From positions 62,001-126,000 of the forward strand of contig WGCV01000042.1 of assembly GCA_015493615.1 (NCBI GenBank): 64,000 nucleotides of DNA. Reading direction: 5' to 3'. Under the pieces are notes generated by a model. The model did no database searches. It saw only the letters and a list, made by a program, of their open reading frames with translations, and had not been told where the DNA came from. This document shows positions 1 to 64,000 of the stretch, one piece after another; position 1 is the stretch's first letter, and each line of letters starts with the position of its first letter. Source of the stretch: Melioribacteraceae bacterium (GTDB taxonomy: Bacteria; Bacteroidota; Ignavibacteria; Ignavibacteriales; Melioribacteraceae). The translations under genes were made by a program, and so were the position numbers.

Positions 1-396
1 TAATGATTGAATTCAGAAAAATAGAGCGACTCAAAGTTTAGTTTTTTCTAAATCCCGAAGGAGCATTTCAGAGTTAAATTTTTAGTTAATGAATTTTTGG
101 TTTGAGATGATACATTTCGTAAAAAGTTATCCCGAAAAATATTTTCCCAAGTAATTCTAAATTCGTATTTCTCTTATAGAGACCTTTGCATAACCTAAAT
201 TTGTCATATTGAGGACGGTGTAAGCCGTCCGAAATATCTCTAAATTCGGTATAATTACCGGTTTTGAGATTCTTCATTCCGCTTCGCTCCATTCAGAATG
301 ACATATAAATTAGGTTATGCAAAGCTTTCTTATACTTATTTTTAACGCTGAATCGCCGGGAAAATGGAGGCGGGCTGGAAATCAAAAAAAAATTTG
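1..396. other. Gene-free left end with repeat element
   Basis: No convincing coding region is seen here. Positions 178-330 hold a dispersed inverted-repeat element, described separately. A short minus-strand frame (86-292) lies largely inside that element and has no family-like features. The rest is AT-rich sequence leading to the 3' end of the tRNA gene. Confidence 0.6.
178..330. repeat. Dispersed inverted-repeat element, copy A
   Basis: A 153-bp element whose ends are imperfect inverted repeats: the left end begins AGAGACCTTTGCATAACCTA and the right end, read on the other strand, begins AGAAAGCTTTGCATAACCTA. Inside are a short palindrome (GGACGGTGTAAGCCGTCC) and a segment ending ACCGGTTTTGAGATTCTTC that is shared with the other copies. 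Other copies are at 6514-6696, 31846-32018 and 63924-64000, with a decayed one at 17202-17277. No reading frame for a transposase is present, so it is a non-autonomous element of unknown type. Confidence 0.85.
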
Positions 397-469
397 TGGA
401 GCTAAGCGGGATCGAACCGCTGACCTTCTGAATGCCATTCAGACGCTCTCCCATCTGAGCTATAGCCCC
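397..469 (-). tRNA. tRNA-Ala (GGC anticodon)
   Basis: Read on the minus strand from 469, the sequence folds as a full cloverleaf. The acceptor arm GGGGCTA pairs with TAGCTCC, with discriminator A at 397. The D arm contains AGCTCAGATGGGAGAGC. The anticodon stem TCTGA/TCAGA encloses loop ATGGCAT, giving anticodon GGC for alanine codon GCC. The T arm is GCGGTTCGATCCCGC. CCA is not encoded. An oligo-T run follows about 5 nt downstream and may end transcription, although no hairpin precedes it. Confidence 0.95.
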
Positions 470-545
470 AAAATCGAATTGTAAAAATAGGAATCTTTTC
501 CTCCTTTGTCAAACGCCTATATTTTTTTATTTTGCAGATTAAAAA

Positions 546-947
546 ATGCGTAAATACATCTCCATATTGCTCGGATTGTTATTTTTTTCCACAGTAATCT
601 TTGTTGCCTGCGACGACACAAATCCCGTAAACATTGTAATTCCCGATAAAAATGTCAGCTACGCTAAATACATTCAGCCCCTCTTTAATATTTCATGCGC
701 AATCAGCGGATGCCACGACAACGCAACGGCGGCGGGAGGATTAAGTCTCGTATCATGGTCTTCCACTGTAGCAAACCCCCAGATTGTTTTTCCCGGCAAC
801 GCCGATAACAGCGCGCTTGTATGGGCAATCGAAGGACGCGCTCCGCAGCCGCCAATGCCTCCCATAAACAGCTCGATTCCGCCTCTTACGCTTAATCAAA
901 TCAAAGGAATAAAAACTTGGATTAATGAAGGCGCAAAGAATAACTGA
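546..947 (+). CDS. Lipoprotein with c-type cytochrome-like haem motif
   Basis: A 133-aa protein with a lipoprotein signal: hydrophobic residues about 5-20, then VACDD with the lipidated cysteine at about position 22. The mature part carries SYAKYIQPLF followed by a C-x4-CH haem-attachment motif (CAISGCH, about residues 51-57), and ends with an MPP segment and a WINEGA helix. This layout resembles the small periplasmic/outer-membrane cytochrome-like domains of Bacteroidota (Planctomycete-type cytochrome c). The spacing is C-x4-CH rather than the usual C-x2-CH, so haem binding is inferred. The gene overlaps the next start by 23 bp, suggesting coupled translation. Confidence 0.75.
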   Translation: MRKYISILLGLLFFSTVIFVACDDTNPVNIVIPDKNVSYAKYIQPLFNISCAISGCHDNATAAGGLSLVSWSSTVANPQIVFPGNADNSALVWAIEGRAPQPPMPPINSSIPPLTLNQIKGIKTWINEGAKNN

Positions 948-1401
948 CAAAATTTCCGGGACCTACTTGCTCGAGATTTACGCTCCCGAAGAGTTTGAAA
1001 TAAAAGCAAAAAAATTCATCGGCGTAAAATTCCCGCCGGGCTATTACTATTACTCCGGCAGCGCGCAGAAAGGTTACAACGCCAGATTGACAAGACATCT
1101 GAAAGAGAGCAAAACCCTGCATTGGCATATCGATTATCTGACGACTAAAAAATCGAATAAAATCACAACAATTTTCCTCTTTGAAAATGCGCCGAGAGAA
1201 AGGGAATGCGAGGTTGTTCAAACTCTCATAAATGAATTTCACATGGACGATTCATTTTCCGGATTCGGCAACGGCGATTGCAAAACATGCGGGACCCATC
1301 TTCTCTATTCAAAAGAAAAAATTAATCACAGCCAATTAACTTCCCTGTACCAATCGATAGTTTCTTTTATTCCTTCCTCCAACGATATTTCCGGCTTGTA
1401 G
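925..1401 (+). CDS. DUF123 / GIY-YIG-like nuclease domain protein
   Basis: A 158-aa protein matching DUF123 (a GIY-YIG-related family). Visible signatures are GTYLLEIYAP near the start, YYYSGSAQKG (about 40-49), RLTRHL, HWHIDYLTT (about 67-75), an EC pair before a helix, and a terminal SGFGNGDCKTCGTHLLY block holding the conserved cysteines and histidine. The family's biochemical role is not settled; nuclease activity is inferred from the fold. The start ATG lies inside the preceding lipoprotein gene. The last 25 codons, beyond the usual family end, run convergently into the minus-strand SDR gene (76-bp overlap). Confidence 0.8.
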   Translation: MKAQRITDKISGTYLLEIYAPEEFEIKAKKFIGVKFPPGYYYYSGSAQKGYNARLTRHLKESKTLHWHIDYLTTKKSNKITTIFLFENAPRERECEVVQTLINEFHMDDSFSGFGNGDCKTCGTHLLYSKEKINHSQLTSLYQSIVSFIPSSNDISGL

Positions 1402-2318
1402 CCGAGTTCCTCTTCGGCTTTGGAAATATCACATATCTGATATTTCTGAACAAAATCTTTAGCTTTTTCAAAGTTAAAAGTGGAAGGTCTTTTTTTGAAT
1501 ATCGAAAAGAATTGAGAAACCGCTCCGCTTACGTAAACCAACCAATGCGGTAATCTTATTTTAAGCGCCTTTTTACCGAAAACATTTTCCAAAACTTCGG
1601 CTACTTCTTCCCAAGTATAAAACTTATCCGAGCCGATGCAATATGTTTCTCCTATCGATTTATCCGAAATTGCGGCAAGGTAAATACCCCTCGCCAAATC
1701 TTTAACATGAACAAGCGAAACCATCTTTTTATCGTATCCTACAAAAGTCATTAATCCCGATTTATACGCTTTGAAAACAAGGTAAATATCGGTATCCCTC
1801 GGTCCGTAAACGGCGGGAGGACGAACGATTGTAATCGGAAGTTTATCCATGTAATTTCGGACAAGTTTTTCCTCTTCAAGTTTACTTCTCCCGTAGTGAG
1901 TAATCGGATTAGGGGGATCTTCTTCCTTTGCTCCGCTCGGATTATCAGCCGGACCGTTTGCCGCAAAGCTGCTCACAACGAGAAGTCTTTTTAAATTAGG
2001 ATTTACATCGAGAAGCGCTTCAATTAAATTTTTTGTTGTCTGCACATTTCCCTTGTAAAAATCCTCGGAATTTTTAGCCCTGACAACTCCGGCTACATGA
2101 AAAACATAATCCTTATCTTTCACTGCTTCGCGCAAACCTTCGCCGTCGAAAAATCCGCAATCGTAAATCTTAACGTCAAGTCCTTCAAGCCATTTTATAT
2201 CGCTCGATTTCCTCGCCAAAACGCTTACTTCAAAACCTTCGCGCAGCAGAAGTTCCGTCAAATGGCTGCCGACAAATCCTGCTCCGCCCGTAACCAACGC
2301 TTTTAAACCGCTTTCCAT
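1326..2318 (-). CDS. NAD(P)-dependent epimerase/dehydratase, candidate ceramide-pathway reductase
   Basis: A 330-aa extended SDR. The Rossmann motif TGGAGFVG is at residues 10-17, the catalytic serines follow VVSS (about 114-117), and the YxxxK motif YGRSK has Tyr142 and Lys146. A conserved RPPAVYGPRD block follows. Length and motifs fit the NAD-dependent epimerase/dehydratase family. The gene is divergent from a serine-palmitoyltransferase-like gene, with 90 bp between them, and a GNAT acyltransferase follows that gene. In Caulobacter an enzyme of this same family (CerR) reduces the keto group in ceramide synthesis, so that role is plausible here. A nucleotide-sugar or dihydroflavonol-type reductase is the alternative. 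Confidence 0.8.
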   Translation of the reverse strand: MESGLKALVTGGAGFVGSHLTELLLREGFEVSVLARKSSDIKWLEGLDVKIYDCGFFDGEGLREAVKDKDYVFHVAGVVRAKNSEDFYKGNVQTTKNLIEALLDVNPNLKRLLVVSSFAANGPADNPSGAKEEDPPNPITHYGRSKLEEEKLVRNYMDKLPITIVRPPAVYGPRDTDIYLVFKAYKSGLMTFVGYDKKMVSLVHVKDLARGIYLAAISDKSIGETYCIGSDKFYTWEEVAEVLENVFGKKALKIRLPHWLVYVSGAVSQFFSIFKKRPSTFNFEKAKDFVQKYQICDISKAEEELGYKPEISLEEGIKETIDWYREVNWL

Positions 2319-2413
2319 TGTAATATCGAAATTTTATTTTATAATATTTTTAATTATCTTAACAAGTTAATTTACGTGATATGATAAAATAAAAAGAATT
2401 ATAAAGATTTGTC

Positions 2414-2418
2414 GGAGG
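2414..2418 (+). promoter_or_regulatory. Shine-Dalgarno deciding the SPT-like gene start
   Basis: GGAGG lies 5 nt upstream of a TTG at 2424, which is in frame with an earlier TTG at 2409. Because this site would be inside the coding region if 2409 were used, 2424 is the better start. Confidence 0.6.
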
Positions 2419-2423
2419 AAAAT

Positions 2424-3617
2424 TTGGATTTATTCCAGAAATGTTATGATTTTACGAGAGCGGATGAAGTAAAGAAGATGGGACTTTACCCTTACTTCCG
2501 TTCCGTACAGGAAAATGAAGGGCCTGTAGTTATGCTCGAAGGAAGAAAAGTAATTATGGCGGGGTCTAATAATTATTTGGGTTTAACCGCCCATCCCAAA
2601 GTTAAAGAAGCCGCAATCAGAGCTTTAGACACATACGGGACGGGCTGTTCAGGCTCGCGCTACTTGACCGGAACAATAGATTTACATATCGAGCTTGAAG
2701 AAAAGCTGGCGAAATTTATGGGCAAAGAAGCATGTTTACTTTTCAGCACCGGATTCCAAACCGCGCAAGGCGTAATCCCGACGCTTGTCAGCAGAGGAGA
2801 ATATTTGGTGTCGGATAAAGATAATCACGCGAGTATTGTCGCAGGAACTTTAATTGCGCGCAGCTCAATGGTGGATCTGCTGAGATATAAACATAACAAT
2901 ATGGACGATCTTGAAAGAGTTTTGAGCAAACTCGATAAAGATAAACCCAAATTAATCGTCAGCGACGGCGTTTTCAGTACAGGAGGCGAAATTGTCGATT
3001 TGCCCAAATTAGTAGATCTCGCAAAAGCTAATAATGCGAAAGTTTTGTTGGACGACGCCCACGCGGTTGGCGTTATCGGAAAAGGAGGACGAGGCACCGC
3101 AAGCGAGTTTGATTTGGAAGACGAAGTTGACCTGACAATGGGAACATTTTCAAAAACTTTTGCGTCTCTCGGCGGTTATGTAGTAGGTCCGGAAAAAGTA
3201 ATAAATTACATAAAACATTTTGCCGCGTCGTTTATCTTCAGCGCTTCCCCCACTCCTTCCTCGGTAGCCGCCGCAATGGCTGCGTTGGAAATTCTCGAAG
3301 AAGAGCCTGAGCTTGTAAACAAACTGGTTAATAACGCCGCGCGCGTACGCAACGGGCTTACAAAAGCAGGATTTAACGTCGTCCCCGGAAGAACGGGAAT
3401 TGTTCCTGTAATCCTCGGCGACGACGCTTTGGCGTTCAATATGTGGAGAAAACTTTACGACGCAGGAATTTTCACAAACGTCTTTATTTCTCCCGGCGTT
3501 CCGCAAGGACGACAAATGCTCAGAACCAGCTTTATGGCAACCCACGAAGACGAGCATCTCGATTATGTTATCGACCAATTTGTTAAAATAGGTAAAGAAC
3601 TTGGCGTTATAGAATAA
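2424..3617 (+). CDS. spt: Serine palmitoyltransferase-like PLP enzyme (alpha-oxoamine synthase family)
   Basis: A 397-aa PLP-dependent enzyme of the alpha-oxoamine synthase family (AONS/KBL/SPT). Visible signatures are [56 protein letters not shown] and the PLP-lysine block [12 protein letters not shown] (Lys about residue 243). GLYPYFR, the GCSGSR stretch and STGF...GVIP resemble bacterial serine palmitoyltransferases, such as that of Bacteroides, more than BioF. SPT condenses serine with a fatty acyl donor to 3-ketosphinganine in the cytoplasm. No biotin gene is nearby, and neighbours fit a ceramide route. BioF or glycine C-acetyltransferase are alternatives. The start is TTG; an upstream in-frame TTG at 2409 would add five residues. 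Confidence 0.8.
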
Positions 3618-3625
3618 ACTTAGAA

Positions 3626-3649
3626 AGAAGGCTTTTTCAGCCTTCTTTT
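3626..3649 (+). terminator. Rho-independent terminator after SPT-like gene
   Basis: An 8-bp stem AGAAGGCT/AGCCTTCT with a five-base loop, followed by TTTT, sits 8 bp after the SPT-like stop. It lies between two genes proposed to act together, so it may attenuate rather than fully stop transcription into the GNAT gene. Confidence 0.75.
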
Positions 3650-3672
3650 CCATTTTAAAAAAGAGGTAAAAA

Positions 3673-4794
3673 ATGGGAAACATAACAGTCCGTAAAATTG
3701 ATTATCCTAAAGAATTAAAGAAATTCATAAAATTTCCTTGGAAGGTTTACCAAAATGATAAATATTGGGTGCCTCCTTTAGATTATGACCAGAAACACAT
3801 CCTGAAAAAAGAGAAAAATCCGTTCTTCAAACATGCTGAAATGGATATGTTTCTTGCAGAGAAAGATGGCGAGGTTGTCGGGAGAATTGCCGCAATTAAA
3901 AATGATTTGCACAACGAAGTTCATAAAGACAAAGTCGGCTTTTTCGGTTTTTATGAAGCAATCGACGATCAGGAAGTTGCCGACAAACTTTTTGACGCAG
4001 CTAAGGAATGGGTAAAATCGAAAGGGTTGGATAAACTCCGCGGTCCTGCAAGCCCAAGCGTTAACGATGTTTACGGATTATTAATAGACGGCTTCGAGGA
4101 TTACTCGAGATTGATGATGTCCTACAATCCCAAATATTATATTAATCAGATGGAAAATTACGGCTTTTATAAAGCCAAAGATTTGTACGCTTATCAAATT
4201 GACCAGGACGTAATTTTAAAATCGGAAAAAATCACAAGGATTTCAAAACTTGCCGCAAAAAGAGCAAAAGCTACCGTACGCTCCGTTAATATGAAAGACT
4301 TTCACGACGAATTGGAAAAAGTAAAATATGTTTTCAATAAAGCTTGGCAGCCAAACTGGGGATTTGTTCCTTTTACGGATGAAGAAATCGAAGCCGCCGC
4401 AAAGGAGCTTAAACCGCTTGTAGTCCCCGAGTTAACAATCTTTCTTGAGATTGAAGGCGAAACGGCAGGCTTTGCGCTCGTTATGCCCGACTACAATCTG
4501 ATTATCAAAGATATGAACGGTAAGCTCTTTCCCTTTAACTTTCTTAAATTGATGCGCTGGAAAGGTAAAGTTGATTGGGCGAGAATCCTGATTCTGGGCA
4601 TCGTTCCCGAACACCAGAAAAAAGGTTTGGACGCCTATATGTATTACGAAATTACCGAACGCGCTATGAAACTCGGCATCAACAAAGGAGAAGCGAGCTG
4701 GATTTTGGAAGACAACGTTATGATGAATAAAGGCGCTGAAATGATGGGCGGCACGCTTTACAAAAAATACAGACTTTACGAGATTGACGCTTAA
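3673..4794 (+). CDS. GNAT-superfamily N-acyltransferase, candidate ceramide synthase
   Basis: A 373-aa protein with a strong ribosome site (GAGG 6 nt before ATG). The N-terminal third has the FPWKVYQNDKYWVPPL block and FKHAEMDMFLAEKDGEVVGRIAA, a beta-strand pattern typical of GNAT acyl-CoA binding. The C-terminal half has a second GNAT-like unit with ILILGIVPEHQKKGLDAYMY, which resembles the acyl-CoA pyrophosphate-binding loop. It is thus a long, two-unit GNAT. The bacterial ceramide synthase of Caulobacter is also a GNAT-type protein, and the position directly after an SPT-like gene supports an N-acylation step on a long-chain base. The substrate is inferred; many relatives are simply called N-acetyltransferase. 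Confidence 0.75.
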   Translation: MGNITVRKIDYPKELKKFIKFPWKVYQNDKYWVPPLDYDQKHILKKEKNPFFKHAEMDMFLAEKDGEVVGRIAAIKNDLHNEVHKDKVGFFGFYEAIDDQEVADKLFDAAKEWVKSKGLDKLRGPASPSVNDVYGLLIDGFEDYSRLMMSYNPKYYINQMENYGFYKAKDLYAYQIDQDVILKSEKITRISKLAAKRAKATVRSVNMKDFHDELEKVKYVFNKAWQPNWGFVPFTDEEIEAAAKELKPLVVPELTIFLEIEGETAGFALVMPDYNLIIKDMNGKLFPFNFLKLMRWKGKVDWARILILGIVPEHQKKGLDAYMYYEITERAMKLGINKGEASWILEDNVMMNKGAEMMGGTLYKKYRLYEIDA

Positions 4795-4866
4795 TAATTT
4801 TTTAGATTTTACAGTCTTTTATAAATTGCTCTAATTTCTCTTTTTTCTTATTCCGGTTAAGAACAA

Positions 4867-6483
4867 ATGAGAAGAACTTTTTTTATATTACTTATCACGT
4901 TTTGGTGGACGAGTTTCACTGTAAGCGTTAATGCCCAGTCAATTAATATTGATTCGCTTAAAGAATGTCTTCTTTCCACTTCCAACGATTCGACTAAGGT
5001 CGCTTTACTAAATAAAATTAGCGACGAATACACTTATTTTAATTTAGATTCGGCGAAGTATTATCTCGACAAAACATCATCTCTGATAGATCACTTTAAA
5101 GGTACAAAGTTGGAACTGAAATATCTTGATAATCAGGGAAGTTACTACCAGAAAATCGGAGAATTTACAACAGCAGAAAAATTTTTTCTTAAAAGCGCAC
5201 GGCTTGCTGAAAAATTAAATCTGCCGGAAGAATATTTTCTATCCCAAAGTGAACTTCAGTTAATTAACTCAAAATTAGGGAGTCACAAAAAAGCTATTTC
5301 GGAATTAAAGAAATTAATTCCTCTGGTAAACCAACTGAATGACGAAAAGAGTTTCGTTACACTTTACTCAAACATTGCAATGAACTTTTTATTGCTAAAC
5401 TTACCTGATTCCGCAAAGAAGTATTTTGATATTGCATATCCGTTAACCGAAGAAAACGGATTTTACCGCGCGGCTGTCAGCGTAAATTTGGCTTACTTAA
5501 ATTATCTGACCGGCAATTATGACAATACATTAAAATTTGCAAAAGAATCAGTTCCCATCGCAAGAAGATTAAAAAGAACTGAACTCCTTCTGGAATCGTT
5601 AACAAATATTTCAAATGCCTATTACGAGAAGAAGCAATATGCCAAAGCTGTTGAGTACTCAACAAACGTGATGAATATTGCAAAAAAGAACAAACTCCGC
5701 AAACAACTCGCCGATGCATACGGCAATCTTGCGATTGCTTATGCAGGATTGAACGATTTCAAAACCGCTTACAGATTCAACAATATGTATTCGGAATTAC
5801 ACGATTCCCTTTTTAATGCGGAATTGGGTAAACAAATAAACGAATTACAAATTAAGTACGAAACTGAAAAAAAGGATAAAAAGATAAAATTGAAAGACGC
5901 CGCCCTCAAAAGGCAAAGTCTGAAATTAAAATATTATGTTCTTGCAGTGATTGTTACAACTATCTTTGCTATTATTATATTTATTTTCTACCGTAAAAAA
6001 AATCAGGCATACAAAGAATTAGTACGCCGAAATATGGAGATTGTTGAAAAAAATGGTTTTACTCCAAAAAGAAAATCACTCCCATTAGATAAAACTATGA
6101 GCAAATATTCATCTTCCTCTTTAAGAGATGAGAAAAAAGAAGAGCTTCATGAAAAATTAGAGAAGTTAATGATTGGAGAAAAACTTTACCTCAAATCAAA
6201 TTTAACCCTCGGGAAATTAGCGCAGAATCTGGATGTAAATTCAAAATATCTCTCGCAAGTTATTCACGAGGAGTATGGTTCAGGTTTTTCCGATTTTATA
6301 AACAGACTTCGAATTCAGGAAGCAGCAAGAATGCTTGCCAACAAATCTTACAGCCATATTTCAATTGAGGGAATTAGCGAGCTGGTCGGTTTCACTTCGA
6401 AATCAACATTTAATTCTGCATTCAAAAAAATTATGGGAGTTACGCCTTCGTTTTACAGCGAAACTTCAAAAAATATTAAGTAA
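4867..6483 (+). CDS. TPR sensor, membrane-anchored AraC-type regulator
   Basis: A 538-aa protein. It has a signal peptide ending near AQS (residue 24-26), an array of TPR-like helical pairs over about residues 30-330, and one membrane span at about 355-376 (YYVLAVIVTTIFAIIIFIFY). After a cytoplasmic linker comes a C-terminal AraC-type double helix-turn-helix (about 430-535) with LAQNLDVNSKYLSQVIHE and the second recognition block GFTSKSTFNSAFKKIMGVTP. This is the Bacteroidota pattern of a periplasmic TPR sensor joined directly to a DNA-binding domain, with no kinase. It lies upstream of secreted-protein genes and may control them. A dispersed repeat follows 30 bp after the stop. Confidence 0.85.
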   Translation: MRRTFFILLITFWWTSFTVSVNAQSINIDSLKECLLSTSNDSTKVALLNKISDEYTYFNLDSAKYYLDKTSSLIDHFKGTKLELKYLDNQGSYYQKIGEFTTAEKFFLKSARLAEKLNLPEEYFLSQSELQLINSKLGSHKKAISELKKLIPLVNQLNDEKSFVTLYSNIAMNFLLLNLPDSAKKYFDIAYPLTEENGFYRAAVSVNLAYLNYLTGNYDNTLKFAKESVPIARRLKRTELLLESLTNISNAYYEKKQYAKAVEYSTNVMNIAKKNKLRKQLADAYGNLAIAYAGLNDFKTAYRFNNMYSELHDSLFNAELGKQINELQIKYETEKKDKKIKLKDAALKRQSLKLKYYVLAVIVTTIFAIIIFIFYRKKNQAYKELVRRNMEIVEKNGFTPKRKSLPLDKTMSKYSSSSLRDEKKEELHEKLEKLMIGEKLYLKSNLTLGKLAQNLDVNSKYLSQVIHEEYGSGFSDFINRLRIQEAARMLANKSYSHISIEGISELVGFTSKSTFNSAFKKIMGVTPSFYSETSKNIK

Positions 6484-6805
6484 CAAACTCCTTAAAAATA
6501 TCTTAACTCTGTCAGAGACCTTTGAAAAACCTAAAATTGTCATATTGAGTCCGCCAATCCGCCAATCCGCCAAGGCGGAGGAGGAGTGTTAGCCGTCCGA
6601 AAAATCTCTAAATTAGGTATAATTACCGGTTTTGAGATTCTTCTCCCGCCAAGGCGGGATCAGAATGACAAATTTCGGAGTTATGCAAAGCCTTCTATCA
6701 ATTAACTAATGTGTACGAAATTCGGAATTTCGCACATCTACTATTTGATTTCCCTCTAATTTTATATTAAAATTAAAGTGAACTCAATAAAAAGGAACTA
6801 TCCAG
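6484..6805. other. Intergenic region holding repeat copy B
   Basis: Apart from the element at 6514-6696, this 322-bp gap shows only AT-rich sequence and a ribosome-binding site (AAAGGAAC) before the gene at 6806. No small gene is evident. Confidence 0.6.
6514..6696. repeat. Dispersed inverted-repeat element, copy B
   Basis: A 183-bp copy in the same orientation as copy A. The left end is AGAGACCTTTGAAAAACCTA and the right end finishes GTTATGCAAAGCCTTCT. It shares the core AGCCGTCCGAAAAATCTCTA and ACCGGTTTTGAGATTCTTC. It carries extra internal short repeats (CCGCCAATCCGCCAA, then AAGGCGGAGGAGG, and CCCGCCAAGGCGGG, itself palindromic) that copy A lacks, so the interior is variable while the ends are kept. 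Confidence 0.85.
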
Positions 6806-7639
6806 ATGAAAACATATCTCTTTCTGACGGATATCCCCTCTTCTCTTTCCGCCATTAAAAATATTGCCGAACGCAGCGACCTCCGAGTCGATTATCTTCT
6901 TCATTCTCTTTCGGGCGCTAAACCTAACCAAATCGACTTACGGAATACGAAAAGACTCAATTCAGATTCAGCAGAAAAAGAGACAATCGTCTTTTATCTT
7001 CACTGTAATTTACTGGTTTACGTGATAGAAAACTTTCTGCGGTATTCTCAAAATCGAGATATTGAAATAATTGTTATTCAATCCGCTCTATCGGATTTTT
7101 ATTTACATCCGAATAATGAAACACGCACAGCGAAAGCCGTAGAAAATTTGCTGAAAAATTATCTCCTCAATTATAAAATTATAAAACCTTTTATTCCAAA
7201 AGATGCTTATCAAAAATACCTTTTAGAGTATGACTTAAAAAATGGTAATTCTTCAATTTCATTAAATGATTTCGCCATTTCAAATGAAGATATTTTTTCT
7301 TCCGTGATTAGTCTCTCAGGAAAAGGAATGGGGAAAAACGAAACCATTTATTTGATCGGTGAAAAAATAAAAAAAGACATTTCCGGTTACCTGAATCTGC
7401 TAAAAAATAATTCCTTGTTTTTTTCAATATCAAAATTGGTTGCGAATATCTTTCCGCTAAATACCCGGATGTATGAAGAAATAAACACAATTGAAGCTAT
7501 ACTTAAATTTTTGGAAGACATCAATAAACTGACAACTTTAGAAATTATTCCTATTAAAGAAATCTCTTCTCTGCACAAAGCCGAGACAAACAATATTATC
7601 CGTAATAATGAAGCAATAATTATCAATTTAAATAAATAA
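6806..7639 (+). CDS. Hypothetical protein, 277 aa
   Basis: I do not recognise this protein. It has a good ribosome site (AAAGGAAC) and ends 15 bp before the LamG protein gene, so the two may be co-transcribed. There is no signal peptide or membrane span. The pattern of hydrophobic strands (KTYLFLTDI, IEIIVIQSA) alternating with helices, and a late VISLSGKGMGKNETIYLIG segment, vaguely recalls the NmrA-like or atypical-SDR layout, but the glycine-rich nucleotide loop is absent. Its Lys/Asn/Ile-rich composition is more AT-rich than the neighbouring housekeeping genes, suggesting relaxed selection or acquisition. Confidence 0.65.
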   Translation: MKTYLFLTDIPSSLSAIKNIAERSDLRVDYLLHSLSGAKPNQIDLRNTKRLNSDSAEKETIVFYLHCNLLVYVIENFLRYSQNRDIEIIVIQSALSDFYLHPNNETRTAKAVENLLKNYLLNYKIIKPFIPKDAYQKYLLEYDLKNGNSSISLNDFAISNEDIFSSVISLSGKGMGKNETIYLIGEKIKKDISGYLNLLKNNSLFFSISKLVANIFPLNTRMYEEINTIEAILKFLEDINKLTTLEIIPIKEISSLHKAETNNIIRNNEAIIINLNK

Positions 7640-7654
7640 TAAGGAGTAAGAAAA

Positions 7655-10513
7655 ATGAAAAAAATAATTTTATTATTTCTTGTTTTTATCGGATGCGGTT
7701 CGTTATTTGCCCAGGGGGCAGGCACGGCAATTCAATTTGACGGAACGGATGATTATGTTAATATCCCAACTGTTTTGTCAGGCACAGAAACTGAAATAAC
7801 CTTTGAGGCATGGGTTTATCCCGACAATTTTACCGGTTTGAAACATATTGTCTATCATTCTGATAACGGTGAAATGGCGCTTGGTCTGGATGGTGCAAAG
7901 TTCCTATTTTCTATTAAATTGGCAGACGAGAATTGGTATCAAGCAGATTATACTATTTCCCCTATAAAACAATGGTATCATATCGCAGGAGTCTGGACAA
8001 AAAATGATAGCGTCAAATTATATATTAACGGGATACGCAAAAACGCTAAGTCTGTCCCAGATAAGTTTGCATACGATACCGGCTTATCAGGTTGTTCAAA
8101 TTTAGGTTCTTATTATAATCTAGATACCAGAAGAGATTATATGGCAGGAAAAATCGACGAAGTGCGTATTTGGAACATAGCCAGAACAGAGTCGCAAATA
8201 CGGGAAGATATGTGTAAAACTATTTCGGGGGCAACATCAAATCTACTTGCTTATTGGCGTTTAGACGACGGAAGCGGAACAACGGCAAATGACCAGACCT
8301 CTAACAATCACGACGGAACGCTTACAAACGGATCAACTTGGGTTAATTCCGGCGCCGCAATTGGCGACGCCAGCTCCTATGATTACACCGGCACAAATCC
8401 CGTTGATTTTTCGGCTACAATTTCGCATTCGAATGGAGACCAGCTAACCGCTACCGGCGATGGCGGCACGGTTCAGGGAATTCAGGTCTATCGGGTGGAT
8501 GCTACTCCGAACCGAACCGGAGCAACAGCTCCTCCGGGTTTTACTCTCTACACAGACAGATATTGGGGAGTTTTTGAAGTAGGAACAAACCCCTCCTACA
8601 CAGTTACTTATAACTACAATGGTTATTCGGGAATAAGCGATGAAAGTAAATTAGCGCTTGTTTCCAGAACAGACCTCTCGGATGATTCTTGGAGCGATGT
8701 TGCAGCAACATTGAATACAACGGCAAAAACGCTTACAAGAAGTAAAAGAGCAGGCACGGAATATGCGCTTGCAAATAAAGACGCTACTTATCACGGTGCG
8801 GGGCATGCGATTAGTTTTGACGGAACAGATGATTATATCGATTGCGGTAACGGAAAAAGTTTGCAAATCACCGGAGCGCTTACGCTGGAAGCTTGGGTTA
8901 AATTAACGGCAAATTCTTCTTGGGACGGAATAATTAGTAAAGCAATATGGGATGAATCCAGCAGCGGTTACGTAAACACAGGATACGAATTGAAATTTAA
9001 TAGTAGTACCAATAAAGTTGATTTCTGGCTTTCTCAAAGCGGAGACGAGGGAACCAAAATGGAGGTAACCGCTAATACTGCACTAACTCTGAAGTGGTAT
9101 CACGTTGCGGCGGTATTTAGCCCTTCGTCTTTTGTAAAAATTTACATAAACGGAATTGAAGATGTTTCAGTTACTTCCGGTGTTATTGCTTCTATTTACA
9201 ATTCAACAAGACCATTATATATCGGGGTCGGCGCTCATAACCCTGCAACGAACAATGAATATTTCCACGGCAGTCTTGATGAAGTTAGAATATGGAATAT
9301 AGCTTTAACAGCGGACCAAATAAGAGAATCAATGTGCAAAAGATTGAGCGGAAACGAAAGCGGACTGGTCGGATATTGGGACTTCAGCGAAGGAAGCGGG
9401 AGCGTAACGTATGAAAAAAGCGGAAATAGTAACGACGGGAATTTATCTACGGGTAATCCGACATGGGTAAACTCAGGCGCATCGGTTGGCGATGCCAGCG
9501 CTTACGACTATACAGGTTCAAGAGCCAGTGATTTTTCTGCCACTATTTCACACTCGGATGGAGACAGTTTTACGGCAACGGGCGATGGAGGAACGGTTAC
9601 CGGAATTCAAGTTTACCGAATTGACGACGCTCCTAATGTAACAACAGCTCCGGGAAATATGACCCATCTTTTTACTACAAGATACTGGGGAGTAAAAATA
9701 GTAGGCAGCGGTACGCCTTCATACACAGCTACTTATTATTACCACAATAATCCCGATATAGGAAGTTATGAGAATTATCAGGATTTAGCCAAGCGGGAAA
9801 ACAACGCCACTGCATCTTGGACGGAAGCTAACGCAACGTTAAGTACCTCGGCACAAACTTTAGTCTTAACAGGTCAAACCGGGACACAATACATTGACGG
9901 AAGAGAAGATAATCCCACGCCGGTAGAACTGACGACCTTTACCGCAACAACACAAAATGGTATCGTAATATTAAAATGGAAGACTGCTACCGAAGTAAAT
10001 AATTACGGGTTTGAAATTGAACGTCGAAATGTAACTCAGATTGCTTGCAATCTGAGCAACAAATGGGAAAGGCTCGGTTTTGTTGAGGGACACGGCAACA
10101 GTAATGCTCCAAAAGAATATTCCTTCAAGGATGAAAATCCCCCTAGCGGAGAAATTCAATACAGATTGAAACAAATTGATATTGACGGCTCGTTTACTTA
10201 CTCCGATGTAGTTGAAGTGGAAAATGATATTCCTACAAAATTTGTACTTTCTCAAAACTACCCGAACCCGTTTAATCCGACAACGACAATCTCATATGCC
10301 ATACCATCCGTAGAGACAAGGCATGCCTTGTCTGTACAATTGATTGTTTACGACCTTCTCGGGCGCAAGGTAGCCACGCTTGTAAACGAAAAACAAACTC
10401 CAGGTAATTATTCGGTTGAATTTGACGCAAGCAAATTAAGCTCAGGAATTTATTATTACACTTTACGAGCCGGAGATTTTACCGCAACAAAGAAAATGAT
10501 TTTGTTAAGGTAG
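7655..10513 (+). CDS. Secreted LamG-domain protein with T9SS sorting domain
   Basis: A 952-aa protein with a signal peptide (residues 1-20, ending LFAQG). Two concanavalin A/LamG-like domains cover about 20-225 and 380-605; both start with A-I-x-FDGTDDY and contain DEVRIWNIA. Each is followed by a matching beta-rich unit (TWVNSGA...GDAS.YDYTG...ATGDGGTV.GIQVYR), so about 370 residues are duplicated in tandem. A fibronectin-like linker (about 760-860) precedes the C-terminal T9SS type A sorting domain (from NYPNPFNPTTTISYAIP to MILLR). It is predicted to cross the outer membrane and stay on the surface, probably binding glycans. It has a strong AAGGAG ribosome site. Two palindromic repeats lie in frame within the linker and sorting domain. 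Confidence 0.9.
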   Translation: MKKIILLFLVFIGCGSLFAQGAGTAIQFDGTDDYVNIPTVLSGTETEITFEAWVYPDNFTGLKHIVYHSDNGEMALGLDGAKFLFSIKLADENWYQADYTISPIKQWYHIAGVWTKNDSVKLYINGIRKNAKSVPDKFAYDTGLSGCSNLGSYYNLDTRRDYMAGKIDEVRIWNIARTESQIREDMCKTISGATSNLLAYWRLDDGSGTTANDQTSNNHDGTLTNGSTWVNSGAAIGDASSYDYTGTNPVDFSATISHSNGDQLTATGDGGTVQGIQVYRVDATPNRTGATAPPGFTLYTDRYWGVFEVGTNPSYTVTYNYNGYSGISDESKLALVSRTDLSDDSWSDVAATLNTTAKTLTRSKRAGTEYALANKDATYHGAGHAISFDGTDDYIDCGNGKSLQITGALTLEAWVKLTANSSWDGIISKAIWDESSSGYVNTGYELKFNSSTNKVDFWLSQSGDEGTKMEVTANTALTLKWYHVAAVFSPSSFVKIYINGIEDVSVTSGVIASIYNSTRPLYIGVGAHNPATNNEYFHGSLDEVRIWNIALTADQIRESMCKRLSGNESGLVGYWDFSEGSGSVTYEKSGNSNDGNLSTGNPTWVNSGASVGDASAYDYTGSRASDFSATISHSDGDSFTATGDGGTVTGIQVYRIDDAPNVTTAPGNMTHLFTTRYWGVKIVGSGTPSYTATYYYHNNPDIGSYENYQDLAKRENNATASWTEANATLSTSAQTLVLTGQTGTQYIDGREDNPTPVELTTFTATTQNGIVILKWKTATEVNNYGFEIERRNVTQIACNLSNKWERLGFVEGHGNSNAPKEYSFKDENPPSGEIQYRLKQIDIDGSFTYSDVVEVENDIPTKFVLSQNYPNPFNPTTTISYAIPSVETRHALSVQLIVYDLLGRKVATLVNEKQTPGNYSVEFDASKLSSGIYYYTLRAGDFTATKKMILLR
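10035..10056. repeat. In-frame palindrome in the LamG protein
   Basis: CTCAGATTGC and GCAATCTGAG form a perfect 10-bp inverted repeat around TT, encoding TQIACNLS. The related linker of the GLUG protein lacks the insertion (KEKVGSKWE in place of NVTQIACNLSNKWE). The half-site matches the intergenic palindromes at 17496-17527 and 29153-29184, so this looks like a small mobile palindrome inserted into a tolerant loop. Confidence 0.7.
10251..10454 (+). repeat. Near-identical T9SS domain DNA, copy 1
   Basis: This 204-bp stretch, covering most of the sorting domain, matches 16927-17130 with about seven mismatches counted by eye. The rest of the two proteins, apart from the adjoining linker, is unrelated. 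This indicates recent duplication or gene conversion of the sorting-domain module. Confidence 0.85.
10314..10333. repeat. Perfect 20-bp palindrome inside T9SS domain, copy 1
   Basis: AGACAAGGCATGCCTTGTCT is its own reverse complement, and flanking GTA/TAC extends the symmetry to 28 bp with one mismatched pair (10310-10337). It encodes residues of the loop SVETRHALSV between the first and second strands of the sorting domain, where typical family members have a shorter turn. Confidence 0.85.
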
Positions 10514-10932
10514 GGATAAGTTGTTATTGCGGACAATTAGTCTTAGACGGAATATAAATCGAGGCATGATATTTAGGGGGAAATGTATATTTTTTATAAA
10601 TAAACAAGGTTTGAAAATTAGTTCCCTCTCATAGCCCGACGCCGATTTTATCGGCGTCGCTCCTCCGTTAGGAGAATCTATTCACGCGGTAAATTCCCCA
10701 TTTTTTGAAATCCGTCTTGAACAACGCTACAAACTCGACAAAAAACAACTTACGCGGATTGCCCTTTCTCCCGCCTTCTACGGAGAGATTTCCTCTAAAT
10801 TGAATAAGGAAATTTAAATCCTTAATTTGACAGAAATCAAGGAATATTAAGTAAAATATTTGTAATTTAGATTGTTTTATATTTCTCCCATTACTCTTAC
10901 ATTAAGTAATTGCATTCAAAGGAGCGGAAAAC
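10514..10932. other. Intergenic region with hairpins
   Basis: No gene is seen in this 419-bp gap. A perfect hairpin lies at 10638-10658 (GACGCCGAT, TTT, ATCGGCGTC) and is followed directly by a smaller TCCT/AGGA stem; no T run follows, so it is not a clear terminator. The stretch near 10740-10790 contains ACGCGGATTGCCC, a half-copy of the palindromic repeats at 17496 and 29153. A strong AAAGGAGCGG ribosome site precedes the next gene. Confidence 0.55.
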
Positions 10933-12294
10933 ATGAGAATTATATTTGTTTATCTATTCTTATTTTTCCCCCTCTCCCGCTTTTTATATGCCAACGGAAA
11001 GATTCTCCAAATCCCATATTCAAGTCAAAAGATTGAAATTGATGGAAATTTATCCGATTGGAATAAGTTCTTCGAATTTACTTTTTCCGACACCTTGAAT
11101 TCATTTCACGATGAAACGGACTATAATTTAAACGAACTCTTCCCGAAAAATTTTGATTTCAGCAAACTGCTTCTTCCAAGGTCAAGAAACAAAGTCCGTT
11201 TCCGCGCGTTTTGGAACAAGGAAAACTTTTACTGCGCTTTTACCGTTTGGGATAAACATCTTTTTGCCGAAAACCACGGTCGCATTGACAAACCGCTCGT
11301 TCATCTGAACGACGGCATTGAACTTTACATCGATACGAAAGGTGAAGGCACTCCCAAGATGGATATTAATGATTATCAGTTTTTGATAGATATCCGGAAT
11401 AACAGCGAGGTGTTTAAAGGCGATTTAAAAGAAATATTAGCCGATACGGTCGCTGTGCCAAAGGATTACGCACAAAATATTTTATTTCATTCAGCCGTAA
11501 ATATGATCGGCACATATAATGATCAAAAGGAGGACAGTGTTTACACAATTGAAATTGAAATCCCATTCGCCGCGATTGGAGTTACTCCCCAAACAAATAT
11601 GAAAATGCGGTTAGACGTATGCGTAAACGACATAGATTATCCGGTTACGAAATCATATCAAATAGAAGAGGTCTCCACGGCAATGTGGCCATTCAGTTGG
11701 AGCGGATACAGTGATTTCGGTTTCCCTAAGTTTTGGAAAGAAGTACAGTTTTCCGGTTCGCCGACTTGGATCGAAGCAGTTTCCGAGAAGTATAAATCGG
11801 AATGGTTTTGGATTTATTCAATAACTGCAGCGATTTCATTACTCGTTATTTTATTCTTAATTTACAAAACCTACAAACTCCGCAGAATTCCTACTCACTC
11901 AGAAGTAAACGAAAACTATTTCCCGGATATAAACGGGCAAAACGAATTAAGCTACAACGGAAAGATATTGAAAAAAGCTTCGGAATATATTATTGATAAG
12001 AAATCGGAAACCATTCATTCCGAAGAACTGGCGAAAAATCTCGGTCTCTCTTTAAGAACGCTTCAACGTATTACGAGGGAAGAATTAAATGTAACTCCGA
12101 CTAATTACATTCGCTTGATTAAACTTAAACTTGCGGCAGATTTTCTTAAAAACAAATCCGGAAATGTAACCGACGCGGCTTATGAATTCGGATTTTCCGA
12201 TCCCTCTTATTTTTCAAAAACTTTCAAAAAACATTTTGAAGTCTCTCCATCCGACTATGTAAAAAAAATGAAACCAAATAATAAGAGAAACTAA
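10933..12294 (+). CDS. CBM9-like sensor, membrane-anchored AraC-type regulator
   Basis: A 453-aa protein with a signal peptide (about residues 1-21). The periplasmic part (about 25-285) resembles the carbohydrate-binding family 9/DOMON-like fold: KIEIDGNLSDWNKF at the start, FRAFWNKENFYCAFTVWDKH, and NDGIELYIDTKG with acidic residues. A single membrane span follows at about 292-312. The C-terminal 105 residues are an AraC-type double HTH, with SEELAKNLGLSLRTLQRITRE and AAYEFGFSDPSYFSKTFKKHF. This suggests a one-component regulator in which a periplasmic sugar-binding domain controls a DNA-binding domain. The gene lies between the LamG and fibronectin-type secreted proteins. The ligand is unknown. 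Confidence 0.85.
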   Translation: MRIIFVYLFLFFPLSRFLYANGKILQIPYSSQKIEIDGNLSDWNKFFEFTFSDTLNSFHDETDYNLNELFPKNFDFSKLLLPRSRNKVRFRAFWNKENFYCAFTVWDKHLFAENHGRIDKPLVHLNDGIELYIDTKGEGTPKMDINDYQFLIDIRNNSEVFKGDLKEILADTVAVPKDYAQNILFHSAVNMIGTYNDQKEDSVYTIEIEIPFAAIGVTPQTNMKMRLDVCVNDIDYPVTKSYQIEEVSTAMWPFSWSGYSDFGFPKFWKEVQFSGSPTWIEAVSEKYKSEWFWIYSITAAISLLVILFLIYKTYKLRRIPTHSEVNENYFPDINGQNELSYNGKILKKASEYIIDKKSETIHSEELAKNLGLSLRTLQRITREELNVTPTNYIRLIKLKLAADFLKNKSGNVTDAAYEFGFSDPSYFSKTFKKHFEVSPSDYVKKMKPNNKRN

Positions 12295-12408
12295 ATTTAC
12301 ACCGGAATAATTACACCGAATTTCAGTAAAATCATCTTTCCGCATTAAAATACATAAATTTGTCCAGAATCTACAAATCTTATCAATTTTTCCTCCTTAA
12401 TTTTAGAT

Positions 12409-12636
12409 GTGGACGAATTGAAAACTCATATCGTTTCATCGGTTTGTTTGTTTGCAATACTTCTGTTGCCTTTAATAAAAGAAACGGACCCGATTTGGCT
12501 GCTTTCAGTAATAACAATAATCGTATTGATGCTTTACCGTTCCTCTTTGGGCGAAATAACCAAACGAACCGAATCTTTTTTTATGATTTTAATTTTGTCC
12601 CTTTTTGCATTCACAATAATTGTAACAATATTTTAA
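12409..12636 (+). CDS. Possible small membrane protein, 75 aa
   Basis: The predicted peptide starts at GTG and is strongly hydrophobic, with three likely spans (about residues 8-23, 27-42 and 57-75) separated by charged turns (KETD, RSSLGEITKRTE). This pattern is unlikely to arise by chance in one frame only. However, no clear ribosome-binding site precedes the GTG and no family is recognised. It lies between the CBM9-AraC regulator and the next secreted protein. It may be a remnant or a genuine small membrane protein. Confidence 0.4.
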   Translation: MDELKTHIVSSVCLFAILLLPLIKETDPIWLLSVITIIVLMLYRSSLGEITKRTESFFMILILSLFAFTIIVTIF

Positions 12637-12668
12637 GAATAGCGCTTTAAAAATATATAAGGTCTAAA

Positions 12669-15098
12669 ATGAAAAAGGAAAATCTCAAACCGTTGCCATT
12701 TTTCGGTCTTTTATACACACTCATATACATTTTACTATTCTCGACAATCTCTTTCGGGCAAGCAACGCTATTGGTTAATTTTGGAGCAAGCGAATCGGAG
12801 AATAGTTTTGGATTAAGCGGCTGGAATACTTTGATAAAAAGTCCGAATGTAAGTTATTCTTCAATGGGACCCGGCGGACTGATTCCAAACGCCGGAGTTG
12901 AAGAATTTGACGATTATCAGGGCGTACAGGGAACAAGCAGAAATTTCATTTTAGGAGAAAGGATAGTTGTAACTTGGTACAATACTTCCCCATCCGAAAC
13001 TTTTGTTATTGCGGCTCGCATAAGTTTTGAAGACGCGGACGAACCGGACGCCGACGGTTCCGAGGGGAAATGGTACACAATGCGCTCTTTTGAAGATTAC
13101 CGCTACACATACCAAGAAATTCCGCCGGGTGGAACCGTTAAGACAGTTTTTAACATTACCGACAGCGGCGTTCACGCGACGGTAGGAACTCATTCGGTGG
13201 TCAACGTAAATCTTCATTGCGAATGGTTTGAAACCGCGCCGAAACAATATATTTTATGCGATAAAATCGAATTGTACGACAATGCCGACATTCAAGCACC
13301 GGATGCGCCGGACGGTTTAAGCGCGAGCGGAATTACCGACTCCAAAATTCATTTAAGTTGGAACGCGCCGAACGACAACGTTGGAGTAGTTGAATATATT
13401 GTTTACAACGGCGACAAAGTGGAAGGCTACACGCGAACAAACAGTTACGACGCCGTTTTCCTTGAGCATTCAACAACTTACTCTTTTTCAGTAACCGCAT
13501 TAGATTATTGCGGAAACGAAAGCGAACGTTCCTCTACGATTACGGCAACGACTCTCGATTTTCAAGGCGGAAGTTCATTGATTGACCCCGCGGGATTTGT
13601 TTATCTCGGCGCAATCAGATTGCCGGAAACATTCAGTTATGGAGGAGAAGCTTTAGCATATAATCCGGACGGCGACGGCGGACAAAGCGGAAGCGGCTCA
13701 AGCGACGGCTATCCGGGAAGTTTGTTCATTTCAAATTTAAACAACGATGAAAACGGATTGGTCGGCGAAGTTTCAATTCCCGCCCCTGTTATTTCTTCGG
13801 AGCACAATCCCAATGACTTAAACGAGGTTTCCGTTTTACAAGCTCCGGTTAATATTCGTCCCGCAAATATTAACGATTGGGATTACGTTGATATTTGGCG
13901 CAACGGCTTGGAATATGTTCAATCCGAAAACAGACTTTACAACTCATGGACAATTCACTACACGGTAAACGAAGAGAAACGCGCCACAATCAGTTGCTGC
14001 GACGCAAACGACTTATCCGGATCTACGAAATACGGCGCGTGGTATGTCGGCGAAACAGGACAACCTCCTCTCGAATCTGCGACAAGCGATTATATCTTTG
14101 AATTGCCTCAAGCTTGGGCGGACGCAAATGTCGGGGGAAAAAGTATGGTTACCGGGAGATTCCGAGACGGCGGGCTTGGCGGGTTGGGACCGACGCTTTA
14201 TGCTTTCAATAAAGTCGAAGACACTCCTCCGGCGGCTGACGCGGAACTCCCGATAACAACTTTACTCGAATACGGCTCGGTCGAAGGAACCGACGATTAC
14301 AATTTCCCTAATTCAATTGACGATTACAACCACGCGGACGCTTGGCGCGTTGCCGATTGGATTGAATCCGGTTCGAGAAGCGCGGTTATGATATTGGGCA
14401 ATAAAGCGCACGGTGATAACTGGTACGGCTATCAAGGCGAAAATATGAGATTAACTTGGATAATTGCGGATTGTCCGCAGCCCGAGTTTGAGGAAACCGA
14501 CCCCGACGGCAAAGGTTGGCGCGCACATAACTATTTACCAATGGCAATTTTTTATAACCCGGCGGAACTTGCTCAAGTCGCAGCCGGGACTATTGAAAGC
14601 TACCAACCGCAGCCTTACGCTGCGTTGCGGTTTGACGAATCTCTATTCTGGGGGGAGAAATCGGAATTATGTTCAGCCGGATACGACCCGATTAACCAAA
14701 AGCTTTACGTTGCGGAATATAACGCGCCGAACGAAGGATGGATAATCGTTCACATCTTTGATTACGATTCTACGCTTGTCAGCATCGCAGAAAGAGACGA
14801 TACTTTTCCGGAAAAATTTCGTCTTTATCAGAATTACCCAAATCCGTTTAATCCAACTACGACAATAAACTATGTAATTGCGAGGGACAAAGTAACGAAG
14901 CAATCTCATGAATTGTTAGTACAATTAACAATTTTTGATATTCTCGGAAGAAAAGCAGCCACTCTCGTAAACAAACAACAATCGCCCGGAAATTATTCCG
15001 TTCAGTTTGATGCAAGTAAACTCGGTAGCGGAGTTTACTTTTACACCTTACGAGCCGGGAATTTTAGTGCAACTAAAAAAATGATGATCCTTAGATAA
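12669..15098 (+). CDS. Secreted fibronectin type III protein with T9SS sorting domain
   Basis: An 809-aa protein. The signal peptide ends near residue 31 (SFGQA). An N-terminal beta-rich region covers about 32-205. A fibronectin type III domain covers about 210-297 (PDGLSASGITDSKIHLSW, YNGDKVEGYTR, TTYSFSVTALDYCGNES). A long unrecognised region (about 300-710) is rich in Gly, Asp, Trp and Tyr and begins GFVYLGAIRLPE; it may be an enzyme or glycan-binding domain. The T9SS type A sorting domain starts at NYPNPFNPTTTINYVI. An in-frame repeat adds the segment ARDKVTKQSHEL to the sorting domain. It is likely surface-attached or released. Confidence 0.88.
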   Translation: MKKENLKPLPFFGLLYTLIYILLFSTISFGQATLLVNFGASESENSFGLSGWNTLIKSPNVSYSSMGPGGLIPNAGVEEFDDYQGVQGTSRNFILGERIVVTWYNTSPSETFVIAARISFEDADEPDADGSEGKWYTMRSFEDYRYTYQEIPPGGTVKTVFNITDSGVHATVGTHSVVNVNLHCEWFETAPKQYILCDKIELYDNADIQAPDAPDGLSASGITDSKIHLSWNAPNDNVGVVEYIVYNGDKVEGYTRTNSYDAVFLEHSTTYSFSVTALDYCGNESERSSTITATTLDFQGGSSLIDPAGFVYLGAIRLPETFSYGGEALAYNPDGDGGQSGSGSSDGYPGSLFISNLNNDENGLVGEVSIPAPVISSEHNPNDLNEVSVLQAPVNIRPANINDWDYVDIWRNGLEYVQSENRLYNSWTIHYTVNEEKRATISCCDANDLSGSTKYGAWYVGETGQPPLESATSDYIFELPQAWADANVGGKSMVTGRFRDGGLGGLGPTLYAFNKVEDTPPAADAELPITTLLEYGSVEGTDDYNFPNSIDDYNHADAWRVADWIESGSRSAVMILGNKAHGDNWYGYQGENMRLTWIIADCPQPEFEETDPDGKGWRAHNYLPMAIFYNPAELAQVAAGTIESYQPQPYAALRFDESLFWGEKSELCSAGYDPINQKLYVAEYNAPNEGWIIVHIFDYDSTLVSIAERDDTFPEKFRLYQNYPNPFNPTTTINYVIARDKVTKQSHELLVQLTIFDILGRKAATLVNKQQSPGNYSVQFDASKLGSGVYFYTLRAGNFSATKKMMILR
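14877..14904. repeat. In-frame inverted-repeat insertion in T9SS domain
   Basis: ATTGC at the left and GCAAT at the right flank GAGGGACAAAGTAACGAA. The insertion encodes IARDKVTKQS at the same loop of the sorting domain where the other two secreted proteins carry the AGACAAGG palindrome. It resembles widespread dispersed repeats of the ATTGCGAGGGACGAAGCAAT type found in intergenic regions of this bacterial group. Confidence 0.6.
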
Positions 15099-15122
15099 AT
15101 TAAAAAACTAACGGAGGAAAAA

Positions 15123-17189
15123 ATGAAAAAAATAATAGCGTTAAGTTTACTTCTTTCAGCAGCTACGCTTTTTGCCCAATACAACGGCGGTTCGGGAACA
15201 TCGTCCGATCCGTATAAAATTTCAACGCTAAGTGATTTGGCAGAATTATGTCAAACGCCATCCGACTGGGATAAATATTTTAAGCAAACCGCCGACATTG
15301 ATGCAAGCCAAACTCAGTATTGGGACGATTCCGATGATGACGGCGACGGAGACAGATATAACGACGCACACGACGCAACATCTGACGGAGACAACCAGGG
15401 CTTTTTTCCTATCGGGAAAGATTACAACAAATATTTTTACGGCGTTTACGACGGAGATTACCATACTATTAGCAATTTAACTATTGACCGCTCGGCGGTA
15501 GATAGCAACTACATAGGCTTATTCGGATATGTTAGGGGAGTCTCCGATTCCGGTAGAGTTACAAAACTTTACCTATCGAGTGTGAATATTTCCGGCCGTC
15601 AGGCAGTTGGAGGGCTATGCGGACAATTAGGCGGAAAAGGTTCTATTTCACATTGTTGGACTACCGGTTCGGTCTCCGGATATTCTTCCGTGGGAGGATT
15701 GGTTGGAATGAATTCCGGTATGATTTACCATTGCAACAGTTCTGCCACAGTTTCCGGAACAAGTAACAATGTCGGCGGTCTTGTCGGAGATAACTATTAT
15801 GGTCATATTAAAGACAGCTACTCTATGGGAGGAAATGTAAGCGGAGACCACTCTGTCGGAGGATTTGTAGGTAATAGTACGAACGGTTCTCCAACTATTT
15901 CTCATTGTCATAGTTCAAATAATGTTTCGGGAACCGGTACGCTTGGAGGTTTTATCGGCAATACCAGTCTTACAAAGATTATGGATTGTTACAGTACCGG
16001 AAATGTTACAGGTACAGCAATAAATGTCGGCGGTTTTATCGGCTATCATAATTCCACCTCTCAAACAGACAGTTGTTATTCGACAGGAAATGCAAGCGGA
16101 CCTAATCAGGTTGGCGGATTTATTGGTTACAATGCTTCTCCGGTAACAAATTCTTACAGCCGCGGAGATGTAACACGCACGGGAACAGGCTCGGGAAAAG
16201 CATTGGGAGCTTTTATCGGGTACAACACCAAAGCCGTTGAATATTGTTACAGTACCGGCGATGTTTACAGTTCTGCTGGAGTAACTTGGGCAGAAGGCGG
16301 TTCATCCGATAAAGGATTTGTTGGAGACGAAGCGGGAGGAACTTACAAAAACAACTTTTGGGATTCGCAGGTATCTAATCAGTCCACTGCCACAGGAGCG
16401 ACAGCCAAAACAACATCCCAAATGACTGATGTAGCGACATTTACCGATTATACCGATGGGTCGGACGGATTAACTACTCCCGTTTGGGATTTTGTTACAA
16501 ACCCAAACGACGATTCGGCAAACAACGACGCGTGGGATATGGATCAGGAAGGCACTGTAAACGATTACTACCCTATATTATCTTGGCAAACGGGAGCTGA
16601 CAATCTGTTGCCCGTCGAGCTAATTTCCTTTTCCGCTTCAATGAATAATAATCAAGTAAACCTTGCTTGGCAAACTGCAACCGAAGTAAATAATTACGGA
16701 TTTCAAGTAGAACGGAAAAAGGAAAAAGTAGGAAGTAAGTGGGAGAACATTGGTTTTGTAGAGGGTGCAGGCAACAGTAATTCGATAAAAGAATATTCAT
16801 TTACGGATGAAAATCCCCCGAACGAAGAAATTCAATACAGATTGAAACAAATAGATATTGACGGACAATTCGAGTATTCTGAAATTATCGAAGTGGAAAT
16901 CGGCGCGCCGACAAAATTTGAATTAACTCAAAATTACCCGAACCCGTTTAATCCGACAACGACAATTTCATATGCCATACCATCCGTAGAGACAAGGCAT
17001 GCCTTGTCTGTACAATTGATTGTTTACGACCTTCTCGGGCGCAAGGTAGCCACGCTTGTAAACGAAAAACAATCACCCGGAAATTATTCGGTTGAATTTG
17101 ACGCAAGCAAATTAAGTTCAGGAATTTATTTCTACAGGCTCTCCGCCGGAGGTTTTGTAAGCGTAAAAAAAATGATATTGATGAAATAA
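15123..17189 (+). CDS. Secreted GLUG-repeat protein with T9SS sorting domain
   Basis: A 688-aa protein with a signal peptide (residues 1-18, ending LFAQ) and a strong GGAGG ribosome site 24 bp after the preceding gene. Its opening matches the usual start of GLUG-repeat proteins (NGGSGTSSDPYKISTLSDLAEL). An Asp-rich insertion (about 65-100) may bind calcium. From about 150 to 400 there are at least eight repeats of the GLUG type (VGGLVGxN...I..CYSTGNVSG), expected to stack as a beta-solenoid. A linker shared with the LamG protein and a T9SS type A domain ending KKMILMK follow. It is probably a surface adhesin. The final 204 bp of the domain are almost identical to those of the LamG gene. Confidence 0.9.
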   Translation: MKKIIALSLLLSAATLFAQYNGGSGTSSDPYKISTLSDLAELCQTPSDWDKYFKQTADIDASQTQYWDDSDDDGDGDRYNDAHDATSDGDNQGFFPIGKDYNKYFYGVYDGDYHTISNLTIDRSAVDSNYIGLFGYVRGVSDSGRVTKLYLSSVNISGRQAVGGLCGQLGGKGSISHCWTTGSVSGYSSVGGLVGMNSGMIYHCNSSATVSGTSNNVGGLVGDNYYGHIKDSYSMGGNVSGDHSVGGFVGNSTNGSPTISHCHSSNNVSGTGTLGGFIGNTSLTKIMDCYSTGNVTGTAINVGGFIGYHNSTSQTDSCYSTGNASGPNQVGGFIGYNASPVTNSYSRGDVTRTGTGSGKALGAFIGYNTKAVEYCYSTGDVYSSAGVTWAEGGSSDKGFVGDEAGGTYKNNFWDSQVSNQSTATGATAKTTSQMTDVATFTDYTDGSDGLTTPVWDFVTNPNDDSANNDAWDMDQEGTVNDYYPILSWQTGADNLLPVELISFSASMNNNQVNLAWQTATEVNNYGFQVERKKEKVGSKWENIGFVEGAGNSNSIKEYSFTDENPPNEEIQYRLKQIDIDGQFEYSEIIEVEIGAPTKFELTQNYPNPFNPTTTISYAIPSVETRHALSVQLIVYDLLGRKVATLVNEKQSPGNYSVEFDASKLSSGIYFYRLSAGGFVSVKKMILMK
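16927..17130 (+). repeat. Near-identical T9SS domain DNA, copy 2
   Basis: Partner of 10251-10454, about 97 percent identical by eye over 204 bp, including the embedded palindrome. Mismatches cluster around the codons for the QTPG/QSPG turn. Confidence 0.85.
16990..17009. repeat. Perfect 20-bp palindrome inside T9SS domain, copy 2
   Basis: The same self-complementary 20-mer as at 10314-10333, again extended to 28 bp by GTA/TAC (16986-17013), in frame and at the same codon positions. Confidence 0.85.
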
Positions 17190-17201
17190 GAATCAGCTAT
17201 A

Positions 17202-17277
17202 AGAAGGCTTTGCTTAACCTGATTTATTTGTCAGCCCAACGAAAAGCGGTCGGGGTAAATTCTGAATGGAGCGAATC
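17202..17277. repeat. Decayed copy of the dispersed element
   Basis: AGAAGGCTTTGCTTAACCTG matches the right-end terminal repeat of the family, and TTCTGAATGGAGCGAA matches the interior of copy A on the opposite strand. The segment between (AGCCCAACGAAAAGCGGTCG and on) is foreign to the family. The far half of the element is missing. Confidence 0.65.
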
Positions 17278-17294
17278 TTGCCCCGACCGTTTTT
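17247..17294 (+). terminator. Possible terminator after GLUG protein gene
   Basis: CGGTCGGGG (17247-17255) pairs with CCCCGACCG (17281-17289) and is followed by TTTTT. The loop is long (25 nt), which is unusual. The hairpin arms sit within a decayed repeat. Confidence 0.45.
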
Positions 17295-17495
17295 GGGGTG
17301 GGGGTAACCGGAAAACTTCCTGATACCGAATATTAAAAAACGGTTTACCGACTAAGCATAAGAAAAGGCACGCGACTCTATAGAAACAGTTAAAACATTT
17401 TCAGTAGCGCAGTCCGCATAGGGCGGAGATTTGTTCTCTCCTACTTTTGCCGAAGGATGGTCAATCTGCGAGTTGCAATGAAATATAACAACCAA

Positions 17496-17527
17496 CGCAG
17501 ATTGCCCGCTTCGCTAAGCAATCCGCG
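17496..17527. repeat. 32-bp palindromic repeat
   Basis: CGCAGATTGC and GCAATCCGCG flank CCGCTTCGCTAA. Read on the other strand, 29153-29184 has the same organisation and nearly the same sequence (CACAGATTGC, CCGCTACGCTAA, GCAATCTGTG). This defines a second small repeat family. Confidence 0.75.
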
Positions 17528-17819
17528 CTACAAAAGCGCTGCCTTCAAAGTACACGTACCTCCGCGAAGGTTTATGAAAGCGCGGCAAAGCGCTGCCTTC
17601 GAGTTTTTGTGTTATTAAAACCGTTTTAACTACTGAAATTGAATATTAGTGTGTCCGCCTAGGAGGAGCTTCCCCTGCATTCTGTGAGGTCGCAATGGCA
17701 ATAAATTATACTAATTTTAGTTCCAAACTCGTTACTCATAACTGATTACTCATAACTTTTTTTTTCTGGTAAGCGTTTTTTCATTTCTCAGATAATTGGA
17801 TTGTAAAAAAAGGATATTA

Positions 17820-18797
17820 TTACTTCTTGGAAGAAAATCCTTTCCCGTTTTCAAATTTTTCGTAGGCGTTAATAATTTCCTTAACGAGACGATGACGTAT
17901 TACATCTTCCTTTTTGAAGTTCATAAAACCTACGCCTTCGATGCCCTGCAGAATACGCATAACCTGAATCAAACCGCTGTTTTTATTAGCAGGCAAATCG
18001 ATTTGAGTAATATCGCCTGTAATTATTGCTTTGGAGTTCGTTCCGAGACGAGTTAAAAACATCTTCATCTGAATCTCGGTCGTGTTCTGCGCTTCGTCCA
18101 AAATTACAAAAGCATTGTTCAAAGTACGTCCCCGCATATATGCCAGCGGAACAATTTCAATTACCCCTTTTTCAAGATAGCTTTTCAGTTGCTCATAAGG
18201 AATCATATCCTGTAGCGCGTCGTACAAAGGACGAAGATACGGATCAATTTTTTCTTTAAGATCTCCGGGTAAAAATCCCAGACTTTCCCCCGCCTCGACA
18301 GCCGGACGCACCAAAATAATCCGGCTTATCATCCCCCGTTTAAGTTCCGAAACCGCAAACGCAACCGCAAGATATGTCTTACCGGTTCCCGCCGGACCAA
18401 CGGCAAAAATGATGTCGTTATCCTTTACTTTTTTAACATACTTTTTCTGGGACTCGGTTTTAACTTTTATTACATCTTTTTTTGTGTAAAGAATTATATC
18501 GTCGTATTCGCTCTCGCGGATTATCTCATCGCCGGATCTCGTAAGACGTATTATTGTCATTACATCTTCAGGCTTAAGCAAGCCCGTAGTGTTCAGAGTG
18601 AACTTCATTTCGTGAAGCACTTTTTCGATTAAAATTACTTCGCCTTCTACGCCCCGCACAAAAACTTGATTTCCGCGAACGCTGATAAATGAGGAAAAGG
18701 AATCTTCAATTGGTTTAAGGTTGGAATCGTTAATCCCAAGGAAGGAAATTAAATCTACTTCTTCTAATAAAAACTTTTTTTCTATCGTATCCGCCAT
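17820..18797 (-). CDS. phoH: PhoH-family ATPase
   Basis: A 325-aa cytoplasmic P-loop protein. Walker A GPAGTGKT is at about residues 133-140, and Walker B VILDEAQN about 100 residues later. The block between them (PAVEAGESLGFLPGDL...PYLRPLYDAL) and GDITQIDLP are typical of PhoH/PhoL. The N-terminal 100 residues include an R3H/KH-like nucleic-acid-binding region (VRGNQVFVRG...). Such proteins act in RNA metabolism and are often linked to ribosome quality control with YbeY. An in-frame TTG at 18842 would extend the protein through a hairpin and gives an unlikely N-terminus, so ATG at 18797 (MADTIEKK) is preferred. Confidence 0.92.
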   Translation of the reverse strand: MADTIEKKFLLEEVDLISFLGINDSNLKPIEDSFSSFISVRGNQVFVRGVEGEVILIEKVLHEMKFTLNTTGLLKPEDVMTIIRLTRSGDEIIRESEYDDIILYTKKDVIKVKTESQKKYVKKVKDNDIIFAVGPAGTGKTYLAVAFAVSELKRGMISRIILVRPAVEAGESLGFLPGDLKEKIDPYLRPLYDALQDMIPYEQLKSYLEKGVIEIVPLAYMRGRTLNNAFVILDEAQNTTEIQMKMFLTRLGTNSKAIITGDITQIDLPANKNSGLIQVMRILQGIEGVGFMNFKKEDVIRHRLVKEIINAYEKFENGKGFSSKK

Positions 18798-18808
18798 GAT
18801 ATAATAAT

Positions 18809-18833
18809 CGGGAGACAAAAAAATTGCCTCCCG
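18809..18833 (-). terminator. Hairpin between LysM gene and phoH
   Basis: A 10-bp stem with one G-T pair (CGGGAGGCAA/TTGTCTCCCG) and a T5 loop lies 10 nt after the LysM protein stop. No T run follows the stem on the minus strand, so it could be an mRNA 3'-end stabiliser or weak terminator. Confidence 0.45.
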
Positions 18834-18843
18834 ACTTAACAAT

Positions 18844-19530
18844 TTATTTTACCGGAGCCGGTTTGTAGTTTCTTCTTAATTTATCATATTTTGCTTTCTC
18901 TTGTTCGGTGAGGTTAGGCACCTTAAATACTTGCTTAGGATAAATCAAGTTAGGATCTTTAATCTGATCTTTATTTGCATGATAAATTTTAGGCCATGCA
19001 AAACCGTTTCCGTAAATGTTATCTTTTTTGGCGATGTTCCAGAGGCAATCCCCTTTAACTACCGTGTAAAGAATTTCTTTCGGTTTAACAATCCACGCAT
19101 CCAATTTTCTCTGTAAAAGATTATGAACTTTATCAAAGTATGCCGGACATGCGCTTAAACGATTTTCCTGCAAATCCTTTAACGCCGCTTCCAAGTCCGC
19201 TTTATCGCCGGAACGAGCGTCAATCTGGGCTTCCAACATATCAACTTTCTTTCCGAAAGCCGCAACGTCAGCTTTCTGCGCGTCAACCAAAGCCAAAACT
19301 TCTTTCTGGCATTCCGCAGGATCCTGCAAAGCGTTGAATTGTTTTTTCAAAGCGGCAACTTCTTCTTTCAACTGAGCAATTTCACCGTTCAAAGCAACTT
19401 TTTTCTCAGTCAATCTTTTAACTTCCGCCTGCCATTCGTCGGATGTCATTTCCTTTTTTTCTTGTGCATAAAGGCTAAAGGAAAAGACAAGTACAAAAGC
19501 GGCAACTATTAATGTTCTGAATTTCAACAT
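18844..19530 (-). CDS. Periplasmic coiled-coil protein with LysM domain
   Basis: A 228-aa protein. The signal peptide is residues 1-22 (ending LYAQ). A long charged coiled coil (about 28-150) has heptad patterns such as LNGEIAQLKEEVAALKKQF. A C-terminal LysM domain (about 157-208) has YTVVKGDCLWNIAKKDNIYG, then WPKIYHANKDQI and PNLIYPKQVFKVP. LysM binds the N-acetylglucosamine chains of peptidoglycan, so the protein probably bridges the cell wall and other envelope parts. Eleven bases separate it from the upstream coiled-coil lipoprotein, suggesting one operon and a joint structural role. Confidence 0.88.
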   Translation of the reverse strand: MLKFRTLIVAAFVLVFSFSLYAQEKKEMTSDEWQAEVKRLTEKKVALNGEIAQLKEEVAALKKQFNALQDPAECQKEVLALVDAQKADVAAFGKKVDMLEAQIDARSGDKADLEAALKDLQENRLSACPAYFDKVHNLLQRKLDAWIVKPKEILYTVVKGDCLWNIAKKDNIYGNGFAWPKIYHANKDQIKDPNLIYPKQVFKVPNLTEQEKAKYDKLRRNYKPAPVK

Positions 19531-19541
19531 TGTCTCCTCCT

Positions 19542-19817
19542 TTACTTATTTAATTTGTTTAAGTTTGATTTTAACTGCTCTTTATGCTGGTTGCATTTTT
19601 CGAGATTTGCTTTCCTTTCGGCAATGTCTCTTTCCAGCTTTGCTTTTTCGCTCTTCAAGTCGGTAACTTGATTTTCCAAGGCGCTAACCTCAGATTTCAA
19701 AGCTTCCAATTGAGCCATTTCTTCTTCGCTTACACCGCTGCAACCGGTAAAACCGATTCCCGAGCCTAAGAACAATGCAACAAGAGCAATGTTAAGCGCT
19801 TTTTTTGATTTGGACAT
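19542..19817 (-). CDS. Small coiled-coil lipoprotein
   Basis: A 91-aa protein with a lipoprotein signal: hydrophobic segment about 8-23 and lipobox GFTGC with Cys about 26. The mature part is almost entirely one coiled coil (heptads LEALKSEVSALENQVTDLKSEKAKLERDI in three phases). Size and layout resemble Lpp-type envelope lipoproteins, although sequence similarity to Lpp is not evident. It has a strong AGGAGG-type ribosome site and precedes the LysM protein gene by 11 bp. A role in anchoring the outer membrane to peptidoglycan is inferred from this pairing. Confidence 0.82.
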   Translation of the reverse strand: MSKSKKALNIALVALFLGSGIGFTGCSGVSEEEMAQLEALKSEVSALENQVTDLKSEKAKLERDIAERKANLEKCNQHKEQLKSNLNKLNK

Positions 19818-19889
19818 ATTTTTCCTCCTAGAGTTAAGATTATTTGTTAAAAAAGCGTGATTTCATATTTGCAAAAAACAAGGGACTAA

Positions 19890-20570
19890 TTATAATATTT
19901 TTTCTTCAACAAAACTAAAAAATTTATTTCCCGCAATAATAATATGGTCAAACACCGGAATTTCCATCAATGTTCCCACTTCAACAAGCTGTTTTGTAAC
20001 CTTTATGTCTGCGTTACTCGGAGTCAGATTTCCGCTCGGATGATTGTGGACTAAAATAATGCTTGACGACAAATTTTCAATTGCGGCTTTAAAAACTTCA
20101 CGCGGATGAACTATGCTTGAATCAACAGAACCTACAGAAATCTCCTCTAATTTAATTAATTTATTTGCTTTATTCAAACATGCGATTAAAAACTTTTCCT
20201 TTGTTTCGTTTTTCAGCAGCGGAATAAGCATATCGGCAATATCCTCAGGAGATTTTATCTTCTTCTCGGAATACCATTTACTCTGCATCTGAACCCTTTT
20301 GGCGACTTCAAATGCGCTAATAAGAGTTACGGCTTTATCCGGACCGATTCCTTTTATCTTCTTCAAATCGTTAACCGATAGATTTGAAATTACCGCAAGA
20401 TTTTTAAACTCGGATAAAAGCGCCTGACCTATTTCAACGGCAGATTTTCCTCTCGTACCGGTTCTGAGCAAAATCGCAATAAGTTCGGCGTCGGTTAAGT
20501 TCCTTTCGCCCCGCAGAAGAAGTTTTTCACGCGGTCTGTCGTCTAACGGAAGTTCCTTTACTTTAGAAAT
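19890..20570 (-). CDS. radC: RadC-family JAB/MPN protein, probable ATT start
   Basis: A 226-aa RadC-family protein. The N-terminal part has LPLDDRPREKLLLRG and the helix-hairpin-helix region IKGIGPDKAVTL. The C-terminal MPN/JAB domain has the metal-site motif HNHPSGNLTPSNAD. The full family N-terminus can only be read if translation starts at ATT at 20570, because the frame upstream holds just GAG GTT GTA after a TAG. GGAGG (20580-20576) sits 5 nt before this ATT, and the TTG in between (20575) leads straight into a stop. A TTG at 20471 would remove 33 conserved residues. RadC's function is uncertain; a DNA-repair role has been questioned. Confidence 0.85.
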   Translation of the reverse strand: MSKVKELPLDDRPREKLLLRGERNLTDAELIAILLRTGTRGKSAVEIGQALLSEFKNLAVISNLSVNDLKKIKGIGPDKAVTLISAFEVAKRVQMQSKWYSEKKIKSPEDIADMLIPLLKNETKEKFLIACLNKANKLIKLEEISVGSVDSSIVHPREVFKAAIENLSSSIILVHNHPSGNLTPSNADIKVTKQLVEVGTLMEIPVFDHIIIAGNKFFSFVEEKIL

Positions 20571-20575
20571 TACAA

Positions 20576-20580
20576 CCTCC
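20576..20580 (-). promoter_or_regulatory. Shine-Dalgarno supporting the ATT start of radC
   Basis: GGAGG on the minus strand overlaps the last base of the upstream TPR gene's TAG stop and is 5 nt from ATT 20570-20568. No ATG, GTG or TTG in the radC frame lies near it. Confidence 0.7.
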
Positions 20581-21455
20581 TATTCATTTAACAAAGTCCG
20601 TTTTAACGCGAGGACGTATTCGTCGTAAGGATCAATTTCCAACGCCATAGTCATAAATTCCTGCGCTTTTTGAACATTATTTTTATTCAAGCTGATAAAA
20701 CCGAGAAACGAAAAAACTTCCGGCGTCTTTTTATTATCTTTAAGAGACTTTGAAAAGAACTCTTCCGCCTTCTCAAATTCTTCAATTTCAAAATGAATTT
20801 TGCCGGCGAGTAAATAACTGTCTCCCGTAATATAATTCCGTTTTAACGAGCGCAAAATAAAATCCTGAGCGTAGTAATTCATTCCTTTTGCAAAATAGAC
20901 TTTTGCGAACAAAAAATAAACCCGTCCCAATTCGTCGCTTACTGATTTTTCAAGTTCTTCAAGATATTCCAAAGCGGTTTCAAATTCTTGCAGCGCTATT
21001 GAAATTTCCGAAGCCGCAAGAAGCGCGGGATTTCTGAACTTGCCCGAACTTACAAGCTTTATATATTCGGCAAAATAATTTTTAGCGTCGGAGATTTTCC
21101 CCCTCTCATACGAAGCCAAACCAAGATAATAATTAAACTCGGAAGTCTTCTTCTCAATTTCTTTCCCGCTTAATAGATCAACGACCTTTTCAAATTTCTT
21201 TACTCTTAATAAAAACTGCGCGTAAAGTTTCAGTAAATCCTCGTCTTCGCCATGTTCGCCTAAATATTTATCGATAAGTTCTTCAACTTTATCGTACAGT
21301 TTCATCTGTTCATAAAGATGAGCCAAACGAAGCGTGATTCTCCGTTCTTCAAAACCGGATTGCAGCAGCTGCATATAAATCTGAACGGCAAATAGAAACT
21401 GTCCCGTTTCCTCGTACTGCTCGGCTGAAAGAAGTTTTAACTCATTCTCGTTCAT
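20580..21455 (-). CDS. Tetratricopeptide-repeat protein
   Basis: A 291-aa protein with no signal peptide, made of TPR helix pairs along its length. Clear repeats include YLLAGKIHFEIEEFEKAEEF and FSFLGFISLNKNNVQKAQEF (about 215-275). It is probably a cytoplasmic scaffold. Its ATG follows the guaA stop with no intervening base, and its TAG overlaps the ribosome site of radC, so guaA, this gene and radC form a tight operon. No specific function can be assigned. Confidence 0.8.
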   Translation of the reverse strand: MNENELKLLSAEQYEETGQFLFAVQIYMQLLQSGFEERRITLRLAHLYEQMKLYDKVEELIDKYLGEHGEDEDLLKLYAQFLLRVKKFEKVVDLLSGKEIEKKTSEFNYYLGLASYERGKISDAKNYFAEYIKLVSSGKFRNPALLAASEISIALQEFETALEYLEELEKSVSDELGRVYFLFAKVYFAKGMNYYAQDFILRSLKRNYITGDSYLLAGKIHFEIEEFEKAEEFFSKSLKDNKKTPEVFSFLGFISLNKNNVQKAQEFMTMALEIDPYDEYVLALKRTLLNE

Positions 21456-23000
21456 CTATTCCCACTCGATTGTTGCGGGAGGTTTTGAGCTGATATCAAG
21501 TACAACTCTGTTTACTCCCTTTACGTTTCTGATAATTTTATTTGAAACCGACTCCAATAATTCATAAGAAAAGCGGTACCACTCGGCTGTCATTCCGTCG
21601 GTTGACGTTACGCCGCGCAGCGCAATCACATTTTCGTAAGTTCTGGAATCGCCCATAACGCCGACTGTTTTAAGAGGAAGCAGAACCGCAAACGCCTGCC
21701 AAATATCTTCGTAAACGCCAAACTCGCGCAGCTCGTCAATAAATATCTCATCCGCGTCGCGAAGAATTTTTAATCTTTCGGAAGTAACCTCGCCGAGAAT
21801 TCTGACCGCAAGCCCCGGACCGGGGAAAGGATGCCGCGCGATAAAGCCGTGAGGCAAACCGAGATATTCGCCAATCTCTCTAACTTCATCCTTAAATAGT
21901 TCGCGGAACGGCTCAATCAGTTTTAAATTCATTTTCTCCGGAAGCCCGCCCACATTGTGATGAGATTTAATTGTTACGCTCGCTCCGGCAACGGGAACGG
22001 ATTCAATAACATCGGGATAAAGCGTTCCCTGAGCGAGAAATTTTACATCGCCGTATTTTGCGGCTTCCTTTTCAAAAACTTCAATAAACGTTTCGCCAAT
22101 AATTTTTCTTTTTTGTTCCGGATCTTCAACGCTTTTTAATCTGTTCAGAAATATTTCCGAAGCATCGACAAGGGAAATGTTCAAATCATAATTATCCCTG
22201 AACATTTTCATGATTGCAAGGCTCTCGCCTTTACGCATCAGTCCGTTATCAACATGAACGCATATGAGATTATCTCCTATCGCTTTATGCAGAAGCAAAG
22301 CCGCTACGGATGAGTCCACTCCGCCGCTGAGCGCCAGAATAACCTTTTCGCTCCCTACAATTTCCATTATTTCACTAATCGATTTTTCGACAAAGTTTTC
22401 CGGTTTCCAATTCGGAATAACGTTGCAAATTTCAAAAAGGAAATTTGAAATTATCTTTTTTCCTTCTTTGGTATGCGCCACCTCGGGATGAAATTGAACG
22501 CCGTAAATTTTTTGTTTCTTATTTTCGATAGAACAAACCGGCGAGTTCTCCGTTTCGGAAGTTACGGAAAAACCTTTCGGTAAACGCGTAACATAATCGC
22601 CGTGCGACATCCACACAACAGAGTGATTTTTTACATTCTTAAACAAATCAGAGTTTTCGCTTAAAAAATTTATTTCCGCTTTTCCGTACTCTCGGTTTTC
22701 AGCCGGTTGAACTTCGCCGTTGAAATTAAGCGCAATCAATTGCAAACCGTAACAAATTCCCAAAAGCGGAATTCCGATATTAAATATCTCTTTCTCTATT
22801 CGAGGTGAATTCTCATCGTAAACCGACATCGGTCCGCCGGATAAAATTATGCCTTTGGGATTTAAACTTTTAATTTTATCGACTGGATAATCGAAAGGTT
22901 TGATTAATGAATAGACATTCATTTCACGAATGCGGCGGGCAATCAGTTGTGTGTATTGGGAACCGAAATCAAGAATTAGTATTGAATCAGAACTATTCAT
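21456..23000 (-). CDS. guaA: GMP synthase (glutamine-hydrolysing)
   Basis: A 514-aa enzyme converting XMP to GMP with glutamine and ATP in the cytoplasm. The N-terminal class I glutaminase has the nucleophile elbow GICYGLQL (Cys about residue 83) and the HPE triad segment QFHPEVAH (about 169-176). The PP-loop ATP pyrophosphatase motif ALSGGVDSS is at about 222-230. The C-terminal dimerisation/XMP-binding domain has [10 protein letters not shown] and the ending KPPATIEWE that is diagnostic of GuaA. Length is normal. It heads the guaA-TPR-radC operon. Confidence 0.97.
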
Positions 23001-23022
23001 AATTTAATAAGAAATGTAATAT

Positions 23023-23054
23023 GAAAAGATACGGCTCGTTAAAAGCCGTATCTT
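23023..23054 (-). terminator. Rho-independent terminator after gcvH
   Basis: An 11-bp stem AAGATACGGCT/AGCCGTATCTT with a 7-nt loop, then TTTT on the minus strand, 12 nt after the gcvH stop. It separates the gcvH operon from guaA. Confidence 0.85.
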
Positions 23055-23065
23055 AAAAGGGTTAA

Positions 23066-23446
23066 TTAACCGCCTATAAGTTTTGCGTAATCTTCGGCGG
23101 AAAGAAGATCGTTAACGCTTTCTGCGTCTTCAATCTCAATCTTAATTATCCATCCGTCGCCGTACGGGTCCGAATTAACAAGCTGCGGCTCATCCTCTAA
23201 TTTAGGGTTAAGCTCTACAACTTTTCCGCTGACCGGCGCAAGTAAATCGCTGACTGTTTTAACGGCTTCGATTGTGCCGAAAGGCTCGTCTTTTGTAATT
23301 GCGTCCAAATCGGGATCTACGTCAATAAAAACGATGTCGCCCAATTCTCCTTGAGCGTAATCCGTAATTCCGACATAGCCGTAATTTCCGTCAACTTTCA
23401 GCCATTCGTGATCGTTGGAATATTTTAAATTTTCGGGAACGTTCAT
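23066..23446 (-). CDS. gcvH: Glycine cleavage system H protein
   Basis: A 126-aa lipoyl carrier protein that shuttles the aminomethyl group between the P, T and L proteins. It starts with YSNDHEWLKVDGNYGYVGITDYAQGELGD, a family hallmark, and carries the lipoylation site GTIEAVKTVSDL (Lys about residue 63). The end YAKLIGG is also typical. Other gcv genes are not in the window. It lies 12 bp downstream of accC and shares its operon, so it might also be used as a lipoate relay, as H-like proteins are in some bacteria. Confidence 0.96.
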   Translation of the reverse strand: MNVPENLKYSNDHEWLKVDGNYGYVGITDYAQGELGDIVFIDVDPDLDAITKDEPFGTIEAVKTVSDLLAPVSGKVVELNPKLEDEPQLVNSDPYGDGWIIKIEIEDAESVNDLLSAEDYAKLIGG

Positions 23447-23458
23447 TTTTTCCTCGCT

Positions 23459-24796
23459 TTATTTATTTAACATTTTATCAATAAATGAAGTATCATAATT
23501 TGAATTAATAAAGTCTTCATTTTCTAAAACTTGCTGATGAAAAGGGATTGTGGTTTTAACGCCTTCAATTAAAAACTCCTCAAACGCCCTTTTGGATCTC
23601 GCTATCGCATGATTCCTGTCCACGCCCCATACAATCAATTTACCGAGAAGCGAATCGTAGTAAGGTGGAATTGTGTATCCTGAGTAAACATGCGAATCAT
23701 TCCGGATTCCAAAACCGCCGGGGAAGTGGAGCATGGAAATTTTACCGGGCGAAGGACGAAAATCAAAATCCGGGTCTTCCGCATTGATACGAAACTCAAA
23801 GCAGTGTCCGACAGGCTTTCCTGGAATATCCGCAATTTTTTGACCCGCCGCGACAAGGATTTGGTTTTTTATTAAATCGATATTGTGCACCATTTCGGTA
23901 ACGGGATGTTCCACCTGAATTCTTGTGTTCATCTCAATAAAATAAAAGTCGTGATATTTATCTACAAGGAACTCAACCGTGCCCGCGCCTTCGTAGTTTA
24001 CGGCTTTGGCGCCCTTAACGGCAGCGTCAATCATCTTCTGTCGAAGTTCTTCATCGACAATCGGGGAAGGCGTTTCCTCAATCAGTTTCTGATGTCGTCT
24101 TTGAATCGAGCAATCTCTTTCGCCGAAAGCATAAACATTCCCGAAACTGTCGCCCATAATTTGAATTTCCACATGGCGCGGATTTTCAATAAACTTTTCA
24201 AGATAAAGCGCCGGATTTCCAAAAGAAGCGCCCGCTTCGGTCGAAGCCATCTGGAATGCCATTTCTACATCCGCTTCGCTTTCAACAATCCGCATCCCTT
24301 TTCCGCCGCCGCCGGCAGACGCCTTAAACATAACCGGATAACCGACTTCAGCGGCAATTCGCTTGGCTTCTTCGATGTCGTTAATTTCTCCGTCGCTTCC
24401 CGGAACAACCGGAACACCGACTTTCTTCATCGTGGTTTTTGCAAACGCCTTGTCCCCCATTTGATCAATCATCGCGGGGGAAGGTCCGATAAACTTAATA
24501 TTCGATTCGGCGCAAATTTCCGAGAACTCCGAATTCTCGGCAAGAAAACCGTATCCGGGGTGTATCGCTTCCGCCCCGGTAATGGAAGCCGCGGAAATTA
24601 TATTTGTAATTTTCAGATAACTGTCCGTACCGGCAGGAGGTCCGATACAAACCGCTTCATCTGCGAACATCGCATGCATCGAATCTTTATCGGCTTCAGA
24701 ATAAACCGCCACGGTTTTTATTCCCATTTCCTTACATGTCCGGATTATTCTGAGAGCTATTTCGCCTCTGTTGGCGATTAAAATTTTCTTAAACAA
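23459..24796 (-). CDS. accC: Acetyl-CoA carboxylase, biotin carboxylase subunit
   Basis: A 445-aa ATP-grasp enzyme that carboxylates biotin on its carrier protein, the first step of malonyl-CoA synthesis. It has the N-terminal [18 protein letters not shown], the ATP-binding glycine-rich loop [14 protein letters not shown] (about 157-170), the catalytic [16 protein letters not shown] block (about 226-241) and [16 protein letters not shown] (about 286-301). The length matches stand-alone AccC. The upstream accB and efp genes form the widely conserved efp-accB-accC order. A second, longer paralogue lies at 48000-49493. Confidence 0.96.
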
Positions 24797-24954
24797 TTTT
24801 GCAATCCTTGTGAATTTTTACCAAAACACTTTCTATTTTTTCAATGTTTCTTCTCTTAGCCAATATCCCTAAATTCATTCATACGACAAACCGTTTTTCG
24901 ATCAACTTAAAAGTTTACAACCGGAAATAAACAAACGGTTTTTCGGTAAGATAA

Positions 24955-25440
24955 TTAATCGGGCTTAACCAGAAACATGGGTTGATTATATTCAACCGGA
25001 GCGCCGTTTTCAACGAGTATTTTAACTATCGTTCCGCTGACATCGGACTCTATTTCGTTCATTAGTTTCATCGCTTCGACGATGCACAACGTAGTCCCGA
25101 CGCTTACTTTATCTCCGACCTTAACAAACGGATCCGCATCGGGCGCAGGCGCTCTGTAAAACGTTCCTACAATCGGCGATTTAACTTCATGCAATCCTTC
25201 ATCGGCGTTCTCGCCGCCGGCATTATCTTTAGGCGCTTCGGGTGCAACCGCCGGCTGCGGAGCTGCCGGAGCAGGCGCGGGCTGGGAAGCGACCGCTTGA
25301 GCGGCGGGCATCGATACGAAATTAGTTTCAGGCTGTTTTTTTGAGATGGAAATTTTCAGCTCTCCTTCTTCGACGGTAAAATCGGTTATCTCGCTCTTCT
25401 CAACAACCTTTATCAATTTTTTGATTAAATCTAAATCCAT
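24955..25440 (-). CDS. accB: Acetyl-CoA carboxylase biotin carboxyl carrier protein
   Basis: A 161-aa protein. The N-terminal helix ([18 protein letters not shown]) and strand domain are followed by a flexible Ala/Pro-rich linker (about 60-95) and a C-terminal biotinyl domain. The biotin site is EAMKLMNEI, with Lys about residue 127. ATG at 25440 is chosen because AGGA lies 7 nt upstream and it gives the family's usual N-terminus; an earlier in-frame start at 25494 would run into efp. A gap of 158 bp separates it from accC, wider than elsewhere in this operon. Confidence 0.95.
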
Positions 25441-25447
25441 GTCTTTC

Positions 25448-26017
25448 CTATTTATTTTTAATTCTTTCAACATACTGACCGGAACGCGTATCAATTTTAA
25501 GAACGTCCCCTTCGTTAATAAACAAAGGCACGTTAACTACCGCTCCCGTCTCCAATGTCGCCGGTTTCAACGCGTTGGTGGCGGTATCTCCTCTGAAGCC
25601 CGGTTCTGTTTCAACAACTTCCAACTCTACAAAAATCGGAGGTTCGATTGTAATAATATTATCGTCGTCGTCAACAAGCAATTCCAATTCAATTCCCTCT
25701 TTAAGATATTTACTCGAATCGCCGACTTTATCTTCGGGAACGGTTATTTGATCGTAAGTATCGTTATCCATCAAAACAAATCCGCCGCTTTCTTTGTAAA
25801 GGAATTGATATTTTTTTCTTTCCACCCTGACGATTTCAACCGATTCGCCGGAACGGAAAGTGTTATCCAAAACTTGTCCGGTCTGCAAATTCTTAAGTTT
25901 TGTTCTTACGAAAGCGCCCCCTTTGCCGGGCTTAACGTGCTGAAATTCTGTAATCGTGTAAAGACCATGTTTAAACTTTATAATAAGTCCGTTTCTGAAA
26001 TCTGATGTATCAGCCAT
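25448..26017 (-). CDS. efp: Elongation factor P
   Basis: A 189-aa translation factor that relieves ribosome stalling at polyproline. It starts [21 protein letters not shown] and has the tip loop [15 protein letters not shown], where Lys32 is the residue that is modified in many bacteria. The middle OB domain and the C-terminal block [13 protein letters not shown] complete the standard three-domain length. It lies 7 bp upstream of accB, a common arrangement. No modification enzyme (EpmA/EpmB or EarP) is present in the window. Confidence 0.96.
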
Positions 26018-26071
26018 TTTTTCCTTCTATTTTATGATAAAAAAATTAGATATAATAAAAGAAATAAAAAG

Positions 26072-26776
26072 TTAACCTTCAATTCTTTTTGCTTCGATTA
26101 AACCGCGGTAACGTTCCACGTCGCGAGCGGCTCTTTCTCTCGGATAATCCCGCTGAACTTTGTTTAACAATTCCTCGGCTACGCCGTACTTGCCGATTAA
26201 AATATAATTGTATGCCGCGCGCATCATGTACTCGGCGTTGAGCGGATTGTATCTGTCTTTTTTTGTGGCGAGTTGGTAAAATTCTGCTGCTTGTCCGTAA
26301 TTCTTATTTGCTTCAAAACATGCCGATTGTCCCGCAACCGATGCGGCGTCAAACAAGTTAAGACTTCCGCCGTAATCGGAATAGTATTTATTTGCCAAAT
26401 CAATTTCATCTAATCCGTAGTATGCGTTGCCCGCTAAGAGTTTGGCGATTTCCCCCGGCGTGGTTGAGCCGTATTCGTCGGCTATTTTTAACAAACCCGG
26501 TTTTGCCTGTAAGGAATCCCCGTTAAGCGCAGTCTGCCAATTAAAATTAGCGTAACTTACAACTATTGCCGAAAGCTCGCTCGACGCGGTTCTTTCGTTT
26601 TCCACAGATTTATTATGTATCAAAATACCGGCGACAATAATTACGATTAAAGCGGCAGCGCCTATTAAAAGCTGCTTTTGGTATTTTTCTAAAAACTCTC
26701 TTGTTTCAAAAAAATAAGTTACTAATTTGTCTTCCTTTATCTCTTTTTTAGTAATCTTTTTTTTCTTTTGCGCCAT
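26072..26776 (-). CDS. Membrane-anchored TPR protein (YfgM-like)
   Basis: A 234-aa protein with a Lys-rich cytoplasmic N-terminus (about 1-35), one membrane span (about 37-56, LLIGAAALIVIIVAGILI) and a periplasmic TPR-like part with EIAKLLAGNAYYGLDEIDLANKYY and YMMRAAYNYILIGKYGVAEELL. This is the layout of the YfgM/TPR_21 family, periplasmic chaperone-like partners of the Sec translocon. It lies 54 bp upstream of efp in the same direction. The partner is inferred from the family only. Confidence 0.8.
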   Translation of the reverse strand: MAQKKKKITKKEIKEDKLVTYFFETREFLEKYQKQLLIGAAALIVIIVAGILIHNKSVENERTASSELSAIVVSYANFNWQTALNGDSLQAKPGLLKIADEYGSTTPGEIAKLLAGNAYYGLDEIDLANKYYSDYGGSLNLFDAASVAGQSACFEANKNYGQAAEFYQLATKKDRYNPLNAEYMMRAAYNYILIGKYGVAEELLNKVQRDYPRERAARDVERYRGLIEAKRIEG

Positions 26777-26835
26777 TTTAGATGTTCCTTATTAATTTTG
26801 TTATTTCAGAATTTAATTTGGAAAATTAATGAATT

Positions 26836-27885
26836 CTACAAACCTATCCTAATGTGATTTGAGAAAATCCATGCCGATTTTTTTCGATATACTTCTACGC
26901 GATACGCACCCGGCTCGGACACGAGGAATGATAAACTCGGAGAATAAACTTCTTCAATAACTTCTCCGTTTCTGATTACTTTTATGGTTGAATTATCGGC
27001 GGGACATATTGCTCGGAGCACAACGTTATCCGGCGCAGGAATTGAATCTCCCATCAAATAAACATTTTCACCCTGTTCGGCGAAAAACCTGAATCCCTTT
27101 GCGTCGCCGCGATTGAAATTGGAAACAAAGCACCTTCCTTTTTCCAAAGCGCCGTAAATTTTTCCTTTTGTTTTCTCAAGTCTGTGTTCCGAATCATCTT
27201 TTTTAATCGGTTTTTCAGTTAAAATATGAGTCCGAATTGATTTGAACAAAACTTTATAAGGAAAGACTTCAACCTCGACAAATCCAAGTACATTTACTTT
27301 ATGCGCGTGTGCGTCAATTCCGCCGATGCCGACAACTCTGCGCCTAAGGTTCAGCTCGTCCCATTTCTTTAGCGTCTCTACCGGCGGGGCGGAAATTGAA
27401 CTGAGCGGATGAACAAAACGGTTGTATTTATTCTCTTCGGTCAAACCTTCCATCCATTCCGACATGTGATTCCAAATTTCAATTCCGGTAAAATTCCCAA
27501 TCTCCCACTCCGTCCATGGAAACGGAGGATGTTCTTTCATCGATTTCCGCTTCTCGTGCGGATGCGCGATAAACCCGATTCCGCCCGCTTCCTTTACTTT
27601 GCGAACATACTCGCGCGCAGGCATCCTTGTCGAGAACGCCTCGTTAATTCCGAAAGCCAAATAGTGATTTTTAAGTTCCCTGTCGTTTATCTCAACGCCG
27701 ACAAGCATTATCGTATCGCCGTACCAGCCTTCAAAACCTTCGTCCAAAGCGCGTAACGTATTATGATCGGTAAGAATAATAAAATCAAGCCCGACTTCCG
27801 AAGCAATTTCAGCAATCTCCTTCGGAGAGCCGGTTCCATCGGAAAAGAAGGAATGAATATGGAGCGCGCCCACATATTCAAACAT
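26836..27885 (-). CDS. PHP-domain metal-dependent phosphoesterase
   Basis: A 349-aa protein with an N-terminal PHP domain: HIHSFFSDGTG (about residues 9-19), LTDHN (about 39-43), the HPH motif GFIAHPHEKR (about 105-114) and GIDAHAHK further on supply the metal ligands. The C-terminal 90 residues form a beta domain (GENVYLMGDSIPAPDN..., ending in a strand-rich segment) seen in stand-alone PHP proteins. The likely reaction is metal-dependent phosphoester hydrolysis; the substrate is unknown. It follows a monooxygenase-like gene by 3 bp and dapF before it. Confidence 0.85.
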   Translation of the reverse strand: MFEYVGALHIHSFFSDGTGSPKEIAEIASEVGLDFIILTDHNTLRALDEGFEGWYGDTIMLVGVEINDRELKNHYLAFGINEAFSTRMPAREYVRKVKEAGGIGFIAHPHEKRKSMKEHPPFPWTEWEIGNFTGIEIWNHMSEWMEGLTEENKYNRFVHPLSSISAPPVETLKKWDELNLRRRVVGIGGIDAHAHKVNVLGFVEVEVFPYKVLFKSIRTHILTEKPIKKDDSEHRLEKTKGKIYGALEKGRCFVSNFNRGDAKGFRFFAEQGENVYLMGDSIPAPDNVVLRAICPADNSTIKVIRNGEVIEEVYSPSLSFLVSEPGAYRVEVYRKKSAWIFSNHIRIGL

Positions 27886-27888
27886 TAA

Positions 27889-28185
27889 TTAATCCGTTAT
27901 CTTATTGTAAGTGGAATACTCCATGCTTCCTTCGATTATTATCGAGGCGAGTTTATCCATCAACAGCGAAATCATCTCGTCGGAATCGTCGTAATTATCG
28001 TACGCTTCCTGACTTTCAAAAATGAACATTTCACAAAATTCATTTTCCTTTTGCGATTCGAAAATATCGTAACCGATTAAACCCTCAGCGCTGATTTGCG
28101 CCTTTAATTCTCCCGCTACTTTTAGATAATCTTCTCTGAACTCCGGATTAATTTTATACTTAATCTGAAAAACCACGTTACTCAT
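27889..28185 (-). CDS. Antibiotic biosynthesis monooxygenase-like (ABM) protein
   Basis: A 98-aa single-domain protein with the dimeric alpha-beta barrel pattern of the ABM/YgiN family: VVFQIKYKINPEFREDYLKVAGEL at the start and GYDIFESQKENEFCEMFIFESQEAYDNY in the middle. Relatives include quinol monooxygenases and haem-degrading enzymes, but many have no known activity. Gaps of 17 bp to dapF and 3 bp to the PHP gene suggest one transcript. Confidence 0.75.
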   Translation of the reverse strand: MSNVVFQIKYKINPEFREDYLKVAGELKAQISAEGLIGYDIFESQKENEFCEMFIFESQEAYDNYDDSDEMISLLMDKLASIIIEGSMEYSTYNKITD

Positions 28186-28202
28186 TTAATCTCCCGTTAA
28201 AT

Positions 28203-29030
28203 CTAAATTTCAATAGTTCCGTTAAATACAATTGCGGCATGACCGCGTAAAGAAACACTTTCAAAATTAGTCATTTTTTTTCTAAAATTAATTATGAATT
28301 TTTTCTTACTGCGGGAAAAAATTTCAATAGGCGTCTTCTCCCCTTTTATTTCGGATAAAAACATAGCCGTCGCAATAATTCCCGTCCCGCATGCAAATGT
28401 TTCATCCTCCACGCCCCGTTCAAAAGAGCGTATCTTAAACCTTCCGTTGTTATTATAAACAACATTAACATTTATTCCCGCAGGCAGAAATTTGTTGTGA
28501 TATCTGATTTTTTTCGCAAACGGGACGAAGTCAAAATCATCAAAAGATTTACCCGTAATATTCAAATCGAAAAAATCAATTACAGCCTGAGGCGCGCCGG
28601 TATCGGCGACATAAACGTTTAATTCTTTTTCTCCTATCGCAACAGTTTCATACGAGACTTTTTCAATATCGGGGAGATTAAAAACCGCTTCGTTTTCCCC
28701 TTTTACTTCCCCCGTAAAATTTTTTTTGCAGCACTCAAATTCAACGCGCAGCTTGTCGGGGAACAGATTAGCGCGCGCATAAATTATCGAAGCCCTTGCT
28801 CCGTTGGCACAAAGCATGCCCGAAGAACCGTCTGCGTTAAAATATTTAAGCTCATAATCAAAATTCTTGGAAGGAAGTACGATTAGTACCCCGTCCGCGC
28901 CGATTCCCAAACCTCGGAGGCAAATCGATTGAATTATTGCCGGAGTTAAATCGGGCGTAATATTTTTTATCCCGTCAAAAAGGATAAAATCATTTCCGGC
29001 GCCTGTCATTTTAGTAAAATCATATTTCAT
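28203..29030 (-). CDS. dapF: Diaminopimelate epimerase
   Basis: A 275-aa PLP-independent epimerase that converts LL- to meso-diaminopimelate for peptidoglycan and lysine synthesis. It starts FTKMTGAGNDFILFDG. The two catalytic cysteines are in GMLCANGARA (about residue 74) and FACGTGIIAT (about 215). Substrate-binding blocks ERGVEDETFACGTG and GIGADGVLIV are present. Length is normal. It is the first gene of the dapF-ABM-PHP run. Confidence 0.95.
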   Translation of the reverse strand: MKYDFTKMTGAGNDFILFDGIKNITPDLTPAIIQSICLRGLGIGADGVLIVLPSKNFDYELKYFNADGSSGMLCANGARASIIYARANLFPDKLRVEFECCKKNFTGEVKGENEAVFNLPDIEKVSYETVAIGEKELNVYVADTGAPQAVIDFFDLNITGKSFDDFDFVPFAKKIRYHNKFLPAGINVNVVYNNNGRFKIRSFERGVEDETFACGTGIIATAMFLSEIKGEKTPIEIFSRSKKKFIINFRKKMTNFESVSLRGHAAIVFNGTIEI

Positions 29031-29152
29031 AATTCAAAATTAATTTATTTGAAGCCGTAAAACAATCGAAGAAGAAATTAATTATTTGCGCTGGAACTCG
29101 AACTTAGATATTACTCATACTATCAAAAAACCGTGTGCAATAAATTATGTAG

Positions 29153-29184
29153 CACAGATTGCTTAGCGTAGCGGGCAATCTGTG
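29153..29184. repeat. 32-bp palindromic repeat, second copy
   Basis: CACAGATTGC pairs with GCAATCTGTG around a 12-nt loop. It is the reverse-strand equivalent of 17496-17527. A further AGATTGC ACA GCAATCT palindrome lies just downstream at 29211-29227. Both are in the 282-bp gap between dapF and the MGMT-like gene, where no gene is seen. Confidence 0.75.
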
Positions 29185-29312
29185 TAATCTTACTTTCCCC
29201 TCTCTTACGCAGATTGCACAGCAATCTACGCTACGGTTTTGTATCTCCCCCAATCAGATGAGAGACACTGTACGGAATTTTATGTAAACGAAAACCGTAC
29301 TTTAAGAAACCG

Positions 29313-29408
29313 TCATGTTTTTACTAAATATTTTTCATAATCGAGAACGTAAAATTTTTTCCCTTTCCGGATAATTTCTAATCCATCATCGGTTAAAAGT
29401 TTATCTGC
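29313..29408 (-). pseudogene. Out-of-frame 3' remainder of the MGMT-like gene
   Basis: In the minus-1 frame relative to the gene at 29393-29785, the codons read DKLLTDDGLEIIRKGKKF and then YVLDYEKYLVKT before a stop. This is the usual C-terminal segment of the same alkyltransferase-like family (helix, then I-x-KGKK-x-x-V-x-DYEKYLV). The break lies at about 29393-29410, near CTTTTAA. It is therefore the tail of a frameshifted gene. Confidence 0.7.
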
Positions 29409-29785
29409 TCTTCGACACCTCCGGGGTACTTTGGATTTAATTCCCCTTTCCCTTTCAGAGTTCTCCACCATGGAATCATATTCTCTGTTTTTCCCTCCGA
29501 TTTCATCTCTTCGGAAGCGTGCGCTGAGATCCACGCAAAAATTCCGGTTGTTATCGGGCAAGCGGTTGTAGTTTCATACTTACGCGCAAGAAGTATCCTT
29601 ATTGAATTGGTTGTAAGAATTTCCCCCTTTTCAGGCAAGCTCATCATTTCATAAACATCAAGGGGAGCGGGTATAACCATCGTTCCTTCTCCCCATTTGT
29701 CCGCTTGTTTTCCTTCAAGCCGAATGGTTTTGGGTAAATCTTTGCCGTTGTTCAGTTTCTCAATCCAAGTTTTTTTACGAGACAT
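29393..29785 (-). CDS. MGMT-family DNA-binding-like protein, frameshifted at its end
   Basis: A 130-aa protein similar to the O6-alkylguanine transferase-like (MGMT/ATL) family found in Bacteroidota. It has the helix-turn-helix stretch GEILTTNSIRILLARKYETTTACPITTGIFAWISAHA and PWWRTLKGKGELNPKYPGG. The alkyl-accepting PCHR motif of true MGMT is absent (WWRT lies at the equivalent place), so it probably binds rather than repairs damaged DNA. It stops at EEQINF, and the expected 30-residue C-terminus continues in another frame. Either the gene is inactivated or the sequence has an indel here. It has a strong GGAGG ribosome site. Confidence 0.7.
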   Translation of the reverse strand: MSRKKTWIEKLNNGKDLPKTIRLEGKQADKWGEGTMVIPAPLDVYEMMSLPEKGEILTTNSIRILLARKYETTTACPITTGIFAWISAHASEEMKSEGKTENMIPWWRTLKGKGELNPKYPGGVEEQINF

Positions 29786-29801
29786 AAAAACCTCCGTTAA
29801 T

Positions 29802-29837
29802 AAAAAAAGCCGTACCTAAATATAATCAGGTACGGCT
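29802..29837 (-). terminator. Rho-independent terminator after pruA
   Basis: A 10-bp stem AGCCGTACCT/AGGTACGGCT with a 10-nt loop, followed on the minus strand by seven T. It lies 43 nt after the pruA stop and just before the MGMT-like gene. Confidence 0.88.
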
Positions 29838-29879
29838 CTGAACAAAAGAAAGATTTAATCCGTCAGAATTAATCCTAAA

Positions 29880-31511
29880 CTATTCTTCTCCCATAAACGG
29901 ATACGTCCAATCATGCGGAGGAGTAAAAGTTTCCTTTAACGTACGCGCGGACATCCAGCGGAGCAGATTCATCGCGCTGCCCGCTTTGTCGTTGGTTCCC
30001 GAAGCGCGTCCGCCGCCAAACGGCTGCTGTCCTACTACCGCGGCTGTCGGTTTATCGTTAATGTAGAAGTTGCCGGCTGCGTTTCTCAATCTCTTCTCCA
30101 TGTAATTTAGAACATGTCTGTCCTGAGACCAAATTGCGCCTGTGAGCGCGTATGGAGAAGTAGTGTCGCAAAGTTCGAGAGTTTCCTCAAACTTATCATC
30201 GTCGTAAACGTAAATCGTAAGAACTGGACCGAAAATCTCTTCCTGCATCGATTTGAACTTAGGATTAGTCGTTACAATTGTAGTCGGCTCAATAAAGTAT
30301 CCTTTCGAATCGTCGTAATTGCCGCCGGTTATGAATTCCGCTTCATCAGATTCGGCTGCATACTTTATGTAGCTTGTGATATTATCGAAAGCGGCTTTAT
30401 CGATTACTGCCGACATAAAGTTAGTGAAATCCTCAACGTCGCCGACTTTAATTTTGGCAACTTCGGCTACATATTTTTCCTTGAACTCATCATATCTCGA
30501 TTTAGGCATATACATTCTGGAAGCGGCGGAACATTTTTGTCCCTGATATTCAAACGCCGCGCGCAAAGCCGCAACTACAACGCCATCAATATCCGCATCT
30601 TTATGAACAAAGATAAAATCTTTACCGCCCGTTTCTCCGACAATCCTCGGATAATATTTCATGTTGGAAATGTTGTTCCCTACTGTCCGCCACATGTTCT
30701 GGAAAGTAGCCGTGGAGCCGGTAAAATGGATTCCCGCCAAGTCCGGGCTTTCCAATGCCGGGCGTCCAACGCTGGCGCCGGAACCGGGGACAAAGTTAAT
30801 TACGCCATCCGGGAATCCAGCTTCCTTAAAGAGAAGCATTAATTGATACGCCGAGTAAACCGCGCTTGATGCCGGTTTCCATAAAACTACATTCCCTACG
30901 AGCGCGGGAGCGGTTGGAAGATTGCCCGCAATCGAAGTGAAGTTAAAAGGAGTAACAGCAAAAATGAACCCTTCCAAAGCTCTGTACTCTACACGGTTCC
31001 ACATTCCTTTTGGAGAATAGGGCTGATCTTTCATCAGTTCCGCCATATAGTAGCTGTTGAATCTCCAGAAATCAATAAGTTCGCAAGCCGAATCAATTTC
31101 AGCTTGAAAAACTGTTTTGGATTGTCCGAGCATAGTCGCTGCGTTTAGTCTTGCGCGCCACGGGCCCGAAAGGAGTTCCGCCGCTTTCAGAAAAACCGCG
31201 ACTCTCTGTTCCCACGGCATTTCCGCCCATTCTTTTCGGGCTTTCAATGCCGCGTCAATCGCCATTTGGACTTCTTCTTTCCCTGCTTTGTGGAAATGCC
31301 CTAACACTTTGGAGTGATTGTGAGGCTCTACCATTTCCCCTAAATTTCCGGTTCTGACTTCTTTCCCGCCGATAATCAACGGAACTTCTATTTCCTGTTC
31401 TTGAAGTTTCTTCAACTCCGCTTTGATTTCAGCTCTTTCCTTTGTTCCCGGAGCGTAGGATAAAATCGGCTCGTTTGTAGGAACCGGCACTTTAAAATAT
31501 GCATTTGACAT
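29880..31511 (-). CDS. pruA: L-glutamate gamma-semialdehyde dehydrogenase
   Basis: A 543-aa aldehyde dehydrogenase of the 1-pyrroline-5-carboxylate dehydrogenase type, oxidising glutamate semialdehyde to glutamate with NAD+ in proline breakdown. It has FAVTPFNFTSIAGNLPTAPA, the NAD-binding HFTGSTATFQ, the general base region IVGETGGKDFIFVH and the catalytic cysteine in YQGQKCSAASR (about residue 315). The ending QPFGGGRASGTNDKAG is typical of the eukaryote-like/group 1 P5CDH. Proline dehydrogenase is not in the window. Confidence 0.95.
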   Translation of the reverse strand: MSNAYFKVPVPTNEPILSYAPGTKERAEIKAELKKLQEQEIEVPLIIGGKEVRTGNLGEMVEPHNHSKVLGHFHKAGKEEVQMAIDAALKARKEWAEMPWEQRVAVFLKAAELLSGPWRARLNAATMLGQSKTVFQAEIDSACELIDFWRFNSYYMAELMKDQPYSPKGMWNRVEYRALEGFIFAVTPFNFTSIAGNLPTAPALVGNVVLWKPASSAVYSAYQLMLLFKEAGFPDGVINFVPGSGASVGRPALESPDLAGIHFTGSTATFQNMWRTVGNNISNMKYYPRIVGETGGKDFIFVHKDADIDGVVVAALRAAFEYQGQKCSAASRMYMPKSRYDEFKEKYVAEVAKIKVGDVEDFTNFMSAVIDKAAFDNITSYIKYAAESDEAEFITGGNYDDSKGYFIEPTTIVTTNPKFKSMQEEIFGPVLTIYVYDDDKFEETLELCDTTSPYALTGAIWSQDRHVLNYMEKRLRNAAGNFYINDKPTAAVVGQQPFGGGRASGTNDKAGSAMNLLRWMSARTLKETFTPPHDWTYPFMGEE

Positions 31512-32058
31512 TTTATTTCTCCTTGTTCATTTATTGAAATTCAATATTTAAATTTATCAATTTCATCTTCTCTAAAGAAGTGATTTTTTCCTCTGACTAA
31601 ATTTAAATCATAGTTTTAGAATAAATCCCAGCTCTTAATTTAAGAAAGTCGAATCCTCCGCGACGAAGCAAAATAATGGCACGCTGATAACGCTGACGAC
31701 TGAACGCTCTTTCAGTAAAGAGTAACGAGTGAAAAAATTCGCGTATTCGCGGCGAAATGATTTGTCTATAAAATTCTAAACAATCTAATCCGACTTTGGC
31801 GGACTAAACGCTTTTATCATTTTTAGTTCTTCATTTTTAATTATTAGAAGGCTTTGCAAAACCTAATTTATATGTCATTCTGATCCCGCCTTGGCGGGAG
31901 AAGAATCTCAAAACCGGTAATAGTACCGAATTTAGAGATATTTCGGACGGCTTACACTCCTCCGCCTTGGCGGATTGGCGGACTCAATATGACAAATTTA
32001 GGTTATGCAAAGGTCTCTATTAATTCTTAATTGCGGTTTACCTCGACAGGTTAGGTTA
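31512..32058. other. Intergenic region with repeat copy C
   Basis: This 547-bp gap contains the promoter side of pruA, AT-rich sequence, a GC-richer stretch at 31690-31760 with decayed short inverted repeats, and copy C of the dispersed element. No coding region is evident. Confidence 0.6.
31846..32018. repeat. Dispersed inverted-repeat element, copy C
   Basis: A 173-bp copy in the opposite orientation to copies A and B. It starts AGAAGGCTTTGCAAAACCTA and ends GGTTATGCAAAGGTCTCT. The interior holds CCCGCCTTGGCGGG, GAATCTCAAAACCGGT and the GGACGGCTTACACTCC block, all found in reverse complement in copy B. It lies between pruA and the amidohydrolase gene. Confidence 0.85.
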
Positions 32059-33534
32059 CTAAAGAACAAACTCAATAAATTCAGCTTTATTCCCTATTTT
32101 CAATTTAGCATCTATATCGGGAACCATTGTCTTGGCGGGATTTTCGCTGTAACATTTAACCGCCTCTTCAATAGTAATGCTTCCAACATTCCCGATTTCT
32201 TCTTTGTATCCGCCGGTTATTAATTTTATTCCTTTCAAGGGATTTAAACCTACAACCGGAAAATCAGTTCCGAATGCGACCGTTACATTTTGCTCGATAA
32301 ACTTTTTTACCGGGAATGAATTTTCAAACTCCTCTTCGCCTCGCAATTTAACAATTTGAGTTTTATCGTAATATAAGTGATAAGGCTGCATCGAAGCGGT
32401 AATATTCAGCTCCCGGAAGCGTTTGATATCCTCGGGGAGAACGTGTTGCGCGTGTTCGATACGATGCGCAATACTCGAATCTGGATTTTCATCCCGCACC
32501 TTTTCATAAATATTTAACGCTTCATTTACAGCTCTGTCTCCAATTGCATGAATCGAAATCTGCAGTCCCATTTTATCGGCGATTATTGCATTCTTAAGAA
32601 GCGACCCGCTTTTTAATGCGCCGGTTTGAAGACCGAAATTGCCGGAATCATCTTTATACGGCTTAAAAAACCACGCGGTTTTGGCTCCGAGCGAGCCGTC
32701 TGCAAAACCTTTTACGCCTACAATCTTAACGTTATTACAGAGTCGTAAATCTTTATCTGCAAAATCGTTAACTTTTTCAATCGGGATTGAAATCGATATG
32801 TGAAAATTATCTCTGAATCTTTCTTCGCACAATTTTTTGTAAACTTCCAAATTCCGAATATCAAAAAGCATCTCTTGAACGCCCGCCAATCCGAATTTCT
32901 CAGCTTCTTCGATTCCTTTCTTTAAAGCGGATAGTTTTCTATTTAAGGATGGTTCGGGAATAAATTTATTAACGTAAAAAAGCGCGGCATCTTTAACAAT
33001 ACCGGTAGTTTCCCCTTCTATTCGTTCAATCTTTCCGTCATCCGGAGGTCTGAAATTTTCATCTATTCCGGCAATTTCGAGCGCGCGTGAATTAAGGAGC
33101 GCGGTGTGTAAATCCATTCGATAAAGAATTACGGGGCGGTCCGGCAAAACTTTATCAACCCAGCTTTTTTCGGGAACCTCGCCGCGAAAATTTTTCTCAG
33201 TCCAGTTCATCCCGATAATCCAATCATCCTCGTTCTTTTTTGAAAAGCAGTAAAGTTTCTCCTGAAACTCTTTTTTTGAACGGACGTTCGATAAATCAAG
33301 TCGCTCAAGGGAAAGTCCTCCTTCAATCAAATGAAGATGAGCGTCATAGAACTTAGGCGCAACAAACTTTCCGTTTAGATTGATTATACTTGAACTCTCA
33401 TCGGCAAATTTTTCGGCTTCTTCATTTTTCCCGAAAAAAAGAAATTTTCCGTCGCCGGTAACCATCGCCTCTTTCTGTGAGAAATCTCCCTCCGCGCCTA
33501 TTATTCTTCCGTTGATGTAAATCTCTTTTTTCAA
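32059..33534 (-). CDS. Amidohydrolase, YtcJ-like
   Basis: A 491-aa metal-dependent amidohydrolase. It has the beta-strand start GKFVAPKFYDAHLHLIEGG (the HxH site, here HLH), a conserved internal GWNMTEKNF-like block (IGMNWTEKNFRG), ISIHAIGDRAVNEAL with the metal histidine, HRIEHAQHV and the final aspartate in AFGTDFPVVGLNPL. This layout is the YtcJ/amidohydrolase 3 group, which hydrolyses imides, formamides or amides; the substrate is unknown. It lies 9 bp downstream of purE and is likely co-transcribed. Confidence 0.88.
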   Translation of the reverse strand: MKKEIYINGRIIGAEGDFSQKEAMVTGDGKFLFFGKNEEAEKFADESSSIINLNGKFVAPKFYDAHLHLIEGGLSLERLDLSNVRSKKEFQEKLYCFSKKNEDDWIIGMNWTEKNFRGEVPEKSWVDKVLPDRPVILYRMDLHTALLNSRALEIAGIDENFRPPDDGKIERIEGETTGIVKDAALFYVNKFIPEPSLNRKLSALKKGIEEAEKFGLAGVQEMLFDIRNLEVYKKLCEERFRDNFHISISIPIEKVNDFADKDLRLCNNVKIVGVKGFADGSLGAKTAWFFKPYKDDSGNFGLQTGALKSGSLLKNAIIADKMGLQISIHAIGDRAVNEALNIYEKVRDENPDSSIAHRIEHAQHVLPEDIKRFRELNITASMQPYHLYYDKTQIVKLRGEEEFENSFPVKKFIEQNVTVAFGTDFPVVGLNPLKGIKLITGGYKEEIGNVGSITIEEAVKCYSENPAKTMVPDIDAKLKIGNKAEFIEFVL

Positions 33535-33543
33535 AACTGAATT

Positions 33544-34029
33544 CTATAAATTAATGTTTTCATTTTTTGAAATGGATTCTTTGGCTAATTTCTTTTTGTA
33601 CTCCGTTATTTTATTCCGTAAGTTCTCATCGGAAAGCGCGAGCATTTCAACTGCAAGAATAGCGGCATTTTTAGCCCCGTCGATAGCCACTGTCGCAACC
33701 GGAACTCCGCTCGGCATTTGTACAATTGATAAAAGCGAATCCATTCCGTCCAGTTTTGATTTAATCGGCACTCCGATTACGGGCAGGATTGTATTTGCCG
33801 CTGTTACTCCCGCAAGATGAGCGGCTCCTCCGGCTCCGGCGATAATTACCTTTACGCCTCTTCCAGCCGCCTCCTTGGAATACTTTGCGTGCTCATCCGG
33901 AGTGCGATGCGCGGATAAAATTTTAACTTCAAAGGAAACGGCAAATTCTTTCAACAAATCCGCCGCTTTTTTCATAACGGATAAATCGGAATCGCTTCCC
34001 ATAATAATACTGACAACCGGATTTTTCAT
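33544..34029 (-). CDS. purE: N5-carboxyaminoimidazole ribonucleotide mutase
   Basis: A 161-aa enzyme of purine synthesis that moves the carboxylate of N5-CAIR to give CAIR. It has the PurE signature [12 protein letters not shown] near residue 11, the catalytic-site block SAHRTPDEH (about 41-49) and [17 protein letters not shown] (about 66-82). The C-terminus is typical. The partner PurK is not in the window, so whether this is a class I (N5-CAIR) or class II (AIR) enzyme cannot be told from its surroundings. Confidence 0.95.
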
Positions 34030-34242
34030 TTTCCACCATTTTGATTTAATAAAAACTTATTATGAAATATAAGTATTGGAATACAAATCCGACAGAACTC
34101 TTTAACGGAACAAAACCAAATTTTTCACACAAATGCCGAGGGGAATCTCCAAGTTTAAGTTAATCTCCGATTTTTAAAGTAACGCGGCATTCAACATACA
34201 CGGCTCGTCCTGAAAATTTCTTAAAGAGGAAAAAATGAAATT

Positions 34243-34893
34243 CTATTTTTTTCTGATTGAGCCTGCGCCGGAAACATGCTTGTTTATGAGCTTCGGATTA
34301 CCGACATAAGTTAAATCCGCTGCTCCGCTGACGTCGGCGTAAAGCGCATTTGTAACGTTAATCGTTCCGTTGGCAGCTCCCGAAACTTCAATTTTAGTCG
34401 TTTTGGTAACAAGGTTTTCTGCATCAAGGTCCGCCGCGCCGGAAAGGTCCACCTTGAACAAATCCGCCGCCCCGCTCAATGTAGCTTCCGCCGCTCCGCT
34501 TATATCGAGACTGAGCATATCCGTTTTGATTCCGTTAACAACTAAAGTATTTGCTCCGGATAAATCGACTCCGTTAAGCTGCCTGGTTGTAATCTCTACA
34601 AGTAATTTCCGGGTTGGCGAAACATTCTTACGCGTGGAAAGATAAAGTGTGTTGTCTTTTACTTTTATTCTAACATACTTCATCAGATTTGAATCGGTAA
34701 TCAATTTAAGTTCGGGCTTATCCCCGAAATTAACTTTTATGTAAAATGCGCCGGAAGCGTCAATCAAACGGAAATTCTCAACCGGAATTTCTTTAACCGT
34801 TATATCGCCGTTGCCTCTTACTTTATGAAAACCGCATCCTGCTGCCAACGCAAGTCCTACAACTAATAACAACGCTTTACTTAAAATTTTCAT
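34243..34893 (-). CDS. DUF2807 lipoprotein (head GIN domain)
   Basis: A 216-aa lipoprotein: hydrophobic signal (about 5-18) and AAGCG lipobox with Cys20. The mature part is a DUF2807/GIN-type beta-helix: GNGDITVKEIPVENFRLIDASGAF, then repeated SGAAxxx turns (DISGAAEATL, DLSGAADLDA, EVSGAANGTI, DVSGAADLTY) spaced about 18-20 residues, consistent with a right-handed solenoid. Such proteins are common in Bacteroidota outer membranes; their role is unknown. The gene stands alone. Confidence 0.88.
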   Translation of the reverse strand: MKILSKALLLVVGLALAAGCGFHKVRGNGDITVKEIPVENFRLIDASGAFYIKVNFGDKPELKLITDSNLMKYVRIKVKDNTLYLSTRKNVSPTRKLLVEITTRQLNGVDLSGANTLVVNGIKTDMLSLDISGAAEATLSGAADLFKVDLSGAADLDAENLVTKTTKIEVSGAANGTINVTNALYADVSGAADLTYVGNPKLINKHVSGAGSIRKK

Positions 34894-35002
34894 CTTCTTT
34901 CCCTTTTTGAAAATTATGACGAAGAATACCGCAAAAAGTTTTAAATTATTATTCGGGAAAAATTTTAATAAAGAATATTAAGTTCAATATTTCGGAAAAC
35001 CT

Positions 35003-38000
35003 TTGAAAGAAGAAAAGTTTTACAAATTACTCGACGAAGCATTTGACCATTTATGGAACGGACGTTTCAGACTTGCGCTTCCTATTGCCGAGAAACTTGT
35101 AAACGATCGCCCGAACAACAGCAAGGTTGCAATCTGTTACGCTTGGGCGCTTCTTGAAAACGGCGACCCTGTCGGCGCCATGGAATACGCCAATTCCGCC
35201 GTTGAACTAAACCGCGACCCGCTTATTTCAAATCTCTATCGAGGTTATCTCCTAATGCGGATGAGTATTTTTGAAGGAGCTATCGCAGACCTCGAAGTTG
35301 CGCATCGCGAACATTTAAAATATTTTGTCTGGAGTTTGGAGAATAAAGCAAAAGCATTTGCCGGATTAAATAATTTTGACGAAGCTCTCGAGCAAATTTC
35401 CCTTGCGTTAAATCTTGACCCTACTAAAAACCCTACGCTTCCGGAACGATATAAGCTTTATGTACAAGCCGTTAAAGTTTCTCACGGAAATAAGAAACTT
35501 GATTTACCCTACGCAAAAAAAATTGTTGAATATTGCGAACGGGCTTTTAAGTATAAGGAGTATTGGTTTCCACTCTATTTCTCGCGAAAGATTACAGCCG
35601 AAAAAGATTTAGCCGAATTACACGAAACGGCGCAAATATCGGAAATAGAAGCGATGTTTTATTTGTTCCAGTATCTTCCCGCATTCAAAAAGGCGGAAGA
35701 ATTAAAAGATCGTCTCTCAGGAAATCCAAGATTTGAAAAGGTTTACAAATTACTCCTTCCGAGAGTTAAGAAGAAAAAATCACTTATCTCAAAAACTTTA
35801 TTTGATGATGATAAGAAAAAAACTAAAGAGGAAACACCTGCAAAGAAAATAGATAAATCTCTCCTCCGTTCCGAATCCCTTTTCTATCCTCACGAAAAAG
35901 GAGATGTTTTTAAACTTCAACTTTTTGACGAGAAAGATCCTTTCTTTGAAAAAGGAGTCGGTCCCTATTATTCATCTATCGACATTACGAAGAAGAAAAA
36001 AATCGCTGTCGAAGTAGTCTTTGCCAATCCCCTTTTCCGTATCGAAGATTCGGTAATCGAAGGAAAACTGGCTTGGTATGTTAACGATTTTCTAATTTCA
36101 ACAAATGTTTTTGAAGTTCCTGTCTCTAACGAATGGGATTCGGTTGTATTTTCACAACCCCTCGAAAACGACAAAAACTTCCGGCAGGAAGGACAGGGAA
36201 AAGTTGAACTTTATTTTGATAATTTCAAAGTTGCGGAAACGTATTTTATCCTTTCGGATAAAGATGAAAAGATTGTCGAAAAACCGCTGCCGGACAAAGA
36301 GAATGAGAAAGGCGATAAAGAAAAAACGGAGATTAAAAATAAACTAAGTTCCCAAAGCAAAATAATCGAACCGGAAGAAAAATCGATTGAAGAACTTCTT
36401 AAAGAGCTTGATGAATTTATCGGTTTGGAATCGATAAAATCGGGGATAAGGGAATTAATTGACTATCTTAAATTTCAGAAGAAACGCGAAAAACTCGGAC
36501 TAAAATCATCCGAAGAAGTGAACGTTCATTCTTTGTTTATCGGTAATCCTGGCACCGGCAAAACAACAATCGCCAGACTTATGGGGCAACTTTTCCGCGC
36601 AATGGGAATTCTGCCGAAAGGACATGTTGTTGAAGTTGACCGCTCCGCCCTTGTGGGAGAGTTTGTCGGACAAACGGCGCAAAAAACCGATCAAGCCATT
36701 GAATCCGCTCTCGGCGGAGTACTTTTTATTGACGAAGCATACACCTTGTACAAGCCCGGAGGTAAAGATTTCGGGCAGGAAGCGATTGATATTCTCCTTA
36801 AACGAATGGAAGATAAAAAGGGAGAGTTTATTGTCATCGCCGCCGGTTATCCTGATGAAATGGAATCTTTTCTGCAGGCAAACCCGGGACTGAAATCGAG
36901 ATTTAACCGCAAGTTTATTTTCGAAGATTACACTCCCGACGAGATGATGAAAATCTTCGAGCTGATGCTGAAGAAAAACGAATATGAAATTAATGACGAA
37001 GCTAGGGAGTTCCTTGCAAAAAAATTTCTCGAGCTTTACAGAAAAAGGAATAAGAATTTCGGCAACGCAAGAGAAGTAAGAAGAATCTTCGACAAAGCAA
37101 AACTTAATCTCAGCAAGCGTCTCCTGAAATTATCGGAAGACGAATTGAAAGAAATTACAAAAGAGCAATTTTCCACATTCGTTCTTTCCGACATTGATAA
37201 AGTCTTTTCCGAAGACACCGCCAAAAACGTAAAACTGGGAATTGACGAAGAAGAGTTAGAAGCGGCGCTGAATGAGCTTAACATCTTGATCGGCATTAAT
37301 TCCATTAAGAATGAAGTAAACCGGCTTGTAAAATTAGCCCGATATTTTGCCGAACAGGGGGAAGACTTAAAAAGCAAATTTTCTGATCACATTCTCTTTT
37401 TGGGCAATCCCGGCACAGGTAAAACTACCGTTGCGCGAATTATCTCAAAAATCTTTTCGGCGCTTGGCGTTTTGGAGAAAGGGCATCTTGTTGAAACCGA
37501 CAGAGAAGGATTGGTTTCCGGTTTCATTGGTCAGACCGCCGAAAAAACAATGAATATGATTAACAAAGCAATGGGCGGAACGCTTTTTATCGACGAAGCA
37601 TACACTCTCGTTAAACAGGGCGATGAAAAGGATTTCGGAAAAGAAGCGATTGACACTCTTCTAAAGCAGATGGAGGACAACAAAGGAAAGTTCATAGTAA
37701 TTGCCGCCGGTTACACCGATGAAATGAAAAGGTTTATCGAAAGCAATCCGGGGATGAAATCCCGCTTCAGCAAAATTTTTGAATTTGAGGATTACACTCC
37801 CGACGAACTAATCGAAGTTGCCGAAAAACTTTTCGAATCTAAAAACCTAACGCTTGACGAGAAAGCTAAAGAAAAATTGCGTCTCTATTTAATGGAGCAA
37901 TACCGCAACCGCGATAAAACATTCGGAAACGTCCGTCTTGTACGGAACATAGTTGAAAAAACTCAGCAGCAGCATCTTTTACGCCTTGCGGACTTAACCC

Positions 38001-38932
38001 CTGATGAACGTGAAAAAATTCCGCAGAACCTGGTTACGGTTGAAGACATTCTCCCACAAATTTCCGAGAAACGCAAAACTGAAAAATTTACTATTGAAGG
38101 AAATCCTGAAAAATTACAGCAGCTTCTTGAGGAACTGAATTCTCTGACAGGGTTGGATAACGTTAAATCAGAAGTTAACAGATTGGTTAAAAGTTTGAAG
38201 GTTACCAAGATGCGGCAGGAACGCGGCTTAAAGATTATTGACAGAAGTCTTCACTCCGTTTTTACCGGCAATCCCGGCACGGGAAAAACAACTGTCGCCA
38301 GACTTCTCAGCGGCATCTACAAAGAATTGGGACTGCTTGAAAAAGGTCATCTCGTGGAATGCGACCGTTCCGCGCTTGTCGCCGGTTATCAAGGACAAAC
38401 GGCAATCAAAGCCGACGGATTAATCAAACAGGCTATCGGCGGCACTTTATTTATTGATGAAGCTTACACACTTTCCCGCGGAGCTAATGATTTCGGGCAG
38501 GAAGCGATTGACATCCTTCTAAAACGAATGGAAGATTACAAAGGAAAGTTTGCTGTAATCGTCGCCGGCTATACCGAAGAGATGGAACAGTTTTTAAGCT
38601 CCAATCCCGGACTGCAATCCCGTTTCCAAATTAAACTCCATTTTGAAGATTACACTCCGCGCCAGCTTCTTGAAATTGCATACAACATAGGGAACGCCAA
38701 CGGTTACATTCTGGATGAAGGCGCTTTACAGCTTCTTCTCGAAATTTTTGAAAAACTCTATGAAAAAAGGGATAAGAATTTCGGAAATGCAAGAACCGCT
38801 AAGAATATTCTCTTTAAGATTATCAGTTATCAGGAGGAACGTATTTCAAACTCGGTTGACTTGACAGATAACGATTTTGTAACGCTGACTTACGAAGATG
38901 TACAAAGTTTGATTGAGAACTCCGATTTTTGA
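35003..38932 (+). CDS. TPR protein with three CbxX/CfxQ-type AAA+ ATPase domains
   Basis: A 1309-aa cytoplasmic protein. The N-terminal TPR region (about 1-215) is followed by a charged linker, a beta-rich domain (about 290-430) and an acidic coiled segment. Three AAA+ modules of the CbxX/CfxQ family follow, each with NPGTGKTT Walker A (about 515, 800 and 1090), a GQTAxK block, LFIDEAYTL Walker B and an SRF arginine-finger segment. Each module is preceded by L-x-GL/I-x-x-[IV]K linker helices. Single-module relatives include the rubisco activase CbbX and the EccA component of type VII secretion, but no rubisco or ESX genes are here. All three ATPase sites look intact. The start is TTG with a weak ribosome site. 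Confidence 0.88.
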   Translation: MKEEKFYKLLDEAFDHLWNGRFRLALPIAEKLVNDRPNNSKVAICYAWALLENGDPVGAMEYANSAVELNRDPLISNLYRGYLLMRMSIFEGAIADLEVAHREHLKYFVWSLENKAKAFAGLNNFDEALEQISLALNLDPTKNPTLPERYKLYVQAVKVSHGNKKLDLPYAKKIVEYCERAFKYKEYWFPLYFSRKITAEKDLAELHETAQISEIEAMFYLFQYLPAFKKAEELKDRLSGNPRFEKVYKLLLPRVKKKKSLISKTLFDDDKKKTKEETPAKKIDKSLLRSESLFYPHEKGDVFKLQLFDEKDPFFEKGVGPYYSSIDITKKKKIAVEVVFANPLFRIEDSVIEGKLAWYVNDFLISTNVFEVPVSNEWDSVVFSQPLENDKNFRQEGQGKVELYFDNFKVAETYFILSDKDEKIVEKPLPDKENEKGDKEKTEIKNKLSSQSKIIEPEEKSIEELLKELDEFIGLESIKSGIRELIDYLKFQKKREKLGLKSSEEVNVHSLFIGNPGTGKTTIARLMGQLFRAMGILPKGHVVEVDRSALVGEFVGQTAQKTDQAIESALGGVLFIDEAYTLYKPGGKDFGQEAIDILLKRMEDKKGEFIVIAAGYPDEMESFLQANPGLKSRFNRKFIFEDYTPDEMMKIFELMLKKNEYEINDEAREFLAKKFLELYRKRNKNFGNAREVRRIFDKAKLNLSKRLLKLSEDELKEITKEQFSTFVLSDIDKVFSEDTAKNVKLGIDEEELEAALNELNILIGINSIKNEVNRLVKLARYFAEQGEDLKSKFSDHILFLGNPGTGKTTVARIISKIFSALGVLEKGHLVETDREGLVSGFIGQTAEKTMNMINKAMGGTLFIDEAYTLVKQGDEKDFGKEAIDTLLKQMEDNKGKFIVIAAGYTDEMKRFIESNPGMKSRFSKIFEFEDYTPDELIEVAEKLFESKNLTLDEKAKEKLRLYLMEQYRNRDKTFGNVRLVRNIVEKTQQQHLLRLADLTPDEREKIPQNLVTVEDILPQISEKRKTEKFTIEGNPEKLQQLLEELNSLTGLDNVKSEVNRLVKSLKVTKMRQERGLKIIDRSLHSVFTGNPGTGKTTVARLLSGIYKELGLLEKGHLVECDRSALVAGYQGQTAIKADGLIKQAIGGTLFIDEAYTLSRGANDFGQEAIDILLKRMEDYKGKFAVIVAGYTEEMEQFLSSNPGLQSRFQIKLHFEDYTPRQLLEIAYNIGNANGYILDEGALQLLLEIFEKLYEKRDKNFGNARTAKNILFKIISYQEERISNSVDLTDNDFVTLTYEDVQSLIENSDF

Positions 38933-39046
38933 TTGACTAATCCAAATCTTTACGCTTTTTCCTTATTGAAATTGTAATTTCAGAACACTTGTAAATCCGC
39001 CAAAAGAATCCTAATAAATCGAAACTTACGCAATTCTTTCGTCCTT

Positions 39047-39427
39047 TTACGCTTCTAAAGTCTGAAGAAGCGCAACAGCCGAAGCGTAGCTTTCAGTATG
39101 ACTGATTGAGACGAGAACTTCATACCTGCCTGAAACAAAATCGGAGAATTTACCATAAAGTCTTACGAATGGTCTGCCGGCGGAATCGTTGTAAATCTCA
39201 ATATCTTGCCAGTTAAAACCTTTATCGCAGCAAGACGCAAGGGCTTTTACAACGGCTTCTTTTGCGGCAAATCTTCCGGCGAGATGTAAATATTCACTTT
39301 TTTTATTATTTGAATATTCAAGTTCGGTTTCGGTAAAGATTTTGTTCAGGAATTTATCGCCAAACTTTTCAACGCCGCTCTTAATTCTGCTAACTTCAAT
39401 TATGTCAGTCCCGATTCCGACAACCAT
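39047..39427 (-). CDS. acpS: Holo-acyl-carrier-protein synthase
   Basis: A 126-aa enzyme that transfers 4'-phosphopantetheine from CoA to the serine of ACP. It has GIGTDIIEVSRI at the start (Asp8 binds Mg) and LAGRFAAKEAVVKAL (about 50-64) with the Mg-binding Glu. SISHTESYASAVAL near the end is also typical. ATG at 39427 is chosen over an earlier in-frame start (39448) because AGGAG is 7 nt upstream and it gives the canonical N-terminus. Its ribosome site overlaps the ggt stop codon. Confidence 0.95.
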   Translation of the reverse strand: MVVGIGTDIIEVSRIKSGVEKFGDKFLNKIFTETELEYSNNKKSEYLHLAGRFAAKEAVVKALASCCDKGFNWQDIEIYNDSAGRPFVRLYGKFSDFVSGRYEVLVSISHTESYASAVALLQTLEA

Positions 39428-39434
39428 TTCACTA

Positions 39435-39439
39435 CTCCT
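39435..39439 (-). promoter_or_regulatory. Shine-Dalgarno of acpS overlapping the ggt stop
   Basis: AGGAG on the minus strand shares bases with the TAG of ggt and is 7 nt from ATG 39427, fixing the acpS start and implying translational coupling. Confidence 0.65.
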
Positions 39440-41141
39440 AATACCCAATTGCCAAACCGTATCCGCGCGGGTCTGTAGCGCCGTAGAAAATCTTTTTTTC
39501 TGCGTTGTAGATTATTCCTTCCGCTCGCCCGAGACTACGCACATTCCCGATATTTTCTCCTTTTCGGGAAAGAATCTCGCGCTGCTCTCTCAGAATCGCA
39601 TACTTTTCATAATCGATTCTGTCCGGTTTCCATTGATGATGAAACCTGGGCGTTCCGATTGCTTCCGAGATGTTCATATTAAAATCAACAACGTTTAATA
39701 TTATTTGCAATACGGTTGTAATAATGGTTGAACCTCCGGGAGAACCGGCGGCAAGATAAAATTTTCCATCTTTAAGAAGAATTGCAGGCGTCATTGAACT
39801 CAGCATTCTTTTATGAGGAGCGATGGAATTTGCTTCGCTTCCAATAAGCCCGTATTGATTGGGAACGCCCGGTTTGGCGCTGAAGTCGTCCATTTCATTA
39901 TTCATTAAAAAACCTGCGCCGTTAACGACAATCTTATTCCCGAACGCGGAGTTGATTGTTGTAGTGCAGCTTACGGCATTGCCGAATTTATCGGCGACCA
40001 CATAATGCGTAGTTTCTTCGCTCTCGGTTTCCTTAAACTCGGCGGGAAGAATTTCATCCGAAGGCTGAGCCAAGCCGTTTCTTTCCTTTATTTTTTGGGC
40101 GATACCGTCCGCATATTTCTGCGAGAGCAAATCGGCTGCCGGAACGTTGTAAAAATCTGAATCACCGAGGTGCTTCGACCTATCGGCGTAAACATATTTT
40201 AGAGCTTCTACAATAGTGTAAATATAATCTGCGCTGTGCCAGCCGAGTAAATTCAAATTAAAATTTTTAAGTATGTTCAAAGTTTCAACAAGCGCTATTC
40301 CTCCGGACGAAGGGGGCGCCATTGAAACAATCTGAAATCCTTTATACTCGCCGTAAACAGGTTTGCGCTCAACCGGAACGTAATTGCGCAAATCTTCTTT
40401 TGTAATATTCCAGCCTTCTCTGGCGCTCTGAGCGACAATCGAATCAGCAACCCAGCCATCGTAAAATCCAGCTTTCCCTTTTAACAAAATCTCCCGAAGC
40501 GTTTTCGCCAAATCGGTTTGAATAAAATAATCTCCCTCGATAAACCGCTCGCCGGCATTAGTAAATATCCTTTTTGACGAAGGGTATTTAACAAACTCGT
40601 TGTAGGAATAATTAATATCTCTCGCCAAGTCGTAGCTTAGGGGAAAACCGTTTTCGGCAAGTTCAATCGCGGGAGAGATAACTTCGTCAAGCGTCATGGT
40701 TCCGTATTTATTTAGTGCGTAAAGCATTCCCGCCACGCTTCCGGGCACGCCCGAGCTTGTCCAACCGGTTGTGCTCATTCCATTTATTACGTTTCCGTTA
40801 TCGTCAAGATAAACATCTCTCCGCGCGCAGGACGGAGCTGTTTCTCTGAAATCAATTGTCGTATTTTTTCCCTTTACGAGATGAATTACCATAAACCCGC
40901 CGCCTCCGATATTCCCGGCTTCCGGAAAAGTTACAGCAAGAGCAAACTGAACGGCAACGGCGGCGTCAACCGCGTTTCCCCCTTTTTCCAAAATCTTAAG
41001 TCCGACCATTGAAGCCAAATCGCTTGCCGAAGAAACCATTCCGTTTCTTCCCCGCGCCGGAGAAGGTTCCGCCGCAAAAAGATTTACCGAACTGAGCAGA
41101 AACGAAAATAGGAGTATTCTAAAAAATATGCGTTTTAACAT
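39438..41141 (-). CDS. ggt: Gamma-glutamyltransferase
   Basis: A 567-aa secreted enzyme that cleaves gamma-glutamyl bonds such as in glutathione. It has a signal peptide (about 1-24, ending LFAAEPS) and the large-subunit blocks GMVSSASDLASMVGLKILEKGGNAVDAAVA and IDFRETAPSCARRDVYLD. The autocatalytic cleavage site SEETTHYVVADKFGN has the nucleophile Thr at about residue 378, preceding SCTTTINSAFGNK and the LNNE-like LMNNEMDDF. The product folds in the periplasm. It overlaps the upstream MlaD gene by 23 bp. Confidence 0.95.
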   Translation of the reverse strand: MLKRIFFRILLFSFLLSSVNLFAAEPSPARGRNGMVSSASDLASMVGLKILEKGGNAVDAAVAVQFALAVTFPEAGNIGGGGFMVIHLVKGKNTTIDFRETAPSCARRDVYLDDNGNVINGMSTTGWTSSGVPGSVAGMLYALNKYGTMTLDEVISPAIELAENGFPLSYDLARDINYSYNEFVKYPSSKRIFTNAGERFIEGDYFIQTDLAKTLREILLKGKAGFYDGWVADSIVAQSAREGWNITKEDLRNYVPVERKPVYGEYKGFQIVSMAPPSSGGIALVETLNILKNFNLNLLGWHSADYIYTIVEALKYVYADRSKHLGDSDFYNVPAADLLSQKYADGIAQKIKERNGLAQPSDEILPAEFKETESEETTHYVVADKFGNAVSCTTTINSAFGNKIVVNGAGFLMNNEMDDFSAKPGVPNQYGLIGSEANSIAPHKRMLSSMTPAILLKDGKFYLAAGSPGGSTIITTVLQIILNVVDFNMNISEAIGTPRFHHQWKPDRIDYEKYAILREQREILSRKGENIGNVRSLGRAEGIIYNAEKKIFYGATDPRGYGLAIGY

Positions 41142-42027
41142 TCAGCCCCTCGTTTTTAAGCTGTTTATTCACAATTTCCGTAAGTTCATTCAGCCGGGTC
41201 AAAGCCTTTATCAGTTTATCCGCAAAATCCTTATCATAAAGGAATTTACCCGCGTTGTTTTTTTGTGATTTTGTTTCCTCTATAAGAGCCGAAATCCTTT
41301 TCATCAATGAATCCGCAGACGCCATTGTTGAAGCGGAAGATTTAACCGCGTTAAGAAGCGCTCCGTTATTTTTACGCCAAAACTCGTTTAGCGAATCGGA
41401 CAAATCGGAACTGTTAGCAATTAATTTTGAAACATCGGCTTTATTGTTATCAATCGCCTCTCTTACGGAAAGCATTGTGGAATTTACTTCGTCAAAAGTT
41501 TTCTGTAATTTATCGGAAAAATTGTTCTCGCCGAGAAGTTCGTTCAAGGATTTCATCGCCGACTTTGTTTCATGGATAATATCCACCAAGTCGGATTCCA
41601 CATTCGTCATCATCGCCATCGTAGTGGAAATATCGCCGAGGAACCGCCCGTTCTGCACTTGGGACAAATCAAGCTTACCGGCTGATATACCGGGAGTAAC
41701 TTCGACTTTCTTTCCGCCCATTAAATCGAGCATCACGATCGAAAAAGTAGCGTCCTTTCTTAAATCAACCGGACTCGTAAAAATCATTTTTACAAGGACG
41801 CCGTTTCCCGCCACTTTAATATCATCGACGTAACCTTTAACCACGCCGTTCACGAAAACATTATCTTTAATATGAAGTCCCGAAATATTAGGGAACTTCA
41901 CGGTTACGGTTTGGTAATCGGAATTAAACGAAAAGTTTTTTGCCCACATTATAACGATTAGAAAAAGCAATACGGCGGCGAAGATTGTAACGCCGACTTT
42001 TACTTCTGTTTTGGCTTCCTTATTCAT
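41119..42027 (-). CDS. MCE/MlaD-family lipid transport protein
   Basis: A 302-aa protein with an N-terminal membrane anchor (about 10-28, VGVTIFAAVLLFLIVIMW), an MCE domain (about 36-115, FPNISGLHIKDNVFVNGVVKGYVDDI) and a long helical C-terminus (about 140-300). This is the MlaD/PqiB-like layout of periplasmic proteins that carry phospholipids between membranes. The usual MlaE permease and MlaF ATPase are not adjacent. It overlaps the small membrane-protein gene before it by 4 bp and ggt after it by 23 bp. Confidence 0.88.
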   Translation of the reverse strand: MNKEAKTEVKVGVTIFAAVLLFLIVIMWAKNFSFNSDYQTVTVKFPNISGLHIKDNVFVNGVVKGYVDDIKVAGNGVLVKMIFTSPVDLRKDATFSIVMLDLMGGKKVEVTPGISAGKLDLSQVQNGRFLGDISTTMAMMTNVESDLVDIIHETKSAMKSLNELLGENNFSDKLQKTFDEVNSTMLSVREAIDNNKADVSKLIANSSDLSDSLNEFWRKNNGALLNAVKSSASTMASADSLMKRISALIEETKSQKNNAGKFLYDKDFADKLIKALTRLNELTEIVNKQLKNEGLNVKTHIF

Positions 42028-42374
42028 TTGAAAATCTTCTCTAAATTTTTAAAATCGATGGAATCTATTTCTGCCTTTTTACTTAAACGCGTCGCTTCTT
42101 CTTTCAGCTTCACTATCTGGGCTTTGGTCAGTTTTAATTGTTTCTTTTTCAGTTCTTCCAATTTTTTCGATAAAAAGAATTTTACCGAATCGGAATAAGC
42201 GCCGCCGAGTCCGTTAAGATTATTCAATTCGGTCTGAACTTGCTCATTATAAAACTGATTTACTTTCTGCTGTCCAATATCATAAAGCTGCGAACCATAT
42301 TTTTCTCCGATGTAAAAAGCAATTCCAATAGCAATAATAATAAAAGAAAACCCGAAAAAACAGCCGCGCTTCAT
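42024..42374 (-). CDS. Hypothetical membrane-anchored coiled-coil protein
   Basis: A 116-aa protein with one N-terminal membrane span (about 6-22, FFGFSFIIIAIGIAFYIG) and a hydrophilic helical tail ending in a coiled-coil (KKLEELKKKQLKLTKAQIVK). No family is recognised. Its start overlaps the stop of the CBS-domain gene by one base and its stop overlaps the MlaD gene by four, so translational coupling suggests it works with one of them, possibly as a partner of the MlaD protein. Confidence 0.75.
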   Translation of the reverse strand: MKRGCFFGFSFIIIAIGIAFYIGEKYGSQLYDIGQQKVNQFYNEQVQTELNNLNGLGGAYSDSVKFFLSKKLEELKKKQLKLTKAQIVKLKEEATRLSKKAEIDSIDFKNLEKIFK

Positions 42375-43660
42375 TATTCTTCCGTCGGGATTTTTTCGAT
42401 TGAGACTTGCTCAATTCTTCTGTCCTTAACGGTCTTTACCGTAAATTTGTACCCCTTCTCAACAAAGCTGTAGCCGGGGTCCGGAATCGTCCCGGCATAG
42501 TTGAAAATAAATCCGCCTAAAGTTTCATAATCGTCCTCCGGAGAAGTAAAATCGACCTCCAATTCCTCAGATAATTCCAATATGGGAAGTTTTCCGTAAG
42601 CGAGATATTTTCCTTCTCCGAGTTCAGTTAGTTCCGCTTCCTCTTTATCATATTCGTCCCGAATTTCTCCGACTATCTCTTCGAGAATATCTTCCATTGA
42701 AACAAGCCCCGAAGTTCCTCCGTACTCATCGACAACAATCCCGAGATGAAGGTTTTTAGCCTGAAACTCCTTCAGCAATTCGCTTATTAATTTATTCTCG
42801 GGAACGAAATATGGCTTTCTTGCAATTTTATTGATATTTAATATCTCGTCCGGATTTGAGTTTTTCAAAAAACGGAGTAAATCCTTAGCGTAAATGATTC
42901 CAATAATATGGTCCAGGTCCTCCTCGTAAAGAGGAAGACGACTTCTGCCGGAAGTAGTAATGGTTTTAAGCAAATCGTCAAAGTTGGAGTCAATCGGGAT
43001 AGCGTCAATATCAACGCGGGGCGTCATTATTTCCTTTACTAAAATTGTTCTGAAAGAAACGATTCCGTGAATAAGATCCTGCTCCTCCTCTTCGATTGTT
43101 CCCTGCTTTGCGCCGAGATTAGCGAGATCTGCAATCTCTTTTTCTCTGATTACCGTTTTGGAGCGATCTATTTTAACTTTGGAAATTAAAAAGCTAAGAA
43201 AATCGGTAATTATTTTTGAAATCGGATAAATGAGAACAGCCGTCCAATACAGCGGGGCTGCGACCAATTCGGAGAATCTTAAGGGATGTTTGCTTGCCCA
43301 AACCTTCGGGGTAATCTCGGAAATAAGGATAATCAAAACGGTAAGAGTAATAATTTGAACGGTAAAAGCAAGCTCAAGACTTATATTGTATTGATGTGCA
43401 AAATTAAGGGCAAATGTTACGGCAACTATTGACGCCGCAACATTTACCAAAGTGTTTCCGAGTAAGATTGTAACTAACAAACGATGAGGATTATTTATCA
43501 AAGAAGTAATGTACCTGTAAATCAATCCGCTTTTAGACTTTTCCTTATCCAAATCATCTTTATTGAGCGAGAAAAGAGCGACCTCCGAGCCGGAAAAAAG
43601 CGCAGAGACAATAAGCAGAATTAATAATATTAATAATTGATAATAACTATCCGAGTCCAA
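42374..43660 (-). CDS. CNNM/CBS-domain transporter-like protein, GldE-like
   Basis: A 428-aa HlyC/CorC-family protein. The N-terminal CNNM part with three to four membrane helices (about 1-190) has LLVSALFSGSEVALFSLN. A pair of CBS domains (about 205-325) has MTPRVDIDAIP and VDEYGGTSGLVSMEDILEEIVGEI. A CorC_HlyC domain (about 345-420) has YAYGKLPILELSEEL and YETLGGFI. The family is linked to Mg/Co efflux. In Flavobacterium the homologue GldE sits beside ssb as here and is needed for gliding; with no other gld genes nearby, the general CBS/CNNM label is safer. Confidence 0.88.
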   Translation of the reverse strand: MDSDSYYQLLILLILLIVSALFSGSEVALFSLNKDDLDKEKSKSGLIYRYITSLINNPHRLLVTILLGNTLVNVAASIVAVTFALNFAHQYNISLELAFTVQIITLTVLIILISEITPKVWASKHPLRFSELVAAPLYWTAVLIYPISKIITDFLSFLISKVKIDRSKTVIREKEIADLANLGAKQGTIEEEEQDLIHGIVSFRTILVKEIMTPRVDIDAIPIDSNFDDLLKTITTSGRSRLPLYEEDLDHIIGIIYAKDLLRFLKNSNPDEILNINKIARKPYFVPENKLISELLKEFQAKNLHLGIVVDEYGGTSGLVSMEDILEEIVGEIRDEYDKEEAELTELGEGKYLAYGKLPILELSEELEVDFTSPEDDYETLGGFIFNYAGTIPDPGYSFVEKGYKFTVKTVKDRRIEQVSIEKIPTEE

Positions 43661-43695
43661 AAATTATGTTAGTCCTAAATTGTTAAACAACTCAA

Positions 43696-44115
43696 TTAAA
43701 ATGGCAAATCGTCTTTAACGCCGGGGTCAATCGGCTCGGGAGCGTCATTAACGCTCGAGGACGATGCGCCGCTCGAATATCCGCCGTCGCGGGAATCCAA
43801 AGGAATAATCGATTCCGAAATAATTTCGACGACATAACGTTTAACGCCGGAATTATCTTCATAGTTTCTTTTCTGAATTCTTCCCTCGATGTAAAACTTT
43901 TTCCCCTTCTTCAGCTGTTCTTTGTAATAATCGGAAAGGTTGTAACTGATTACTTTGTGCCAAGTTGTTTCCTTAACCCACTCTTCATTTTTCTTGTAGC
44001 TTCTTGTGGTAGCCAAACTGAATTCGGTAACCGAAAAATTATCGTTTACAAATCTTGTTTCGGCGTCGTCCCCCAAGTTTCCAATCAACATAACTTTGTT
44101 TAACGAAAAAGCCAT
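43696..44115 (-). CDS. ssb: Single-stranded DNA-binding protein
   Basis: A 139-aa SSB. The OB fold occupies about 1-108, with KVMLIGNLGDDAETRFV at the start, the ATTRSYKKNEEWVKETTWHKVISY block and KKGKKFYIEGRIQKRNYE. A flexible Ser/Gly/Pro-rich tail ends in the acidic tip DDLPF, which binds partner proteins in replication and repair. It lies upstream of the GldE-like gene, as in many Bacteroidota. Confidence 0.96.
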   Translation of the reverse strand: MAFSLNKVMLIGNLGDDAETRFVNDNFSVTEFSLATTRSYKKNEEWVKETTWHKVISYNLSDYYKEQLKKGKKFYIEGRIQKRNYEDNSGVKRYVVEIISESIIPLDSRDGGYSSGASSSSVNDAPEPIDPGVKDDLPF

Positions 44116-44132
44116 TTCATCCTCCTATTTAT

Positions 44133-44639
44133 TTATTGTTCTACTATAAAAGCGTCTTTGAATAAATTATATTTCCAAAGACGATTTCTAACTTTTTCAG
44201 CTTCTTTCTTGTCTTTAAATGGCGGAAGCTGAACTAAAAATAATTCTTTTTCATCGCTGAAGGTTATTGTAAAAGTTTTTGTATCCAACAAATCTTCAGC
44301 TTGTTTAATAAATTCCTCGGCTCTCTCCTGTGTGGTAAAAGCCCCTAATTGAACAAAATATAATTTAGGAGTTTCAATGTCGGGAGTTTCAACCGGCTTG
44401 TTTTCTTCCTTTTTTGCGGCTTCAACTTTCTCGGAAATTGCCGTTGAATCAACTTGATTAACAACCGACGCGGAATCTATCTTTTCCGTTTTCTTCTCAT
44501 TCCCGGGGTTGCCGTTCCCGATCTGATCGAAAACATATACATCCTGACCTTTATTATTATCTTCCTTTGCCGCTTGCTTTTGCGCGGAACATCCGACAAT
44601 CATAAAACCGATTAATAAGAATGAAACAAAAATTCTCAT
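44133..44639 (-). CDS. SPOR-domain lipoprotein
   Basis: A 168-aa protein with a lipoprotein signal (VSFLLIGFMIVGCSA, Cys17), a charged low-complexity linker (about 20-90) and a C-terminal SPOR domain (about 92-166) with LYFVQLGAFTTQERAEEF and FLVQLPPFKDKKEAEKVR. SPOR domains bind glycan strands stripped of peptides, typically at the division site. It lies 17 bp upstream of ssb. Confidence 0.88.
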   Translation of the reverse strand: MRIFVSFLLIGFMIVGCSAQKQAAKEDNNKGQDVYVFDQIGNGNPGNEKKTEKIDSASVVNQVDSTAISEKVEAAKKEENKPVETPDIETPKLYFVQLGAFTTQERAEEFIKQAEDLLDTKTFTITFSDEKELFLVQLPPFKDKKEAEKVRNRLWKYNLFKDAFIVEQ

Positions 44640-44673
44640 TATAAGCCTGTGTAATAATTAATAATAAAATAAA

Positions 44674-44705
44674 CTCGCCCTACTAAAATAGAATAGTAGA
44701 GCGAG
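44674..44705 (-). terminator. Rho-independent terminator after SGNH lipoprotein gene
   Basis: A 12-bp stem with one G-T pair (CTCGCTCTACTA/TAGTAGGGCGAG on the minus strand), an 8-nt loop and a T-rich tail (TTTATTTTATT), 30 nt after the stop at 44736. Confidence 0.8.
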
Positions 44706-44735
44706 AATTAAAAATAAAATATTCAGTAAATATTC

Positions 44736-46184
44736 TTAAAACTGAACTTTATATTGTATTGAAGGATCGATCCGTGGAAATCCGTTACCAATCCCTTTCT
44801 GAGGATAAAAGCCCTTAAGTAAAATAGAATTCGGCAATGTAGCTACATCAACAAGGGGAATCTGAGCGTTAAATGTCGAATTAATAACTTTAATAAATTG
44901 ATTTGCAATAATACCGTAACCTCTGGTTGTCGGATGAACGCCGTCTAATCCGAAAGTGTTGCCGGTTATATAAGCCGATGAAAATGTGAGGCCGTTGGAA
45001 ACATAACCGGAAGTGGCAACACCGTTAAAGAATGTATTGATATCGACCAAAGCAAATCCGTGAGCGCCCGCCAAAGTAGCGATTGAAGTATTGTAAGAGT
45101 CAATCACGTTCTTAATATTAGCTAATTCGTCTCCGTCCAAAGTATATGGATTCGGGAACGGATTCTGCGGATGAAGCCCGAAAGGTTTGGTTACGTCAAC
45201 GCCTACCGCAGTCGGGTCAACTCCGATGCTCTGATAATACGCCGCGGAAAGTCCGGTAGTATCACCGATCATTCCAGCAAACTGGGAACCCGCCAACGTT
45301 AGAATAACATTTCCGGCAAATAAATCATCCGGAGTTGCAAACTGAGTTGCAGGCACCGCGCCGATATCCGTGCTCTTCTGATAATACAATCCGACTGCCA
45401 AACCGGCATCAACGGCAGGTTTGATTGCCAAACCGACTTTCGGCCCTATAGTTGTAAAATAAGGTGTTGAAGTTACATAAGGGATATTAGCTACTACAAT
45501 TTTAGCCGTTGAATCATTTGCGGTAGCTAAAGAATCCAACGCTATTTTATAAACATAATCAAAAGTAGCTTCCGGAGTATAAGGAGCAACGCCGCCTGTT
45601 GCCGCATGAGCAAGTATATCATTATTTCCTAACCAGAAGATGATAAAAGTAGGTTTTTGCGCCAAAGCTTGGTGCATCTGAGTTCCTGAACCTCTTAATA
45701 CAAGATTAAAGTAAGGATTAGGAGAACCGGCTTGACCGGTAATACAATTATTCGAGTCGGTTGCCGAAAGAGCGTCCGGCAGCCATTCCCCGGGAATTCC
45801 CAAATTGTTATAAGGAGCCGGATAGTTCAAATTTGTAGGAGCGCCTTTATTGGGGTTACGAACAATATTAGGAGTTCCATCTGCATTAAAACCGGAAATC
45901 TCCAATCTGTCTCCAGTCCCAGGGTCGCTGATTATCGGTTGCTCATATTTAGCTCCGACTTGATCGGCAATCAATTTTCCGTACGAATATTTTTGCGACG
46001 ACTCGTAAAGCGTTCCGTTCTGATATCCTGCGGACAAGCTGTTTCCGACAACGACAAATCTTGAAAAATCGACGCTTCCGGTATTAACTGTCGGAGCCGT
46101 TAAATCGCTTCTGTCTTCGCAACCGTAAAAAAGAGCGGCTAACGAAAGTAAACTTAAAATCAAAAATTTATTTAACTTTTTCAT
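44736..46184 (-). CDS. SGNH/GDSL hydrolase lipoprotein
   Basis: A 482-aa lipoprotein (LSLAALFYGCED, Cys22). The SGNH hydrolase blocks are FVVVGNSLSAGYQNG (block I, with the nucleophile Ser in GNSLSAG), the FWLGNNDIL segment (block III, about 180-188) and GLDGVHPTTRGYGIIA (block V Asp/His, about 415-430). It is probably an outer-membrane-anchored esterase or lipase. It is directly downstream (17 bp) of a FadL-type porin, a pair that recurs in Bacteroidota and suggests release and uptake of fatty acids or other hydrophobic products. Confidence 0.88.
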   Translation of the reverse strand: MKKLNKFLILSLLSLAALFYGCEDRSDLTAPTVNTGSVDFSRFVVVGNSLSAGYQNGTLYESSQKYSYGKLIADQVGAKYEQPIISDPGTGDRLEISGFNADGTPNIVRNPNKGAPTNLNYPAPYNNLGIPGEWLPDALSATDSNNCITGQAGSPNPYFNLVLRGSGTQMHQALAQKPTFIIFWLGNNDILAHAATGGVAPYTPEATFDYVYKIALDSLATANDSTAKIVVANIPYVTSTPYFTTIGPKVGLAIKPAVDAGLAVGLYYQKSTDIGAVPATQFATPDDLFAGNVILTLAGSQFAGMIGDTTGLSAAYYQSIGVDPTAVGVDVTKPFGLHPQNPFPNPYTLDGDELANIKNVIDSYNTSIATLAGAHGFALVDINTFFNGVATSGYVSNGLTFSSAYITGNTFGLDGVHPTTRGYGIIANQFIKVINSTFNAQIPLVDVATLPNSILLKGFYPQKGIGNGFPRIDPSIQYKVQF

Positions 46185-46201
46185 AACTGTTTTTCTCCTC
46201 C

Positions 46202-47443
46202 TTAAAAGTTATATGATAAATTTATACCGAACAAATGTGCATATGAATTATATACACCGTTAAAAGGAGAATTTCCCGCTGTATAAGACTGTTCCGAATT
46301 AGTGATATTTCTTTCGGCAAATCTTAAGAACATGTAAGAAAGATCTATACTCATCTTATCTGTCAGCTTATATCCCAAACCGGCATTGAAACCAATTCTG
46401 TCGGCATCGGGAAGAGACGGCTCGACTAATTCATCCTTAACAGGATTCTTGTCGTATAACAATCCGCCCCTAAGAGCTAATTTATTCATTTTATATTCAA
46501 ATCCGGTTCTTGCAATCCAACTGTTTTGGTACTCTCTCGGAACATCAATGTCTTCCGCATTCGGGTCTGAAAAATCAACGGATAATTTATCATAACTTGA
46601 CCATCCTACATATTGGAAATCAGCGGAGATAGTTAAATTATCATTAGGATAAAAACCTACCCCTAAGGTTAAGTTCATCGGCGTTGTCAGGGACGCCGTG
46701 ATGTCGCATGAAGGAAGCTGTGAAGCTAAAGCGGCAGGTCCATCTTCGGACTTTGCCGTTCCGGCGAAATCAAATTTGTTTGAACTTCTGTATGAAACGC
46801 CGACTGAAAATTTATCGGATGGTTTGTAGAAAGCTGCAACATTGAAACCGATTGACGTTCCGTCGCCGCTTAAAGTAAGTTGAAAATCACCATACAACGG
46901 ATCAGGAAGGGGAACAAATTTTCTAATCTTAACATCGCCGTAAGCATAGTTAATACCTACCGCAACGGACAAACATTTTGTTAACTGATAAGCTACGTTA
47001 CCGGAAAAGAAAAATGTTCTGATTTCCGTTTCAACCGCAAGATATTTTCCGATCCAGTTGTCGTCCCATTTGGAACCCAACCCGTACGGATTGTTAATGC
47101 CGAAACCTACGTGAAGTTTTGGGGAAATTTGACGCGTGAAATAAAAATTAATCGGAGTAAAAGTTTGGTCTTGCATCTTGTACTCTGTAACAGCGGGAGA
47201 AACTCCCCTGAAAGTAGCGCTCGGCATTATCATAGTAACGCCGGCTGATACGCTTGTTCCGCTAAGTTGAGTGATTCCGGCGGGATTAAAATAAACAGCG
47301 GACGCGTCATTTGCTACGCCCGTAAAAGCTCCGCCCATTGATACTGCACGCGCAGCATGTTCATTAATCTGAAATCCGCTAGCGAAAAGCGACCCTGCAA
47401 AGAATAAGAGGGTAGAAAGAATTGTTAGTGACTTTTTCACCAT
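46202..47443 (-). CDS. FadL/OmpP1/TodX-type outer-membrane transporter
   Basis: A 413-aa outer-membrane beta-barrel. The signal peptide ends at LFASG (about 22). The N-terminal hatch region GFQINEHAARAVSMGGAFTGVANDASAVYFNPAGI is the family hallmark. Alternating hydrophobic strands run to the end, with the last residue Phe (NLSYNF), as expected for Bam-inserted barrels. The family imports long-chain fatty acids and other hydrophobic compounds by lateral diffusion. It shares an operon with the SGNH lipoprotein. Confidence 0.93.
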   Translation of the reverse strand: MVKKSLTILSTLLFFAGSLFASGFQINEHAARAVSMGGAFTGVANDASAVYFNPAGITQLSGTSVSAGVTMIMPSATFRGVSPAVTEYKMQDQTFTPINFYFTRQISPKLHVGFGINNPYGLGSKWDDNWIGKYLAVETEIRTFFFSGNVAYQLTKCLSVAVGINYAYGDVKIRKFVPLPDPLYGDFQLTLSGDGTSIGFNVAAFYKPSDKFSVGVSYRSSNKFDFAGTAKSEDGPAALASQLPSCDITASLTTPMNLTLGVGFYPNDNLTISADFQYVGWSSYDKLSVDFSDPNAEDIDVPREYQNSWIARTGFEYKMNKLALRGGLLYDKNPVKDELVEPSLPDADRIGFNAGLGYKLTDKMSIDLSYMFLRFAERNITNSEQSYTAGNSPFNGVYNSYAHLFGINLSYNF

Positions 47444-47506
47444 GGTTGCTCCTATAATGTTAGAAAATAACGAATGAATATAACTAAATGTGAAATAACT
47501 GCCAAA

Positions 47507-48007
47507 TCATTCAATTATTAGAATGACTGCGCCTTTTTCCACTGATTCACCTTGACTTACTTTAACTTCTTTTATTGTTCCGGAAATCTCGCTTTTAATT
47601 TCATTTTCCATTTTCATTGCTTCAAGTATAAACAAGGAAGTCCCTTCAACAACTTCATTACCTTGCTCAACTTCCATTCGCAAAACGAGTCCGGGCATCG
47701 GAGCTTTAATTAAAGTCTCTCCGCTGTTTTTTCTTCTTTCGGCGTTTAACTTTTTTGCTTTGTTCTGCAATTCTGTTAAAACTTCCACCTCGTAATTTTG
47801 CCCTTTGGCTACAATCTGAAACTTTTCGTCCGATTTTTTTGAATAGACAACGTTATAAATATGACTGTTTATTTCAAGAACAATTTGATTCTTATCTTCG
47901 GATAAAACTTTATATTCCATCCTGTTCCCATCAACGGAAGCTGTGGGATTTTTAATCTCAACTGTTTTTGTAACTTTGCCGTTAATATCCGTAATGAACT
48001 TATCCAT
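47507..48007 (-). CDS. Biotin carboxyl carrier protein of a second acyl-CoA carboxylase
   Basis: A 166-aa protein. The N-terminal half (about 1-85) is a beta-rich segment, as in the carrier part of propionyl/pyruvate carboxylases. The C-terminal biotinyl domain (about 97-166) has PMPGLVLRMEVEQGNEV and the biotin site EAMKMENEI (Lys about 133), the AMKM motif. Its start overlaps the upstream biotin carboxylase by 8 bp. Together they form the alpha part of an acetyl-, propionyl- or geranyl-type CoA carboxylase, or of an oxaloacetate decarboxylase-like enzyme; the carboxyltransferase is not here. Confidence 0.9.
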   Translation of the reverse strand: MDKFITDINGKVTKTVEIKNPTASVDGNRMEYKVLSEDKNQIVLEINSHIYNVVYSKKSDEKFQIVAKGQNYEVEVLTELQNKAKKLNAERRKNSGETLIKAPMPGLVLRMEVEQGNEVVEGTSLFILEAMKMENEIKSEISGTIKEVKVSQGESVEKGAVILIIE

Positions 48008-49493
48008 CTATCTCAATCCATTTGTTTTCAGATGATATTTTATTTTTTGTAACTCGCAACTCGCTGTTTTTCTTCCTGAGATAAGATGCGATTAATGCAA
48101 CCGCATCGTCAAGATTTTCAAAATCGTCCATCCATTTATCGGGAAGCAAGGGAGTTAACTCGACATCGAGGAAGTTAATATCAAAACTTCCGTCAACAAA
48201 TTTCGGGTGCTTTAAAATCCACTTGAATAACGGTATGTTTGTTCGAACTCCCGCGATTTTATATTCTTCCAAAACATGGAGCATTCTATTGAGCGCTTCC
48301 CTACGATTTCTGCCCCAAGTTACAACTTTTGAAAGCATCGGATCATAATAAACCGAGACTTCCGAGCCGGTCTCGATTCCCGTATCTACTCTGACGCCGG
48401 GACCGGAAGGCAAACGGTGTAGTTCAATTTTACCGATTGAAGGGGCGTAGTTGTTCGTAACGTCCTCGGCGTAAACGCGGCATTCCAAAGCGGAACCGTT
48501 CAGATGCAAATCGCTTTGCTCAAAGGAGATTCTCTCCCCTTCCGCGATTCTGAATTGCTCCTTCACTAAATCGAGTCCGGAAACCAATTCCGTAACGGGA
48601 TGCTCAACTTGAAGTCTGGTATTCATTTCCAGAAAATAAAAATTCTTATCGGCGTCCATTAAAAATTCAATAGTTCCCGCGTTGTAATAGTTACAAGCCT
48701 TTGCCGCATTAATTGCAGCAGTCGTGATTTTCTCTCTGATCTCGGGAGTAACGCTGGCGGAAGGAGATTCTTCAACTACCTTTTGATGACGCCTCTGCAC
48801 CGAGCATTCCCGTTCAAAAACATGACGATAATTTCCGTGCTTATCCGCAATAATCTGAACTTCAATATGTTTGGGATTCTCAATGAACTTCTCAAGATAA
48901 ATCGCTCCGTTCCCAAAAGCTTTTTCAGCTTCGCTCTTCGCGCGATTATAATTCTCGATTAGTTCCTCCGGCGCGTTAATACGCCTCATTCCTTTGCCGC
49001 CGCCGCCGGCGGCGGCTTTAAGCATAATCGGGTATCCTATTTCAGCGGCAATCCGTTTTAATTCATCCATGTCGTCAATCGGCTCGGTCGTTCCGGGAAC
49101 AATCGGGACATTGTGCTTTTTCATCAATGTTCTTGCCGAAGTCTTTTCTCCCATTAACTCAACGGCTTCGGCCGAAGGACCGACAAAAACGATTCCGCTT
49201 TCTTCGCACTTCTTAATGAAATCGGCGTTTTCCGAAAGGAAACCGTAGCCAGGGTGAACGGCGTCCGCGTTAATTTTTTTTGCAATGGACAAAATGTTGT
49301 CGGCGACAAGGTAAGATTCGTTCGCCGGAGAATTTCCGGCATAATGAGCTTCGTCCGCTAACTTTACATGAAGCGCGCTTCTGTCGGCATCGGAATAAAG
49401 CGCCGCCGTTGTTATTCCCATCTCCTTGCACGCTCTGATAATTCTTACGGCTATCTCGCCGCGATTTGCTATTAAAACTTTTTTAATTTTCAT
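48000..49493 (-). CDS. Biotin carboxylase subunit of a second acyl-CoA carboxylase
   Basis: A 497-aa ATP-grasp enzyme, about 50 residues longer than the accC at 23459. It has [33 protein letters not shown] (about 160), ERECSVQRRHQKVVEE and [16 protein letters not shown], then an extra C-terminal extension (about 450-497). Length and gene pairing resemble propionyl-CoA or 3-methylcrotonyl-CoA carboxylase alpha subunits rather than housekeeping AccC. It follows mutS2 by one base and overlaps the biotin-carrier gene by 8. Confidence 0.92.
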   Translation of the reverse strand: MKIKKVLIANRGEIAVRIIRACKEMGITTAALYSDADRSALHVKLADEAHYAGNSPANESYLVADNILSIAKKINADAVHPGYGFLSENADFIKKCEESGIVFVGPSAEAVELMGEKTSARTLMKKHNVPIVPGTTEPIDDMDELKRIAAEIGYPIMLKAAAGGGGKGMRRINAPEELIENYNRAKSEAEKAFGNGAIYLEKFIENPKHIEVQIIADKHGNYRHVFERECSVQRRHQKVVEESPSASVTPEIREKITTAAINAAKACNYYNAGTIEFLMDADKNFYFLEMNTRLQVEHPVTELVSGLDLVKEQFRIAEGERISFEQSDLHLNGSALECRVYAEDVTNNYAPSIGKIELHRLPSGPGVRVDTGIETGSEVSVYYDPMLSKVVTWGRNRREALNRMLHVLEEYKIAGVRTNIPLFKWILKHPKFVDGSFDINFLDVELTPLLPDKWMDDFENLDDAVALIASYLRKKNSELRVTKNKISSENKWIEIDG

Positions 49494-49494
49494 A

Positions 49495-51840
49495 TTATTT
49501 CAACTTTACTATTGTTATTCCTTCTCCGCCGAGTTCAATTTTTGCGAAGTTAAAACTCTCGACAAATTTATGTGCTTTTAAAATTTCCGTTACAGTTTGT
49601 TTAAGAACGCCGGTACCTTTTCCGTGAAGAATTTCCACCTCCTTGGTGTTGCTTGCATAGGCGTCGTCAATAAATCTAACCACTTCAAACTCTGCTTCTT
49701 CCGGTTTTTTACCGCGAATATCTAATCTTAAAGATTGCAGATGAGAATAATAATCAATTCCCGATAAATTTTGAACATGCGATTTATTTTTTTTTGTATG
49801 CTCAAGTTCATTCAACTTAACGTTAATTTTCAAGTCGCCGGTAATTACAAGAGCCGTTTTCTTCTTTTCATCAATAGAATCAATAGTCCCAACGCTTGAC
49901 ATATTTCTGATTTTAACGCAATCTCCTTTTTTGAATTGTTCTTCATTAATAATACCGTTTGCTTCTTCGCGTCTTTCAACCTTTCGCTTAAACTCGATTA
50001 TTTCCGACTTGGCTTTTTTAATAGATTCCCGCTCGCCCTTGTTTTCTTTAATTTCTTTAATCGCCTTTTCAATCTTTCGGTTTGCGTCTGAAATCAATTC
50101 CGCCGCATCGCTTTTGGCTTCCTCTATAATTTTTCGTTTCCTGTCTTTAAGTTCTTTCAGATTCTTTTCATACAACTGCGATAAACCTTTAAGTCTTGAA
50201 TTTTCAATTTCAGCCGCTTTTAACTTTTGTGAAAGCGCATGCGACTGCTTCTGCAGTCCGATTATCATTTCCTCAATTTTCGAATCATCCGTTGTAACAT
50301 AATCTTTGGCTCGCTCCAATAAACTTTTGCTTAATCCGATTCGCTCGGCTACTTCAAAAGCGTAGCTTGCGCCCGGCTCACCCTGGTGCAATTTAAATGT
50401 CGGCTCAATATTTTCGGCGTTAAATTCCAAAGAAGCGTTCTGAAATCCGGTTCGATTATTTGCAAGCACTTTCAGGTTGCCGTGGTGCGTGGTCGCCAGA
50501 ACGTCTGCGCCTTTTTCGGAAAGCTCAAGCAAAATGGCGGCGGCAAGCGCAGCCCCTTCGGTAGGATCGGTTCCCGTTCCGATTTCATCCAACAAAACCA
50601 AACTTTCGCTCTCTGCGTCGTTTATTATTGAATTAATATTCGATAAATGGGAACTGAACGTGCTTAAGTTCTCCTCGATTGATTGCTCGTCTCCTATATC
50701 AATCATTATTTTTTTATAAAACTTAAAATTGGAATCGGGAGAAACCGGCGCGTGCAAACCGCTCTTAACCAATAAATTCAACAGCGCGACGGTTTTCAGT
50801 ACAACCGTTTTACCTCCGGCGTTAGGTCCTGTTATAAGAATAACTTTGTTATTCTTAAAATTCAAATTAAGCGGAACTGTTTTTTTCTTTCCTAATTTCT
50901 GAATTAAAACGGGATGTTTTCCCTGAATTATTTCAAGGGGTTTATCATTATTAACCTGCGGGAAGCTGCAATCATATTCATCGGAAAACTTTGCCGACGC
51001 AAAAATCATCTCGATTTTTCCAAGCGTTTCGAGAGACAGTACCAAGTCGCGACTTCTAACCGCGATTTGTTCGGTCAGAGCGGCAAGGATTCTGTTAACC
51101 TCCCGTTTTTCCTCAAAGGAAAGAGAAATAAGTTCGTTATTTAATCCGAGAATCTCTTCCGGCTCAATATAAACCGTTTGTCCCGTAGCCGATTCCGAGT
51201 GAATGAAACCTTTAACCTGCCGTTTATATTCCGCCTTGACGGGCAGAACGTAACGCCCGTCTCGCAATGTTAGATACTCATCCATCAGAATTGAATCATC
51301 GCTTAACTTCTTCAGTTTTCTTTCCGCTTCCCTCTTTAACTGCTGATTTTTTTCATTAATCATCAGGCGTATTTCTCTCAAACGTGGAGAAGCGTTATCG
51401 CGTACTGCGCCGCTTTTATCTATCACGCTTGTAATTCTGTTTTCAAGCACTTGATCAACGTAAAGCATCTCGGCAAAATCTTTTTTTAATTCGACTGCAA
51501 ATTCCGACGACGAGAAATACTTAACATAACTTCTGGAAACCGAAAGGAGTTTTGAAACGCTTACAAGTTCTTTCGGCGATAGTAAGTAGCCCCCGATCTT
51601 ACTTTTCTCCAAAACCGAGTAAATGTTAACGCCGAAGGTTTCGGGAGGATAGATTCTTTCAATCATTAGGCGTTTAGCGGCTGAAATCAGTTCTCCACGT
51701 CTAACGGCTGTGTCCTGATATAAAAACGGCTTTATGTTTAATATTTCTTCTTTGGCAATTTCGGATTGTGTAAAGGATGCAATTGATTCCAGGACTTTAT
51801 TAAATTCTAATTTTTCTAAAATCTCGGATTGTTTCATCAA
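49495..51840 (-). CDS. mutS2: MutS2 endonuclease/ATPase
   Basis: A 781-aa MutS-family protein without the mismatch-recognition domain. The core and clamp helices lead to the ATPase with ITGPNAGGKTVVLKT (about 333-347), the YADIGDEQSIEE-like block (MIDIGDEQSIEENLSTFSSH) and VLLDEIGTGTDP. A long coiled coil follows (about 520-630). The C-terminal Smr nuclease domain (about 700-781) has LDIRGKKPEEAEFEV and ILHGKGTGVLK. MutS2 resolves recombination intermediates or, in some bacteria, rescues collided ribosomes. It overlaps cvpA by 4 bp. Confidence 0.95.
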   Translation of the reverse strand: MMKQSEILEKLEFNKVLESIASFTQSEIAKEEILNIKPFLYQDTAVRRGELISAAKRLMIERIYPPETFGVNIYSVLEKSKIGGYLLSPKELVSVSKLLSVSRSYVKYFSSSEFAVELKKDFAEMLYVDQVLENRITSVIDKSGAVRDNASPRLREIRLMINEKNQQLKREAERKLKKLSDDSILMDEYLTLRDGRYVLPVKAEYKRQVKGFIHSESATGQTVYIEPEEILGLNNELISLSFEEKREVNRILAALTEQIAVRSRDLVLSLETLGKIEMIFASAKFSDEYDCSFPQVNNDKPLEIIQGKHPVLIQKLGKKKTVPLNLNFKNNKVILITGPNAGGKTVVLKTVALLNLLVKSGLHAPVSPDSNFKFYKKIMIDIGDEQSIEENLSTFSSHLSNINSIINDAESESLVLLDEIGTGTDPTEGAALAAAILLELSEKGADVLATTHHGNLKVLANNRTGFQNASLEFNAENIEPTFKLHQGEPGASYAFEVAERIGLSKSLLERAKDYVTTDDSKIEEMIIGLQKQSHALSQKLKAAEIENSRLKGLSQLYEKNLKELKDRKRKIIEEAKSDAAELISDANRKIEKAIKEIKENKGERESIKKAKSEIIEFKRKVERREEANGIINEEQFKKGDCVKIRNMSSVGTIDSIDEKKKTALVITGDLKINVKLNELEHTKKNKSHVQNLSGIDYYSHLQSLRLDIRGKKPEEAEFEVVRFIDDAYASNTKEVEILHGKGTGVLKQTVTEILKAHKFVESFNFAKIELGGEGITIVKLK

Positions 51841-52367
51841 CTGATATCCGTTTCTTTTTGGGCAGTGTTCAGGAATTCCTTAAGATAATCTTGAGTAGCA
51901 TTTTTATCGCCAAGGATAAAATCTATCGTTTCGGGAAGTATTTTATATATGGTGTTGTAGGAAAGCGACTTGTCGGCAATATCCTGCGGTGGAAGGTTAA
52001 AAATATGAAAGAATAAGAGAAAACCGCTAAGGAAATAAGCCATCTGCACAACGCCGAAAATTCCGCCGAGAAGCTGATTGACAAAACGGTTAACTTTATC
52101 TGCCGGATGCGCCAACCTTTTAATTACGGAAAAAATAATCAGAACCACAAAGAAAATCAGAATTCCCGCAATCACTCTTGAAAGATTAATTTCATTATCG
52201 AAAAACCCCATCAATTTTGCGCCCAGCGTGTCCGACCAAACTAATGCAGCCGCAATGCCCGCCGTAAAACCGATAAGCCCAATCAACTTGCGTATTATAC
52301 CATCCTTAAAACCTAAGATGAAACCTATTCCCAAACCGCCGAGCAAAATAAAATCAATGTAATTCAC
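51837..52367 (-). CDS. CvpA-family membrane protein
   Basis: A 176-aa integral membrane protein with four predicted spans. It starts YIDFILLGGLGIGFILGFKDGIIRKLIGLIGF and has the later FVNQLLGGIFGVVQMAYFLSG, the pattern of the CvpA (colicin V production) family. Its molecular role is unclear; it is linked to envelope homeostasis. The order yqeY-cvpA-mutS2 with tiny gaps or overlaps suggests one operon. Confidence 0.88.
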   Translation of the reverse strand: MNYIDFILLGGLGIGFILGFKDGIIRKLIGLIGFTAGIAAALVWSDTLGAKLMGFFDNEINLSRVIAGILIFFVVLIIFSVIKRLAHPADKVNRFVNQLLGGIFGVVQMAYFLSGFLLFFHIFNLPPQDIADKSLSYNTIYKILPETIDFILGDKNATQDYLKEFLNTAQKETDIS

Positions 52368-52370
52368 AAA

Positions 52371-52817
52371 TCAGCTCAATATTTTTTCTACAATGCCTCT
52401 TATTACATTTCCGTCAGCTTTCCCCTTCAAAGCTTTCACCGAAGCGCCCATTAGTCTCCCGAAATCTTTTTTGCTCTCGGCTTTAATTTCGGCGGCTAAA
52501 TTCTTTACAAACTCTTCCACTTCTTGTTCGGATAACTGTTTGGGCAGATAGGTTTCGATTATCTTAAGCTCCTCAGCTTCCTTTAGGGCAAGCTCCTCCC
52601 TACCCCCTTTGGTATATTGTTCAATTGATTCTTTTCTTTTCTTTGCCGCTGAAGTAAGAAGTTTAATTTCATCTTCTTCTGTCATTTCGCGGTTTGCCCC
52701 GCTTTTCTCAAACTCTAAAATAAGCGCCCTGATTGATCTAATTGTCTGCAGACGAATTTTATCGCCCGCCTTCATTGCTTCTTTTAAGTCTTGGTTAATT
52801 TTATCTTTTAAGGACAT
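52371..52817 (-). CDS. YqeY/GatB-like domain protein
   Basis: A 148-aa protein matching the YqeY family, which resembles the tail domain of the amidotransferase subunit GatB. It has SLKDKINQDLKEAMKAGDKIRLQTIRSIRAL at the start, then LPKQLSEQEVEEF and a final KKDFGRLMGASVKALKGKADGNVI. It may bind tRNA, but no activity is known. It precedes cvpA by 3 bp. Confidence 0.93.
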   Translation of the reverse strand: MSLKDKINQDLKEAMKAGDKIRLQTIRSIRALILEFEKSGANREMTEEDEIKLLTSAAKKRKESIEQYTKGGREELALKEAEELKIIETYLPKQLSEQEVEEFVKNLAAEIKAESKKDFGRLMGASVKALKGKADGNVIRGIVEKILS

Positions 52818-52832
52818 TTTGAACCTCCGTTC

Positions 52833-52871
52833 AAAAAAAAAGGCAGGCTATAAATTCATACAACCTGCCTT
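52833..52871 (-). terminator. Rho-independent terminator after ExbD genes
   Basis: An 8-bp stem AAGGCAGG/CCTGCCTT with a 16-nt loop, followed on the minus strand by at least nine T, 18 nt after the second ExbD stop. It also lies just ahead of yqeY and separates the two operons. Confidence 0.85.
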
Positions 52872-52888
52872 GTGATAAAATGTTAATT

Positions 52889-53302
52889 TTATTGTTTTAG
52901 CAAAGTTGAATAGTTAATTCGCCTTGCATCAGCTTTTCTTAATTCCTGTTGTATATCGGTTACAAGTCCCATCTCGGAGTTTTTATCAATTCTGAGCGAA
53001 ACAATAACGTTAGGCAAAGAAACTCTTTTTTTATACATAAGCGGCTGAATTTCATCAACTTTTACAATAGCGTCGTTAAGCTGAATTCTTCCGTCGTTTC
53101 CGACCCAGATATAGGAAACCAATCTTTTGTTCTCAATCTTTTCAATAGATTTGGCTTCCGGCAACTGATATTTAACGTAAACGTCAACTTCTCTTAAAGT
53201 AGTTGAAACCATAAAAAAGAGAAGTAACATAAAAACGATATCAGGCATCGACGCTGTTGGGATTTCTTGTTTAGCATTCGCACGCTTTTTTTCGAATTTC
53301 AT
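52889..53302 (-). CDS. exbD: ExbD/TolR-family protein (second)
   Basis: A 137-aa inner-membrane protein. A basic cytoplasmic N-terminus (KFEKKRANAKQEIPTASMPD) leads to one membrane span (about 22-40, IVFMLLLFFMVSTTL) that includes the functional aspartate of the SMPDIVF motif, then a periplasmic domain. With ExbB it forms a proton-driven motor for energising outer-membrane transport. It is shorter than the paralogue upstream, and the two differ in their periplasmic domains, suggesting a heteromeric complex. Confidence 0.9.
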   Translation of the reverse strand: MKFEKKRANAKQEIPTASMPDIVFMLLLFFMVSTTLREVDVYVKYQLPEAKSIEKIENKRLVSYIWVGNDGRIQLNDAIVKVDEIQPLMYKKRVSLPNVIVSLRIDKNSEMGLVTDIQQELRKADARRINYSTLLKQ

Positions 53303-53319
53303 TATTACTTATTCCTTTT

Positions 53320-53853
53320 TTATTTAACAGCTTCAGGTTCTGCAATCGATATAATAATCGGGATTTTTGAACGAACGTCTTTTTGTTCTTCCTCGTTCAA
53401 ATCCTTGAACGGTCTTCCGTAAGTTTCTCTGGAATACTCGTTCCTTACTTCAAAGTAAGCGCCTTTCACTTGATCTAAAACCTGAATGTAAACGTTATAA
53501 TTTGTTTTTCTGTCAGTTTTAACGGAAACAACTAACTTTTTCTTTTTAGGAAGATTAATCTTGCTTATAATTCTTGGTTTTAACTTTTCTTTAATCTGAT
53601 TAACAGTAATCTGTTCATTGTTCAAAAGCACATCGCCGGAAGCATTAATTAATAATGCAGCCATTCTGTCTTTAGACATTGGAGCAAATTCCTGCTGTTC
53701 CGGAGGAATATATTCCGGAAGCGTTAAACCGATACCGGTATCGACGTCAATCGTAGTCGAAACCAAGAAAAATAATAGAAGCAAGAAAGCTATATCTGCC
53801 ATCGACGATGACGGAATTTCAGCTTCTCTGATTTTTCTTTTTTTGAATGCCAT
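53320..53853 (-). CDS. exbD: ExbD/TolR-family protein (first)
   Basis: A 177-aa protein with the same N-terminal design (KKRKIREAEIPSSSMADIAFLLLLFFLVSTTIDVDTG) and the membrane-embedded aspartate in SMADIAF. The periplasmic part (about 45-177) is longer than in the second ExbD and includes VSVKTDRKTNYNVYIQVLDQVKGAYFEVRNEY, the usual peptidoglycan/TonB-side fold. It sits between exbB and the second exbD (gaps of 21 and 17 bp). Confidence 0.9.
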   Translation of the reverse strand: MAFKKRKIREAEIPSSSMADIAFLLLLFFLVSTTIDVDTGIGLTLPEYIPPEQQEFAPMSKDRMAALLINASGDVLLNNEQITVNQIKEKLKPRIISKINLPKKKKLVVSVKTDRKTNYNVYIQVLDQVKGAYFEVRNEYSRETYGRPFKDLNEEEQKDVRSKIPIIISIAEPEAVK

Positions 53854-53874
53854 AATTATTTCTCTCGGTTTAGA

Positions 53875-54570
53875 TTATTTTTTATTCTTTTTGAATTTAT
53901 ATAACATATCTATAAGTTCAACGCTGCTTTCTTCCATTCCCGCAACAATGCTGTCAATCTTAGCGATAAAGTAGTTGTAGAAAATCTGAAGGATCATAGC
54001 TGTTACCAAACCGAACAATGTTGTTAGCAACGCGACTGAAATACCGGAAGCAACAACTCCAGGTGAAATTTGAGCCGCTGCCGCAATAGCGTCAAAAGCT
54101 TGAATCATGCCTTGTACCGTTCCTGTAAATCCTAACATAGGAGCAATTGTGATAAAGGTAGAAATCCAGATTAATCCTTTTTCGAGGAATCCCATCTCTA
54201 ATGCGCCGTAAGCCATAACTGCTTTTTCAACTGCGTCAATACCTTCGTCGAATCTCATCAGACCGGCATGAAAAACCGAAGCGATCGCGCTGCTGCTGTT
54301 TTCACAAATTTCAATAGCTTTTTCAACTCCGCCTTCTTCAAGGGCTTCTTGAATTTGAACAACAAATTTTTTAGTATTTGTGGAAGCTTTAGTTAAGTTC
54401 CAGAAACGCTCGATTACAAAAGCAAGACCAATAACAAGACTTAATAAAATCCACCACATGAAACCGCCACCGGCTTCAAATTTTTCTTGTAAATAAGTTA
54501 AAACGCCTGTGTTTTGAGCTTGCGCAATCACATAGGTGATGCTACCAAATAATGCTGCAATTAACTGCAT
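53875..54570 (-). CDS. exbB: ExbB/TolQ/MotA-family proton channel protein
   Basis: A 231-aa inner-membrane protein with three spans (about 35-55, 132-155 and 168-190). It has the MotA/TolQ/ExbB block GLIWISTFITIAPMLGFTGTVQGMIQAFDAIAAAA and GVVASGISVALLTTLFGLVTAM. It forms the channel pentamer around the ExbD dimer. The operon exbB-exbD-exbD carries no tonB. An AT-rich leader of about 110 bp lies upstream. Confidence 0.93.
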   Translation of the reverse strand: MQLIAALFGSITYVIAQAQNTGVLTYLQEKFEAGGGFMWWILLSLVIGLAFVIERFWNLTKASTNTKKFVVQIQEALEEGGVEKAIEICENSSSAIASVFHAGLMRFDEGIDAVEKAVMAYGALEMGFLEKGLIWISTFITIAPMLGFTGTVQGMIQAFDAIAAAAQISPGVVASGISVALLTTLFGLVTAMILQIFYNYFIAKIDSIVAGMEESSVELIDMLYKFKKNKK

Positions 54571-54682
54571 GAGAGATAACCTCCATTATTATATTTTTTT
54601 ATTAATTAAATCAAAATTTAAGTTTTAAGATTAAGGAAATATGACAAGAATGTCAATATAAAATTGGCTTTCATCGTTAAAT

Positions 54683-55435
54683 TCATAAAGAGTTAACCGC
54701 ATCTTTCCAAACTCTTAACGCTTCTTTTGCCGCCTGCTGTTCGGCGGATTTTTTGTTCTGTCCCGTTCCGGCGGCAATTCTTTTACCTTTCAGTAAAACC
54801 GCAACGGTAAAAGTTCTTTCATGATCAGGTCCTTTAACGTTTACCAACTCATAAACCGGATTTCCATACCCCTGTTTATGCGCTATCTCAAGAAGCTGAC
54901 CTTTATAGTTTGAATCCTTCGAAAAATCAATAATATCGATAATCCATTTCTCAATAAGCTCTTCCGTTTTTTTTAATCCCTGGTCAAGATAAATTGCGCC
55001 GATCAATGATTCCATTGCGTCGGCAAGAATAGATTTTAATCCCGACCTGTTATTTTTTATAAACCGTTTATCAAAGAGAACTATTTTATCGTACTTCATA
55101 TTAAGCGCTGTTCTATACAGCGCTTCTTTATCGACAAGACGAACTCGAAACTTTGTTAAATGACCTTCATCGTCATCCGGAAAATTCTTAAACAAATACT
55201 CTGCGACAACCATCCCTAAGACCGCGTCGCCGAGAAACTCCAGCCGCTGATTGGAACGCTTTAATTTGCTGAATCTTGAAATTGCCGACTGGTGCGTTAT
55301 CGCTTCAAGAAAAAGGGCGGAGTTATCGATAGGGAACCCGAGCAGCAATTCCAGCCGTTTTAATCTTTCTTCTAAAGTGAGCGGCGTAGTTCCCGCCGCT
55401 CCGAAAAACTCTTTAACCTTATCCCAAACTGACAA
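54683..55435 (-). CDS. rnc: Ribonuclease III
   Basis: A 250-aa endoribonuclease for double-stranded RNA. The RNase III domain (about 20-165) has the signature QRLEFLGDAVLGMVVAEYLF, and the second metal-site block LADAMESLIGAIYLDQG. The C-terminal double-stranded RNA-binding domain (about 175-248) has KGQLLEIAHKQGYGNPVYELV and GQNKKSAEQQAAKEAL. It ends the fatty-acid gene cluster, directly after fabF (2-bp gap), a typical position. Confidence 0.96.
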   Translation of the reverse strand: MSVWDKVKEFFGAAGTTPLTLEERLKRLELLLGFPIDNSALFLEAITHQSAISRFSKLKRSNQRLEFLGDAVLGMVVAEYLFKNFPDDDEGHLTKFRVRLVDKEALYRTALNMKYDKIVLFDKRFIKNNRSGLKSILADAMESLIGAIYLDQGLKKTEELIEKWIIDIIDFSKDSNYKGQLLEIAHKQGYGNPVYELVNVKGPDHERTFTVAVLLKGKRIAAGTGQNKKSAEQQAAKEALRVWKDAVNSL

Positions 55436-55437
55436 CT

Positions 55438-56682
55438 TTACTCATGAATTTTTTTTAACAATATCGACGCATTATGTCCGCCGAAACCAAATGTATTACT
55501 TATTGCATATGTTATTTCACGTTCTTTCGGCTTGTGCGGCGTATAATCCAAGTCGCATTCGGGATCGGGGTCGTCCAAATTAATGGTTGGCGGAACTATG
55601 TTATTCTGTATTGCAAGCGTTGTTGCAATCGCTTCAATAGCTCCGGCAGCGCCCAGCAGATGCCCTGTCATTGACTTGGTTGAACTGACAGACAATTTAT
55701 AAGCATGTTCGCCGAAAAGTTTTTTAATTGCTTTGGTTTCATTTAAATCGTTCAAAGGAGTTGATGTGCCGTGAGCATTAATATAATCAACGTCCTCCGG
55801 ATTTATCCCGCCGTCTCTTAACGCTTCGCGCATTGAACGGAAAGCTCCTTCCCCTTCCGGCGCGGGGGCTGTAACGTGATATGCATCCGCGGTCAAACCG
55901 GCTCCGATTACTTCGGCGTAAATTTTCGCCCCGCGCGCTTTAGCGTGTTCGTACTCTTCGAGAATCAACGTTCCCGCTCCTTCGCCCATTACAAATCCGT
56001 TGCGTTCTTTATCAAACGGACGCGAAGCTTTTTCAGGTTTATCGTTCCAAGTAGAGATTGCGCGCGCCGCGTTAAATCCCGCAATAGACATCGGAATAAT
56101 CGTCGCTTCGGAACCTCCGGTTACTATAACGTCCGCCGAACCTCTTTGAATCATGAAAAACGCGTCAGCCAAAGCGTGCGACGATGTCGCGCAAGCCGAA
56201 ACCGTTGCATAATTCGGACCTTTAAATCCGTACTTAATTGAAATATGTCCCGCCGAAATATCTGTAATCAGCATCGGGACGAAAAAAGGAGAAACTCTTC
56301 GCGCGCCGCCGTTCTGAAAGGCATTAAGCTGGGTTACGAATGTTTCCATTCCCCCGATGCCGCTGCCGTAAATTACCCCGATTCGTTCCAAATCCTCATT
56401 GTCCAAATCAAGTCCGGAATCATCTACGGCTTGCGTGGACGCCGCCATTGCATATTGCGTAAACAAATCCATCCTGCGCGCCGCTTTCCTATCCATATAT
56501 TTTTCGACGTCAAAATCTTTCACTTCGCAAGCAAACTGCGTAGGCAATTCGGAAGGGTCAAACTTTGTAATTGTTTTTGCGCCGTTTCTGCCTTCCAGCA
56601 ATCCGTTCCAAAATGCATCTATGTCATTGCCTATCGGAGTAACCGCTCCGATCCCCGTTATTACAACTCTTTTAACACTCAT
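55438..56682 (-). CDS. fabF: Beta-ketoacyl-ACP synthase II
   Basis: A 414-aa condensing enzyme extending acyl-ACP with malonyl-ACP. It has VVITGIGAVTPIGND at the start, the nucleophile cysteine in TVSACATSSHALADAF (about residue 165), the two catalytic histidines in INAHGTSTPLND (about 305) and MTGHLLGAAGAIEA (about 342), and the terminal FGFGGHNASILL. It follows acpP after a terminator. Confidence 0.96.
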   Translation of the reverse strand: MSVKRVVITGIGAVTPIGNDIDAFWNGLLEGRNGAKTITKFDPSELPTQFACEVKDFDVEKYMDRKAARRMDLFTQYAMAASTQAVDDSGLDLDNEDLERIGVIYGSGIGGMETFVTQLNAFQNGGARRVSPFFVPMLITDISAGHISIKYGFKGPNYATVSACATSSHALADAFFMIQRGSADVIVTGGSEATIIPMSIAGFNAARAISTWNDKPEKASRPFDKERNGFVMGEGAGTLILEEYEHAKARGAKIYAEVIGAGLTADAYHVTAPAPEGEGAFRSMREALRDGGINPEDVDYINAHGTSTPLNDLNETKAIKKLFGEHAYKLSVSSTKSMTGHLLGAAGAIEAIATTLAIQNNIVPPTINLDDPDPECDLDYTPHKPKEREITYAISNTFGFGGHNASILLKKIHE

Positions 56683-56701
56683 AAAAAACCTTATTTTTGA
56701 T

Positions 56702-56733
56702 AAAAAGATGCCTGAAAAGAAAACTTTTCAGGC
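56702..56733 (-). terminator. Terminator/attenuator between acpP and fabF
   Basis: A perfect 10-bp stem GCCTGAAAAG/CTTTTCAGGC with a 4-nt loop, then CTTTTTA on the minus strand, 22 nt after the acpP stop. It lies within the fab operon and would leave more acpP than fabF transcript. Confidence 0.85.
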
Positions 56734-56754
56734 TCGTAAAAAAGTTAACAAGAA

Positions 56755-56991
56755 TTATTTGCCAACCTTATCTTTCAAATAATTAATTGCATCGCCGACG
56801 GTAGATATTTTTTCCGCGTCTTCATCGGGGATGGAAACGCTGAATTCTTCTTCGAAGCCCATAATTAATTCCACCGTATCAAGTGAGTCGGCGCCTAAAT
56901 CGTTTGTAAATGAAGCTTCCGGCGTAATCTGACTTTCGTCAACGCCAAGCTTGTCCATAATTATCTCTTTTACTTTTTTTTCCAAATCCAT
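56755..56991 (-). CDS. acpP: Acyl carrier protein
   Basis: A 78-aa acidic carrier protein. The phosphopantetheine site is in [18 protein letters not shown] (Ser about 37). It starts [16 protein letters not shown] and ends AINYLKDK. It carries growing fatty acyl chains. Modification by AcpS (39047-39427) is expected. It sits between fabG and fabF in the standard order. Confidence 0.97.
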
Positions 56992-57041
56992 TTTTCACTC
57001 CTGGTTTTTATTATATGGAAATATTTAATTAGTTAAAAATT

Positions 57042-57797
57042 TTACATCACCATTCCGCCGTCAACAGTAATCACTTGTCCCGTTATATACGAGGCGTCGT
57101 CGCCGGATAAAAACAAAACAGTTTTGGCAACATCTTCCGGAGTTCCCATACGCTTCATCGGTATAAACTCCAGTAAAGCATTCTGCTGATTGTCGTTCAA
57201 TGATTCGGTCATCTCGGTTTTAATATATCCGGGCGCAACGGCATTTACGTTAATACCGCGGGAAGCAAATTCCTTTGCGATTGATTTTGTAAAGCCGATT
57301 ATTCCCGCTTTAGAAGATGAATAATTAGCCTGACCGGGATTCCCGATTATTCCGACAACCGAAGATATATTTACAATCTTACCGCCTCTTTGTTTCAGCA
57401 TCTGTCTTGAAACGGCTTTGGTAAAATTAAACACGCTTTTAAGATTAACCCGGATTACCGAATCAAAGTCTTCTTCACTCATTCGCATCAGCAAATTATC
57501 CTTTGTGATACCTGCATTATTTACCAAAATATCAACCGAACCGAAATCGGCAATTATATTTTTTACTGTTTCCTGAACATCACCGAAAGAGGCTACATCC
57601 GTTTTATAAGCTTTAACGTTAGCGCCGAGAGCCGTTAGCTCCGCAACGAGTTCATCCGCGCACGAATCGCAACTGTTGTAAATAAAAGCGACGTCGGCAA
57701 AAAAATCATCGCCGATTTTTTTGGTCGCCAGTTCACGAACAATCGCTTTCCCGATTCCGCGGGTTCCTCCGGTAACGATAGCTTTTTTCAATCCCAA
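57042..57797 (-). CDS. fabG: 3-oxoacyl-ACP reductase
   Basis: A 251-aa SDR that reduces 3-ketoacyl-ACP with NADPH. It has the cofactor loop VTGGTRGIGKAI, the NNAG motif (LVNNAGITKDN), the catalytic Ser in IVNISSVVG, and YxxxK in ANYSSSKAGIIGFTKS. AVAPGYIKTEMTE and the end GQVITVDGGM are typical. The start appears to be TTG, with AGAGG about 7 nt upstream. A Cys-containing insertion (NSCDSCADEL) near residue 42 is a small departure from the family. Confidence 0.95.
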   Translation of the reverse strand: MGLKKAIVTGGTRGIGKAIVRELATKKIGDDFFADVAFIYNSCDSCADELVAELTALGANVKAYKTDVASFGDVQETVKNIIADFGSVDILVNNAGITKDNLLMRMSEEDFDSVIRVNLKSVFNFTKAVSRQMLKQRGGKIVNISSVVGIIGNPGQANYSSSKAGIIGFTKSIAKEFASRGINVNAVAPGYIKTEMTESLNDNQQNALLEFIPMKRMGTPEDVAKTVLFLSGDDASYITGQVITVDGGMVM

Positions 57798-57858
57798 AAT
57801 TTAACCTCTACTCTATACAAATAATTAATATAATTGATTTTACTTTTTAATCAAAATC

Positions 57859-58764
57859 TTATTTTATGTCCGATATTTTATCAACACCGGAAAACCGAAC
57901 GTTTCTGTTGATTCTTTTAACCAATCCCTGTAAAACTTTGCCGGGTCCTATTTCAATAAAATTATCGAATCCGTCGTCAATCATATTTACCACTGTTTCT
58001 TCCCAGCGCACGGGAGAAGTGAGCTGTTTAAGTAACAGACTCCTAATCTCGTCTGGAACTGAAACGGGCTTAGCTGTAACGTTTGCGTAAACCGGTTTAA
58101 CCGCGTCGTTTATTTCCGTAACGTTCAAAGTTTTTTCCAATTCGTCCCGCGCCGGCATCATCAGCTCCGAATGAAACGCCCCGCTGACGACAAGTTCCTT
58201 AACGATTTTTGCTCCCGCTTCTTTAGCTAATTTCATGGCTTCGTACACCGCTTCGGGGGAACCGCTGATTACAATCTGTCCGGGAGAATTAAAGTTCGCG
58301 CATTCCACAACTCCGAGATTGGAAGCTTTATTACACTTTTCCCGAAGGACTTCCTTATCCAATCCGATAACCGCCGCCATTGTTCCGTGTTTAACTTCCC
58401 CGGCGGCAAGCATCGCTTCACCCCTTTTCCGCACAAGCGTAAGCGCATCTTCAAAACTTAATGCCCCGGCGGCATAAAGGGCTGAAAACTCCCCGAGCGA
58501 ATGCCCGGCGGCGCCTTCAAAATCAATATCCTCAAGTAAATTAAACACTACCGCGCTATGTAGAAAAATCGCCGGCTGCGTAACGCTTGTCTGCTTCAAC
58601 TCTTCCATTGGACCGTTGAACATAATATCGGTAATAGGAAAACTAAGAACTTCGTTTGCTTTATCAAATAAAGCTTTCGCCTTATCGGACGCTTCATATA
58701 AATCTTTTCCCATCCCAACATACTGAGAACCCTGTCCGGGAAAAAGCAATGCGGTTTTGCCCAT
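57859..58764 (-). CDS. fabD: Malonyl-CoA:ACP transacylase
   Basis: A 301-aa enzyme that loads malonate onto ACP. It has ALLFPGQGSQYVGMG at the start, the nucleophile serine in GHSLGEFSALYAAG (about residue 89), GAFHSELMMPA (catalytic His) and the end EIGPGKVLQGLVKRI. The ATG at 58764 overlaps the fabH stop by one base (TAATG) and gives the canonical N-terminus; an earlier start at 58800 would lie inside fabH. Confidence 0.95.
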   Translation of the reverse strand: MGKTALLFPGQGSQYVGMGKDLYEASDKAKALFDKANEVLSFPITDIMFNGPMEELKQTSVTQPAIFLHSAVVFNLLEDIDFEGAAGHSLGEFSALYAAGALSFEDALTLVRKRGEAMLAAGEVKHGTMAAVIGLDKEVLREKCNKASNLGVVECANFNSPGQIVISGSPEAVYEAMKLAKEAGAKIVKELVVSGAFHSELMMPARDELEKTLNVTEINDAVKPVYANVTAKPVSVPDEIRSLLLKQLTSPVRWEETVVNMIDDGFDNFIEIGPGKVLQGLVKRINRNVRFSGVDKISDIK

Positions 58765-59774
58765 TAGTCGATACTCCAAGTAAGATAAATTGCGCCCCAA
58801 GTAAATCCGGCTCCAAATGCCGATAGCACTAACTTATCGCCGCGCTGAATCTTTTTTTCTTCGTAGTAATCGGCAAGGCAAAGCGGAATTGTAGCGGCAG
58901 TTGTGTTGCCGTATTTGTCAATATTAATAATAACCTGATCTTTCGAGATTCCCATGCGGCGCGCTGTTGCGTCAATAATTCTTAAGTTGGCTTGATGAGG
59001 TACCAGATAAGCGATATCCTCCGATTTCAGATTGTTCCGTTTCATAATTTCAACCGAAACATCCGCCATTCCTTTTACTGCAACTTTAAAAACCTTCTGT
59101 CCGTCCTGATAAATATAGTGCATTTTTTTATCGACTGTTTCATGCGACGCAGGATTAAGCGAACCGCCTCCGAGCATGTGAAGAGCTTCCTTGCCGGAAC
59201 CGTCGCAATGAAGTATGGAATCCTGAACGCCGTACTCCAAATCTTCGGTCGGTTCCAAAAGAACCGCCGCGCCGCCGTCGCCGAAAATTACGCAGGTTGT
59301 TCTGTCGGTATAATCTACAATCGAGCTCATTTTATCGGCGCCCACAACAACTACCTTTTTGTACTGTCCCGATTCAATCAAATTTGCGCCGGTCTGCAAT
59401 GCGAAAAGGAATCCGGAACATGCGCCTGATAAATCAAAACCCCACGCATTTTTTGCTCCGATATTGTCCTGCACCAAACAAGCCGTTGCCGGAAAAAACA
59501 TATCGGGAGAAACAGTCGCGACAATTATCACTTCAATTTCTTCAGGTTTTAAACCGGTCTGCTCCATCAAATTTTCCACTGCGCGAGTCGCAAGCGTACT
59601 TGTTCCCCCTTCTTCTAAAACGTGGCGCTCGCGAATTCCAGTGCGTGTTCTGATCCACTCGTCTGAAGTATCTACGATTTTTTCAAAATATTTGTTGTCA
59701 AGAATCTTTTCGGGAATGTATTTGCCAACGCCTGTAATTTGGGCGTTAACGATTTTTCGTTCTCTTTTTCTCAT
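58764..59774 (-). CDS. fabH: Beta-ketoacyl-ACP synthase III
   Basis: A 336-aa enzyme that begins fatty-acid synthesis by condensing acetyl- or branched acyl-CoA with malonyl-ACP. It has the signature DEWIRTRTGIRERH, the active-site cysteine in DLSGACSGFLFAL (about residue 122), the catalytic His in VPHQANLRIIDA and Asn in KYGNTTAATIPL, and the end GAGFTWGAIYLTW. It lies in the plsX-fabH-fabD order. Confidence 0.97.
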   Translation of the reverse strand: MRKRERKIVNAQITGVGKYIPEKILDNKYFEKIVDTSDEWIRTRTGIRERHVLEEGGTSTLATRAVENLMEQTGLKPEEIEVIIVATVSPDMFFPATACLVQDNIGAKNAWGFDLSGACSGFLFALQTGANLIESGQYKKVVVVGADKMSSIVDYTDRTTCVIFGDGGAAVLLEPTEDLEYGVQDSILHCDGSGKEALHMLGGGSLNPASHETVDKKMHYIYQDGQKVFKVAVKGMADVSVEIMKRNNLKSEDIAYLVPHQANLRIIDATARRMGISKDQVIINIDKYGNTTAATIPLCLADYYEEKKIQRGDKLVLSAFGAGFTWGAIYLTWSID

Positions 59775-59799
59775 AGCGTTTTACCTACTAAAATTTATT

Positions 59800-60810
59800 T
59801 TATTGTGAATTTTTTATCTTCTGGATCAGATCGGCTTCCTGCGATTTAGCAGCTTCGTAAATCATATTTTTGATGCCTATCGCGGAGCTTGAACCGTGAC
59901 CGATAATTGTGATTCCGTTTATTCCGAGAAGCGGGGTGCCGCCGTAGTAATTGGGGTCGGTATCGTGCAAAGCTTTTTTCACGGCGGATTTTGCAATACC
60001 GATCTGCAGCATCGGAAGCAAACCTGTATTGGCGTAATCTTTAAATTTCTTTTTGAGGAAAGGCAAAACGGACTCGGCAAATTTCAAAACAATATTTCCC
60101 ACGAAACCATCGCAGACAACAATATCAACGGTTCCTTTGAAAACATCCTTGCCTTCAATATTCCCTTTGAAATTTAAATCCGATTTTTCCAGCAGCTCAA
60201 ATGTTTCGTAAGTTAACTGGTAACCTTTTGAATTTTCCTCCCCCACATTTAACAAGCCCACCGTCGGATTATCAACCTTCTGCACATAACGCATAAAAAC
60301 GTCGGTAAGCTTTGCAAACTCAAGCAGATGCTCCGCCTTGGAATCTACAAAAGCTCCGGAATCCGTAATGCGGGAAAGCGTTCCCTTTTCCGTAGGAATG
60401 GGGGAAGCAATCGTTGGGCGGGAAACTCCCTTAAGTCTGCCGATATTCAAAATTGAAGCCATTGTAACGGCTCCGGTATTGCCTGCGCTTACAAGAGCGT
60501 GCGCTTTTCCTTCTTTTACTAATTTGGACGCTACAACAAGGGAGGAATTCTTTTTTGTTTTTACCGCTTTCGCCGGTGAATCGTGCATTGTAATAACTTC
60601 GTCGGCATTTACTATTTCATAATTGTCGCCGGAATAATTTTCCTTTTTTAATTCGGCTTTTATCTCCTCTTCTTTCCCCACAAAATAAATGAATAAATCG
60701 TGAAGATTTTCACGGAGCGCCAATACCGCTCCTTTTACCTCGACTTGGGGGGCGTTGTCGCCTCCCATTGTGTCTAAGGCAATTCTTATTTTAGAATCCG
60801 AATTGTTCAT
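59800..60810 (-). CDS. plsX: Phosphate acyltransferase PlsX
   Basis: A 336-aa enzyme making acyl-phosphate from acyl-ACP for phospholipid synthesis. It starts IRIALDTMGGDNAPQVEVKGAV, a family hallmark, and contains the SAGNTGAVTMAS loop, VCDGFVGNIVLKFAES and GINGITIIGHGSSSA. The length is normal. It lies between rpmF and fabH in the classic cluster. Confidence 0.96.
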   Translation of the reverse strand: MNNSDSKIRIALDTMGGDNAPQVEVKGAVLALRENLHDLFIYFVGKEEEIKAELKKENYSGDNYEIVNADEVITMHDSPAKAVKTKKNSSLVVASKLVKEGKAHALVSAGNTGAVTMASILNIGRLKGVSRPTIASPIPTEKGTLSRITDSGAFVDSKAEHLLEFAKLTDVFMRYVQKVDNPTVGLLNVGEENSKGYQLTYETFELLEKSDLNFKGNIEGKDVFKGTVDIVVCDGFVGNIVLKFAESVLPFLKKKFKDYANTGLLPMLQIGIAKSAVKKALHDTDPNYYGGTPLLGINGITIIGHGSSSAIGIKNMIYEAAKSQEADLIQKIKNSQ

Positions 60811-60822
60811 GGAAATTTAAGT

Positions 60823-60999
60823 TTAGTCTGGGACAAACATCGATTTGCCGGCATAATAACCGCAGTTTGGACAAGCTCTGTGGCTTAATTTCATCTCGCC
60901 GCAGTTCGGGCAAGCGCTTAAAGTAGGAGCGCTGGCTTTATAGTGCGTTCTTCTCTTATCTCTTCTGCTTTTTGATACTTTTCGTTTTGGATGCGCCAT
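60823..60999 (-). CDS. rpmF: 50S ribosomal protein L32
   Basis: Only 58 codons, read directly from the sequence. It starts [20 protein letters not shown], a typical L32 N-terminus, and has two Cys-x2-Cys pairs ([15 protein letters not shown]) that can bind zinc. It ends SMFVPD. The ribosome site AAGGTGATG precedes the ATG. It sits between yceD and plsX, the usual place for rpmF. The gene is easily missed because of its length. Confidence 0.96.
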
Positions 61000-61016
61000 T
61001 TCATCACCTTTATTAA

Positions 61017-61520
61017 TTAATCATTTAAATCTTTCTTTAATTTCAGCAAAGGTTCCCAAATAGGATTAACCTTTTCACTTTCACATTCACACGTTTCAAT
61101 GTTCAAATTAGCTCCGCAAGTCGGGCACAAACCTTTACAATCCTCGGAACAGATGTGTTTCAACGGTACCGACAAATTAATAAAATCGTAAAAATCTTGT
61201 GTCAAATCGATATATGTTAAATCGGGAGTTAACTCGTAAACATTTGTATCGTCAATCTCTTCGTCAATTCTTTCGGCAAGATATATTACCGTAAAATCGC
61301 CGGAAACTTTCTGCTCATATTCTGCAAGGCATCTGTCGCAATTAAGTAAAAGCTGCGTAACAAAATTACAGCTTAAAACAATCTGGTGTTCCGAACGGTC
61401 AACCTTAACCTCAACATCCGCGTTGCCGAAAAAAGGGGCTTGCAAACCAAAGTCGCGCACATCTTTTGAAAGAGCTATTTTATGAATACCAACCGGTATT
61501 GAATTTAATTTTATCTTCAT
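61017..61520 (-). CDS. yceD: DUF177/YceD-family protein
   Basis: A 167-aa protein of the DUF177/YceD family, conserved upstream of rpmF and linked to 23S rRNA metabolism. It has [23 protein letters not shown] and, near the end, a Cys-rich knot [17 protein letters not shown] that probably binds zinc. It heads the yceD-rpmF-plsX-fab-rnc operon. The family's exact role is not established. Confidence 0.92.
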
Positions 61521-61608
61521 GGGCTAAGCCCTAAAATTTTAGCTTGTTAATATAAATATTGATATTTTTAGAAGCAAATAAATGATTTTCTAAAAACCGT
61601 GATTTAGA

Positions 61609-62184
61609 TTGGACAAATATAATAAAATAGAGAGAAATCTCAAGAATCAGAGCAAATTTTCGATATTTTATCTTATATTAATTTCTTTAATTGTTCTTCC
61701 ATTATTCGCTTTTATTATTGAATATATTTTTAACTTTTCCATTAATCTGATATTCCCGCAATATTCTTACTTTGTTATGATTGCCCTCCTCTCTCCTCTG
61801 ATTGAAGAAGGCGGAAAAATCACGGCATACGAAATTTATTTAAAAAGAGGAAATTTTCAGGATAATATTCTATCGATAGTCTTCATCGGTTTTCTTTTCG
61901 GTTTAACGGAAAATTTATTCTTTTACTTCGGAGCCGGTTCCGATTTTACAACGGCGGAAATAATTCACAGAGTTCTGAACGGAGAAATACTCCATTCGAT
62001 CGCTCCAGTTTTCTACATCGCCGGAAAAAACTCAATGCGGAGCAAACTCCTTTCTTTCATGTTGCCGGTAACAGTTCATACCGTTTGGAATTTATTAATT
62101 TATTTTGAACTTAATGCTTTTTTCATTTATCTTTTTAGTTTGTTATTGATTATTTATTTAATTATTAAAATTAAGCGATTATAA
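61609..62184 (+). CDS. PrsW-like intramembrane metalloprotease
   Basis: A 191-aa polytopic membrane protein. It has the PrsW signature PLIEEGGKITAYE (about 64-76, EE ligands), FGLTENLFFYFGAG and a histidine in EIIHRVLNGEILHS, then TVHTVWNLLIYF. These Glu/His positions match the metal-binding residues of the PrsW/CAAX-like family, which cuts membrane-bound anti-sigma factors. It is shorter than many PrsW proteins. The start is TTG with only a weak ribosome site. It lies 3 bp upstream of nadD. The substrate is unknown and no anti-sigma factor is nearby. Confidence 0.8.
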   Translation: MDKYNKIERNLKNQSKFSIFYLILISLIVLPLFAFIIEYIFNFSINLIFPQYSYFVMIALLSPLIEEGGKITAYEIYLKRGNFQDNILSIVFIGFLFGLTENLFFYFGAGSDFTTAEIIHRVLNGEILHSIAPVFYIAGKNSMRSKLLSFMLPVTVHTVWNLLIYFELNAFFIYLFSLLLIIYLIIKIKRL

Positions 62185-62187
62185 TTT

Positions 62188-62769
62188 ATGGAGCATATTG
62201 GTATTATCGGAGGCTCTTTTGATCCGATTCACATTGGGCATTTAATTACGGCGCAAGCCGTTCTCGAAAAAAGAAATTTAGATAAAATTATTTTTATTCC
62301 CTGTTACGTTTCACCGCATAAAGTAAACAGTAAATCCGTGGCTCCGAACCACAGAATGGAAATGGTGAAACTTGCAATCACTTCCAATCCGAATTTCACG
62401 GTTTCCGATTTTGAGATAAAAGCGAACAAAGTTTCATATACGGTTGAAACCCTCAAACACTTCAGCAAATTTCACAAGAACATTGATTTTATTATCGGTT
62501 ACGATAACCTTATAAATTTTAACAGCTGGAAAGACCCTGACAAAATAGTAGAGCTTTCCAATTTGGTAGTGCTCAAAAGAAATTTTGTCGCCCCCAGTTA
62601 CTCCTTTCACAGCTATTTTGCAAAAGCAATTTTCGTAGATACTCCGATAGTGGAAATTTCATCAACCGAAATTAGAGACAGAATAGCGAAAGACTTACCC
62701 GTTAATTACTTTTTAACCAAAGAAGTAAACGATTACATTTTTGAACACGGACTTTACAAGAGGAAATAA
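62188..62769 (+). CDS. nadD: Nicotinate-nucleotide adenylyltransferase
   Basis: A 193-aa nucleotidyltransferase of NAD synthesis, forming NaAD from NaMN and ATP. It has GIIGGSFDPIHIGHLITAQ (residues about 4-22, with the HxGH motif), YVSPHKVNSKSVAPNHRMEM, IIGYDNLINFNSWKDPDKI and the second motif VEISSTEIRDRI. The stop overlaps the meaB start (TAATG). Confidence 0.94.
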   Translation: MEHIGIIGGSFDPIHIGHLITAQAVLEKRNLDKIIFIPCYVSPHKVNSKSVAPNHRMEMVKLAITSNPNFTVSDFEIKANKVSYTVETLKHFSKFHKNIDFIIGYDNLINFNSWKDPDKIVELSNLVVLKRNFVAPSYSFHSYFAKAIFVDTPIVEISSTEIRDRIAKDLPVNYFLTKEVNDYIFEHGLYKRK

Positions 62770-63728
62770 TGAGAGTCGATTCATCTACTATTGAAAAACT
62801 GAAGAAAAAAGATAAACGAATTATTTCAAGACTAATCAGCAAAGTTGAAGCAAATGACGATAACGCTTCAGAGATTTTAAGCGACATATACAAAACCGGA
62901 GGCACATCTTACAAAATAGGAATCACCGGACCTCCCGGCGCAGGTAAATCAACGCTTACAAATCAGCTGACGAAAAAATTAATCGAGCGGGGAAAAACGG
63001 TCGGGATTATCGCCGTTGACCCGACAAGCCCTTTTACCGGAGGCGCGTTGCTCGGCGACAGAGTTCGCATGAACGAAATCGGGATGCACCCGAATGTTTA
63101 TATCCGCAGTATGGCGACCCGCGGAAGTCTCGGAGGATTAAGCAAAAAAGCAATCAACGCCAGCGATGTGCTTGACGCCGCCGGATTTGATTATATAATA
63201 TTTGAAACTGTAGGCGTGGGACAATCGGAGCTTGACATTGCAAAAACTGCCGATACAACGCTTGTTGTGCTGGTGCCGGAATCGGGCGACTCAATTCAGG
63301 CAATGAAAGCGGGCTTAATGGAAATTGCCGATTTTTTTGTGTTGAACAAAAGCGATCGTCCGGGCGCGGATAACGCTGTAATGTCGATAAGAACAATTCT
63401 TCAGCTTAATTCAATTAGAGACGCCGATTGGGAATTAAACATCATCAAAGCTGTTGCAAATCAAAACATCGGGATTGATGAAATTTTAGAGGAAATTTCC
63501 AAACATAAAAATTACCTTAACTCATCAGGCAAATTAGTGGAAAGAAGAATCAGAAATAATAAAATCAGAATTAGGAACATAGTTGATAACGAACTCCGCA
63601 TAGAAATGTGGAATCCGGTTAGAGAAAAATTTCTCGATGAAAAAACTCCCGAAGTCGTCGAGCGGGTTATCTCGCCATTTCTTCTTGCCGACAAGCTAAT
63701 TGAAAATTACAAGTCGGATAATCAATAG
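62769..63728 (+). CDS. meaB: Methylmalonyl-CoA mutase-associated GTPase MeaB
   Basis: A 319-aa G3E-family GTPase. It has the G1 loop GITGPPGAGKSTLTNQLTKK (about 52-71), VDPTSPFTGGALLGDRVRM, YIRSMATRGSLGGLS, the VGVGQSELDIAKTADTTLVV block and NKSD (about 192). MeaB protects and reloads adenosylcobalamin-dependent methylmalonyl-CoA mutase. The mutase is not in the window, but the second biotin carboxylase pair (47507-49493) could feed it with methylmalonyl-CoA made from propionyl-CoA. Confidence 0.95.
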   Translation: MRVDSSTIEKLKKKDKRIISRLISKVEANDDNASEILSDIYKTGGTSYKIGITGPPGAGKSTLTNQLTKKLIERGKTVGIIAVDPTSPFTGGALLGDRVRMNEIGMHPNVYIRSMATRGSLGGLSKKAINASDVLDAAGFDYIIFETVGVGQSELDIAKTADTTLVVLVPESGDSIQAMKAGLMEIADFFVLNKSDRPGADNAVMSIRTILQLNSIRDADWELNIIKAVANQNIGIDEILEEISKHKNYLNSSGKLVERRIRNNKIRIRNIVDNELRIEMWNPVREKFLDEKTPEVVERVISPFLLADKLIENYKSDNQ

Positions 63729-63923
63729 CTTTCACTTATGGAAAACTTTGGAGTCATGTCTATAAAACAGTAGTAAACGGATAGTCGGATGTTTGGATTA
63801 ACGGATGATTAGATAGAAGAATTTTGGAATTACTTTTTTGTACAATAGTATTACAATTCAGATTCTTGTTTTTTATGTTTTGAAATTGATAATGCGACAA
63901 AAAAAGCTTTTACACTAATTAAT

Positions 63924-64000
63924 AGAAAGCTTTGCATAACCCCGAAATTTGTCATTCTGATCCTCCGCCAAGGCGGAACGGGAGAAGAATCTCAAAACCG
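63924..64000. repeat. Dispersed inverted-repeat element, copy D (cut by window end)
   Basis: It begins AGAAAGCTTTGCATAACCCC and continues through GTCATTCTGATCCTCCGCC, AAGGCGGAACGGGAGAAG and AATCTCAAAACCG, matching copy C in the same orientation. The remainder lies beyond the window. It is 195 bp after the meaB stop. Confidence 0.8.

Follow-up and report, generated by a model that had tools for sequence, protein, structure and literature searches.

A TPR- and Beta-Domain-Containing Protein with Three CbxX-Type AAA+ Modules, Widespread in Ignavibacteriales

Organization of the Locus

The window, i.e., the whole stretch of 64,000 nucleotides of Melioribacteraceae DNA that was analysed, harbours at positions 35003–38932 of the forward strand an open reading frame that starts with a TTG codon and encodes a protein of 1309 amino acids. 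The ORF listing, Pfam and domain mapping divide the product of the whole gene into TPR repeats, a beta domain and three CbxX-type AAA+ modules. The upstream neighbour (34243–34893, reverse strand) is divergent and carries the Pfam name DUF2807 (head GIN), whereas the downstream neighbour is convergent and acpS-like, as recognised by eye. In the window, the AAA gene is therefore alone in its own transcript unit, as the first-pass annotation had stated; this isolation does not extend to all relatives, genes for an ABC ATPase and a permease adjoining in some of them. A promoter and terminator scan around the AAA gene gave no signal exceeding its shuffled controls. The DUF2807 gene adjoins the AAA gene in 16 of 31 orthologous loci; though recurrent beside it, it is no component of the AAA+ machine.

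The TPR and Beta Domains

The N-terminal TPR solenoid (amino acids 1–262; 35003–35788, forward strand) is delineated by Pfam, AlphaFold2 helices and structure matches. The Pfam TPR matches lie at residues 19–79 and 112–141, with PF07719 and PF14559 over the cut-off. An AlphaFold2 model built on 31 orthologous N-termini (mean pLDDT 88.6; pTM 0.57) has a helical repeat domain of 13 helices over residues 3–267 and a disordered linker at residues 264–282 (pLDDT under 50), and the structure matches to it, mostly TPR proteins, span residues 1–263. We presume that the solenoid binds a partner or the client. PHROGs gave one weak match only, which lies in the TPR region.

The mostly beta domain that follows (amino acids 289–424; 35867–36274, forward strand) has no Pfam model and is defined by the AlphaFold2 model and by its wider occurrence in Bacteroidota. 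The beta-rich domain that had been placed at about residues 290–430 was recovered in this model, with strands spanning residues 292 to 424 and one short helix at 313–317, and it is alignable in all 31 orthologues examined. The window copy has no Pfam match at an E-value of 0.1, and among the 31 and 26 members scanned no Pfam family was matched by more than one; DUF3859 was discarded as its identity, since the faint match occurs in only 1 of the 26 members. An attempt to name the fold was given up, the Foldseek and VIA-align rows being occupied by the TPR part, and sequence profiles of the domain against solved structures had best E-values of 0.11 and 0.23, i.e., no convincing relative. This failure to name the fold does not imply that it is new. 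The beta profile matches 43 of 395 genomes of the phylum, and the domain is doubled in other Bacteroidota proteins; this common domain thus ties an AAA+ family to proteins found across Bacteroidota. Because L167 and L169, which belong to the beta-beta proteins without AAA modules, start with an apparent signal peptide (recognised by eye), the domain seems to serve outside the cytoplasm too. In the AAA protein, we presume that it serves in recruitment.

The Three AAA+ Modules

The CbxX-type modules M1 (amino acids 463–734; 36389–37204), M2 (752–1016; 37256–38050) and M3 (1038–1302; 38114–38908), all on the forward strand, were identified by Pfam and motifs, and M3 also by a CbbX structure match. 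Pfam assigns three stretches to PF00004 (AAA) and three to PF17866 (AAA_lid_6), both families being over the cut-off, and every module has the Walker A GNPGTGKTT, the Walker B LFIDEAY, the sensor-1 GY, NPGxxSRF and the sensor-2 FGN[AV]R. An asparagine opens NPGxxSRF in all three modules, six residues before the arginine that we took as the finger, a numbering that may differ from that of PMC10659427. Pfam, AlphaFold2 and motif inspection thus agree on the TPR, beta and three-module architecture that the first-pass annotation had read from the letters, and all motifs are present. The signatures of the SpoVK-CbbX-EccA clade given in the part of PMC10659427 used here include the sensor-1 GY and the sensor-2 arginine; these two features and the AAA core joined to AAA_lid_6 (the latter pairing being our own yardstick, not taken from that paper) would place the modules of the window in this clade.

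The AlphaFold2 model of the AAA region (mean pLDDT 85.9; pTM 0.39) predicts each module well singly, whereas the mutual arrangement of the modules, and with it any ring geometry, is not readable from the model because of its low pTM. Its best structural match is the CbbX structure 3syl_B, which falls onto M3 (Z 28.2; rmsd 4.3 over 268 residues; 40% identity), and CbbX is the best solved homologue by sequence as well (E 9e-62). The pitch of the modules is near-constant in 50 proteins (some genomes being counted twice under two sources), with 288–290 residues from M1 to M2 and 279–291 from M2 to M3.

Motif conservation was counted in those 31 orthologues, among 41 loci, that align end to end; they belong to 29 genomes, and L069, L070 and L071, being shorter relatives, were excluded. 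The three modules are not equivalent, in that M2 and M3 lose motifs in some orthologues and M1 never does. First, M1 retains the full set of Walker A, Walker B and arginine finger in 31/31 orthologues, M2 in 29/31 and M3 in 25/31. M2 is degenerate in L078 and in L042, which belongs to the window's own genus; M3 is degenerate in L045, L046, L060, L078, L079 and L080. Second, the pore-loop aromatic occurs in M1 of 31/31, in M2 of 24/31 (a histidine replacing it in six of the seven misses) and in M3 of 27/31. Third, the sensor-1 GY, found in 3/3 modules of the window, is present in M1 of 31/31 orthologues, M2 of 29/31 and M3 of 24/31. Fourth, the sensor-2 arginine (the second arginine finger), likewise found in 3/3 window modules, is present in 31/31, 30/31 and 26/31, respectively. 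The claim of three intact modules therefore stands for the window protein, in which M1, M2 and M3 are all intact, but for only 24 of the 31 orthologues, core motifs of M2 or M3 being missing from the other seven. Because its motifs are kept in 31/31 orthologues as against the losses in M2 and M3, M1 looks like the indispensable motor.

A TPR domain joined to an ATPase, the loss of motifs in M2 or M3 of some orthologues and the matches of the PADLOC models IetA and TRIP13 would also suit a protein that acts mainly as an ATP-dependent scaffold or switch, in signalling or defence, rather than as a threading motor. We regard this reading as quite improbable, given that the pore-loop aromatics and the arginine fingers are conserved, that the distribution is wide and order-bound, and that the PADLOC matches reflect local AAA similarity. 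A defence role as such was rejected, the two models matching by this local similarity only and the gene following the order.

Distribution and Module History

The AAA protein is widespread within one bacterial order, the Ignavibacteriales, and not a one-off. It was matched in 48 of the 58 genomes searched, including that of the window, and in 38 of the 58 a single alignment starts at or before residue 17 and ends at or after residue 1300, with an in-frame stop reported in two of these 38; with so many essentially full-length relatives, the architecture is not due to chance. Ten of the 58 genomes have no match. Because seven of these ten are at least 97% complete (one of the seven being in the window's genus), the protein is not essential to the order. 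In a sample of 294 genomes of the class, the profile of the TPR and beta part matched 53, all in the families f1, f2 and f3 of the window's order; in one of them, G035, the match is confined to the beta part. Six genomes of the order appear without a TPR and beta match among the matches listed, which leave 221 non-matching genomes unlisted. The architecture is therefore common within the order, and no assigned function was found for it. No publication on a protein with TPR, beta and three CbxX modules was among the matches listed; selected architectures are drawn in figure 3A of PMC10659427, so it may be published.

Domain mapping gives TPR-beta-AAA-AAA-AAA for the main family, and the other architectures are as follows: TPR-beta-AAA-AAA (L069, L070); beta-AAA-AAA (L071); beta-beta-AAA-AAA (L105, L170–L174, and L102, which is of the same type with one beta domain detected); beta-beta-AAA (L175); AAA-AAA with no beta domain detected (L068); and beta-beta without AAA (L167, L168 and L179, of 278 amino acids; L169, of 661 amino acids). 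In a FastTree phylogeny of 108 modules, each about 180 residues long or longer, taken from 14 of the 31 main-family proteins and from relatives, the modules cluster by position, with SH-like supports of 0.92 for M1, 0.999 for M2 and 0.99 for M3. The beta-beta-AAA-AAA proteins of other Bacteroidota have first modules that join M1 (0.88) and second modules that join M2 (0.97). As judged from this tree, the modules are position-specific and old. L069 and L070 each have one module that falls with M1 and one that falls with M3, which makes a loss of M2 probable in both. A Halalkalibacter module (L118) branches beside the M1 group, and the M1 lineage therefore extends beyond Bacteroidota.

Gene Neighbourhood in Relatives

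In 10 of 31 orthologous loci, an ABC ATPase gene and then a PF16949 permease gene directly follow the AAA gene on the same strand (the Pfam names being taken from two permeases and one ATPase). The gap between the AAA and ABC ATPase genes is 2–56 bp in the 11 loci measured, the eleventh being that of the shorter relative L071. A PF16949-type permease occurs in 22 of the 58 genomes; in 15 of these 22 its gene lies less than 1 kb away from the AAA gene, an adjacency found in two families of the order. Such same-strand linkage would be expected if the AAA+ protein were an ABC-2-type export component serving to assemble or gate the ABC ATPase and PF16949-type permease encoded downstream, or to feed them. 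We nevertheless hold this role to be unlikely. Both searches found no PF16949 match in the window's genome, and the permease was not found in the four other searched members of the genus, two of them incomplete. In addition, 28 of the 48 genomes with an AAA match have no permease, and among the 22 permease genomes five have it elsewhere or on another contig and two lack the AAA gene. The ABC permease was accordingly rejected as a universal client, being absent from the window's genome.

In 6 of 32 loci, groEL (identified by eye from two proteins of its cluster) lies upstream of the AAA gene, at 109–151 bp in five and at 1464 bp in one. This linkage and the wide occurrence of the AAA protein in the order are what a general proteostasis unfoldase or disaggregase working with GroEL might show. 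That role is improbable, in our opinion, since the groEL-linked loci are all in one of three families, seven near-complete genomes manage without the AAA protein, and the characterised members of the clade act on narrow targets, as far as PMC10659427 describes them in the part used here.

Proposed Function and Mechanism

Few members of the SpoVK-CbbX-EccA clade have been characterised, and each of these serves a narrow client. According to the part of PMC10659427 on which we draw, they are dedicated chaperones whose N-terminal domains vary, and the authors found no association of the clade with peptidases. We think it probable that the protein of the window, too, is a dedicated chaperone of this clade, an AAA+ remodeller that acts without proteolysis, with recruitment by the TPR and beta domains, a partly covalent ring and M1 as the obligatory module. 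In favour of the chaperone reading, we counted the CbbX match, the conserved motifs, the order-wide spread, the fixed pitch, the position-specific tree and the ABC and groEL linkage; against it, the match missing in 10/58 genomes, the exporter absent here and the groEL linkage confined to a single family.

We propose that the TPR and beta domains would act in the cytoplasm, where they would capture a single client or client complex. The CbxX modules would assemble into an ATP-driven ring, the aromatic pore loops of which would grip a peptide of the client and pull on it, so that the client would be activated or rearranged. The pore-loop tyrosine of the red-type activase is required for activation and dispensable for ATPase activity, as reported in the part of PMC5437159 used here. 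The fusion of three modules would make the ring partly covalent and fix the order of neighbours. M1 would be the obligatory motor, whereas M2 and M3 may turn structural or regulatory. Such a division of labour has a precedent because the isoforms of the red-algal activase differ: the hetero-oligomer depends critically on the ATPase of one isoform, the other being mostly structural (PMC5437159, same part). As for a concerted action of all three motors, we counted against its generality the seven of 31 orthologues that are degenerate in M2 or M3 and the existence of two-module relatives. The client may belong to the cell envelope or to an export pathway, to which only the ABC exporter neighbours of some relatives point.

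A dimer of three-module chains would make a six-seat ring, as would a trimer of two-module chains. Relatives with four and five modules, which fit no simple divisor, speak against raising this rule to a law. We tentatively suggest, while considering it doubtful, that these proteins form a natural series of covalently fused AAA+ rings. The window protein would act in it as a dimer with the order M1-M2-M3-M1-M2-M3 and unequal seats, the chains of its relatives would comprise one, two, four, five or six modules, and the six-module polypeptide would close a complete ring by itself, independently of dynein or midasin. If so, the gene would encode a signature remodelling machine of the Ignavibacteriales, in which the unannotated beta domain would be the machine's own means of recruitment. 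Fused modules that differ in their freedom to lose catalysis would also offer a direct test of the seats at which an AAA+ ring requires ATP hydrolysis.

Comparison with Known CbxX-Type Systems

The architecture with TPR, beta and three modules is a variant within the known CbxX-type kind of protein. The whole protein exceeds three NCBIfam equivalog cut-offs at once (SpoVK, 817 bits; EccA, 681; CbbX, 662), as would be expected of a rubisco activase, a type VII secretion ATPase or a SpoVK orthologue, which is what automatic annotation would call it. These passes are misleading because the scores sum over the three modules. Taken singly, the modules reach 213–294 bits against cut-offs of 423–467: 273–294 bits for SpoVK (cut-off 423), 213–254 for CbbX (459) and 233–240 for EccA (467), the EccA scores being those of modules without the TPR part. 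Rubisco large subunit was found in 0/58 genomes, own genome included, by a search positive in 5/14 controls; WXG100 (PF06013), the sole ESX part covered, was absent from the one genome searched, that of the window (0/1), by a search positive in 2/14 controls. The earlier remark that no rubisco or ESX genes are near thus widens to 58 genomes for rubisco and to the window's own genome for WXG100, and the three annotated identities are extremely improbable. CbbX was rejected on the lack of rubisco in 58 genomes and the single-module scores, EccA on the lack of WXG100 in its own genome and three modules each below the cut-off, and SpoVK on the module scores, each below the cut-off. The case illustrates an annotation trap, in that summed modules pass three equivalog cut-offs and the name SpoVK would be given outside the sporulating Firmicutes, the only organisms from which SpoVK is reported in the part of PMC10659427 used here.

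With CbbX (3syl, 3syk, 3zuh), the modules share the fold, an AAA_lid_6-type lid and the pore-loop aromatic; CbbX has one module, whereas there are three here, with TPR and beta domains and no rubisco in 58 genomes. EccA (9lur) similarly carries TPRs in its N-terminus ahead of a CbxX-type module, and 9lur matches M2 by sequence (E 9e-50), but the protein of the window has three modules, a beta domain in between and no WXG100 found in its own genome. The MurG-activating SpoVK gives the best single-module family score (273–294 bits) and belongs to the same clade of dedicated chaperones (PMC10659427, in part), yet every window module is below its cut-off and its N-terminal domain is short. The beta-beta-AAA-AAA proteins (L102, L105, L170–L174) have the same beta domain and modules akin to M1 and M2; they differ in lacking a TPR match and an M3 and in having two beta domains, of which only one was detected in L102. 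Finally, the CmN/CmP activase of C. merolae, as described in the part of PMC5437159 cited above, also combines catalytic and mainly structural ring subunits, which are separate chains there and would correspond to fused modules here.

Genomic context of the tandem CbxX genes

Upstream of the three-module AAA gene (window 35003-38932, plus strand), positions 33544-34893 hold a DUF2807 gene and a gene that looks purE-like by eye, which recur next to the AAA gene at 16 and 15, respectively, of the 31 loci whose orthologues align end to end with the window protein.

Domain mapping also revealed, in six genomes of the Ignavibacteriales, a separate tandem family whose chains each carry four to six CbxX modules, the first of them divergent (L062:156-5189; L063:8793-12134; L064:8060-12235; L065:7109-10453; L066:4811-8968; L067:7074-11252). 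Two gene clusters are represented downstream at all six loci, their L063 members being a zinc-ribbon/FHA protein and a PP2C phosphatase protein. At five of the six loci there are also related upstream genes, which in L063 encode a Ser/Thr kinase and a protein with a double zinc ribbon; the sixth locus (L062) begins at a contig end. Together, this gene and its neighbours form an apparent phospho-signalling operon.

Relatives with two modules or none

At L102 (2742-7679), the gene for a relative of the AAA protein that has two modules is immediately preceded, on the same strand, by a gene judged FtsH-like by eye. Two-module CbxX proteins extend to Bacillota records and one Coriobacteriales record (L107-L114 and L117), where the spacing between successive modules is shorter (275-279 residues) and domain mapping found no match to the beta domain.

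The beta domain also occurs, as two copies, in proteins of other loci. A 278-aa protein (L167:9474-10310; L168:9525-10361; L179:37-873) comprises two beta domains and no AAA module; by eye, its L167 copy appears to start with a signal peptide. A 661-aa protein (L169:9112-11097), apparently exported as judged by eye, carries two beta domains mid-chain and has a faint, below-cut-off similarity to DUF3859.

Annotation of the window protein

The NCBIfam whole-protein score of the window protein is the sum over its three modules. Because this summed score passes three different equivalog cut-offs, those of SpoVK, EccA and CbbX, the summation is a likely origin of wrong gene names.
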